A DNA stretch of 35,274 nucleotides, taken from a virus. The stretch covers positions 1-35,274 of the IMG/VR virus record IMGVR_UViG_3300032220_000223; one strand, 5' to 3'. The position numbers were made by a program, and so were the translations under genes. The notes under the pieces are model-generated. The model saw nothing but the letters and a program-made list of their open reading frames with translations, made no database searches and was not told the DNA's origin. Positions 1 to 35,274 of this stretch are shown here, piece after piece. Within the stretch, counting starts at the first letter, position 1. Every line of letters starts with the position of its first letter.

Positions 1-2
1 CT

Positions 3-482
3 AGTGGCGGTGGCGGTGGAAGTGTTATTTACGGCACAGGATATCCCGGCGGCGCAGGCGGAAGCCCGGGTTACGGCAATTATTGGGGCGGCGGTGGCGG
101 TGGTGCAGGTGGATATTCAGGCGCAGGCGGCAATGGATTTGGTCAAAACTCCGACAGTGTAAATGGTGCCGGACAAGCTGGCGCAGGGGGCGGAGGCGGC
201 GGTGGCGGATCCGGCCCTCAGGGATGGGGATTTGGAGGTGGCGTTGGAATTTTAGGACAAGGTAGTAATGGTGCAGGCGGCATGAACACCGGAGTCGCAG
301 ATAGTCAAAACGGTGGCGGTGGTAGTGGAGGAAACAAATACACCACAGATCCATTTGTTTTAAATACATACGGTGGAGGTATGCGCGGTGGAGTAAATAG
401 TTTTGCAATCCCCGGTGCAGTTCGTATTATCTGGCCAGGAACATCTCGTCAATTCCCATCAACAAATACACAGAATCTGTAA
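3..482 (+). CDS. Glycine-rich tail fibre/adhesin, C-terminal part (5' truncated)
   Basis: The frame is open from the window edge to the stop at 480-482, so this is the C-terminal ~159 residues of a longer protein. It is dominated by poly-glycine runs broken by aromatic and Asn/Ser residues, then ends in a short non-repetitive tail reading GAVRIIWPGTSRQFPSTNT. That tail type is familiar from glycine-rich fibre proteins of T4-like cyano- and aquatic phages. Such Gly-rich stretches form polyglycine-II sandwich tips in gp38-type adhesins that bind the host receptor; the role here is inferred from that resemblance. The high local GC comes from GGC/GGT glycine codons rather than necessarily from foreign origin. 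The start lies outside the window. A GH19 endolysin follows after a 51-base gap that carries a late-promoter-like box. Confidence 0.75.
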   Translation, partial: SGGGGGSVIYGTGYPGGAGGSPGYGNYWGGGGGGAGGYSGAGGNGFGQNSDSVNGAGQAGAGGGGGGGGSGPQGWGFGGGVGILGQGSNGAGGMNTGVADSQNGGGGSGGNKYTTDPFVLNTYGGGMRGGVNSFAIPGAVRIIWPGTSRQFPSTNTQNL

Positions 483-507
483 GTCATCAACAACCTTCAA
501 TCAAAAC

Positions 508-533
508 GATAAATACTATAATAAGGAAGTATT
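508..533 (+). promoter_or_regulatory. T4-type late promoter box overlapping an SD-masking hairpin
   Basis: GATAAATA lies at 508-515, close to the T4 late consensus TATAAATA. AATACT (512-517) is complementary to AGTATT (528-533), and AAGGA (523-527) sits in the loop just before the ATG at 534. A read-through RNA could fold this hairpin. A late transcript starting about six bases after the box would lack the left arm. The layout resembles that of T4 lysozyme gene e. Confidence 0.55.
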
Positions 534-1154
534 ATGGTAACACTAGATTTATTGACACACATGTGTCCCCGAACAAAAGCAAGTATTCTTGAGGGATACT
601 TAGAACCACTAAACACAGTGGCTGAATACTATGACATGAATGTTAATCCAGCAAGATTAGCAGGCTTTCTAGCACAAACAGCACATGAATCCGGTGGATA
701 TACTGCTATTAAAGAAAATCTAAACTATAGTGCTAAGGGACTACGTGGTACATTTGGTAAATATTTCCCCAACGATGAAATAGCTAATCAATATGCAAAG
801 AAGCCAGAACGTATTGCCAATCGTGTATATGGTAATCGTATGAGTAATGGACCAGAAGAATCAGGTGATGGATATCGCTTTTGCGGTCGTGGGTTAATTC
901 AATTAACCGGTCGTGCTAACTATACTAAATTTGCACAAGACTTGGGTATGAGCATAGAAGATACTATTGCTTATTTAGAAACACCTAATGGTGCTGTAGC
1001 AAGTGCCGGATGGTTTTGGGATAACAACAAACTAAATCAATACTGTGATAGTGGAGATTTCGTAACATTAACTAAACGTATCAATGGCGGTACAATTGGA
1101 TTAGAAGATAGAAAACATCACTACGAATTGGCGATGCATTACTTAACAGCATAA
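534..1154 (+). CDS. GH19 chitinase-like endolysin
   Basis: A 206-residue glycoside hydrolase family 19 (chitinase/lysozyme-like) enzyme expected to cleave peptidoglycan glycan strands at lysis. Visible family signatures are FLAQTAHESGGY near residues 45-56, with the putative catalytic Glu in HESGG, the segment GDGYRFCGRGLIQLTGRANY near 109-128, and the C-terminal ITKRINGG-like block, here LTKRINGGTIG. There is no signal peptide or membrane segment, so export would need a holin; a holin-like gene lies at 10765. The start is the first ATG, preceded by AAGGA at 523-527. Its leader can form a hairpin over the ribosome site, suggesting late-only translation. A second GH19 protein with a different N-terminus is encoded at 27371-28147. 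Confidence 0.9.
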   Translation: MVTLDLLTHMCPRTKASILEGYLEPLNTVAEYYDMNVNPARLAGFLAQTAHESGGYTAIKENLNYSAKGLRGTFGKYFPNDEIANQYAKKPERIANRVYGNRMSNGPEESGDGYRFCGRGLIQLTGRANYTKFAQDLGMSIEDTIAYLETPNGAVASAGWFWDNNKLNQYCDSGDFVTLTKRINGGTIGLEDRKHHYELAMHYLTA

Positions 1155-1155
1155 T

Positions 1156-3636
1156 ATGGCACAACCAACTTGGATTACCCCGGCAGGCTCTATAGGTAGT
1201 TTCCCCTATGGATACTCAATGTCATTTGTATTAATAGCCAGTCCTGTATCTCCTGCTACCAGTGTAACATATCAAGTATTAGCAGGAACATTACCCGATA
1301 ACGTAGTATTGAATACAAACAATGGTGCATTAACTGGTATACCTGCATTAGTAACCAGTGATACTACTACTACTTTTACTATTAGAGCAACTGATAACTT
1401 GAACAACATCCGTGATAGAACGTTTAGTATGTTGGTAACTGGTACAGCTACACCACAGTTTACTACACAAAGTGGAGTATTATTGTCTACACAAGATAGT
1501 GTTTGGACTCAATTACAAATTGAATACTCTAATCCATCATCAACTAATGAAGTAGTAATAGAGTTACAGCAAGGTGCATTACCTCCCGGTCTTGAAATAT
1601 CTTTAACTGGATTGATTCAAGGATATCCGACTCCACCTATAACGTTAGTTACATTACCTTTAATAACAACAGTAGGATTATCTACCGAATCAGCAACTTC
1701 ATTAATTTATTGTTTATCGGTTAATGGGGTGACAATTGGACGTCCAGTAACATTTACTAATACAATAGGTAGTATTAATACAGGACAAACATATTATGTT
1801 AACTCAATCAATACTAGTGAGAACGCATTTTCAATTTCTACTACTCAAAATGGAAGTACATTTCCATTAACTGATGCTACTGGTGGAATGAGTATTACTT
1901 TTCCATCAGTATCAAATGGACAGCCTACTATCAGAACATATAATTTTGTACTGAGATTATTAAGTAATTTGGGAAATGATACAGCTTCATATTCAATAAC
2001 TGTTATAAATCAAAATGCCCCAATCGCACAAGGTGGTCCAGGTAATCCTCCTAATACTAGACAACCTACTATATTGAATACACGACCGTTGACAATTACA
2101 GTAAACGATACTGATCCATTTTTTGGTTATTATTTATTACCACCGGTTGCAACAAATGTTAATGCACAATTAGGTACATTTTTAAGTGATAATTATTTTG
2201 CTTTTAAATTAATTGGATACGATTTTGACGGAAGTGGGCTTACATACATCTGTTCTAACTTGCCTTTGGGAATAACGTATGACTCTACTACAGGGTGGTT
2301 AACAGGAACACCTGTAATATCATCACCTGGTATTAATAATTATAGATTTACCGGGCAAGTAGTTAAAACAGGAAATCCTTCAATTGCATCCCCTGTATTT
2401 AATTTTGCATTTAATCTAAGTTTAGACATTACTGGTAATATAGTTTGGGTTACCCCAGCAGATTTAGGTACAATCTATAATGAAACTCTTAGCACACTAA
2501 AAGTAGCAGCAGTATCTGATACTGAATTACAATATAGAGTAACTGACGGTGCATTACCTCCTAACTTAGAATTATTATCAAATGGCGAAATAACAGGTAT
2601 TGTAGCAAGTCAACCAACTAATACTTTCTTAGATGTTGGACAGAATACTGAATTTTCATTTACTGTACAAGCATACTCACCAAACTATTCGATAGTAGAG
2701 TCTAGTAAAACATTTAGTATAAATGTATATCAAGAGTATGGGCAACCTACTGATATACTTTACATACAAGCAACCCCTAGCTTAAATGATAGAGATATAT
2801 TAGCAACGTTGTTAGATAATGATACATTAATACCAACAAATGCATTATACAGAGCAGATGATGTGAATTTTGGTAAAGCAACCAGTGTTATATATGAACA
2901 TGCATATGGTATATATGCAAGTGATATACAAGATTATATTGTAGCTGTAACTAGAAATCATTATTGGAGAAACATAATATTAGGTGAGTTAAAAACTGCT
3001 GTAGCTAGAGATAATAATAACAATATCATTTACGAAGTAGTGTATAGTGAAGTAATAGATAACTTAATCAATCCACAAGGTGTTAGTGTTCCTAGTTCTA
3101 TATATTGGCCAAGATTTATTGATTTAAATTTAGGTCCATGGTATACTAGCGTTACTAATATTTTTACAAGTTATGTAGATTTATTAAATCAACAGTTTTA
3201 TACTAGCTTGTCTCCTGGATATGCTAGAACATTATATCCTAACAGTTTATACAATATGCGTAATCGTGTTGCTGATGTATTGGGTCAAGTTCTTAATAGT
3301 ACATTATTACCGTTATGGATGACAAGTCAACAAATAAATGGAAGCACTTTGGGTTATACTCAGGCTTGGGTTATATGTTACACAAAGCCTGGTTATGCTG
3401 AAACAGTCAAAACAAACATAGAAACTAATTGGCCATATACACTTAACCAAATTAACTTCAATATAGATAGATTTACAGTAGATAAAAGCACTACTTACAA
3501 TTGGGAGAATAACTTGAATCCTCCTGCTTGGGCTAGCTTACCTAGTGCTACTCCAGTGCCCGATCCACTAGACAGTCAAAATTTCTATGTATTGTTCCCA
3601 CGACAAACTATTTTGCCAGATGAATCACAATACTAA
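1156..3636 (+). CDS. Large structural protein with repeated putative Ig (He_PIG-like) domains
   Basis: An 826-residue Thr/Asn/Ser-rich protein, probably a tail or baseplate-fibre component. At least four segments show the He_PIG pattern G-x-LPxx[VLI]xLxxxxGxxxGxP: near residues 44-64 (GTLPDNVVLNTNNGALTGIP), 138-158 (GALPPGLEISLTGLIQGYP), 368-390 (NLPLGITYDSTTGWLTGTP) and 466-485 (GALPPNLELLSNGEITG). Such bacterial Ig-like folds are common on phage exteriors, where they may bind carbohydrate. The last ~270 residues lack this pattern, are richer in Tyr and Asn, and may be the virion attachment part. It starts two bases after the endolysin stop, so the two are probably co-transcribed. The exact virion position cannot be told from sequence alone. 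Confidence 0.7.
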   Translation: MAQPTWITPAGSIGSFPYGYSMSFVLIASPVSPATSVTYQVLAGTLPDNVVLNTNNGALTGIPALVTSDTTTTFTIRATDNLNNIRDRTFSMLVTGTATPQFTTQSGVLLSTQDSVWTQLQIEYSNPSSTNEVVIELQQGALPPGLEISLTGLIQGYPTPPITLVTLPLITTVGLSTESATSLIYCLSVNGVTIGRPVTFTNTIGSINTGQTYYVNSINTSENAFSISTTQNGSTFPLTDATGGMSITFPSVSNGQPTIRTYNFVLRLLSNLGNDTASYSITVINQNAPIAQGGPGNPPNTRQPTILNTRPLTITVNDTDPFFGYYLLPPVATNVNAQLGTFLSDNYFAFKLIGYDFDGSGLTYICSNLPLGITYDSTTGWLTGTPVISSPGINNYRFTGQVVKTGNPSIASPVFNFAFNLSLDITGNIVWVTPADLGTIYNETLSTLKVAAVSDTELQYRVTDGALPPNLELLSNGEITGIVASQPTNTFLDVGQNTEFSFTVQAYSPNYSIVESSKTFSINVYQEYGQPTDILYIQATPSLNDRDILATLLDNDTLIPTNALYRADDVNFGKATSVIYEHAYGIYASDIQDYIVAVTRNHYWRNIILGELKTAVARDNNNNIIYEVVYSEVIDNLINPQGVSVPSSIYWPRFIDLNLGPWYTSVTNIFTSYVDLLNQQFYTSLSPGYARTLYPNSLYNMRNRVADVLGQVLNSTLLPLWMTSQQINGSTLGYTQAWVICYTKPGYAETVKTNIETNWPYTLNQINFNIDRFTVDKSTTYNWENNLNPPAWASLPSATPVPDPLDSQNFYVLFPRQTILPDESQY

Positions 3637-3639
3637 ATA
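3634..3639 (+). promoter_or_regulatory. Possible late promoter (TAAATA) before the fibre gene
   Basis: CTAAATATATAT follows directly on the stop of the Ig-like protein and lies about 20 bases before the ATG at 3659. It fits the GATAAATA series seen elsewhere but lacks the leading GA. In this AT-rich context it is weaker evidence. Confidence 0.35.
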
Positions 3640-3658
3640 TATATAACGGAATACAAAC

Positions 3659-4933
3659 ATGAGTACAATCAATACAAACGCAATTAATGTAAATTATCCT
3701 GTCCCGGGTGTGAACAACAACAGCCAAGGATTCAGAGATAATTTTGCATCTATTGTAACTAATCTAAATGCTGCTGGCACTGAAATCACCGACCTTCAGA
3801 ATAAAGTCGTAGTTAAACAGGCATTAATTGGTACAACTATTAATAATGATATGGCTAACACCCTTATCAGTAACGCAAGCACACGTAGCTTTAGAGCAAC
3901 TACATATAATTTGGGTAACGCATTAGCAGGTACTGTTCTAGTGAATGCGTCATTAGGTGACGTTCAATATGGTACAATAGCAGGAGACACTACAATTAAT
4001 TTTGGTAGTTGGGCACCAAGTGGTACACAAAGCAATGTACAAATTAATCTAGCGATATCTAACACCCTTTCAACTATTACTTTCCCATCAAGTGTAACAT
4101 TATCTCCTGACACAGGCGCAACTACACTTGAAAACTATTCTAATAGTAGTGGTAATTTAGCAGTAACAATACCAAATGGCGTAACTCAACTTAACTACTT
4201 AGTAAGCACTACTGATTGCGGAAACTCATTATACATTACTCCAATAAATCGTCCAAGAATATCAACTGCAATACAACAACGTCTTGTTCCTCCAACTGGC
4301 TTGCAAGGTGATGTTAACGGAGATGTGGCAGTTGGAACATCAGTTGATCAATTAACAATCACTGGTGCTAATACAAATCCGTATCTTACAACTTCCGGAA
4401 ACACTACACAACTTTATACTGATTTACCGATCGTGTTCACCGGTACTTCACTTGCAGGTAACATTGTAGTAGGAACAACGTATTACGTAAGAAATGTAGT
4501 CTCAAGTACTACATTTACTGTATCATCATCAATTGGTGGAGCCAACATTGCTATTGGAGCAAATGCTTCAGGTACTACTATGTTTGCTAATCCAGTTGGT
4601 TATATCTATGTTGCCACAGATACTTACAATTCAACTGCATACTCAAAAAATGTTATATCAACTACTGTAACTACTAACGTAGTCACTTTGAATTCTACCT
4701 CAAGTTTATTAGTAAATGCTCCTATAGTGTTTGATGCTAATATAGGTGGATTGTATGCTAATACTGTTTATTACATCAAAACAATATCTAGCCCAAATAT
4801 TACAGTTAGTCAATCTAGGGCAAATGGAGTAGCTGGAACAACAGTTACATTGAGTTCCAATACAACTGCTACTACTGCTAATATCTATATTGGTAGTGAT
4901 ATCTGGAAAAGAATCGCACTCTCTCCTTGGTGA
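3659..4933 (+). CDS. Putative tail fibre protein
   Basis: A 424-residue protein rich in Thr, Ser, Asn, Val and Ile, without Cys clusters or membrane segments. The N-terminus (INTNAINVNYPVPGVNNNSQ then GFRDNFASIV) resembles the opening of fibre proteins in T4-like aquatic phages, where the phrase NNSQGFRDNF precedes a coiled region; here a short heptad-like stretch (IVTNLNAAGTEITDLQNKVV) follows. The rest is a beta-rich, repetitive body with recurring motifs of the type VGTTYYVRNVVSSTTFTVS and ANTVYYIKTISSPNITVS (near residues 270-295 and 360-385), a short repeat also present as GQTYYVNSINTSENAFSIS in the preceding protein. That shared motif supports a common fibre architecture. The specific role (long fibre, short fibre or decoration) is not determined. 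Confidence 0.65.
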   Translation: MSTINTNAINVNYPVPGVNNNSQGFRDNFASIVTNLNAAGTEITDLQNKVVVKQALIGTTINNDMANTLISNASTRSFRATTYNLGNALAGTVLVNASLGDVQYGTIAGDTTINFGSWAPSGTQSNVQINLAISNTLSTITFPSSVTLSPDTGATTLENYSNSSGNLAVTIPNGVTQLNYLVSTTDCGNSLYITPINRPRISTAIQQRLVPPTGLQGDVNGDVAVGTSVDQLTITGANTNPYLTTSGNTTQLYTDLPIVFTGTSLAGNIVVGTTYYVRNVVSSTTFTVSSSIGGANIAIGANASGTTMFANPVGYIYVATDTYNSTAYSKNVISTTVTTNVVTLNSTSSLLVNAPIVFDANIGGLYANTVYYIKTISSPNITVSQSRANGVAGTTVTLSSNTTATTANIYIGSDIWKRIALSPW

Positions 4934-4939
4934 TAAATA
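4932..4939 (+). promoter_or_regulatory. Late-promoter-like box GATAAATA just before ATG 4945
   Basis: GATAAATA overlaps the stop of the fibre gene and ends five bases before the ATG at 4945. If it acts like a T4 late promoter (box at about -13 to -6), the RNA would begin at or next to the ATG and be nearly leaderless. Confidence 0.4.
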
Positions 4940-4944
4940 TTTGA

Positions 4945-5202
4945 ATGGAACATCCATTCTTAGATAAGAAAAAATTGTCCGAAAAGACATTAGAAGAAAT
5001 TCAAACCAGTTTAACTGATTTGATGAATAAACTAACCTTTGCTTCTCGTACAGGTAACAGACCATTAATCAACCAGCTTCATATGGTAATTGAAACATAT
5101 CGCAATGAAGCCAGCAAAAAACTTGATGAGGTTATGAAAAAACAAAACATACAAGGTCAAGTATCAATACAAAAAGAGGATCAAATTGGCAACAAGAATT
5201 GA
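4945..5202 (+). CDS. Small helical protein of unknown function
   Basis: An 85-residue, charged, probably all-helical protein (MEHPFLDKKKLSEKTLEEIQ...). There are no cysteines, membrane segments or catalytic motifs. The middle (LMNKLTFASRTGNRPLINQL followed by HMVIETYRNEASKKLDEVMK) looks like two amphipathic helices, which would suit a small structural or scaffold-like subunit, but no family is recognised. It follows the fibre gene by 11 bases. Its 3' end overlaps the start of the next gene by 17 bases in another frame, suggesting translational coupling. No Shine-Dalgarno sequence is obvious because the gap is filled by the GATAAATA box. Confidence 0.6.
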   Translation: MEHPFLDKKKLSEKTLEEIQTSLTDLMNKLTFASRTGNRPLINQLHMVIETYRNEASKKLDEVMKKQNIQGQVSIQKEDQIGNKN

Positions 5203-5791
5203 ACGTGAATTTGCATTTCAAGCTGGGGTTTATTTTGAAGGTGAATTCTTAATGACCATCTACGAACTTGCATTGAAAATGGAAGTTGATACAGCATCTA
5301 TTAAAGAACAAAATATAGCAATGGATAGAATACACTACTTCTTGCATGAATGTTTGGGTAATAGTATCTTTGTACAAGATTCAGAAAAGAAAGCTATAGA
5401 AAAATACATGCAGGCTGATATCAAAGTCTGTACATTACCTGACGAACCATATGACCAAATTATAACCATATTGTTATTGCTTAAACTAAACGCAATAACA
5501 GAAGGCAAACTGCATATCACCGACATTTCACTTATGTCTGGATTAAGTGATGATGTTAAATTTGTATACGATGTAGAAACTGTTGCTAATCATCCATTCG
5601 GAAACAAGGGCTGGTGGACAGATTCTTCTACTGCTATAGCAGATGTAACTAAATCTAACAAAAAAGATAAGATAGTTAGATTAGTAAAGCAACATAGTGA
5701 TTGGGCAAGTGTTGGATTAGATTGGGAACAAAAAGAACACAAAACTACTGAAATTATTTTCAGTAATGACCATGAAAAACAACCATTATAG
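5186..5791 (+). CDS. Unknown protein, TTG start
   Basis: A 201-residue protein with no recognised family. The proposed start is TTG at 5186, supported by an AGAGGA ribosome-binding sequence about seven bases upstream and by overlap with the end of the preceding gene. The first ~110 residues look helical (TIYELALKMEVDTASIKEQN, then a Leu-rich stretch QIITILLLLKLNAITEGKL). The C-terminal third has aromatic and charged residues (FGNKGWWTDSS...DWASVGLDWEQKE). The Leu-rich stretch is too short and too flanked by charge to call a membrane anchor. The position after tail genes hints at a structural or assembly role, but this is weak inference. It ends just before a strong sigma70-like promoter. Confidence 0.6.
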   Translation: MATRIEREFAFQAGVYFEGEFLMTIYELALKMEVDTASIKEQNIAMDRIHYFLHECLGNSIFVQDSEKKAIEKYMQADIKVCTLPDEPYDQIITILLLLKLNAITEGKLHITDISLMSGLSDDVKFVYDVETVANHPFGNKGWWTDSSTAIADVTKSNKKDKIVRLVKQHSDWASVGLDWEQKEHKTTEIIFSNDHEKQPL

Positions 5792-5820
5792 TTGATTTAC
5801 ACAAAAATCTATGTTATAAT
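5792..5820 (+). promoter_or_regulatory. Sigma70-like promoter with palindromic -10 region
   Basis: TTGATT (5792-5797), a 17-base spacer and TATAAT (5815-5820). The -10 is preceded by TGT (extended -10) and flanked by the inverted arms CTATG and CATAG. The predicted start point, about seven bases after the -10, falls on the ATG at 5827, giving a leaderless message. The arms could be an operator. Confidence 0.65.
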
Positions 5821-5826
5821 ACATAG

Positions 5827-6336
5827 ATGAAAACTGACAATCATGGGCAAATAATTCTCACAGAAGATGACCTCTGTGATTTGTATATGCGTGACCCAAC
5901 ACGTACTATCAAAAAATGTCTAGTAGATAATCAAATAAATCTGGATAGTATCTTTCTCTCGGATGAAAATCTACCCGCCCTGGTTGAATGTGTTGATAAT
6001 AAATTATCAACTGAAGAATTTGATGAACTAAATCAATCACAATGGCAAATGCCAGCCGAATACTATGAAATGGACATTGCTAAATGGGTATTGGATCAAT
6101 GTAAAAATGAAGAAGAACTGCAACGTGCAGGTGATGAATTAATAAAATTCCATGATAGGAATATGTTCCCGTTGTTGAAGTATTTAAAGTATCTAGTTGA
6201 TACAATGCGTAGAAACAATATTGTATGGGGTGTAGGTAGAGGCAGTAGTGTAGCCAGTTATGTATTGTATTTGATTGGAATTCATCGTATAAATAGTTTG
6301 TACTATCAATTATCGGTAGACGAATTCTTAAAATAA
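5827..6336 (+). CDS. Pol III alpha-like palm fragment (GRGS motif, no catalytic Asp block)
   Basis: A 169-residue protein whose C-terminus (residues ~113-169) resembles the stretch of bacterial DNA polymerase III alpha that contains the GPGRGS nucleotide-binding motif: here VWGVGRGSSVASYVLYLIGI at 133-152, then a segment matching the 'DPLxxxLxFERFLN' region (INSLYYQLSVDEFLK). The protein stops exactly there, before the PDFDxDF catalytic aspartates of true alpha subunits, so it cannot be a complete polymerase. The N-terminal 110 residues are acidic and unassigned. It is transcribed from its own sigma70-like promoter with the ATG at the predicted start point, suggesting early expression. It may act as a decoy, a regulatory partner or a relic domain; the function is unknown. 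Confidence 0.6.
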   Translation: MKTDNHGQIILTEDDLCDLYMRDPTRTIKKCLVDNQINLDSIFLSDENLPALVECVDNKLSTEEFDELNQSQWQMPAEYYEMDIAKWVLDQCKNEEELQRAGDELIKFHDRNMFPLLKYLKYLVDTMRRNNIVWGVGRGSSVASYVLYLIGIHRINSLYYQLSVDEFLK

Positions 6337-6346
6337 GGAGATTAAA

Positions 6347-6721
6347 ATGGGTGTATATAGATCCGCAATGGGCAAGAGTGTTGATATGGGTGCTATCGTA
6401 GCAAGAAATGAAAAGACTAGGGCTGTCGGGAATGTAAAAAATCTCAACGCACGTGGGGATACAATTGATGCAATGGGTAGAGTTATCAAACCTGTAACAG
6501 ACAAAGTAAATAACGCATACAGCAAAACAGTAGGCAATCGTTCTGCACAGGTTGTCAAAAAACCACAACAGAAATTACAACCTGATGCCCCTAAGCCAGC
6601 AAAGATTGATGTAGAAGAACTTCTTCCTGAAGAATTAGAATTAGAAGAATCATTAGATGATGATTTAGAAATTGAAAAAATCAAAGAAGAAGAAATTAAG
6701 AAAGCAACAAAGAAGAAGTAA
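6347..6721 (+). CDS. Unknown protein with acidic/lysine-rich C-terminus
   Basis: A 124-residue protein preceded by a good ribosome site (AAGGAG at about 6335). Residues 1-55 are basic to neutral (MGVYRSAMGKSVDMGAIVAR...). A Pro/Lys/Gln linker follows near 70-85, then a strongly acidic helix (VEELLPEELELEESLDDDLE) and a Lys-rich end. The layout resembles small phage scaffold- or head-associated proteins, but no family is recognised. It lies 10 bases after the Pol III-like gene and abuts the co-chaperonin gene, with only one base between the stop and the next ATG, so the three probably form one transcription unit. Confidence 0.6.
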   Translation: MGVYRSAMGKSVDMGAIVARNEKTRAVGNVKNLNARGDTIDAMGRVIKPVTDKVNNAYSKTVGNRSAQVVKKPQQKLQPDAPKPAKIDVEELLPEELELEESLDDDLEIEKIKEEEIKKATKKK

Positions 6722-6722
6722 C

Positions 6723-7103
6723 ATGGAAGAAAAGAAATTAGCATTTGAACCGCATAAATTCACCAAAGATCAATTCAGACCTATTGGCGCACATATCATT
6801 GTATGTGATATGAGTTTTGACCAACGTATCACACATGGTGGTATTCTATTACCCAATGATGATATGAAAAGTTCTGGTATCAGACCTCGTTGGGGAAAGA
6901 TATACGCTGTGGGTACAGACAACAAAGACCCAGATATCGTTGAAGGCAAATGGGTTTGTGTCAGCCATGGACGCTGGACTCGTGGTATTGATATTGAAGA
7001 TGAAACGGGTAAGAAAACATTGCGTAGAGTTGATCCTAGTGATATACTAATGATGTCAGATGAACAAGTATCTGATTCAACATTAAGCGAAATGGTATAT
7101 TAA
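6723..7103 (+). CDS. GroES-like co-chaperonin
   Basis: A 126-residue protein of the Cpn10/GroES family, functionally comparable to T4 gp31, which partners host GroEL to fold the major capsid protein. The family core is clear: FRPIGAHIIVCDMSFDQRIT opens the barrel (~18-37), a mobile-loop-like segment with GGILLPND follows (~39-46), then RWGKIYAVG (the 'xGxVxAVG' strand) and a later VEGKWVCVSHGRW strand matching the 'VKVGDxVLF' position. It is longer than GroES (97 residues), with extra residues at both ends and an insert before the last strand, as gp31 also differs. A start further upstream is possible in frame, but ATG 6723 directly follows the previous stop and gives the natural N-terminus (MEEKKLAFEP). 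DnaJ and ClpA homologues further on make a chaperone set. Confidence 0.85.
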   Translation: MEEKKLAFEPHKFTKDQFRPIGAHIIVCDMSFDQRITHGGILLPNDDMKSSGIRPRWGKIYAVGTDNKDPDIVEGKWVCVSHGRWTRGIDIEDETGKKTLRRVDPSDILMMSDEQVSDSTLSEMVY

Positions 7104-7418
7104 ATGATAAATTGGTTTAAGCAAAAAGTTATTCAGTGGGTTAGAGAAGATTGGAATAAAGTCCGACATGGTGATGGTGATGTGTTCCAAGGACAATCTT
7201 CAAAAACTACTAGTATTATTAGTTCAGGTCGTAGACTGGATCAGTCAAACGGTATGAACTTTGCAATACATTCAGCTAACGGTGGGTATGTAATGGAGTA
7301 TAATTCATATGATCCTAGAACAGATGAACGTCAGGTATCACTACATATCATCACTAGTGATCAAGACTTAGGTCAAGGTATCGCACACATTATCACACTT
7401 GAAATGCTTAGAAAATGA
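7104..7418 (+). CDS. Conserved-looking small protein of unknown function
   Basis: A 104-residue protein. The N-terminal helix is amphipathic and aromatic (MINWFKQKVIQWVREDWNKV). A low-complexity Ser/Thr stretch follows, then a beta-rich core (GMNFAIHSANGGYVMEYNSY...QVSLHIITSDQDLGQGIAHI) ending in a helix (TLEMLRK). No enzymatic motif is visible. It begins directly after the co-chaperonin stop and overlaps the clamp-loader start by ATGA, so translation is probably coupled to that replication gene. The family is not recognised with a function. Confidence 0.65.
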   Translation: MINWFKQKVIQWVREDWNKVRHGDGDVFQGQSSKTTSIISSGRRLDQSNGMNFAIHSANGGYVMEYNSYDPRTDERQVSLHIITSDQDLGQGIAHIITLEMLRK

Positions 7419-8341
7419 AAAATCAACTTTGGGTAGAAAAATATCGTCCGAAATCTGTTAAAGATTACGTCTTTGTAGATGAACGACAAAAACAACAGGT
7501 AGAAGGTTGGATTGCTAATGGTTCTATCCCTCATCTATTACTGAGCGGTGACCCGGGTACAGGTAAGACTACTCTTGCAAAAGTACTAATCAATGAACTT
7601 GGTGTAGAAGATTATGATGTACTAGAAATCAATGCATCCCGTGAAAACGGTGTCGCAGTTGTGCGTGATAAGATTAATGGATTCGCACAAACAATGCCGT
7701 TCGGTAAATTTAAAGTGATATTACTTGACGAGGCTGACTATACAAGTCCAGAGTTTCAAGCAGCATTGCGTAATGATATGGAAGCATATGCTGACACAGT
7801 AAGATTCATTCTTACTTGTAACTATGAACACAAAATCATTCCAGCATTGCGTGAAAGTCGTTGCCACAAGTTTCATATCGCTAAACCTGATCGTACAGAC
7901 TATACAGCAAGGGCAGCAACTGTTCTATTAACAGAAGGTATTGAGTTTGATTTGGACACACTAGATAGCTATGTTCGTGTAGCATATCCAGACTTGCGTA
8001 AATGCTTAAATCAACTACAAGTCAACAGTAGCACAGGTAAATTGTTGCCCCCACAATCACAGGGCAACAGTGAACATGAATTATTGTTGGAAGCAACAAC
8101 TTTGTTTAAGTCTGGCAAAATTCTTGAAGGTCGTCAGCAATTGATGCAATACATTGCATTGTATCCAACACGTATTGAAGATACATACAAGTGGATGTAT
8201 GATAATTTAGACTTGTGGGGCAAGCAACAAGAAAAACGTGATGCAAGTATCATTATAATTCGTAATGGTCTAGCAAACTTGCCATTAGTTGGAATCCCTG
8301 AGATTAGTTTAGCAGCAACATTAGTGGAGTTAACATCGTGA
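7415..8341 (+). CDS. 44: Sliding-clamp loader large subunit (gp44/RFC-like AAA+ ATPase)
   Basis: A 308-residue AAA+ ATPase that loads the sliding clamp on primed DNA for the phage polymerase. It opens with the RFC-box phrase LWVEKYRPKSVKDYVF (~5-20). Walker A is GDPGTGKT at 45-52, Walker B is VILLDEAD near 101-108, sensor 1 is FILTCNY near 131-137, and the SRC-type arginine finger is ESRCHKF near 147-153. The length matches T4 gp44 (319 residues). The collar domain follows with the usual low conservation. It overlaps the previous gene by ATGA and the next by GTGA, giving a coupled replication operon. The family B polymerase at the right end of the window would be its functional partner. Confidence 0.92.
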   Translation: MKNQLWVEKYRPKSVKDYVFVDERQKQQVEGWIANGSIPHLLLSGDPGTGKTTLAKVLINELGVEDYDVLEINASRENGVAVVRDKINGFAQTMPFGKFKVILLDEADYTSPEFQAALRNDMEAYADTVRFILTCNYEHKIIPALRESRCHKFHIAKPDRTDYTARAATVLLTEGIEFDLDTLDSYVRVAYPDLRKCLNQLQVNSSTGKLLPPQSQGNSEHELLLEATTLFKSGKILEGRQQLMQYIALYPTRIEDTYKWMYDNLDLWGKQQEKRDASIIIIRNGLANLPLVGIPEISLAATLVELTS

Positions 8342-8607
8342 GATATTTATTGATTGTTTATGTACGTAAACCAAACGGACAGATTGATGAACAAGTTTCT
8401 ATTAGCAAACGAGTACGACCATCAGATATTCAGACATGCAATGTCATTTTAGATTTTACTAAGAAGAAAATTGACAAATGTGTGGTTGAAGGTAAAGTAG
8501 TAGATACTGATTGGGATAGGATGATTGAATATTACAAGCGAGTATATCCAACATTGATTGACCAATTAGAAAAGAATAATACCGAAAGCGAAATGCTGAA
8601 GAAATAA
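8338..8607 (+). CDS. Small protein coupled to the clamp loader (GTG start), function unknown
   Basis: An 89-residue protein starting at GTG 8338 inside the clamp-loader stop (GTGA overlap). It has a short beta-rich half (RYLLIVYVRKPNGQIDEQVS...VILDFTKKKIDKCVVEGKVV) and a helical end (DWDRMIEYYKRVYPTLIDQL). In T4 the small clamp-loader subunit gp62 follows gene 44, so position alone suggests that role. However, this protein is about half the length of gp62 (187 residues) and I see no gp62 motif, so I leave it unassigned. A strong terminator follows two bases after the stop region. Confidence 0.65.
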   Translation: MRYLLIVYVRKPNGQIDEQVSISKRVRPSDIQTCNVILDFTKKKIDKCVVEGKVVDTDWDRMIEYYKRVYPTLIDQLEKNNTESEMLKK

Positions 8608-8631
8608 AAGAGGGGCATTGCCCCTCTTTTT
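8606..8631. terminator. Bidirectional intrinsic terminator
   Basis: GAGGGGC (8610-8616) pairs with GCCCCTC (8620-8626) around an ATT loop, flanked by AAAA on the left and TTTTT on the right. It therefore reads as a rho-independent terminator on both strands. It separates the + strand replication operon from the convergent phoH gene. Confidence 0.9.
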
Positions 8632-9415
8632 AACTGTACAAGTTTAGTACATGTTCAATGATGCGGTGTCTTTGAACATCTTTAATGTCAAAAGTACATA
8701 ACTGCAACCCTGGTATCACCCCCTTCCTCAATCGATTTTGTAAGTCTAGTAGCCCATTGTCGGCTGATTTTCTATCGGCTTGTTCAATATCGCCAGTAAT
8801 TACAATCTTACTGCCAACGCCGATTCTAGTCATAATCATTTTGAGTTGACCAGGTGTTGCATTTTGCGCTTCATCTAACACTACCCAACTATGTTTGAAG
8901 TTACGACCACGACAGAATGCTAATGGAGCAATCTCTATAATCTGTTCATCCAACATGTGGGTTATTTCTGCTTGTGTGTAATACTCACGTAATACATCTA
9001 ATAAAGGTCTTGTCCATGGTTCCATCTTTTGATTGATATCACCTGGCAAGAAGCCATGTTTTTCGTCATCTACTCCTACTGCGGGACGAGACAATATGAT
9101 TCTATCACATTCTCCATCACGCATTGCTTTAATAGCCGCTTGCATCGCTAAATAAGTTTTACCTGTACCAGCAGGACCAGTGACGACAACGATATCCGTT
9201 TCCTCATCTAGTAGAGCGATAATATAATTTTCTTGATTTAGAGATTTGGGGACTAACTGTACGGGCCGCTTATTGATCCTTACAGATTTTTGTGCTTGCG
9301 AGAAATCTATTGTTTTTGATTCTTTCATGTAAAAAGTTTGATTTGTTTGTTTTTTGCTTGAAAAGCGTGGATCTTGCTGAGTAGTGCGTAAAGCACTGGT
9401 TTTCCGTTTGCTCAA
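8630..9415 (-). CDS. phoH: PhoH-like P-loop ATPase
   Basis: A 261-residue PhoH-family ATPase, very common in aquatic phages and of uncertain function (RNA- and phosphate-linked in bacteria). Walker A is VVTGPAGTGKTYLAMQAA; Walker B is WVVLDEAQNATPGQLKMIMT; the family phrases SRPAVGVDDEKHGFLPGDI and KIVITGDIEQADR are intact. The start chosen is TTG at 9415, which has AAAGGAG eight bases upstream (on the minus strand). The frame also stays open to an in-frame ATG at 9454 and TTG at 9463, which would add 13-16 residues (MRTHPRSYKGEF...), but those lack a comparable ribosome site. It is the first of two minus-strand genes and is convergent with the clamp-loader operon. Confidence 0.93.
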   Translation of the reverse strand: MSKRKTSALRTTQQDPRFSSKKQTNQTFYMKESKTIDFSQAQKSVRINKRPVQLVPKSLNQENYIIALLDEETDIVVVTGPAGTGKTYLAMQAAIKAMRDGECDRIILSRPAVGVDDEKHGFLPGDINQKMEPWTRPLLDVLREYYTQAEITHMLDEQIIEIAPLAFCRGRNFKHSWVVLDEAQNATPGQLKMIMTRIGVGSKIVITGDIEQADRKSADNGLLDLQNRLRKGVIPGLQLCTFDIKDVQRHRIIEHVLNLYS

Positions 9416-9463
9416 TGTAAATTCTCCTTTATAAGAGCGGGGGTGAGTTCTCATAACACTCAA

Positions 9464-9597
9464 TATTATTTAAGATTAAAAATAGTGTGTAATGTATCAG
9501 ACTTTTAACGTAATATTTTAGACTAAATACTTGGCTTGACTGTAAAATACTTCCCATTCTTATTAGTGCTATTAATCAATAAAAGATAAATATATTA
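9464..9597. promoter_or_regulatory. Divergent intergenic region with late box GATAAATA
   Basis: This AT-rich gap lies between phoH (minus) and the gene at 9598 (plus). GATAAATA at 9585-9592 ends five bases before ATG 9598, again placing a T4-type late start at or next to the ATG. A second TAAATA lies near 9524. No convincing sigma70 -35/-10 pair for phoH was identified by eye. Confidence 0.4.
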
Positions 9598-10206
9598 ATG
9601 AAGCACGATACCGCCGACAATTTCTTTGACAATGTTGATTATGTTAGCATTGTTGATACCGTAAAGGGTATATTTACCAGCGATGGTTCAATGAATACCC
9701 TCCTAGACTTTGAAAGAGTACTAGATGAATCCGATCTTTACGCCTACCGTAATTGGGAATTGGGTGAATTAGTTCAAGGTCCTAATGTAAAACGCTATAC
9801 TGTTAGCTGTATATTCATGTGGCCATACAATTTAATGCCCAATCCAAAAGGTGCTAGACGTTTAGTAGCAATTGGTTGCAAGGTTAAGTTTGCTAAATCT
9901 AAGATTGAAGTTCCAGTAGAAGTTAAAGATTACGAAGATTATGTTCCCGGAACACGTTATCCTAAGATGGCACCAAAGAAAATTTGGTTTGTGTACATTG
10001 AAATACCAAAAGATTTATTAGATGATATTAAAGAAGGTTCCATTGACTTGGCTGGACAAACAATTGACTTAGAAGAATTAGATGATTCATATGATGACGA
10101 TTTGGATCAAGATTCTACTACAGATCAGGAAGAACAACAACAAGATGCAGGAATGGGTGGGATGCCACCAGAAGCACCTGGCGCACCACCTGCCCCTGCA
10201 ATGTAA
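9598..10206 (+). CDS. Phage protein of unknown function with acidic/Pro-rich tail
   Basis: A 202-residue protein with a folded-looking N-terminal part (NFFDNVDYVSIVDTVKGIFT, then LLDFERVLDESDLYAYRNWE) and a beta-rich middle (RYTVSCIFMWPYNLMPNPKG; KKIWFVYIEIPKDLLDDIKE). The last ~45 residues are disordered, first acidic (LDDSYDDDLDQDSTTDQEEQ) and then Gly/Pro/Ala-rich (GMGGMPPEAPGAPPAP). Such tails are common in phage structural or single-strand-binding proteins, but I recognise no defined family. It is paired with the next gene after eight bases. The late-type box immediately upstream argues for late expression and thus perhaps a virion or assembly role. Confidence 0.6.
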   Translation: MKHDTADNFFDNVDYVSIVDTVKGIFTSDGSMNTLLDFERVLDESDLYAYRNWELGELVQGPNVKRYTVSCIFMWPYNLMPNPKGARRLVAIGCKVKFAKSKIEVPVEVKDYEDYVPGTRYPKMAPKKIWFVYIEIPKDLLDDIKEGSIDLAGQTIDLEELDDSYDDDLDQDSTTDQEEQQQDAGMGGMPPEAPGAPPAPAM

Positions 10207-10214
10207 GGTATAAC

Positions 10215-10763
10215 ATGACAAAAAGAATCATTAATGAAGGTTTAGATTATTTGGATATGGAAGATCAAATTGAACCTAAGGTATCAGTAGATGAATACTC
10301 TGCTAAGATGGGTAAAGATAGTGATATTGTTACATTAGCATTTACAGTTAAAAGTGAAGCAGTGGGTAATGATTTAGTTGATTGGTTTGAGCGTGGCTAT
10401 GATTGGATACTTGATGCAAGTTTAAGCGAAGGTGAATTAAGTCCAGGCAAATATCTAGTTTTTGTTGAGATGAAACGTAGAACAAAAGTACCAGAACGTA
10501 TCATAGAATTATTAGATGATTTAGAAACACTTACGGGAATGAAGTTAAGTGAATGGTCTGTTAATATTGACGAAGAAGATCATTCCCCGGATGAAGAAGT
10601 ACTGAAACAGTTGATTACTATTAGCCCACATGAGTATCGTGAAGAAAATGAAGATGAAGAAGATTTAAATGAGATGCGTCATCGTGCCGGATTAAACACA
10701 GTAAATCTTCATGGTGAACCAGATAGTGAATTAAAAGCATTTATATCAATGGCGGGGTTATAA
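10215..10763 (+). CDS. Unknown protein with short possible capsid-targeting leader
   Basis: A 182-residue acidic protein. It begins MTKRIINEGLDYLD; residues 6-9 (INE/G) fit the T4 prohead-protease rule [IL]-x-E/[AGS] at the distance expected of a capsid-targeting leader, though the leader is unusually short. The middle alternates strands and helices (VTLAFTVKSEAVGNDLVDWF; KYLVFVEMKRRTKVPERIIE; LLDDLETLTGMKLSEWSVNI). The C-terminus is very acidic (YREENEDEEDLNEMRHRAGL), with another x-x-E/M site. No enzyme motif is visible. It is sandwiched between the preceding unknown and the holin-like gene with gaps of eight and one bases, so all three are probably one unit. Confidence 0.6.
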   Translation: MTKRIINEGLDYLDMEDQIEPKVSVDEYSAKMGKDSDIVTLAFTVKSEAVGNDLVDWFERGYDWILDASLSEGELSPGKYLVFVEMKRRTKVPERIIELLDDLETLTGMKLSEWSVNIDEEDHSPDEEVLKQLITISPHEYREENEDEEDLNEMRHRAGLNTVNLHGEPDSELKAFISMAGL

Positions 10764-10764
10764 A

Positions 10765-11409
10765 ATGGCAACTATACTAGCACAAAAAGCAGGAGTAGAT
10801 TCTGCACTAGCAAAGAGTGATGATCACCACGAAATATTAGCGGCTGATCCTACTATATCTCAATTTCCACAAGGAAGTACTTATGGCTCAACCAACGCAT
10901 TTTCAAGCGGGCCTTCAACATTTGGCACACCTTCGTCAGGAGGATTCGGCTCAACCAGTTCGTTTGGTTCAACAGCATCAACAGGCTTTGGTAGCAGTTC
11001 AGGATTTGGAGCGCCAACGAATACTTTTGGTGGACCAAACAACATGGGATCCGTCGGCACCAGCAATATGAATGTAAGTACAGGCAATAGTCCTGTATTA
11101 ACTGGCGCAGGTTCTAATGCTGCACAAGGTGCTGAAATATTAGTTGCACATGACAAAGAAAGTGAACACTGGGTAAATTCAAAATGGCGACCTGCAATGG
11201 GATGGTTATACATGTCCACATGTTTTGCTGATTTTATTTTGTTCCCTATTCTTTGGAGTCTATTACAAGCATTAAATCATGGACAAGTTACTAGTCAGTG
11301 GCAACCGTTAACCTTGCAAGGTGCAGGACTATATCATATCGCTATGGGTGCTGTATTGGGTATCGCAGCGTACGGACGTACTAAAGAAAAGGTTGCCGGC
11401 GCTAACTAA
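10765..11409 (+). CDS. Holin-like membrane protein with FG-repeat N-terminal region
   Basis: A 214-residue protein in two parts. Residues ~38-110 are a Gly/Ser/Thr/Phe low-complexity stretch with six Phe-Gly dipeptides (near 53, 61, 67, 75, 81 and 88). Residues 140-210 resemble the phage holin family with the phrases KWRPAMGWLYM, a hydrophobic segment to ~169 (CFADFILFPILWSLLQAL), QWQPLTLQGAGLYHIAMGAV and AAYGRTKEK. Two strong hydrophobic segments are visible (about 147-169 and 186-203). Holins make inner-membrane lesions that release endolysin, which would suit the GH19 endolysin at 534. The FG-repeat extension is unusual for a holin and resembles nucleoporin-type disordered repeats in composition only. 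The unit ends before the dnaJ promoter. Confidence 0.6.
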   Translation: MATILAQKAGVDSALAKSDDHHEILAADPTISQFPQGSTYGSTNAFSSGPSTFGTPSSGGFGSTSSFGSTASTGFGSSSGFGAPTNTFGGPNNMGSVGTSNMNVSTGNSPVLTGAGSNAAQGAEILVAHDKESEHWVNSKWRPAMGWLYMSTCFADFILFPILWSLLQALNHGQVTSQWQPLTLQGAGLYHIAMGAVLGIAAYGRTKEKVAGAN

Positions 11410-11413
11410 AGTG

Positions 11414-11442
11414 TTGACAATAGCATAAAAGTATGCTATACT
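11414..11442 (+). promoter_or_regulatory. Consensus sigma70 promoter for dnaJ-clpA unit, with inverted repeat
   Basis: TTGACA (11414-11419), a 17-base spacer and TATACT (11437-11442), with an extended -10 TG at 11434-11435. The spacer contains the inverted repeat TAGCATA (11421-11427) and TATGCTA (11432-11438). The predicted start point, about seven bases after the -10, is the ATG of dnaJ at 11449, so the message would be leaderless. Confidence 0.75.
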
Positions 11443-11448
11443 AATTGA

Positions 11449-12255
11449 ATGGACCATTACAGTACTTTGGGTGTTAGTAAAAATGCAGCACCAGACGAAA
11501 TCAAAAAAGCATATCGCAAACTGGCTAGCCAGCATCATCCTGACAAAGGTGGCGACAAGGCTAAATTTCAAGATATACAAGCGGCTTACGATACATTAAG
11601 TAACCCGGATAAGCGTCAACAATATGACAACCCTGCCCCTCAAGGATTTCATCAACAGGGCGGCGTTCCTCCAGGATTTGAACATATCTTTAGTCAGATG
11701 TTTGGCGGAGGTAATCCATTCAATCCATTCGGTCAACAAAGACAACAACCACAGCAACAAGTATTTAGAACCACAGTGGGAATTACACTTGAGCAAGCAT
11801 ATCATGGTAGCGAACAAATTCTTAAGCTACAAACACCCACTAACGTTCATGCAGTAACTATTCAAGTACCCAAAGGTATACAAAATGGTAATCAAATGCG
11901 TATTGACAAAGTTATAGATAATGCTAGTTTAATAGTAGATTTTAGGGTTGATCCACATCTTAAATACGATAGACAAGGTAATGATTTAGTATGTAATCAT
12001 TCTATATCAGTATTAGATTTGATTATTGGAACTAGTTTTGAATTCACTACCTTATCAGGAAAAACACTTGAGGTAACAGTAAAACCACGAACTCAACCAT
12101 ATATACAATTGAAATTGGCAGGACAAGGTATGCCCATTTATAATACAAGTGGATACGGTGACCAAATAATCTTGTTGAAGCCATTCATACCTGATACAAT
12201 AGACGAACAGGTTATCAATAGTATTCGTCAACAACAACTAAAGGAGTCTAAATGA
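11449..12255 (+). CDS. dnaJ: DnaJ/CbpA-type J-domain co-chaperone
   Basis: A 268-residue Hsp40. The J domain (1-60) has the HPD motif in QHHPDKGGDKAKFQDIQAAY and starts MDHYSTLGVSKNA. A Gly/Phe/Gln-rich linker follows (~62-100). Two beta-rich C-terminal peptide-binding domains (~103-250) include VQVPKGIQNGNQMRI-like and LKLAGQGMP phrases. The Cys-rich zinc finger of classical DnaJ is absent, so the architecture is CbpA-like. It would stimulate host DnaK; no phage DnaK is in the window. It overlaps the ClpA-like gene by ATGA, which implies coupled expression. There is no Shine-Dalgarno sequence upstream, and the sigma70 promoter is positioned for a leaderless message. Confidence 0.92.
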   Translation: MDHYSTLGVSKNAAPDEIKKAYRKLASQHHPDKGGDKAKFQDIQAAYDTLSNPDKRQQYDNPAPQGFHQQGGVPPGFEHIFSQMFGGGNPFNPFGQQRQQPQQQVFRTTVGITLEQAYHGSEQILKLQTPTNVHAVTIQVPKGIQNGNQMRIDKVIDNASLIVDFRVDPHLKYDRQGNDLVCNHSISVLDLIIGTSFEFTTLSGKTLEVTVKPRTQPYIQLKLAGQGMPIYNTSGYGDQIILLKPFIPDTIDEQVINSIRQQQLKESK

Positions 12256-14513
12256 CACATTCACCCGAAATTGAACATATTATTCAACAATCTATTGAAT
12301 ACTCTAAAGAACGTAAACATCAATACGTTACAGTGGAGCATCTATTGCTCTCACTAATAAATCATTCATCATTTAAAAAATGCCTAGTTAATTTTGGTGC
12401 TGACATTGATTCAATGTCACAGGAAATTGGTGCATATTTGGACAGCTTACACGCTATTGTAAGCAAGGAAGATGAAGTAGTTCCGCGTAAAACTAATAGC
12501 TTAGAACGTGTAATGAATCGTTCAGTAACACAAGTATTGTTTAGTGGACGTAGGCAAGTTACTACAATTGATTTATTCCTAAGCATTGCAGCAGAAAGCA
12601 ATAGCCATGCACATTATTTCTTGTTGAAATATGGTATCAACAAAAATGAATTCGTATCACATTGGACAAAAAATTATAAGCACGGTGAATCTACTAATAT
12701 GACAGATAACCAAGCTGATGAAGTACTAGAAGAATATACCGTCAATCTAACTCAACTAGCAGCGCAAGGTAAACTTGAGCCGCTAATCGGGCGTAGTAAA
12801 GAACTTGACGATATCATCAACGTACTTGCTAAACGATTCAAGAGTAATGTGTTAATGGTAGGTGATCCTGGCGTTGGCAAAACCGCTATCGCTGAAGGTC
12901 TAGCACAGATGATGATTAACAAAGAAGTACCTGAATTCTTGCAGGATCATCAACTATATAGTTTAGAAGTGGGTAGTTTGCTTGCGGGTAGCAAGTATCG
13001 TGGTGACTTTGAAGAAAAAGTTAAATCAGTATTAGAAGCATTAAACACCAAGAAAAAGACTATTCTTTTTATTGATGAAGCACATACAATGCAGGGGTCT
13101 GGTGGCTCAAATAATGGGTCAGTTGACTTTGCTAACATGATTAAACCTGCAATCACTAAAGGTACACTTAAAGTTATTGCTAGCACAACTTGGGAAGAAT
13201 ACTATGAAAGTTTTGAAAAGGATCGTGCATTGATGCGTAGGTTCTATCGTGTATCAATTGACGAGCCTAACCATGATACAACTATTCGTATTTTGAATGG
13301 ATTGAGTTCACGACTTAATGATTTCCACAACGTTGAAATCACAGATGAAGCAATCAAAGCAGCAGTTGAAAGTGCTGACCGTTATATTCATGACCGAAAG
13401 AACCCAGATAAATCTATTGATTTGATTGATGCTGCTTGCGCTAAACAACGTGTAGCAGAGAACAAAGGGGCAATCATTACTAAAGAACTAGTGTTTGACC
13501 AAGTTGAACGCTTCACTGGAGTACCTGCTGATAAAATGAAAGGTGATAATTTTGATTTGATTCATAAATTAGAATCAAATATTAAAGACAAACTATACGG
13601 TCAAGATGAAACGGTACAACAGGTGCTTGAGCGTATCTATGTTAACTTTGCTGGTATCGGCAATGACACAAAACCAACAGGTAGTTTCTTATTCTTAGGA
13701 CCAACTGGCACCGGTAAGACTGAACTTGCTAAACTACTTAGTAAAAACTTAGACATGCCATTGCTTAAGTATGATATGAGTGAGTATGGAGAGAAGCATA
13801 GTGTAAGTAGCTTGATTGGACCTCCCCCGGGTTATGTTGGGTTTGGTGATAGTCAAGTAAGTGGTGGACGATTGATTAATGACTTGAGCAAGAACCCACA
13901 TTCAATCATGTTGTTTGATGAAGTTGAGAAAGCACATCCAGATATCTTTAATATTTTCTTACAGATGTTGGATGAAGGACATATTACTGGTAGTAATGGC
14001 AAGCAAGTTAACTGTAAGAACAGTATCATTATCATGACCAGTAACTTAGGAAGTAGTGATAGTGAACGTAACAACATTGGATTTGGTAGTCAAGAAAAGA
14101 CTGGTGAAGATGATAAAGCATTGAAAGAATTCTTTAAACCAGAATTTAGAAATCGTGTTGACTTGATTTGCAAGTTTAACAAACTAGACACACTTGCTAT
14201 TAAGAAGATTGTTATCAAGTTTACCGATGACTTGAAAAAGAGTTTGGTTGACAAGCATGATATCACATTGAACCTAAGTGAGCCAGTAGTAGAGTATTTG
14301 GCAGAGCAAGGGTATGATAAGAAAATGGGCGCACGACCACTAGCACGTAAGATTGATGAATTGATTCGGGTACCTCTGAGTAAAAAGGTCTTGTTTGAAC
14401 GCATTAAATCTGCTACAATTAACTGTGTAATGACAGACGGCGCAATTGATTTTGCAGTAACACATAAACTAACAGCTAAGGTGAATGAAAATGGGATTAT
14501 TGAGGTCAGTTAA
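12252..14513 (+). CDS. clpA: ClpA-like Hsp100 unfoldase with ClpP-binding loop
   Basis: A 753-residue double-AAA+ unfoldase, nearly the length of E. coli ClpA (758). It has an N-domain (~1-140), then D1 with Walker A GDPGVGKT (~205-212) and Walker B ILFIDEAH (~271-278). D2 has Walker A GPTGTGKT (~483-490), Walker B IMLFDEVEKAH (~553) and the pore motif GPPGYVGFGD. It lacks the long coiled-coil middle domain of ClpB. The segment SERNNIGFGSQEKTG (~603-617) aligns with the ClpP-docking IGL/IGF loop of ClpA/ClpX, so it may engage host ClpP for proteolysis rather than only disaggregate. It is coupled to DnaJ by ATGA. Possible roles are host-protein turnover or virion assembly quality control. Confidence 0.9.
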   Translation: MTHSPEIEHIIQQSIEYSKERKHQYVTVEHLLLSLINHSSFKKCLVNFGADIDSMSQEIGAYLDSLHAIVSKEDEVVPRKTNSLERVMNRSVTQVLFSGRRQVTTIDLFLSIAAESNSHAHYFLLKYGINKNEFVSHWTKNYKHGESTNMTDNQADEVLEEYTVNLTQLAAQGKLEPLIGRSKELDDIINVLAKRFKSNVLMVGDPGVGKTAIAEGLAQMMINKEVPEFLQDHQLYSLEVGSLLAGSKYRGDFEEKVKSVLEALNTKKKTILFIDEAHTMQGSGGSNNGSVDFANMIKPAITKGTLKVIASTTWEEYYESFEKDRALMRRFYRVSIDEPNHDTTIRILNGLSSRLNDFHNVEITDEAIKAAVESADRYIHDRKNPDKSIDLIDAACAKQRVAENKGAIITKELVFDQVERFTGVPADKMKGDNFDLIHKLESNIKDKLYGQDETVQQVLERIYVNFAGIGNDTKPTGSFLFLGPTGTGKTELAKLLSKNLDMPLLKYDMSEYGEKHSVSSLIGPPPGYVGFGDSQVSGGRLINDLSKNPHSIMLFDEVEKAHPDIFNIFLQMLDEGHITGSNGKQVNCKNSIIIMTSNLGSSDSERNNIGFGSQEKTGEDDKALKEFFKPEFRNRVDLICKFNKLDTLAIKKIVIKFTDDLKKSLVDKHDITLNLSEPVVEYLAEQGYDKKMGARPLARKIDELIRVPLSKKVLFERIKSATINCVMTDGAIDFAVTHKLTAKVNENGIIEVS

Positions 14514-15219
14514 AAACGTTCCTAATATTGATTACTATGAATATAAGGAAAACAACTATTACAACAACTATAGATATCGTGCTAAGTTTAGAATAGATGG
14601 GTTGGGTCATGCTAGCTATACTAAAACGCCAGAAGATTTGGTAAAACGAATGGATTCTACTGGATACGATAGAATCAGAGCAGACAGAAAAGCTATGATT
14701 GTAGAAAATTTTAATGAAATTACCAACTTCATTGATTGGCGTAATGCTAACAAAAAACCCAGAACAGTGGGTTTTAGACTTGAGGGTGATACTTCTTCAG
14801 TTTACAGCAACGATTTAGCTTTGTTACTTACATTGAAGGAACTTGGACCAATTACTGTAAAAATTACTGAGGTGCAATTAGAGCAATTTGCCGGAACAAA
14901 GTACTATGTCAATAAGCCAAAACATAACTACAGGATTTACTTAAAAACTGCATATATTGAAGATAAAACTTTTGTTAAAGATTTATATGATACTGTTAGT
15001 AAAAGTAAAGAATTAGTTCCAAGCGATGCGCTAAAAAAATGGTTAGATGGGTATATTAAACGGCCAATTGCTGCACTTAACAGTTGGAGTTATCGCTATA
15101 CGAGTGGCACTCATTCTATTGACTATGACAATGAAAGTACATTAAGTTATCTAGTATTAATGTATGGTCATATGCTTGGAAAACGATACAAATTAGAAAA
15201 ACGACCCGATCCTGTCTAA
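14485..15219 (+). CDS. Unknown 244-residue protein
   Basis: A Tyr- and Lys-rich protein starting 29 bases inside the end of clpA in another frame (first ATG 14485, second ATG 14491). The N-terminal third is rich in Tyr and Asn (NIDYYEYKENNYYNNYRYRA). The centre looks alpha/beta (TVGFRLEGDTSSVYSNDLAL, LLTLKELGPITVKITEVQLE). The C-terminal part includes YVNKPKHNYRIYLKTAYIED and a helical end with YLVLMYGHMLGKRYKLEKR. No catalytic motif, signal or membrane segment is evident. Co-transcription with the dnaJ-clpA pair is likely, so it may be an early protein or a substrate adaptor, but that is speculation. A late box and hairpin follow directly. Confidence 0.6.
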   Translation: MKMGLLRSVKNVPNIDYYEYKENNYYNNYRYRAKFRIDGLGHASYTKTPEDLVKRMDSTGYDRIRADRKAMIVENFNEITNFIDWRNANKKPRTVGFRLEGDTSSVYSNDLALLLTLKELGPITVKITEVQLEQFAGTKYYVNKPKHNYRIYLKTAYIEDKTFVKDLYDTVSKSKELVPSDALKKWLDGYIKRPIAALNSWSYRYTSGTHSIDYDNESTLSYLVLMYGHMLGKRYKLEKRPDPV

Positions 15220-15222
15220 AAT

Positions 15223-15247
15223 GATAAATACTCTACGGAGTATTATC
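15223..15247 (+). promoter_or_regulatory. Late promoter box overlapping a UACG-loop hairpin that hides the SD
   Basis: GATAAATA at 15223-15230. AATACTC (15227-15233) and GAGTATT (15238-15244) form a perfect seven-pair stem closed by C(TACG)G, a UNCG-type stable tetraloop. The Shine-Dalgarno GGAG (15237-15240) is inside this hairpin, just before ATG 15248. Read-through RNA would mask it. RNA started at the late promoter (about 15236) would not. Confidence 0.65.
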
Positions 15248-15415
15248 ATGGCAAAAATCGTAGAAGATGTATTAGTAATCAAATTTAGTACGCTTGTGAA
15301 GGACGGAGCAGCAGACCAAACAACCTGTATCTCTGAAGAAATACAAGCTGCATTAGAGCAAGTTGCCCAAGAATTAGTGGGTAGCGGTGTAGTAGTTGAA
15401 GTGGTAAAAGCATAA
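15248..15415 (+). CDS. Small late protein of unknown function
   Basis: A 55-residue protein (MAKIVEDVLVIKFSTLVKDG...). The frame opens at 15221, but that start lies inside the late promoter; ATG 15248 has GGAG in position and is preferred. It has a beta-strand half (VEDVLVIKFSTLV), CISEEIQAALEQVAQELVG helix and a final strand (SGVVVEVVKA). The pattern suggests a small ferredoxin-like or strand-swapping fold, but no family is recognised. Its 3' end overlaps the next gene's ATG by one base. It is the gene most clearly placed under the hairpin/late-promoter switch. Confidence 0.65.
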   Translation: MAKIVEDVLVIKFSTLVKDGAADQTTCISEEIQAALEQVAQELVGSGVVVEVVKA

Positions 15416-15774
15416 TGAGCCAATCTACTACACTTATTCTGTTACCACAGACAGCCTATGTAAATCCAGGCAACGGAGCACCCTATACAGTTGTAGGAAA
15501 TGCTCAACCAGCCGCAGCATATTATTTAGGGAATAGAGATTTACAAACAGTTAATCTTAGTGTAACCAATATTATTGGAAACATTGTTATCCAAGCTACA
15601 TTAGCGAATCCTGCCACAGTAGATAATCAATGGTTTGATGTTTATGAGTTTAATGGCAGTGATAATCCAAACGCTAATGTATACACAAACGTTACTGGTA
15701 ACTTTGTTTATATGAGAGCAAAGGTTGTAGACTTCCAGCAGGGTTTAGTTAATTACGTAAAATTAAGTTATTAA
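15415..15774 (+). CDS. Putative virion structural protein (beta-rich)
   Basis: A 119-residue protein rich in Asn, Val, Thr and Ala and almost without charge, as in phage fibre or decoration subunits. Visible segments are TTLILLPQTAYVNPGNGAPY, DLQTVNLSVTNIIGNIVIQA, NQWFDVYEFNGSDNPNANVY and NVTGNFVYMRAKVVDFQQGL. The pattern 'L..V.V...I.GN..IQATL' resembles jelly-roll-like domains seen in short fibre and decoration proteins of T4-like phages, but I cannot name the family. It begins at the last base of the previous stop and is followed by a good ribosome site (AAGGAG) for the next gene, so it belongs to the same late unit. Confidence 0.55.
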   Translation: MSQSTTLILLPQTAYVNPGNGAPYTVVGNAQPAAAYYLGNRDLQTVNLSVTNIIGNIVIQATLANPATVDNQWFDVYEFNGSDNPNANVYTNVTGNFVYMRAKVVDFQQGLVNYVKLSY

Positions 15775-15784
15775 GGAGAATAAA

Positions 15785-16234
15785 ATGGACGAGAATGTTG
15801 GTGAATTATTTAGAAAATATATTGATATGATAAATGAAGGCATGGATGTTAGCCACTTAGCACAGATTAGTGACAAGGCATTAGATGATGTTTATCATTA
15901 TGGCCGTAGTTCACCTGGAAATACATTTGGGTGGCAAGCTAATTTGAAATCAGCAGAATTTGCGTTAAAGTTAATTAGTGCAGGTGTTACTGATATTGAA
16001 AAGATTAGTGACGCAATTCACAATGGTTGGAATGTAACCGCTAAACAATTTGTAGAAAATCCAGAACAATTTGATGATACTGAAAAACTTAAAGCAGCAG
16101 GCAAGTTAGAAGCAAAACTTCAACAGCGTGAAAAGTTAATGAATATACCTTATGCTCAATTGTCAGATGAAGAACAAGAAAAAGACCGTGTGGTAGCCAG
16201 AGCATTATTGCAGGCAATAACAGGCAATCAATAA
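15785..16234 (+). CDS. RyR-domain-like protein with possible capsid-targeting leader
   Basis: A 149-residue protein with AAGGAG eight bases before its ATG. The C-terminal half (about 75-140) resembles the RyR domain: an I-H-x-G-W phrase (KISDAIHNGWNVTAKQ) and the signature IPYAQLSDEEQEKDRVVARA, matching the 'pW..Ls.eeKekDR..vra' pattern known from ryanodine receptors and prokaryotic RyR proteins. The N-terminus ends a 19-residue helical leader with MINEG (I16-N-E18/G19), which fits the prohead-protease rule. RyR domains in bacteria and phages are thought to bind ligands, often in NAD/nucleotide-linked contexts; that is family knowledge, not shown here. It lies directly upstream of two nucleotidyltransferase-motif genes. 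Confidence 0.6.
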   Translation: MDENVGELFRKYIDMINEGMDVSHLAQISDKALDDVYHYGRSSPGNTFGWQANLKSAEFALKLISAGVTDIEKISDAIHNGWNVTAKQFVENPEQFDDTEKLKAAGKLEAKLQQREKLMNIPYAQLSDEEQEKDRVVARALLQAITGNQ

Positions 16235-16235
16235 T

Positions 16236-16997
16236 ATGAAACTATTTGAAGGTGGAAACATTTGGGATGACGTAGAAACGAACTTTGATCCGTCACGAGT
16301 TGGTAAGCCATTAACCGCTACTACACAAAAATTCTTAGATCCACTTAAAACTAAATTAGAAGTAATCGGTTCATGCTGGAAGCCACGTTATGATAGTGAA
16401 GGCAATGTTGTTCCTTCTAATGATTTAGATTCAATGCTTGAGTTGTCCGATTTAATGCATGTGTTTGGTACTAGTGATGCTAAAACTACACGCAAGGCAT
16501 TAAACGATTACATGCAAAAGCAAGGGCTACAAACAAAACAAGCCGGTGTTACTGTACATACTAGAGTCCCAATGGGTGATAAGTTTTATCAAGTTGATAT
16601 TAAAGTAGTACCCAACGCATCTAAAGTAGCACAATATCATAGACATGATATACCTAAAGGTAGTCCATACAAAGGCGTTAACAAACAATTAGTAATGAAT
16701 GCACTTGCAAGTACACAGGGCATGTTATGGAGTCCTGATGAAGGATTGTACAAGCGTGACAATGCAGGTAAGAAAGCAGAACTACTAAGTGATGATTGGG
16801 ATAGTATCGCAAAATATCTATTAGGTCAAGGTGCATCAGGGCAGGATTTGGGTAGTGTAGAATCTATTATGGCAAAGATTCCCGATCAGAAACGCAAAGA
16901 TGATATAATGAATATGGCACGTGCTGGTCATAGTTGGCAACAAGCTACACCAAACGTAACTGAATGGTTCCGTCGTGCATTGGATATCCTAAAATGA
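16236..16997 (+). CDS. Pol beta-type nucleotidyltransferase-like protein
   Basis: A 253-residue protein with the hallmarks of the Pol beta/MNT nucleotidyltransferase fold: GS at 45-46 (LEVIGSCWKP), a D-x-D at 63-65 (NDLDSMLEL) and a third acidic residue at D121 on a strand (FYQVDIKVV). The 'YHRHDIPKGSPYKG' loop and the later helices (KQLVMNALASTQGMLWSPDE) are not assigned. Members of this superfamily transfer nucleotides to proteins, RNA or small molecules; the substrate is unknown here. The N-terminus MKLFEGG fits a minimal [IL]-x-E/G cleavage site at E5. The stop overlaps the following gene's ATG by four bases, so the pair is translated together. It starts one base after the RyR-like gene. 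Confidence 0.6.
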   Translation: MKLFEGGNIWDDVETNFDPSRVGKPLTATTQKFLDPLKTKLEVIGSCWKPRYDSEGNVVPSNDLDSMLELSDLMHVFGTSDAKTTRKALNDYMQKQGLQTKQAGVTVHTRVPMGDKFYQVDIKVVPNASKVAQYHRHDIPKGSPYKGVNKQLVMNALASTQGMLWSPDEGLYKRDNAGKKAELLSDDWDSIAKYLLGQGASGQDLGSVESIMAKIPDQKRKDDIMNMARAGHSWQQATPNVTEWFRRALDILK

Positions 16998-19525
16998 AAC
17001 CAAGTGATTTCCTAACTGAAGCTACCGCACCTAAGGTAGGTCGCAAGTATCAACACATTGAAGACCTAGTGTTAAGTGACGGTAGTCACGGTGGTTTACA
17101 CGCAGTTGAACGTCTTAAACACATGGGTGAAGAAGGTGGAAGTATTGAATTGAAGTGGGACGGCATGCCAGTAGTATACTGGGGTCGTGACGAACAAGGC
17201 AACTTCAGTATGATTCCAAAAAATGCTTGGGCATATTTAAAGAGTGGCAAGACAGAAACATCTAGTGGTGCACCAACTGTAATGCGTAGCCCGGAAGATG
17301 TTAAAGCATTTGTGTTAGGTACAGGTGGTGGTGATCCTAAAGGTAGACAAAAGTTTGCTAATCAGTTTGCTAGTTTATGGCCATACTTTGAAAAGATAAG
17401 TCCTAAGCAAGGTTACTTAGAAGGTGGACTATTGTTCTATCCTGGTAACAAACCAGACGGTACTAGTGCTATGCCTGTACTAAATCCTGAAACAAACACA
17501 TACGATTTTACTCCTAACATCACTACGTTTCATATCCCGGTTGAAAGTGAATTGGGACAAAAGATTAAAAAATCTAAAGTGATGGTAGCAGCAACAGGCT
17601 ATTATCCTACAATGGGTAGTAGTGACGAACAACGATTGCCCGATGCTGAGAGTTTAAGTGCCCCTGGCGTTATCGTGCAAGGTACTACTTATGTTCAAGA
17701 ACCTGTGCCATTAGATACAAAAGGTCTTGATAGCATGGAGAAGTTTCTCAAAGCAAATGCTAAACTAATAGATAACTATCTAGCACCTAAGCCAGGATTA
17801 AGCAATCCAGGTGGAGAGTTGTATACATATTTGAATAAGCACTTGCGTACTGAAGGATTACTTGCTGACTTTCCTGATTGGGCTAGAGCAAACTTAAGTG
17901 CTAAGAAAGCAGAAACATTATTAAGTGATCCTAAAGGATTGAAAGCAACATTGGGTGCAGTTGAAGGACTAAGCAATCAAAAGAATGTATTGATTAATCA
18001 GCTAAGTCAAGGTACACATGGTGGTATAAAACAAACTAAACCAGAAGGGTATGCACAAGCACATCCAGGTAAACAATTTAACTATGATATGCCCGGACAA
18101 TTTATTAAAACAATTGACCAAACTAACTGGAGTCCAAAAGAATCAGTAGTTAATGAAGCTAAAAAAGGTAGTAGTGCTGTATTAGGTTGGGGTCGTGGTA
18201 TGGGACATACCGGGCATGACGCACTAGTTAAAGCGGTTATACATCAAGCAGAAACTACAGGTGCTACCCCTTACTTTGTAGTATCACGCAGTTTTGGTAA
18301 GGATGATCCTATTCCACCTGAGACAAAAGTAAAAATGTATCAGAAGAAGTTCCCAAAATATGCCAAGATGTTTAGTTTACCTACAACAGAAGCTCCTACA
18401 TTAAATGATGTTTTAGCTAACTTAGCGACTAAAGGAATAACTGATGTTACGTTAGTTGTTGGTGCTGACCAAAAAGATGCATTTGGATATCTAACAAGAC
18501 CAGACAAGTCAGGTGTTCCACCGTATAAGAACTTTGGATTGAATAGTCTAACTGTAATGAGTAGACAAGATACTAAAGAGCCAAGTAGTGACGTAAATAG
18601 TCCTGACTACCATGAAGGACCTCGTGCTACACCAATGCGTGAAGTATTGCTTGATCCTAACAAGACTGAACAAGAACAATTTGTTGTATGGCGTCAAGCA
18701 ATGAGTCCTGCGCTTGATGACAAAGAAGTATTGGATATGATGAATACTGCTAAACAGAATCTTATTCAATTTCACACTCCAAAGCCTAGAAGAAAAGCAA
18801 GCAAGATAAAAGAACAAATTACTAAGTTAAGACCTTTGTTAAAAGAAGCGACAGTTGAGCAAAAGTATAAGATACTTAAGTTGATGAAAGAGGCTTATGA
18901 GTTGCAAGAGAAAATGAAAATGGGTGCCACGATTGAACCCATAGAAGAAGAAAAAGAAATTGATCCAGTTAAAACAGTTATTAAATTTTATGAACCAATT
19001 GTAAATGATATTCATAAAGAAAAGATTGATGACTATGTAGATAAGGCAAGAACTTTATTACAACAAACTGATGATCCTGCTGTTCGTTCTAAGTTAATTG
19101 ATATATTCAAAAAAGGTAAAGAGAATCCATACATTCAAGGTGGTATCATTACTACTGTAGGTGCATTACTTGCAGGTGGATTATTAAGTTCCGCAAGTAA
19201 AATGGGACTTAGTCCGTCACAAACAAACATATTATTACAATCAGTATTGAATACAGTTATACCAACATTGGTATCACGTATTAACGGTAAGAGTTGGATT
19301 GATACACTTAAATATACATTAGCCAGTGCTGGAATAGGTACAAGTATTGCTGCACTAACTGAGAAAGATAGTGATGTTATTGGACATGTAGCGAACGATC
19401 TAACGACCGGTGCTCCTATTGCTAAGTTAAGAGCTGCTAGAGATAGTGAACAAATGAAAAAACGTGAGCAAGATTACGGTCATCCTGAATCACCAACGTT
19501 TGACGATTACTTAGACGAAAAATAA
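16994..19525 (+). CDS. Multidomain protein: ligase-like KWDG adenylylation domain plus HxGH nucleotidylyltransferase
   Basis: An 843-residue protein. The frame opens further upstream, but ATG 16994 overlaps the previous stop and gives the leader MKPSDFLTE/A, very like T4 capsid-targeting leaders. Residues 50-290 resemble a covalent nucleotidyltransferase (DNA/RNA ligase) fold: motif I KWDG at K54-G57 and a later EGGLLFYPG. Near 390 a putative VVNE/A site precedes a second domain (~395-540) with the cytidylyltransferase-type motif GRGMGHTGH, then SRSFGKDDPIPPETKVKMYQ and VVGADQKDAF. A helical region follows (~600-660, with LLKE/A). A Gly-rich hydrophobic segment near 712-735 (GGIITTVGALLAGGLL) may be a membrane helix. 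It looks like a packaged polyprotein; the nucleotide acceptors are unknown. Confidence 0.65.
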   Translation: MKPSDFLTEATAPKVGRKYQHIEDLVLSDGSHGGLHAVERLKHMGEEGGSIELKWDGMPVVYWGRDEQGNFSMIPKNAWAYLKSGKTETSSGAPTVMRSPEDVKAFVLGTGGGDPKGRQKFANQFASLWPYFEKISPKQGYLEGGLLFYPGNKPDGTSAMPVLNPETNTYDFTPNITTFHIPVESELGQKIKKSKVMVAATGYYPTMGSSDEQRLPDAESLSAPGVIVQGTTYVQEPVPLDTKGLDSMEKFLKANAKLIDNYLAPKPGLSNPGGELYTYLNKHLRTEGLLADFPDWARANLSAKKAETLLSDPKGLKATLGAVEGLSNQKNVLINQLSQGTHGGIKQTKPEGYAQAHPGKQFNYDMPGQFIKTIDQTNWSPKESVVNEAKKGSSAVLGWGRGMGHTGHDALVKAVIHQAETTGATPYFVVSRSFGKDDPIPPETKVKMYQKKFPKYAKMFSLPTTEAPTLNDVLANLATKGITDVTLVVGADQKDAFGYLTRPDKSGVPPYKNFGLNSLTVMSRQDTKEPSSDVNSPDYHEGPRATPMREVLLDPNKTEQEQFVVWRQAMSPALDDKEVLDMMNTAKQNLIQFHTPKPRRKASKIKEQITKLRPLLKEATVEQKYKILKLMKEAYELQEKMKMGATIEPIEEEKEIDPVKTVIKFYEPIVNDIHKEKIDDYVDKARTLLQQTDDPAVRSKLIDIFKKGKENPYIQGGIITTVGALLAGGLLSSASKMGLSPSQTNILLQSVLNTVIPTLVSRINGKSWIDTLKYTLASAGIGTSIAALTEKDSDVIGHVANDLTTGAPIAKLRAARDSEQMKKREQDYGHPESPTFDDYLDEK

Positions 19526-19550
19526 AAATATTTCATACCCCTCTTCCTGA

Positions 19551-19558
19551 TGTAAATA
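19551..19558 (+). promoter_or_regulatory. Possible late promoter (GTAAATAA) before glycosyltransferase
   Basis: TGTAAATAATTATAT lies in the 57-base gap between two genes, with the ribosome site AAGAGGA near 19570-19576 before ATG 19583. It is a one-base variant of the GATAAATA series. A T4-like late start would leave a leader of about 20 bases. Confidence 0.35.
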
Positions 19559-19582
19559 ATTATATCTTAACAAGAGGACCTT

Positions 19583-20497
19583 ATGGCAACAAAGAAATCA
19601 AAAGCATCAGAAGAAAAAACTGTACCAGTAGAAAAGGTACAGGAAATCGCTGCACAAGCAGCAGTAGAGCAAGCAGAAAAAGCAGCAGATGCTCCTGCTG
19701 AAGGGCAAGTTCAAGTAAATGTAGACTTTCTACGTACAACCAAAGTGCATATCGCTATGCCCTGTTATGGTGGTATGTTGACTGAATCAACATTTATGAG
19801 TTTCATTAAGTGGGCTAACACCGCCCGTCAATTAAACATTGACTGGACATTGGAAACAATGGTCAATGAAAGTCTTATCAGTCGTGCCCGTAATACACTA
19901 ACTGCTAAGTTCCTAGATATGCCAGATGCAACACATTTATTCTTTGTTGACGCTGACATTGGTTGGGAGCCATGGCACTTGTTAGTGTTACTAAACCGTG
20001 ACGTTGATGTTATCGGTGGATTGTATCCAATGAAGACTATGCCTATCAAATGGGTAGTTAACGGATTTGAAGGTGCTGAAGAAGGACCAGACGGATTACA
20101 AGAAGTATCTAAAGCAGGTACAGGTTTCTTATTGATGAAGAAACATGTATTTGAAAAACTTAAGACTCATCCAGCTGTTAAGCAATACAAGAATGACATT
20201 GGTTTAGATCCAAAGTTTGACCAACACTTGAAAACATATTTTGACACAGCGGTTCGTCAAAATCGTTACTACAGTGAAGACTGGACATTCTGTGAAAACT
20301 GGCGTGATCTAGGTGGTCGTATCTGGATGGACAAGCGTGTTCTATTACGTCACAGTGGCTCATATGTTTTCTGTATGGAAAATCAAGAACATTTGATGAA
20401 TACAGTTGGACCTATGTTCATGGAACGTCAGCAAGGCTTGGGATTAAAACTAGTTGACAAAGACGGCAACGAAGTTAAATCAATCAAAGCAGCATAA
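19583..20497 (+). CDS. GT-A-type glycosyltransferase-like protein
   Basis: A 304-residue protein. The first ~45 residues are Lys/Glu/Ala-rich and disordered (SEEKTVPVEKVQEIAAQAAV...). The catalytic-looking domain starts at VHIAMPCYGGMLTESTFMSF (~54-73). The DxD-type motif FFVDADIGWEPWHL (~120-133) would bind the metal-nucleotide sugar. Later phrases are DVIGGLYPMKTMP, GTGFLLMKKHVFEKL and YYSEDWTFCENWRDLGGRIW (an ED-type acceptor site, ~230-249). Phage enzymes of this kind may glycosylate phage DNA, virion proteins or host surface; the target is not determinable. It is a single-gene unit with a late-like box upstream and a strong terminator immediately downstream. Confidence 0.8.
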   Translation: MATKKSKASEEKTVPVEKVQEIAAQAAVEQAEKAADAPAEGQVQVNVDFLRTTKVHIAMPCYGGMLTESTFMSFIKWANTARQLNIDWTLETMVNESLISRARNTLTAKFLDMPDATHLFFVDADIGWEPWHLLVLLNRDVDVIGGLYPMKTMPIKWVVNGFEGAEEGPDGLQEVSKAGTGFLLMKKHVFEKLKTHPAVKQYKNDIGLDPKFDQHLKTYFDTAVRQNRYYSEDWTFCENWRDLGGRIWMDKRVLLRHSGSYVFCMENQEHLMNTVGPMFMERQQGLGLKLVDKDGNEVKSIKAA

Positions 20498-20501
20498 GAA
20501 G

Positions 20502-20521
20502 GCCCCGAAAGGGGCTTTTTT
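20502..20521 (+). terminator. Intrinsic terminator after the glycosyltransferase gene
   Basis: GCCCC (20502-20506), a GAAA tetraloop and GGGGC (20511-20515), followed by six T residues. This is a textbook rho-independent terminator five bases after the stop codon. Confidence 0.93.
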
Positions 20522-20531
20522 AATATAAAAC

Positions 20532-20537
20532 TAAATA
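20532..20537 (+). promoter_or_regulatory. Late-promoter-like TAAATA before micro-ORF
   Basis: ACTAAATACT comes directly after the terminator. The box ends four bases before ATG 20542, the same tight box-to-ATG spacing seen at 4945, 9598 and 32571. Because a terminator precedes it, the downstream large gene needs its own promoter, and this is the only candidate seen. Confidence 0.5.
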
Positions 20538-20541
20538 CTAT

Positions 20542-20625
20542 ATGAGTTGGTTTAGACATAAGCCCCCAAAGTATCCCCCTAAACCACAGAAGCCTGACCC
20601 CAAAAATGAACCTAAAAGAACTTAA
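20542..20625 (+). CDS. 27-residue Pro/Lys-rich small protein
   Basis: A micro-ORF beginning MSWFRHKPPKYPPKPQKP and ending KNEPKRT, stop TAA at 20623-20625. Small proteins starting MSW[FY]-x-x-K/R-P-P recur in T4-like aquatic phages, which is why I call it. It has no Shine-Dalgarno sequence and lies right after a late-type box. It overlaps the next gene (ATG 20606) by 20 bases in another frame, so it may work as a leader peptide coupling translation of the large modular protein. The role is unknown. Confidence 0.5.
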   Translation: MSWFRHKPPKYPPKPQKPDPKNEPKRT

Positions 20626-23362
20626 TAGTTTTAAATTATCTGACGCAGTAACATTCCACGATAAACTTAACCCTAAGTTATGGAATGGTACTAAGTTGCG
20701 CCCAGAAGTTAGAGAACAACTTCTAGTAATAGCACAAGACTTTTTACAAGAATTAGGCGTACATGATTTAGATGTAAAAGATATTACAATATCAGGCAGT
20801 AATGCTGCATATAGCTATACAAAATATAGTGATTTAGATTTACATATATTAGTAGACATGGGTAATTTACCTACCAATGAAGTATACAAAGAATTATTTA
20901 CTGCTAAAAAAACAATATACAATGACACACATGATATAACGATTCATAAAATTCCAGTAGAATTATATGTACAGGATAGTAGACAACCTGTAGTAAGTTT
21001 AGGTGAATATAGTGTAATGAATGACCAGTGGATAAAAATACCCACTAAGCGTAGAAGTGATTTTGACCAAACCGCCACCAAAAGCAAGTATGAAAAGTTA
21101 TTAAGTTTAATAGAGATAGCACTCAAGTCAAAGAAGTATAGTAAAGTAAAACATATAATAGACACAATCAAAAGATATAGACAAGCAGGTTTAGATAAAG
21201 GTGGTGAGTTTGGCCCTGAGAATCTAGCATACAAGATGTTGCGTAGTCAGGGATATATTACGAAGTTGTATGATTTAAGAGACAAGTTACATAGTGAGAT
21301 ATTGACCGTTGAGACAATGTATCAGAACATTGATGAAGAATCAAATCATTGGTATGATGCTGGAGTGAAGGATGCTCAACGTGATGCTAAACTATATCCT
21401 GACAGAGTTGTTAAAAAACTCAACCCACGCACACGTTTGAAAACTATACAAGACAAGCAGGCACGACACCCGGAAGAAGTAGAACAATACTCACTTGGTT
21501 ATAGAAGTCTTAAGCAAGGTGTGGCGGAAGGCTTTTCCAATACTACTTTTCAGACTGAAAGAAAAAGATTAAATGTGCCGGCACTAATTAAAGCAGGTGC
21601 AATATTAGTTACTCATCCACACAGCGAACAAGGTTGGGAAACTGATAACAAAGAAGATTGGGCTTTTAGTTTATTATCATTGTATAATGTTCTACAAGGT
21701 GGCTGGCCTAGTGAAGCTAAAAAGTATCTTAAGCCACAAAGCTATAAGCGAGCAGAGCAACAGATTAATTCTAGTGCTCCAAATCTAGGATCTGATAAAC
21801 TCGTATACGACGGAAAGTATAATCAAATTCTTTGGAGTATTAAAAAGTTAGGTATTCCGGACAATGTGGCATTTTTAGATCAACAAGGTGTGGCGGAAGG
21901 TGAAAGCAATGATACTGCTATAAGTTTATCCAAGCTAGGTAAATTTCATTCAGGCGCAGATGCATTGGCAGAGTTTGTTCCTGAAAGAGCATCTGCACAG
22001 TATGCGTTGCATCCTGACAAATGGGAATCAACCTTTTACAGTTTAACCAACAAAGATTCAGACAAACTACGATACTATGGACCAAAGAAGATTTCAATTC
22101 CCCCAGGAACTCTAGTAGGTGATATGGCTATTGCCAACAAATTTTATAGAGCAAAAACACCTGAAGAAAAACAACAGTATGCTAAGGCATACAAAGCATC
22201 ATTACAGTCTTATCCAGTTGATGTTAACCAATATCGCATGCCTGAGTTATTAATGCCGCGGCAAAATGTAGATGAAGCGTTTGATACTCCACTTCCAATA
22301 ACATGGGAAAAAGGTATGCACGGTGATGTTGATGCACTTGCTAAATTACCAGATGGATCAAATTTAAGCATTATGTTTAATAAACAAGATAATATTAAAC
22401 CCGATGACAAGACATGGATGGTTGAATTTTATAGAAATAACAGTCAAGAAGTAACAGGTGAGGGTGACGCACAAAAAGTATTTTCTACTGTGTTAGTTGC
22501 TATTCAACAATTCATTACAAAATACAAACCACTAAAAATCTATTTCTCGGCAAGCAAATTACTTGATCCAAGTATAAATTACGGTCCAGATGATGTTGTG
22601 CCAAATCCTGAAAGTCGTGCTAAGTTATATGATAGAATGGTACTGCGTTATGCTAAATCTTGGGGATATAAGTTTTTTCGTGCTGATAACGGTGACCTAG
22701 TTATGTATCAATTGTCAAGAATACCAAAGCAGAAGGCTGTAGGTGAAAATCAAACCATGCAGTTTGCTAGTGAAAAAACTTCAGCAATAAATCCATATGG
22801 CGGGCGTAAAGATAATCAATATCGTGGTGCAATGTCAGAAGCCGCAGATAAAAAAATCAGTTTTAAAATACAAAAAGGCAATGGTAAATTCTCTACAACT
22901 TTGACTGTTAATAATTCTCCAGCTGGTATATATCAATATGATAGTAACACAGGGCGTAGCATTGCTGAAGTTTATCCAGAATTCAAAGGCAAAGGATTAG
23001 GTAAATTATTAGTTTTACATGCTATCTACACAGCAGCACAGTTAGGATTAGATTTCCAAGAAGATGAATCAAGAACCAGTGCTTATGATAATGTATTAGA
23101 TAGTTTAAGTAGCAACGGTTATATTGTAGATGACGATGGGTATTGGTACGTAACGGGTGAGGGAGAACAATATTTAAAACAATCATTGAATGAAGCCTCA
23201 GGATATATCCCCTCTGAAAAAGAGAAAAATGATCCTCGTTTTAAGACAGCATTGACAGTAGATGTTCATCCTGATAGTATTAAAAAGAACGCAAAAGCCT
23301 TCTATTGGAACACCAGTAGAGCAGGAATTCCCCCAACTGCCAAAGCAAACGGCAAAATCTAA
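20606..23362 (+). CDS. Modular protein: nucleotidyltransferase, QGVAEG-bounded modules, GNAT-like domain
   Basis: A 918-residue mosaic. Module 1 (1-303) has a Pol beta/MNT-type nucleotidyltransferase signature: ISGSNAAYSYTKYSDLDLHI with G64-S65 and D76-x-D78, and an acidic strand IPVELYV with E119. At residues 304-309 and 427-432 are two QGVAEG linkers encoded by an identical DNA repeat; the enclosed module (FSNTTFQTER...VAFLDQ) has no known fold. A third module (~550-720) starts NVDEAFDTPLPITWEKG. Near 750-880 is an acetyltransferase-like module with the GNAT-style AEVYPEFKGKGLGKLLVLHA. The C-terminus (SGYIPSEKEKNDPRFKTALT...SRAGIPP) looks like a conserved terminal tail. Several x-E/G and x-E/A sites (NEA, DEA, SEA) may be prohead-protease sites. 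Confidence 0.6.
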   Translation: MNLKELNSFKLSDAVTFHDKLNPKLWNGTKLRPEVREQLLVIAQDFLQELGVHDLDVKDITISGSNAAYSYTKYSDLDLHILVDMGNLPTNEVYKELFTAKKTIYNDTHDITIHKIPVELYVQDSRQPVVSLGEYSVMNDQWIKIPTKRRSDFDQTATKSKYEKLLSLIEIALKSKKYSKVKHIIDTIKRYRQAGLDKGGEFGPENLAYKMLRSQGYITKLYDLRDKLHSEILTVETMYQNIDEESNHWYDAGVKDAQRDAKLYPDRVVKKLNPRTRLKTIQDKQARHPEEVEQYSLGYRSLKQGVAEGFSNTTFQTERKRLNVPALIKAGAILVTHPHSEQGWETDNKEDWAFSLLSLYNVLQGGWPSEAKKYLKPQSYKRAEQQINSSAPNLGSDKLVYDGKYNQILWSIKKLGIPDNVAFLDQQGVAEGESNDTAISLSKLGKFHSGADALAEFVPERASAQYALHPDKWESTFYSLTNKDSDKLRYYGPKKISIPPGTLVGDMAIANKFYRAKTPEEKQQYAKAYKASLQSYPVDVNQYRMPELLMPRQNVDEAFDTPLPITWEKGMHGDVDALAKLPDGSNLSIMFNKQDNIKPDDKTWMVEFYRNNSQEVTGEGDAQKVFSTVLVAIQQFITKYKPLKIYFSASKLLDPSINYGPDDVVPNPESRAKLYDRMVLRYAKSWGYKFFRADNGDLVMYQLSRIPKQKAVGENQTMQFASEKTSAINPYGGRKDNQYRGAMSEAADKKISFKIQKGNGKFSTTLTVNNSPAGIYQYDSNTGRSIAEVYPEFKGKGLGKLLVLHAIYTAAQLGLDFQEDESRTSAYDNVLDSLSSNGYIVDDDGYWYVTGEGEQYLKQSLNEASGYIPSEKEKNDPRFKTALTVDVHPDSIKKNAKAFYWNTSRAGIPPTAKANGKI
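21514..21532 (+). repeat. QGVAEG-encoding DNA repeat, copy 1
   Basis: CAAGGTGTGGCGGAAGG (21515-21531), in frame as QGVAEG, followed by C. It uses GTG and GCG codons, which are uncommon in these AT-rich genes. Confidence 0.85.
21884..21900 (+). repeat. QGVAEG-encoding DNA repeat, copy 2
   Basis: The 17-base sequence is identical to copy 1 and in the same frame, exactly 369 bases after it in the same gene. Confidence 0.85.
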
Positions 23363-23386
23363 TAAGTTTCCATATTATGGTATTTT

Positions 23387-23394
23387 GATAAATA
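23387..23394 (+). promoter_or_regulatory. Late promoter box GATAAATA before 23418 gene
   Basis: GATAAATACT in the 55-base gap after the 20606-23362 gene. A T4-like late start would be near 23400, leaving an 18-base leader to ATG 23418. No SD-masking hairpin is seen here. Confidence 0.55.
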
Positions 23395-23417
23395 CTCTAT
23401 AACTTTGGGAAACCGTC

Positions 23418-24926
23418 ATGAGATTTAAGCAAATAATAGAAAATTCCACAACAGCAGGATCAGTCGCAACCGTAGCACAGCCTATGATGACTCAAACCCG
23501 TGAAAGTGTAGATGTCAAGGGACTAAAACCCGTTAAACAATTAATGAAGGGCACTAAAAAGAAAGGTCCCTACGCTAATAGTATTGTTGAAGGAAAAGTT
23601 AAAGAACTTATCAGCGATTTAAAAAACTTAACTTCTTATGATTTTGAAAAGAAACACAAACAATCTAAGGCTGACGTTAGAGCCGACATGAAGAAAGTCA
23701 ACGAAGATGATCTTTCAGAACAAGACTTAATTGTTATCCCGGGACAAGGTAGATTAAGAAAAACTGGATTTGTTAAGCATGACCTGTCTCACGGTGAACA
23801 TGAAGGTGAAACATTAAAGAACAGTTTACACACTATCATTCGTGTAGCAACACATTTAGACAAGAGATTGTCATTGCAATCTGAATTCCCAGAGTGGGTA
23901 TCAGAGAAGATTGGAGCAGTTAAAAGTAACATGGTTACTGTAATGGATTACCTAATCAGCAGCCAAGAGATGCAGCATGATACTGATGCTATGGAAGGTT
24001 CAGAAAACAAATATTCTAACCTATCTAACCGCGGAGTAAATCGTGGAATAAATCGTGCCGCTGATGATTTTGACAGAATGATGGACCTTGATCAAGCAGA
24101 ATCACCACATTATAAAACACAACATCAACAAGATACAAAGCAAAGACTAAAAACAAAACCCATGGCGGGACCAAAAGGTGTATTACCCGAAGGCTCGCAA
24201 TTAGATGAGGGTGCAATGGAAACTATCACTGCCTTAGTCAAGAAGATTCCGGGTATTGGTAAGTATTATCAAATGGCTCAACAATACAAGCCACAACTGG
24301 TACAGATTCTAAAGACCAGCAAGTCTGGCAAAGAAGTTAAGCAAAAGATGGAACAGTTGGCAGCAGGTCAATCTGCACCAGTTGCTGAATCTGGCATGAT
24401 GAAACAACTAGGTGGATTAGCATTAGGCGGTGGTAGTATCTTATCTACATTGTGGATGAATGCTATGGGAATGATTGATGGCGTACTAGCACATGCGGCA
24501 GCAGGTGAAGTTGGTGGCGCAGTAGCGTCCGGTAGTATCTTAGGATTGATTCCTGTAACACTAATGCTGTTTGCGGCAATGTTATTGTTCAAAGGATCAA
24601 AACAAAGCAGTGATGAAAAAGCACAGGCATTTCAAGCACAGCGTGGTCAGCAAGGTGTGGCGGAAGGCGACATGTTTGGTGATGCAGAAGTAAGTTGGGA
24701 AAAAGGCGGTCGTAGAGCGCCAACTGGCGCATTCAGAAATCCAAACTTTGGTAACGTACTTCAAAAAAGTGTAAACAAACACAATAAAGCTATAGTAAAA
24801 ACTAAAAAAGATATAGGTAGTAGAGTTGCTGACATTGGCGCCGGTGGTAAAGAACACAACGTAGATACTGATGCTGCATGGGATACTGCTAAGAAAAAAG
24901 TAAGTGAAGGTTATAAGAAGAAATAA
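23418..24926 (+). CDS. Modular membrane-segment protein with capsid-targeting-like leader
   Basis: A 502-residue protein starting MRFKQIIE/N, similar in shape to the T4 internal-protein leader. The N-terminal half is helical and charged, with a segment (~145-200) reading LKNSLHTIIRVATHLDKRLS...VMDYLISSQEMQHDTDAMEG. A putative site LDE/G lies near 270. Residues ~328-395 contain two hydrophobic stretches (LGGLALGGGSILSTLWMNAM; ASGSILGLIPVTLMLFAAML), likely membrane helices. The QGVAEG linker is at 412-417, then a basic tail (GGRRAPTGAFRNPNFG...KKKVSE/GYKKK). No enzyme motif is recognised. A packaged protein with membrane helices could serve DNA ejection, but that is inference. The stop is one base before the next gene's ATG. 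Confidence 0.55.
   Translation: MRFKQIIENSTTAGSVATVAQPMMTQTRESVDVKGLKPVKQLMKGTKKKGPYANSIVEGKVKELISDLKNLTSYDFEKKHKQSKADVRADMKKVNEDDLSEQDLIVIPGQGRLRKTGFVKHDLSHGEHEGETLKNSLHTIIRVATHLDKRLSLQSEFPEWVSEKIGAVKSNMVTVMDYLISSQEMQHDTDAMEGSENKYSNLSNRGVNRGINRAADDFDRMMDLDQAESPHYKTQHQQDTKQRLKTKPMAGPKGVLPEGSQLDEGAMETITALVKKIPGIGKYYQMAQQYKPQLVQILKTSKSGKEVKQKMEQLAAGQSAPVAESGMMKQLGGLALGGGSILSTLWMNAMGMIDGVLAHAAAGEVGGAVASGSILGLIPVTLMLFAAMLLFKGSKQSSDEKAQAFQAQRGQQGVAEGDMFGDAEVSWEKGGRRAPTGAFRNPNFGNVLQKSVNKHNKAIVKTKKDIGSRVADIGAGGKEHNVDTDAAWDTAKKKVSEGYKKK
24651..24668 (+). repeat. QGVAEG-encoding DNA repeat, copy 3
   Basis: The 17-base sequence is identical to copies 1 and 2, followed by C as in copies 1 and 4. It is in frame as QGVAEG and lies directly after a predicted membrane segment. 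Confidence 0.85.
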
Positions 24927-24927
24927 T

Positions 24928-26919
24928 ATGAAACCTACTGATTTTCTAACAGAACTATCTAACGAAAAGTTAGCACAATACAAAACTGCTGCCTCAGCCG
25001 ATGCCAGTAAAGCAGATAGTGAAGGTGACTTCAAAAAAGGTGACAAGCGTTTTAAAGGTATTAACACAGCTACTAAAAAACAATTTGCCAATGATGAAAA
25101 GAAAGTTGAAGAAGGAGTTGGCTTACCCTCACCCAGTACATACGAAGAAACTAATGATATGTTTAAGAGTAGTGGTCAAAGACGTATTGGTACATTGACT
25201 ACTGAGGATGAACAAATTGATGGCATGGCTCAAGGTGAGATTCGTGAAATTATTAAAAACGCAGTACATATTAAGAATCAATTAGACAAGGGTGTTAGTT
25301 TAGATGGTTGGATGTATAGTTTTGTTACAGTTAGCAATGACAAATTGAATAGTGTAGCAGAACAAATCAATAACCCTAATATTGAAGAACAAGGTGTGGC
25401 GGAAGGCTCCGAGAACAATAATACAACAGCACAAAAAATATTCTTTGCTCGTAGTAATAAAGCACCCAAAGAATGGAGTTATGACCATGTTGGATTTATA
25501 ACTCAAGATGGAAAACAAATTCAAATGAGTGGGCATAAAGGCAATGATGTATATGTCACTAACGATGTGACTGATGATCCGGAGTTTCCTAAACAAAATA
25601 TCAAAATTGTATCATTATCAAAACCAGTATCGGTTCCTACAACTAACTCAGTAGGAGCAGAAAATTGTGGGACATTTGTGGCAAATGTATTACAAGCCAA
25701 TGGTATAAAAGGTATTGATACACAAAAAATATATAGTGTGTTCAAAAAACCTCAAGAGCAAGGTGTGGCGGAAGAGTGGAGCAAGAAATACAAGAGTAGC
25801 ATTAACTGTAGTCACCCAAAAGGCTTTAGTCAAAAAGCGCATTGTGCTGGCAAGAAAAAACATAACGAATCAATTGAAATGGAAATGACTTGTCCAGATT
25901 GTGGTATGTGTCAATCACACGGTGATAATTCAAAAGATAAATTAGATGAATTGAAATGCTGGTCTGGATATCATAGAGTTAAAGGTACAACAGCAGGCTT
26001 CCCGGGTAGTTGTGCCAAAAACAAAACAAATGAAGAACAACATAGTGAGAGTTGCCCACACTGTGGTGGAGAAATGGTTAGTGAAGAATTGATGAATGAA
26101 AAGAAAGATGCTTGCTACTATAAAGTAAAGAGTCGTTACAAAGTATGGCCAAGTGCTTATGCATCAGGTGCATTAGTCAAGTGTCGTAAGAAGGGTGCAG
26201 ATAGTTGGGGAAATAGTAGTAAGAATGAAAGTTCTATACTAGAAGGATTAGAACAAGTAGATGAAAACTTACATCAGTGGTTCAAAGAAAAGTGGGTACG
26301 ATTTGGTCCAGACGGAAAGATCCGCGGTGATTGTGCTAGAGGTGATGATAGCGAAGGTAAACCAAAGTGCTTGCCACAAAGTAAAGCACAGAATTTAGGT
26401 AAGAAGGGTCGTGCAAGTGCTGCTAGTCGTAAGCGTAGAGAAGATCCTAATCCAGAACGTAGTGGTAAAGCTATCAACGTAAACACAAAAAAGAAAACTG
26501 ATGAAGAACAAGTAGATGAGGGTTGGTTCAAAAATACTTTAGCAGGTGCGGCGCTAGCTGGTGCTGCATTGACTGGAGCAGGTCATGCTCAAGCAGCAGA
26601 TTTAAGTCAATTTGGAACTCCTTATTTACAACAAGTTGCTTCAGGTCAACATCCAAGACCAATGGTCAATGTTGATGATGCTAAAGCAGAACTACAAGCA
26701 AGAGAACAGGGTAAACAACAAACTGTTGCTCCTGCAGCGGCTCCAGAAACAACATCAGGGGTTAGTATAGATTATTTAAAGAAGGCAGCTGATCCAGATA
26801 GAACTGGAAGATATTTAATTAGTGTTGAAAAGGCACAAGAAATGTTAAAGCAAGCAACAGCTCCAAGAGCAAGACCCGCATTAAACATCGCACCCGGCGA
26901 TTATCCAGCAGCTAAATAA
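24928..26919 (+). CDS. Modular protein: capsid-targeting-like leader, papain-like module, Cys-rich modules
   Basis: A 663-residue protein. The frame opens at GTG 24904, but ATG 24928 gives the leader MKPTDFLTE, almost identical to that of the 16994 gene. Module 1 (1-154) is helical and ends at QGVAEG. Module 2 (160-277) resembles a permuted papain/LRAT-type fold: a His strand (SYDHVGFITQDGKQIQMSGH, ~184) before a Cys helix (ENCGTFVANVLQANG, ~246). A second QGVAE follows at 278-282. Module 3 has HPKGFSQKAHCAGKKK, a zinc-type CPDCGMC near 322 and CPHCGG near 376, DACYYKVKSRYKVWPSAYAS near 394 and a Lys-rich WVRFGPDGKIRGDCARGDD. VDE/GWFKNTLAGAALAGAA near 529 starts a hydrophobic Ala-rich module shared with the 27371 protein. 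It is probably a packaged polyprotein. Confidence 0.6.
   Translation: MKPTDFLTELSNEKLAQYKTAASADASKADSEGDFKKGDKRFKGINTATKKQFANDEKKVEEGVGLPSPSTYEETNDMFKSSGQRRIGTLTTEDEQIDGMAQGEIREIIKNAVHIKNQLDKGVSLDGWMYSFVTVSNDKLNSVAEQINNPNIEEQGVAEGSENNNTTAQKIFFARSNKAPKEWSYDHVGFITQDGKQIQMSGHKGNDVYVTNDVTDDPEFPKQNIKIVSLSKPVSVPTTNSVGAENCGTFVANVLQANGIKGIDTQKIYSVFKKPQEQGVAEEWSKKYKSSINCSHPKGFSQKAHCAGKKKHNESIEMEMTCPDCGMCQSHGDNSKDKLDELKCWSGYHRVKGTTAGFPGSCAKNKTNEEQHSESCPHCGGEMVSEELMNEKKDACYYKVKSRYKVWPSAYASGALVKCRKKGADSWGNSSKNESSILEGLEQVDENLHQWFKEKWVRFGPDGKIRGDCARGDDSEGKPKCLPQSKAQNLGKKGRASAASRKRREDPNPERSGKAINVNTKKKTDEEQVDEGWFKNTLAGAALAGAALTGAGHAQAADLSQFGTPYLQQVASGQHPRPMVNVDDAKAELQAREQGKQQTVAPAAAPETTSGVSIDYLKKAADPDRTGRYLISVEKAQEMLKQATAPRARPALNIAPGDYPAAK
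25390..25407 (+). repeat. QGVAEG-encoding DNA repeat, copy 4
   Basis: The 17-base sequence is identical to copies 1-3, in frame, followed by C as in copies 1 and 3. It borders the papain-like module on its left. Confidence 0.85.
25759..25774 (+). repeat. QGVAE-encoding DNA repeat, copy 5
   Basis: Identical over 16 bases, then diverging (GAAGAG), so the peptide is QGVAEE rather than QGVAEG. It lies exactly 369 bases after copy 4 and borders the papain-like module on its right. Confidence 0.8.
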
Positions 26920-26930
26920 GGACAACAATT

Positions 26931-27371
26931 ATGTTAACAGAAGATTTAAAAGTATTATTGGCAAGTGTTAACTCATTGTCTATCAAAGCACAAAACTTTC
27001 ATTGGAATGTAGAGGGAGATAACTTCCCTCAATATCACGAATTCTTTGGAAATTTTTATGAAGAAGTATACAGCGCAGTAGATAAAGTTGCTGAATACAT
27101 TCGTACATTAGATAGCTATGCACCCGGCAGCTTAACACGCTATGCTGAATTAACTATCATTCAAGACCAACTTAAGATTCCACGTGCTGAATTAATGTTT
27201 GCTGAATTATTTGAAGATAATGCTAGAATGATTGAATTACTTAATCATTGCTTTGCTTCAGCATCACAAGAAAACAAACAAGGTATCGCTAACTTTATCG
27301 CTGAAAGGTTAGATGCTCACGAAAAACATCAATGGATGATTCGTAGTGTTCTAAAGAAAGCCCGTGCATAA
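26931..27371 (+). CDS. dps: Dps-like ferritin
   Basis: A 146-residue Dps-family protein. Dps assembles a 12-subunit shell that oxidises Fe2+ and can protect DNA. The family core KAQNFHWNVEGDNFPQYHEF is clear, and the inter-subunit ferroxidase spacing is kept: H24, H36, D51 and E55 match H51, H63, D78 and E82 of E. coli Dps. The position equivalent to E. coli D67 is G40 here, so one metal ligand may be missing or supplied by a neighbour. There is no basic N-terminal tail for DNA binding, and the C-terminus is short and basic (RSVLKKARA). It starts MLTEDL and has AAGGA in its leader. Its stop shares a base with the following GH19 gene's ATG. Confidence 0.85.
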   Translation: MLTEDLKVLLASVNSLSIKAQNFHWNVEGDNFPQYHEFFGNFYEEVYSAVDKVAEYIRTLDSYAPGSLTRYAELTIIQDQLKIPRAELMFAELFEDNARMIELLNHCFASASQENKQGIANFIAERLDAHEKHQWMIRSVLKKARA

Positions 27372-28147
27372 TGAGAGCAAAAGAATTTATAACTGAATAT
27401 GGCGAACAAGGATCACGTTGGACAGGTGATGAATATTATCGTCATCTAGTTGAACAGGGTTATAATCCATCAGAACTGTCTGAAGAAGATTTAGAAGAAG
27501 GCTGGAAACAATGGGCTGCCGGTGCTGCACTTGGATTAGGTGCATTAGGAGCACAAGGAGCAATAAACCATGCTCCCGACAAAGTGGCACAACCCAAACC
27601 AGCTATTACTCAACAAGCAGCACAGCAAGTACAAGCACCAACTCAAGTATTAGATGCTACTGAAAGATATCTAGTTAGTATAGCAAAACAATCAGGTATT
27701 AAAGGTGCTGAATTAGCACAATTTTTAGCACAATTAAAGCACGAAAGTTTTGACTTTACTCATATGGATGAGAAGGGTGGTAGTAATTACTATAAGCAAA
27801 AATACGATCCACAATTTGCACCAAAGACTGCTAAGATATTAGGTAATAAACATGCCGGTGACGGAGAACGTTATCATGGTAGAGGTTATATTCAGTTAAC
27901 TGGACGTGATAACTATCGTATGGCGGGGACAGCATTGGGTCTTGATTTAGTAAATAAGCCACAACTAGCTGCTGATCCTGCAAATGCAGCAAAGATTGCT
28001 GTATGGTTTTGGCAAAACAAAACTAAAAATATTACAAACTTTGCAGATACAAAAACAGTAACACATAAAATTAATCCAGCATTAAAAGGATTGAAAGATA
28101 GACAAGAGAATTTTGCAGAATATTCAAAACTTTTTAAAGTAGGATAA
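27371..28147 (+). CDS. Second GH19 lysozyme-like protein with capsid-targeting-like leader
   Basis: A 258-residue protein. The leader MRAKEFITE resembles T4 internal-protein leaders. Near residues 40-65 LEE/GWKQWAAGAALGLGALGA is a hydrophobic Ala/Gly stretch after a possible cleavage site. An Ala/Gln/Pro linker follows, then a GH19 domain (~95-258) with FLAQLKHESFDF (putative catalytic Glu), GERYHGRGYIQLTGRDNYRM, AAKIAVWFWQNKTKN and VTHKINPALKGLKDRQENF. Unlike the endolysin at 534, it carries a leader and hydrophobic segment, suggesting a virion-associated muramidase used at entry. It is co-transcribed with Dps (one-base overlap) and followed after two bases by the secreted nuclease. Confidence 0.8.
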   Translation: MRAKEFITEYGEQGSRWTGDEYYRHLVEQGYNPSELSEEDLEEGWKQWAAGAALGLGALGAQGAINHAPDKVAQPKPAITQQAAQQVQAPTQVLDATERYLVSIAKQSGIKGAELAQFLAQLKHESFDFTHMDEKGGSNYYKQKYDPQFAPKTAKILGNKHAGDGERYHGRGYIQLTGRDNYRMAGTALGLDLVNKPQLAADPANAAKIAVWFWQNKTKNITNFADTKTVTHKINPALKGLKDRQENFAEYSKLFKVG

Positions 28148-28149
28148 AA

Positions 28150-28590
28150 ATGAAAAAAATAATATTATTAATAGCATTGACAATACTATCAAGTGTTGTA
28201 TTAGCAGAAAAACAAAAAGAAGGCGTAACATATGATGCCGTGATAACTAGGGTTATTGATGGTGATACTGTAGCCTTTCATGCACCATTCTTACCTGATC
28301 CATTAAAGAAAGAATTAAGCATTCGTGTGTTTGGTGTTGATACGCCAGAAAAGGGCTTTAGAGCAAAATGTCCTAGTGAAGATCAAAGAGGTCAAGCAGC
28401 AACTGCCTTTACTAAACATGCCATTGAAGTAGCAACTAAACGACAAATTGTTCTTATGGATTGGGACAAGTATGGCGGTCGTGTCTTAGGTGATGTAATA
28501 TTAAATGGGCAAAGCCTTAGACAAATGTTAATTAGTCAAGGATTTGCCCGAGAATATTACGGTGAAGCTAAAACTAGTTGGTGCAATTAA
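28150..28590 (+). CDS. Secreted staphylococcal nuclease-like (thermonuclease) protein
   Basis: A 146-residue SNase-fold nuclease with a classic N-terminal signal peptide (MKKIILLIALTILSSVVLA, cleavage expected after ALA-like VLA at ~19). Catalytic positions are visible: DGDT at 37-40, R59, D64 and E67 in RVFGVDTPEK, and R111 in YGGRVLGDV. Two Cys (74 and 145) could form a disulphide in the periplasm. It would degrade DNA or RNA outside the cytoplasm, for example host or competing phage DNA, or for nucleotide salvage; which of these is inference. Its stop codon shares bases with the stop of the convergent methyltransferase gene. Confidence 0.88.
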   Translation: MKKIILLIALTILSSVVLAEKQKEGVTYDAVITRVIDGDTVAFHAPFLPDPLKKELSIRVFGVDTPEKGFRAKCPSEDQRGQAATAFTKHAIEVATKRQIVLMDWDKYGGRVLGDVILNGQSLRQMLISQGFAREYYGEAKTSWCN

Positions 28591-29315
28591 AGTTTAGTAT
28601 AAACAAAATACAATCTATCATTAGCATCTTTCTTAAAAGTTTCTAATTTTAAATTGTACTTTTCAGCAAACTCATTTACAACTTCAAACGTCCAGGGAAA
28701 TATCTCTACATAAGGTCCAGTCTTATGAGTTATCCCTGGATTTGCACGTAGATAAAACTTTCCACCAGTCTTAAGTAAATCTACGCAATGGCTGAATCGT
28801 CCTTCAATTTCATCTTTGCTATTGAAATTAATACTACCCAATGCTATGATAACATCATGGCTTGCAGGCTTAACTTTGTAATCTAGTATATCTACTTCAT
28901 AGTCAGCACAGTTATTATATGGGTCTATTCCAATGATGTTCTGTATACGACCTTTAAATGGATGATATCCGCAACCAACATCTAATACTTTCTCTGGGTT
29001 CAATTTGTTAATCTCATCAGCAAGTTCCCATCCTGTATGTTCATAGTCACCTGTTCTAGGTTTCCATATCTCACTAAAGAAACGTAAAATATAACGTTCA
29101 GATAAATCTGCTACTATATTGCGTAATGTTCCTGTGTATTCGCATGGTAAACTTAATTCAGCTTCTACAGCATCCTTAAACTTTTTGTATCGTGCGGGAG
29201 TCCAGGGCAGTTCTTCTACAATTGTATCCTCAGTGATAGAAATTTTAGAGTACTTGGGTAAATTAAACGCAAGTTCTAAATTTTCTTTGATTAGGTTAAA
29301 AATTTTTGTGTTCAT
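28587..29315 (-). CDS. Class I SAM-dependent methyltransferase-like protein
   Basis: A 242-residue protein on the minus strand. The Rossmann motif I is EKVLDVGCGYHPFKGRIQNI (~125-145), followed by the acidic motif II GIDPYNN, motif III-like ADYEVDILDY and motif IV-like HDVIIALGSINF. A C-terminal segment GRFSHCVDLLKTGGKFYLRA (post-motif 'LKpGG') is typical. No DNA-methyltransferase NPPY/DPPY motif is present, so small-molecule, lipid/sugar or protein/RNA substrates are more likely. It is one of only two minus-strand genes in the window. Its TAA overlaps that of the nuclease gene within TTAA (28587-28590), and it is divergent from the TctC-like operon. Confidence 0.8.
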   Translation of the reverse strand: MNTKIFNLIKENLELAFNLPKYSKISITEDTIVEELPWTPARYKKFKDAVEAELSLPCEYTGTLRNIVADLSERYILRFFSEIWKPRTGDYEHTGWELADEINKLNPEKVLDVGCGYHPFKGRIQNIIGIDPYNNCADYEVDILDYKVKPASHDVIIALGSINFNSKDEIEGRFSHCVDLLKTGGKFYLRANPGITHKTGPYVEIFPWTFEVVNEFAEKYNLKLETFKKDANDRLYFVYTKL

Positions 29316-29399
29316 AAGATTTTTTTGATAATTTAATATTTTTTTCTGTATTATGGAATAAATAATACTAGTTGTTAATATTTATATAAGGAGATGACA
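29316..29399 (+). promoter_or_regulatory. Divergent promoter region with late-like AATAAATA
   Basis: An AT-rich gap between the minus-strand methyltransferase and the TctC-like operon. AATAAATA lies at 29357-29364, and AAGGAG near 29388-29393 is spaced for ATG 29400 (six bases) rather than for the in-frame ATG 29394, which abuts it. Confidence 0.4.
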
Positions 29400-30356
29400 A
29401 TGAAAAAACTTTTAATATTATTATTACTATTCCCAATTTTAGCTTTTGCATGGCAACCTACTAAACCTATAACAGTTATATTTCCAAATGGTCCAGGCGC
29501 TGGGAATGAAATCAGTTTTCGCATAGTAGCAAAAATTGTAGAAGAAAAGAACCCATCATTTAAATGGGCACCCGATTATAAACCCGGAGCAGACGGCAAC
29601 ATAGGCATGACCCATTTCAACACACTACCCGCAGATGGTTATCACGTTGCTATGCCAAGCTGTCAATCAACATTTGTAACAGCAGAAATTTGGTATCCAG
29701 ATACAGTAAAGTTTGATGCAATGGCGTGGGAAGGTGTTGCTAACATAGGTAAAAGCCCATTAGCATTTTATGCTAGAAATTCTGCTACAGTTGATACTCC
29801 GCAAACACTCATTGCAGAGGTACGTGCAGGCAAACGCCCAATTACATTTGCTGTAGGTGGTGCTGCACATAAGTTAGCAGTTGAATACTTTGTAGCAGGG
29901 GTAAAACCTGCAAAAGATACAGTTGAGACTGTACTATACAAAGGCCCTGCACAAGCAATGCAAGATGTGTTAGGAGGACACGTAGAGTTTGGTGTGTTCC
30001 CTATTGCTGTTGGTGCACCTATGGTGCAGGCAGGTAAAATTAAACTTATTGGACTAGCCAGTGAAGTTAAGATGCCAGGACTAGAAACAGTTCCATTAAT
30101 GAAAGATTATATTTCAGGTTTAAATGTTTATGCTTGCTGGAACTTAATGTTACCAAAAGGTACTCCACCTGATGTACAACAATGGTACAAAGAAAACTTT
30201 GTTCCTGCTATTCGTAGCAATGAAGTAAAAGAACAGTTTGACAAAAACTTTATCTTTATCACACCCGAAGAACACAGTCCAGAAGGTATACGTGCTAGTA
30301 TGACACGCTTACGTCAACAATGGCAACCATTTGCAAGAAAGATTAAACCAGAATGA
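29400..30356 (+). CDS. tctC: TctC/Bug-type periplasmic solute-binding protein
   Basis: A 318-residue protein with a signal peptide (MKKLLILLLLFPILAFA, cleavage about 17). It is a member of the Bug/TctC family that binds carboxylates for tripartite tricarboxylate transporters. Family phrases are visible: KPITVIFPNGPGAGNEISFR at the start, PGADGNIGMTHFNTLPADGY (the 'xGAGGxxGxxxxAxAxPDGYT' block), FAVGGAAHKLAVEYF, VLYKGPAQAMQDVLGGHVEF and KLIGLASE. The start at 29400 is chosen by AAGGAG spacing; ATG 29394 is also in frame. No TctA/TctB membrane subunits are in the window, so it would have to use host permeases or act as a decoy. It overlaps the next gene by ATGA. It is an unusual auxiliary metabolic gene for a phage. 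Confidence 0.88.
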   Translation: MKKLLILLLLFPILAFAWQPTKPITVIFPNGPGAGNEISFRIVAKIVEEKNPSFKWAPDYKPGADGNIGMTHFNTLPADGYHVAMPSCQSTFVTAEIWYPDTVKFDAMAWEGVANIGKSPLAFYARNSATVDTPQTLIAEVRAGKRPITFAVGGAAHKLAVEYFVAGVKPAKDTVETVLYKGPAQAMQDVLGGHVEFGVFPIAVGAPMVQAGKIKLIGLASEVKMPGLETVPLMKDYISGLNVYACWNLMLPKGTPPDVQQWYKENFVPAIRSNEVKEQFDKNFIFITPEEHSPEGIRASMTRLRQQWQPFARKIKPE

Positions 30357-30928
30357 AAATAGGACTATCAATGGAAATGACTCTAAAGTTGCGTGATACA
30401 TGGCATGCAGCTTTAAATCACGAATGGTATGATATATTTGCAAGCCACGACATTGTGCCATTATCATGTCATGGCTCTATGCCTAATACTGATGAATTTG
30501 ATTTAATTGTATTAGCCGGCGGCAATGACATGCCTGATATCAAGACCTGGCGTGACAACAATTACCCCTTACGTGATGATTATGACCGCAAACTAATTCA
30601 ACAATGCTGGTTAACAAATACCCCGATAGCAGGTATATGTCGTGGTTTTCACTTTATGAATTGGGTTTCAGGTGGAACACATATATTAATGGATACACCG
30701 TATGATAGCACACCTGTGCAATTATCAACGTTTGAAGTGGTGTGTCATCATAGTATTCAGATTGCTAAACTTGCACCAGGATTTGAAGTAGTGCAACAAG
30801 ATAATAAAGGTGTTGTTGAGTTAGCAGTAAATAGATCACAGCGTATGTTAGGTGTTGGTTGGCATCCAGAACGTGAAGTCAATCGTCACACTAGAAAATA
30901 CATACTAGATTTAATTAATAAATTATGA
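30353..30928 (+). CDS. Class I glutamine amidotransferase-like protein (peptidase C26 type)
   Basis: A 191-residue stand-alone class I amidotransferase/gamma-glutamyl hydrolase. The nucleophile elbow is GICRGFHFMN (C96), and the other catalytic residues are in GVGWHPERE (H171, E173). The oxyanion-strand motif LIVLAGGNDMPD is at 51-62. The family includes gamma-glutamyl-GABA hydrolases and amidotransferase subunits that release ammonia from glutamine. No synthetase domain is fused, so it may hydrolyse a gamma-glutamyl compound or supply ammonia to a neighbour. It is coupled by ATGA overlap with the TctC-like gene before and the sulfotransferase-like gene after, which argues for a shared pathway. 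Confidence 0.85.
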   Translation: MKIGLSMEMTLKLRDTWHAALNHEWYDIFASHDIVPLSCHGSMPNTDEFDLIVLAGGNDMPDIKTWRDNNYPLRDDYDRKLIQQCWLTNTPIAGICRGFHFMNWVSGGTHILMDTPYDSTPVQLSTFEVVCHHSIQIAKLAPGFEVVQQDNKGVVELAVNRSQRMLGVGWHPEREVNRHTRKYILDLINKL

Positions 30929-31542
30929 AATATATATTCGTAGCCGGCGCTCCAGGCTCTAAATGGTCTAGCGTAGTTAAGAACATCTATTACAGCCCTA
31001 GCTTAGATACTAGTGATTATAGTGATGAACGCACATATCACCATGATGCTAGTGGCAAGATGGAACTAATGCATCTAGGTGCATACTTTGATCCTGGCAT
31101 GGAGTTTGATTTACCTCCTGATTTGTTTACACTAAGCAAAGATGCACTAGAAGATATATTCAATAGTGCATTTACTGGCAATGGTGTACGTATCATTAAG
31201 AGTCATATCTTTGCTAACAACATTGATTTCTTAAAAGCATGTTGGCCTGATTGTCCTATCATTCTTGTACATCGTCCTGATGATGCATGTTTAGGATGGT
31301 GGGTCAAGTGTGGTCACTTTACTATCACTTATCCCAAGTATGATAAGTATTATGTAGATTTACGTACAATGGCTAACATTATAAAAGAACAAAATGCAGG
31401 CATAGTTAAATCTATTATGAAATATTCAACTAAAAATGCATTAAATAATACCATGCTTTGTAATATGTTAAATATAGAACAGCCCCCAGTTGAATATCAA
31501 CAGAATTATGGGGTATCAGACGTAAGGGTAACAGTAATATGA
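30925..31542 (+). CDS. Sulfotransferase-like P-loop protein
   Basis: A 205-residue protein with a P-loop-like start MKYIFVAGAPGSKWSSVVKN (residues 8-16 fit the 5'-phosphosulfate-binding loop of sulfotransferases). RIIKSHIFANN (~89-99) matches the 'xxKSHxF' region and CPIILVHRPDDACLGWW (~111-127) matches the 3'-phosphate-binding 'R..D...S' strand. These are the three usual landmarks of the PAPS-dependent family, though the 'S' of the last motif is replaced. Phage sulfotransferases may modify surface sugars or small molecules; the substrate is unknown. The His-rich segment TYHHDASGKMELMHLG is unexplained. ATGA overlaps on both sides place it inside the four-gene coupled operon. Confidence 0.6.
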   Translation: MKYIFVAGAPGSKWSSVVKNIYYSPSLDTSDYSDERTYHHDASGKMELMHLGAYFDPGMEFDLPPDLFTLSKDALEDIFNSAFTGNGVRIIKSHIFANNIDFLKACWPDCPIILVHRPDDACLGWWVKCGHFTITYPKYDKYYVDLRTMANIIKEQNAGIVKSIMKYSTKNALNNTMLCNMLNIEQPPVEYQQNYGVSDVRVTVI

Positions 31543-32222
31543 TAAGCAGTTGGGACCAAAGTAAACAAAAAAGTAAGTATCATTTTGATAACTTTAAAAA
31601 TGATCCGCAATTTGATAAAGTAATCAAATTAGGTAAAATTATAGCTGATTATACCGAAGATGTAAAACATGCAGTAGAAACAGCTAAACCAGCAACGTGG
31701 CGAACACGTGGTAAAGTGGGTAAAGCTAGACCGGAAGAAGAATTAGCAAGTGAAGATTATGATTTAGAAAGATTTGGTTATGGTACTGATTATCAAATAA
31801 CACATTTGAATTGGGAGATAACTCCTAATCTGAAAAAGATTAGTGACTTGTTTAGTCTTGGTGATTGCATGGAACGTATTCATGTGCAGATGCCAGGAGA
31901 AGTATGGAACTTGCATTTAGACAAATTAGAAAAATGGGCACCCAATGAACCATGGCGAGTAATGCGTATTCAGATTGCATTGACTGATTGGGAACAAGGA
32001 CATTTTTGGAGTTACGGTAACTACAATCATCAACAATGGCGTGCCGGTGATGTTACTACATTTGATTGGATGAATCTTCCTCACTCAACAGCTAACGCTG
32101 GACATAATCCTAGAGTTACATTTCAATTGACTGGCGTGGTTACTGAAAAAACTAATGAATTCTTGGCTAGATTGAAAAGATTTGACACATATGCACTAGA
32201 ACTTAAAGAAAGTTCTTGGTAA
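31539..32222 (+). CDS. 2-oxoglutarate/Fe(II) oxygenase, Asp/Asn beta-hydroxylase-like
   Basis: A 227-residue protein. The double-stranded beta-helix motif is visible: HxD at H126-L-D128 (EVWNLHLDKLEKW), a distal His at H182 and Arg at R192 (WMNLPHSTANAGHNPRVTFQ), the set expected for iron and 2OG binding. The phrase WRAGDVTTFDWMNLPHSTAN resembles the aspartyl/asparaginyl beta-hydroxylase group. The N-terminal 60 residues are charged and helical. It hydroxylates an unknown substrate, perhaps the product of the neighbouring sulfotransferase-like and amidotransferase-like proteins. It starts within the previous stop (ATGA) and is the last gene of the operon. A short hairpin (GTTCTT/AAGAAC) spans its stop codon. 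Confidence 0.8.
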   Translation: MISSWDQSKQKSKYHFDNFKNDPQFDKVIKLGKIIADYTEDVKHAVETAKPATWRTRGKVGKARPEEELASEDYDLERFGYGTDYQITHLNWEITPNLKKISDLFSLGDCMERIHVQMPGEVWNLHLDKLEKWAPNEPWRVMRIQIALTDWEQGHFWSYGNYNHQQWRAGDVTTFDWMNLPHSTANAGHNPRVTFQLTGVVTEKTNEFLARLKRFDTYALELKESSW

Positions 32223-32308
32223 GAACACACCTACCTTAGGACCGTGTGACCCGGCTGCTGGGTTTAGAAAACGATTCGCTACCGTGGACTATAAAGTGAG
32301 CATTTTTT
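32223..32308. other. GC-richer non-coding segment, possible structured RNA
   Basis: About 85 bases without an ORF and clearly richer in GC than the surroundings. ACCC/GGGT arms (32250-32264) form a hairpin around GGCTGCT. The minus strand at 32245-32231 reads ACGGTCCTAAGGTAG, identical to a universally conserved part of bacterial 23S rRNA (the I-CeuI target core), and ACGGTAGCGAAT follows on the same strand. A T run (32303-32308) closes it. It may be a small RNA or a captured rRNA scrap; no known class is recognised. Confidence 0.35.
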
Positions 32309-32316
32309 GATAAATA
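32309..32316 (+). promoter_or_regulatory. Late promoter box GATAAATA before 32339 gene
   Basis: GATAAATAGTC is followed by AGGAG (32327-32331) and ATG 32339. A weak AAATA/TATTT pairing (32312-32316 with 32332-32336) would enclose the ribosome site, a poorer version of the hairpins at 512 and 15227. Confidence 0.5.
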
Positions 32317-32338
32317 GTCTTAACACAGGAGTATTTGT

Positions 32339-32563
32339 ATGAGTAAATCATTTATATATAAAACGGAAGACGGTACGGAAGTTATACCATTTTATCAATG
32401 GGTATTAACAAATGGATCAGACGAAGAAATATCAATTCATGAGAGTGGTCTTGGCCCCGAATTTTCAGCATTGTTAACTAAATATTGGACAGAACTAAAA
32501 GTAAAAACAGTTTCTACATATGAAAATGATCAGTTAATAGATGGTCCAAAACCAGTTGAATAA
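32339..32563 (+). CDS. Small acidic protein of unknown function
   Basis: A 74-residue protein (MSKSFIYKTEDGTEVIPFYQ...) with AGGAG eight bases upstream. It alternates short strands (FIYKTEDGTEVIPF) and one amphipathic helix (FSALLTKYWTELKV). There are no cysteines, membrane segments or known motifs. It has its own late-type box and is followed after seven bases by the metallopeptidase gene. The family is not recognised. Confidence 0.6.
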   Translation: MSKSFIYKTEDGTEVIPFYQWVLTNGSDEEISIHESGLGPEFSALLTKYWTELKVKTVSTYENDQLIDGPKPVE

Positions 32564-32570
32564 ATAACAA

Positions 32571-33155
32571 ATGCTTACTGAACATATCATTATTGAATCC
32601 GCTGCACTTGAATTAGCAAAAAGATTACCGTCATTAGAAAAGCACGATTATGATACTATTGACCAATTGATGCGTAAAATTGCTAGCAAACATCGTATTA
32701 CTGGTAAAGCATTACATGACTTGTTCATAAAGAAATTTCATAAAAATCCTGATAATTGGATCAAGGATAAATTAGATGAAGCCAATGATGAACCAGACTT
32801 CTTAGCCGACAACCCAATAATGCAAAAATTCATAGCTTGGGCAAGCAACGAACTACATTTAAAATCAACACCTGATTTTGAATTCAGTTATGATACTGAC
32901 GAAGCACAAGAAGGTCATCACACCGGTCGCCATAGTACAAATGATAATAGCGTTTGGGTATATGTTGCCAATCGTAATATGGTTGACATTATGCGTACCG
33001 TTTATCATGAACTTACCCATGTACGTCAAGGTGAATTGAATATGATTAAGCCAGGTGACAGCTATCCCGGTAGCCCAATTGAAATGCTAGCAGATATGAC
33101 TGCGGGTAAAGCTATGAAAATATTTGGCAAAAGTCACCCAGAAATCTTTCAATAA
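32571..33155 (+). CDS. HExxH zinc metallopeptidase-like protein with capsid-targeting-like leader
   Basis: A 194-residue protein. The zinc motif is YHELTHVRQGE (H146, E147, H150) with a probable third ligand at E171 in SPIEMLADMTAGK, a gluzincin-like arrangement. The leader MLTEHIIIE/S fits the prohead-protease rule at residue 9, and KLDE/A at residue 70 gives a second possible cut just before the DEPDFLADNP linker and the protease domain. If processed, the mature form would be the ~124-residue peptidase alone. The target is unknown; an injected peptidase acting on host proteins is one possibility. TAAATA ends four bases before the ATG, overlapping the previous stop. Confidence 0.7.
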   Translation: MLTEHIIIESAALELAKRLPSLEKHDYDTIDQLMRKIASKHRITGKALHDLFIKKFHKNPDNWIKDKLDEANDEPDFLADNPIMQKFIAWASNELHLKSTPDFEFSYDTDEAQEGHHTGRHSTNDNSVWVYVANRNMVDIMRTVYHELTHVRQGELNMIKPGDSYPGSPIEMLADMTAGKAMKIFGKSHPEIFQ

Positions 33156-33175
33156 AAAGTATTCTATGCTATAAT
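33147..33175 (+). promoter_or_regulatory. Sigma70-like promoter with palindromic extended -10
   Basis: TGC-TATAAT with TATAAT at 33170-33175, flanked by the perfect inverted arms CTATGC and GCATAG. The -35 (TTTCAA, 33147-33152) is weak, so the extended -10 may suffice. The predicted start point is ATG 33182. It is nearly identical to the element before 5827. Confidence 0.6.
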
Positions 33176-33181
33176 GCATAG

Positions 33182-33790
33182 ATGCTAAAACTACTCTTTC
33201 CATTACCAAAAGATATTGTTGTCGCACTTAGTGGCGGCGTTGACTCGGTAGCCATTACAGATTTCCTTTCACATAAACACAAAGTAACTTGCGCTTTCTT
33301 TCATCATGGAACAGAAAATAGTGAACGTGCATTACAATTTATTGCTGAATTCTGTACCGAACGTAGTCTCCCGCTTATGATCGGAATGATTAAGAATACT
33401 AAACCCAAAGAACTTAGCATAGAAGAATATTGGCGTGATGAACGCTATGCCTTTCTAGACAGCTTGGGTGGATCACTAGGTCCAATCATTACTGGTCATC
33501 ATCTGGATGATTGTGTAGAAACATACCTTTGGTCGTCCATGCACGGTAGACCAAAAGTTATCCCATTGAAGCGAAATAATGTAGTAAGACCATTTCTAAC
33601 AACAACTAAAGACAAGTTCACATTGTGGTGCGAACGAAAACATATTGATTGGTGCCACGACAATAGCAACGATGACACAAAATATATGCGTAACTATGTA
33701 CGCACACATCTAATGCCACACGCATTACACGTTAACCCGGGGCTACGTACTGTGGTTAAAAAGATTGTAGAAAGTCAGCAAAATGTTTGA
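33182..33790 (+). CDS. tilS: TilS-like tRNA(Ile)-lysidine synthetase, catalytic domain only
   Basis: A 202-residue PP-loop ATPase. The ATP-binding motif is ALSGGVDSVA (S17-S22). Family phrases are present: CAFFHHGTENSE (cf. 'HVNHGLR..S'), GPIITGHHLDDCVETYLWSS (the 'GHHxDDxxET' motif) and the TilS-specific DNSNDDTKYMRNYVRTHLMP. TilS converts C34 of tRNA-Ile(CAU) to lysidine so that it reads AUA. Bacterial TilS is usually ~320-430 residues with C-terminal tRNA-binding domains; these are absent here, as in short TilS forms. No tRNA gene is in the window. A function in maintaining AUA decoding in an AUA-rich phage is inferred. The predicted start point of its promoter coincides with the ATG. Confidence 0.82.
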   Translation: MLKLLFPLPKDIVVALSGGVDSVAITDFLSHKHKVTCAFFHHGTENSERALQFIAEFCTERSLPLMIGMIKNTKPKELSIEEYWRDERYAFLDSLGGSLGPIITGHHLDDCVETYLWSSMHGRPKVIPLKRNNVVRPFLTTTKDKFTLWCERKHIDWCHDNSNDDTKYMRNYVRTHLMPHALHVNPGLRTVVKKIVESQQNV

Positions 33791-33815
33791 CTTTTCTACA
33801 CAAGGCATGTATACT
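33787..33815 (+). promoter_or_regulatory. Sigma70-like promoter for the 33838 gene
   Basis: TTGACT (33787-33792), a 17-base spacer and TATACT (33810-33815). The predicted start point near 33822 leaves a 16-base leader with AAGGAG (33827-33832), so unlike the other three sigma70-type units this message has a ribosome site. Confidence 0.75.
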
Positions 33816-33837
33816 AATTACTTTACAAGGAGAAACT

Positions 33838-34098
33838 ATGAGTGATAAAATGTTTACCGGAGAGCAAAAGATTAAGTTGACTCAACTTATCAACGAGGGC
33901 ATGGTAGTCCTGCACGAGATTGATACCCTACGTGAGGGATTATCTGATACAGTGAAAGCTATCGCAGAAGAACTGGAAGTAAAGCCAGGCATTCTTAAGA
34001 AGGCAATTACTGTCGCACACAAAGCAAGTCTTGGTCAAACAAACGCTGACCACGAAGAACTAAACACTATCTTGGAAACTGTGGGTAAAACACTTTGA
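33838..34098 (+). CDS. Small DsbA-like (double-strand DNA-binding) protein
   Basis: An 86-residue helical protein (MSDKMFTGEQKIKLTQLINE...). ATG 33838 with AAGGAG six bases upstream is the start; an in-frame TTG at 33787 lies in the promoter and is rejected. Size, charge pattern and the phrase DTVKAIAEELEVKPGILKKA, followed by ITVAHKASLGQTNADHEELN, resemble the T4 DsbA group (89 residues), which binds DNA near late promoters. The match is by resemblance only. Its stop overlaps the start of the DNA polymerase frame. Early sigma70-type expression would fit a transcription regulator acting on the GATAAATA late boxes. Confidence 0.55.
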   Translation: MSDKMFTGEQKIKLTQLINEGMVVLHEIDTLREGLSDTVKAIAEELEVKPGILKKAITVAHKASLGQTNADHEELNTILETVGKTL

Positions 34099-35274
34099 GT
34101 TACGTTGATGCTATTCATAGCAGGGATGAGGACCGTATCTATGTTGTGGAACGGGACCAGAACGGAAAGCGTCAATACAAAGAATATCCCACAAACTATA
34201 TACTCTACTACCCTGATCATAAGGGCAAGTATCGCAGTATATATGGTGATCCAGTAAGTCGTTTCAGTACACGCAAACGACAAGAGTTTGAAAAAGAAAG
34301 ACGCATCCATTCAGGTAAGAAATTATTTGAAAGTGATGTACCAGTAGTGTTTCGCTGCCTTAGTGAAAACTATCTTAAGGCAGATGTTCCTAAACTTCAT
34401 ACTTGTTTCTTTGACATTGAGGTAGACTTTGATCCAGAGAAGGGTTTTAGTCCTACCACTGACCCATTCAATCCAGTAACTGCTATCTCATTATATTTAG
34501 ATTGGCAAGATACATTGGTTACATTGGTCATTGCCCCTAAGCACATGAGTCCTGAAACAGCGAAAGAAATCTCTAATGAGTTTGAGAACTGTATGCTTTT
34601 CACTAATGAGAAGGAAATGTTTGATGTTTTCTTTCAACTGATTGAAGATGCCGATGTAATGACTGGCTGGAACAGTGAAGGGTACGACATACCTTATATG
34701 GTTAATCGTGTCACAAGAGTGATGAGCAAAGATGACACACGCAAATTTTGCTTGATGGGTCAACTTCCTAAAGCAAGAGAATACGAAAGATTTGGCAAAA
34801 GTGAAACTACATATGACTTAGTAGGTCGTATTCACTTGGACTATTTACAACTCTACAAGAAATATAACTATGAATCACGACATTCATATAAGTTAGATGC
34901 TATTGGTGAGATGGAAGTAGGAGAAAACAAAACTCAATATGAAGGTACTCTTGACCAATTGTATAACAAAGATTTTAAAAAGTTTATTGAATACAATCGT
35001 CAAGATACCATGTTGTTAGTGAAGATTCACAACAAACTTAAATTCTTAGAACTAGCTAATCAGCTAGCACATGAGAATACAGTATTACTGCCAACAGTAA
35101 TGGGTTCTGTAGCTATGATTGAAATGGCAATTTTCAATGAAGCGCATGAACGTGGATTAGTAGTGCCAGACAAAAAACGAAAGAATGAAAATGCAGAAGA
35201 AACAACACCAGCAGCAGGTGCCTTCGTTGCTACGCCCAAAAAAGGCATGCACGAATATGTCGGAGCAGTTGACA
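34095..35274 (+). CDS. 43: Family B DNA polymerase, N-terminal exonuclease part (3' truncated)
   Basis: Open from 34095 to the window edge, 393 codons. An upstream in-frame TAA at 34086-34088 forces the start after it; TTG 34095 overlapping the previous TGA gives MSYVDAIHSRDEDRIYVVER. The 3'-5' exonuclease motifs are intact: Exo I CFFDIEVDFD (D107, E109), Exo II MTGWNSEGYDIPYM (N193, D198) and Exo III EYNRQDTMLL near 300. A YDLVGRIHLDYLQLYKKYNY block (~240-260) matches the family B region between Exo II and III. The polymerase palm (SLYPS, DTD) lies beyond the window. It is the replicative enzyme expected to work with the gp44-like loader at 7415. A possible overlap with the small upstream protein suggests coupled early expression. 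Confidence 0.9.
   Translation, partial: MSYVDAIHSRDEDRIYVVERDQNGKRQYKEYPTNYILYYPDHKGKYRSIYGDPVSRFSTRKRQEFEKERRIHSGKKLFESDVPVVFRCLSENYLKADVPKLHTCFFDIEVDFDPEKGFSPTTDPFNPVTAISLYLDWQDTLVTLVIAPKHMSPETAKEISNEFENCMLFTNEKEMFDVFFQLIEDADVMTGWNSEGYDIPYMVNRVTRVMSKDDTRKFCLMGQLPKAREYERFGKSETTYDLVGRIHLDYLQLYKKYNYESRHSYKLDAIGEMEVGENKTQYEGTLDQLYNKDFKKFIEYNRQDTMLLVKIHNKLKFLELANQLAHENTVLLPTVMGSVAMIEMAIFNEAHERGLVVPDKKRKNENAEETTPAAGAFVATPKKGMHEYVGAVD

Follow-up and report, generated by a model that had tools for sequence, protein, structure and literature searches.

Uncultured T4-like phages appear to build cargo proteins by module swaps at a near-invariant 16-21 base seam

Why would a single 16-nucleotide string stand five times, letter for letter, inside three genes of one phage whose surrounding sequences are unrelated? 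The window, i.e., the whole stretch of 35,274 nucleotides analyzed here (IMG/VR virus record IMGVR_UViG_3300032220_000223), carries the 16-mer CAAGGTGTGGCGGAAG exactly at 21515, 21884, 24651, 25390, and 25759 of the plus strand, versus 0.11 copies expected from shuffles, and it contains no sixth copy, even allowing up to 3 mismatches. An initial annotation had reported five exact copies in three genes and one frame; this was confirmed at all five positions, each reading CAA GGT GTG GCG GAA G in frame 0, which encodes QGVAE followed by G or E. At base 17, four copies agree on G, as reported, and the remaining one has A. The copies, hereafter termed seams, are spread over three adjacent ORFs (20606-23362, 23418-24926, and 24928-26919) as follows, with a slash marking the predicted cut.

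21515 to 21530, plus strand: seam copy 1, QGVAE/G, in P0001, exact 16-mer, frame 0
21884 to 21899, plus strand: seam copy 2, QGVAE/G, in P0001, exact 16-mer, frame 0
24651 to 24666, plus strand: seam copy 3, QGVAE/G, in P0002, exact 16-mer, frame 0
25390 to 25405, plus strand: seam copy 4, QGVAE/G, in P0003, exact 16-mer, frame 0
25759 to 25774, plus strand: seam copy 5, QGVAE/E, in P0003, exact 16-mer, frame 0

When the window copies are compared, the core is all they have in common, and the flanking modules are indeed unrelated. A spacing of 369 bases occurs twice and corresponds to two modules of 123 residues, between which no sequence similarity is visible. The GTG and GCG codons of the seam had been called uncommon in this DNA; they make up 23% of the Val and 10% of the Ala codons in the seam-bearing ORFs, and are uncommon, yet not rare. 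The three genes and the modules used below are:

20606 to 23362, plus strand: putative polyprotein P0001, 918 aa, nucleotidyltransferase-like N-terminus (phrog_36119), two seams and more PhixE sites
21530 to 21883, plus strand: seam-bounded module m1, 118 aa, AF2 mean pLDDT 84, pTM 0.79
23418 to 24926, plus strand: putative polyprotein P0002, 502 aa, one exact seam
24928 to 26919, plus strand: putative polyprotein P0003, from the ATG at 24928 (the listed ORF starts with GTG at 24904), two exact seams
25405 to 25758, plus strand: seam-bounded module of P0003, 118 aa, NlpC-like (by eye only)
25774 to 26022, plus strand: W module as queried (EWSKKYKSSINCSHPKGFSQKAHC..., 83 aa)

Module m1 is predicted to be a compact fold, and its model gave no significant match to the PDB with Foldseek; the AF2 model of the 25405-25758 module was poor.

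The phenomenon is far larger than the window alone reveals. The exact 16-mer occurs in at least 120 IMG/VR loci, and all 174 copies among the matches listed encode QGVAE in frame within an open ORF. The edges of the seam are softly conserved, giving an extended 21-mer, AGCAAGGTGTGGCGGAAGGCT, which is also found in at least 120 IMG/VR loci (reversed-letter control, 0), and in the newly fetched loci 196 of the 196 copies among the matches listed are in frame as QGVAE. Out-of-frame copies, named beforehand as the observation that would speak against the proposal, were absent from both sets of listed matches. Long IMG/VR records (82-524 kb) carry 1-6 copies each, and the reversed control none. All seam phages found are uncultured contigs; a scan of the annotated phage collection (50,697 records) returned no copy of the seam, with only shifted chance matches at the 16-nt level, and literature searches found neither "QGVAEG" nor a phage polyprotein cleaved by a prohead protease. 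Two origins of the seam were rejected: a bacterial one, with only 3 matches to a 20-mer in GTDB genomes, lacking module context, and a tRNA one, with a longest match of 9 nt to the tRNAs in the loci, no better than shuffled controls. In the bacterial genomes L171, L172, and L173, the seam 20-mer lies in an open frame 0 without module context, probably by chance.

In a test independent of the seam, the 118-aa P0003 module (25405-25758) was used as a protein query. It was found at 30 loci that are 85-99% identical at the nucleotide level inside the module and have many unrelated neighbors on both sides, the switch falling at the seam. In L145, this module sits behind P0001-type sequence, indicating that modules move between genes. 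Among the matches listed, 227 distinct exact junctions were compared: recurrent flanks are joined to at least two, and up to 12, unrelated partners in 25 of 26 cases on the left and 23 of 24 on the right; for the pattern-fetched set alone, the promiscuous flanks among the matches listed are 10/10 on the left and 14/14 on the right. The recoded QGVAE 16-mer CAAGGTGTTGCAGAAG served as a control, and here promiscuous flanks number 1/8 on the left and 1/10 on the right among the matches listed. More than one copy per locus was seen at 0/120 loci with the recoded string versus 36/120 with the exact seam, again among the matches listed. Because both strings reach at least 120 loci, raw scan counts are uninformative, and recoded copies are mostly in frame too (101/120 among the matches listed); it is multiplicity and shuffling, not frame alone, that tell the seam from its recoded control. 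Pairwise identity across the seam runs from 0.91 to 1.0 to 0.29 (random), with both sides alike in only 1 pair, and the edge bases travel with their own module, which places the exchange point within the core. The suggestion of a homologous-recombination seam is therefore supported, as neighbors change exactly at the seam, also between genes, and colinear relatives with drifted seam codons, which would have argued the other way, were not encountered. On three contigs (L303, L317, and L318) a recoded QGVAE string accompanies an exact seam, and the recoded copy is possibly a decayed seam.

Is it the peptide or the DNA that is conserved? From codon usage, the exact string of five codons is expected at 0.7% of QGVAE sites, and it was observed at 173 of 206; this 206-site set was itself fetched by the exact string, so module-fetched sets provide the fair codon test. 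Where QGVAE occurs at W-module loci that were fetched independently of the seam, 16 of 16 bases are exact in 8 of 9. Over the 33 codons to the right of the seam, the protein is nearly unchanged and synonymous codons are ~ 40% identical to those of the window; all five seam codons would then match by chance with a probability of ~ 0.01 per locus, and the exact seam was observed at 7 of 8 loci. This upholds the earlier argument that peptide selection alone is insufficient. Moreover, of the 165 codons for K, E, or Q that directly precede a seam, 140 are NAG (~ 25% expected), the first base being free except for T, which would make a stop codon. The NAG bias and the exact seam beside diverged synonymous codons indicate that DNA identity reaches past the peptide. 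Diverged seams nevertheless exist (EGVAEG, QGMAEG, KMLAES), in which the Glu is kept and the DNA is not; the DNA string is thus no absolute requirement. Homogenization by exchange followed by decay would fit these diverged seams better than a strict DNA requirement.

We consider it probable that the products of the three genes are polyproteins packaged in the head, their modules brought together by recombination at a dual-coded seam, with packaging, cleavage, injection, and an ordinary recombination route as the presumed steps. The proteins would be strings of autonomous modules of a T4-like phage, packaged in the head and often placed behind a capsid-targeting-type N-terminus, and the module joints would be sites for a gp21-type prohead protease cutting after Glu. 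The QGVAE/G joint would be encoded by the near-invariant 16-nt core, or ~ 21 nt with its soft edges. Since most active joints share an identical core, we propose that any recombination between two seams swaps whole modules in frame and leaves the cut site intact. Modules would thereby spread among genes and phages, and exchange would keep the seam uniform, whereas seams that no longer exchange would decay in their DNA and retain the Glu cut site. The exchange itself would proceed by ordinary short-homology recombination rather than by a dedicated enzyme; against this stands the length of the seam, as 16-21 nt is little by the standards of classical homologous recombination.

The alternative that survives best is that a dedicated enzyme, a homing-type endonuclease or site-specific recombinase, recognizes the seam DNA and drives exchange, the role of the peptide being secondary. 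A conserved non-palindromic element of ~ 16-21 nt, with synonymous and non-codon-aligned bases conserved (AG at -2 and -1, a free base at -3) and the exchange located inside its core, speaks for this reading, and HNH/GIY-YIG-like ORFs, recognized by eye, lie beside gp23 in the seam phages L164, L165, and L166. A pure DNA site would, however, allow copies outside frame 0, of which there are 0 in the loci examined; moreover, no enzyme linked to the seams was identified, and diverged seams persist. We therefore regard this explanation as doubtful. Equally doubtful is its fuller version, a phage-wide in-frame module-exchange site of exon-shuffling- or integron-like character, its DNA read by a dedicated enzyme and its peptide by the head protease, serving injected effectors; a dedicated enzyme, if real, would be categorically new.

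The prohead protease gp21 of T4 cleaves after L/I-X-E, and CTS peptides send proteins into the head (PMC9026906). The seam peptide fits the T4-type rule PhixE/, with V at P3 rather than the L/I preferred by T4 gp21 (PMC9026906), and the earlier remark that it resembles a prohead-protease site is supported at the sequence level by several features. Of the 25 long seam records, 13 encode gp21 (PF03420), and those 13 also encode gp23 (PF07068), the remaining records possibly being fragments; neither turned up in what was scanned of the 35-kb window. The gp23 N-termini of seam phages have predicted LLAE/SSAG-type maturation sites (PhixE, positioned by analogy with T4). In the W-module junctions listed, P1 is Glu in 67 of 67, whether they follow CTS-like starts or internal sites. 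With QGVAE masked, PhixE followed by G, A, or S occurs 363 times in seam ORFs versus 144 after shuffling (2.5-fold; 1.4-fold in other ORFs). A broad motif for CTS-like starts is present in 65% of seam ORFs versus 27% of others, and a strict pattern is only modestly enriched (16/85 versus 81/910, i.e., 19% versus 9%, p = 0.006). MRAxEFIxE-like peptides also open about 9% of the non-seam ORFs in L006-L155, which suggests a large repertoire of head-packaged proteins. Several sites of this kind in the window lie in or near the following features:

26521 to 26600, plus strand: Sec-like segment GWFKNTLAGAALAGAALTGAGHAQA (from the sequence), directly behind a VDE/ PhixE site
27371 to 28147, plus strand: GH19 endolysin-type protein (Pfam PF00182, 4e-15), no exact seam
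16994 to 19525, plus strand: multidomain protein (DUF6267, cytidyltransferase-like), no exact seam

CTS-like starts are seen in P0002 (MRFKQIIE/N), P0003 (MKPTDFLTE/L), the 16994 ORF (MKPSDFLTE/A), and the GH19 protein (MRAKEFITE/Y), the last of which also has LEE/GWKQWAAGAALG ahead of its enzyme domain; the N-terminus of P0001 shows no clear CTS resemblance. Additional sites in P0002 include LPE/G, LDE/G, and VAE/S, and P0003 combines modules rich in Cys and Lys with the Sec-like segment after VDE/G. Segments of this E/GWK... type are also present in L266, L281, and L064, with GWR in L072. Of the two endolysin-type proteins of the window (534-1154 and 27371-28147), the first has neither the CTS-like start nor the Sec-like segment that the second carries.

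Signal peptides inside the chains provide a further line of evidence. Tat-like segments have a PhixE site at most 10 aa upstream in 9 of 11 cases versus a 17% background, a post hoc statistic, as the final signal-peptide filter allows Ala/Gly-rich segments; independently of that filter, the NCBIfam model TIGR01409 (NCBI TAT) scores above cutoff internally in five chains, at residues 211, 215, 344, 464, and 772. The chain of L142 (311-3511) comprises a deaminase, ParB_N, a TAT signal, then LysM and SLT, and in L081, GSLEEIDRRGFLKGL comes right after an exact seam. Twin-arginine signals in mid-polyprotein, right behind PhixE sites, were noted in L142, L210, L212, L221, L238, and L081. Tat signals require a free N-terminus, so cleavage at the preceding PhixE sites would make sense of internal ones. 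Sec-like and general hydrophobic segments showed no enrichment behind PhixE sites (8/34 versus a 24% background). Furthermore, gp160 of S-CREM2, a cyanophage homolog of P0003 modules, is present in the virion proteome by mass spectrometry (PMC10665884).

These features bear on a second alternative, in which modules are indeed shuffled at the DNA seam and the peptide is a flexible linker whose domains stay joined without proteolysis. We judge this improbable, given that Glu is invariant at P1 while its surroundings vary, that internal Tat signals stand right behind PhixE sites, and that the same boundary also follows CTS-like starts. Still less probable, and strongly disfavored, is peptide selection only, with QGVAEG as a convergently favored protease linker and no further cause of DNA identity: retention of the P1 Glu in diverged joints agrees with it, but codon identity lies far above both codon usage and neighboring synonymous sites, a synonymous base outside the peptide is conserved, and recoded QGVAE does not shuffle. 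Chimeras of metagenome assembly at a short repeat are scarcely credible: every junction does come from assembled contigs, but a repeat of 16-21 nt is below the usual assembly k-mer length, the reading frame is always intact, and several junction types are 100% identical across different metagenomes (e.g., L215/L216/L217, L234/L235, L030/L114, L042/L072, L126/L128/L153, and L144/L145).

The proposed protease-cut seam shares features with several known systems; in its operation it would combine traits of T4 internal proteins and of polyvalent proteins, with a shuffling that recalls T4-type mobile cassettes. In T4-type mobile regulatory cassettes, which are intergenic promoter/stem-loop elements, a short common sequence mediates shuffling between T4-type phages. 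The seam resembles them in being short, common, and associated with module shuffling among T4-type phages, and differs in lying inside ORFs, coding and in frame; inverted repeats visible in the 21-mer do not exceed 3 nt. Like seam phages, T4 encodes a gp21-type protease and gp23, and its internal proteins (IPI-III, Alt; PMC9026906, PMC3012670) are diverse cargo with an N-terminal CTS ending in PhixE, which the starts of several seam chains resemble; they are single proteins shedding a propeptide, whereas the seam chains have many modules, internal sites, and a common DNA seam. Head proteolysis in phiKZ and SPN3US (PMC5694885, PMC9026906) also cuts many head proteins of large phages after Glu (x-X-E); it is described mainly as propeptide removal, without shuffled strings of modules. 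The polyvalent proteins encoded by phages and by conjugative elements (PMC5512222) are multidomain, probably injected, endowed with disparate activities, and built by modular accretion; several unrelated domains per chain, as in those proteins, are seen in L142. Embedded zincin-like peptidases are credited with releasing their parts, and the paper yielded no statement on linkers acting as joints (PMC5512222). No Pfam match to a zincin-like peptidase was obtained in P0001-P0003 or 9 other polyproteins, with divergent ones able to escape this search, and the absence of a visible embedded peptidase sets the seam polyproteins apart from strict polyvalent proteins.

Should our reading hold, a single short sequence would allow unrelated phages to put effector polyproteins together as from building blocks, any seam-seam recombination staying in frame and leaving a cut site. 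The seam would then be a searchable tag for many head-delivered effectors of obscure function encoded between seams, it would make the gain and loss of domains by phage genes directly measurable, and it would offer a natural viral case of combinatorial protein evolution as well as candidate packaging linkers. Downstream of P0003, the 26931-30928 region of the window holds genes for a Dps/ferritin (26931), an SNase (28150), a TctC tricarboxylate receptor (29394), and a glutamine amidotransferase (30353).
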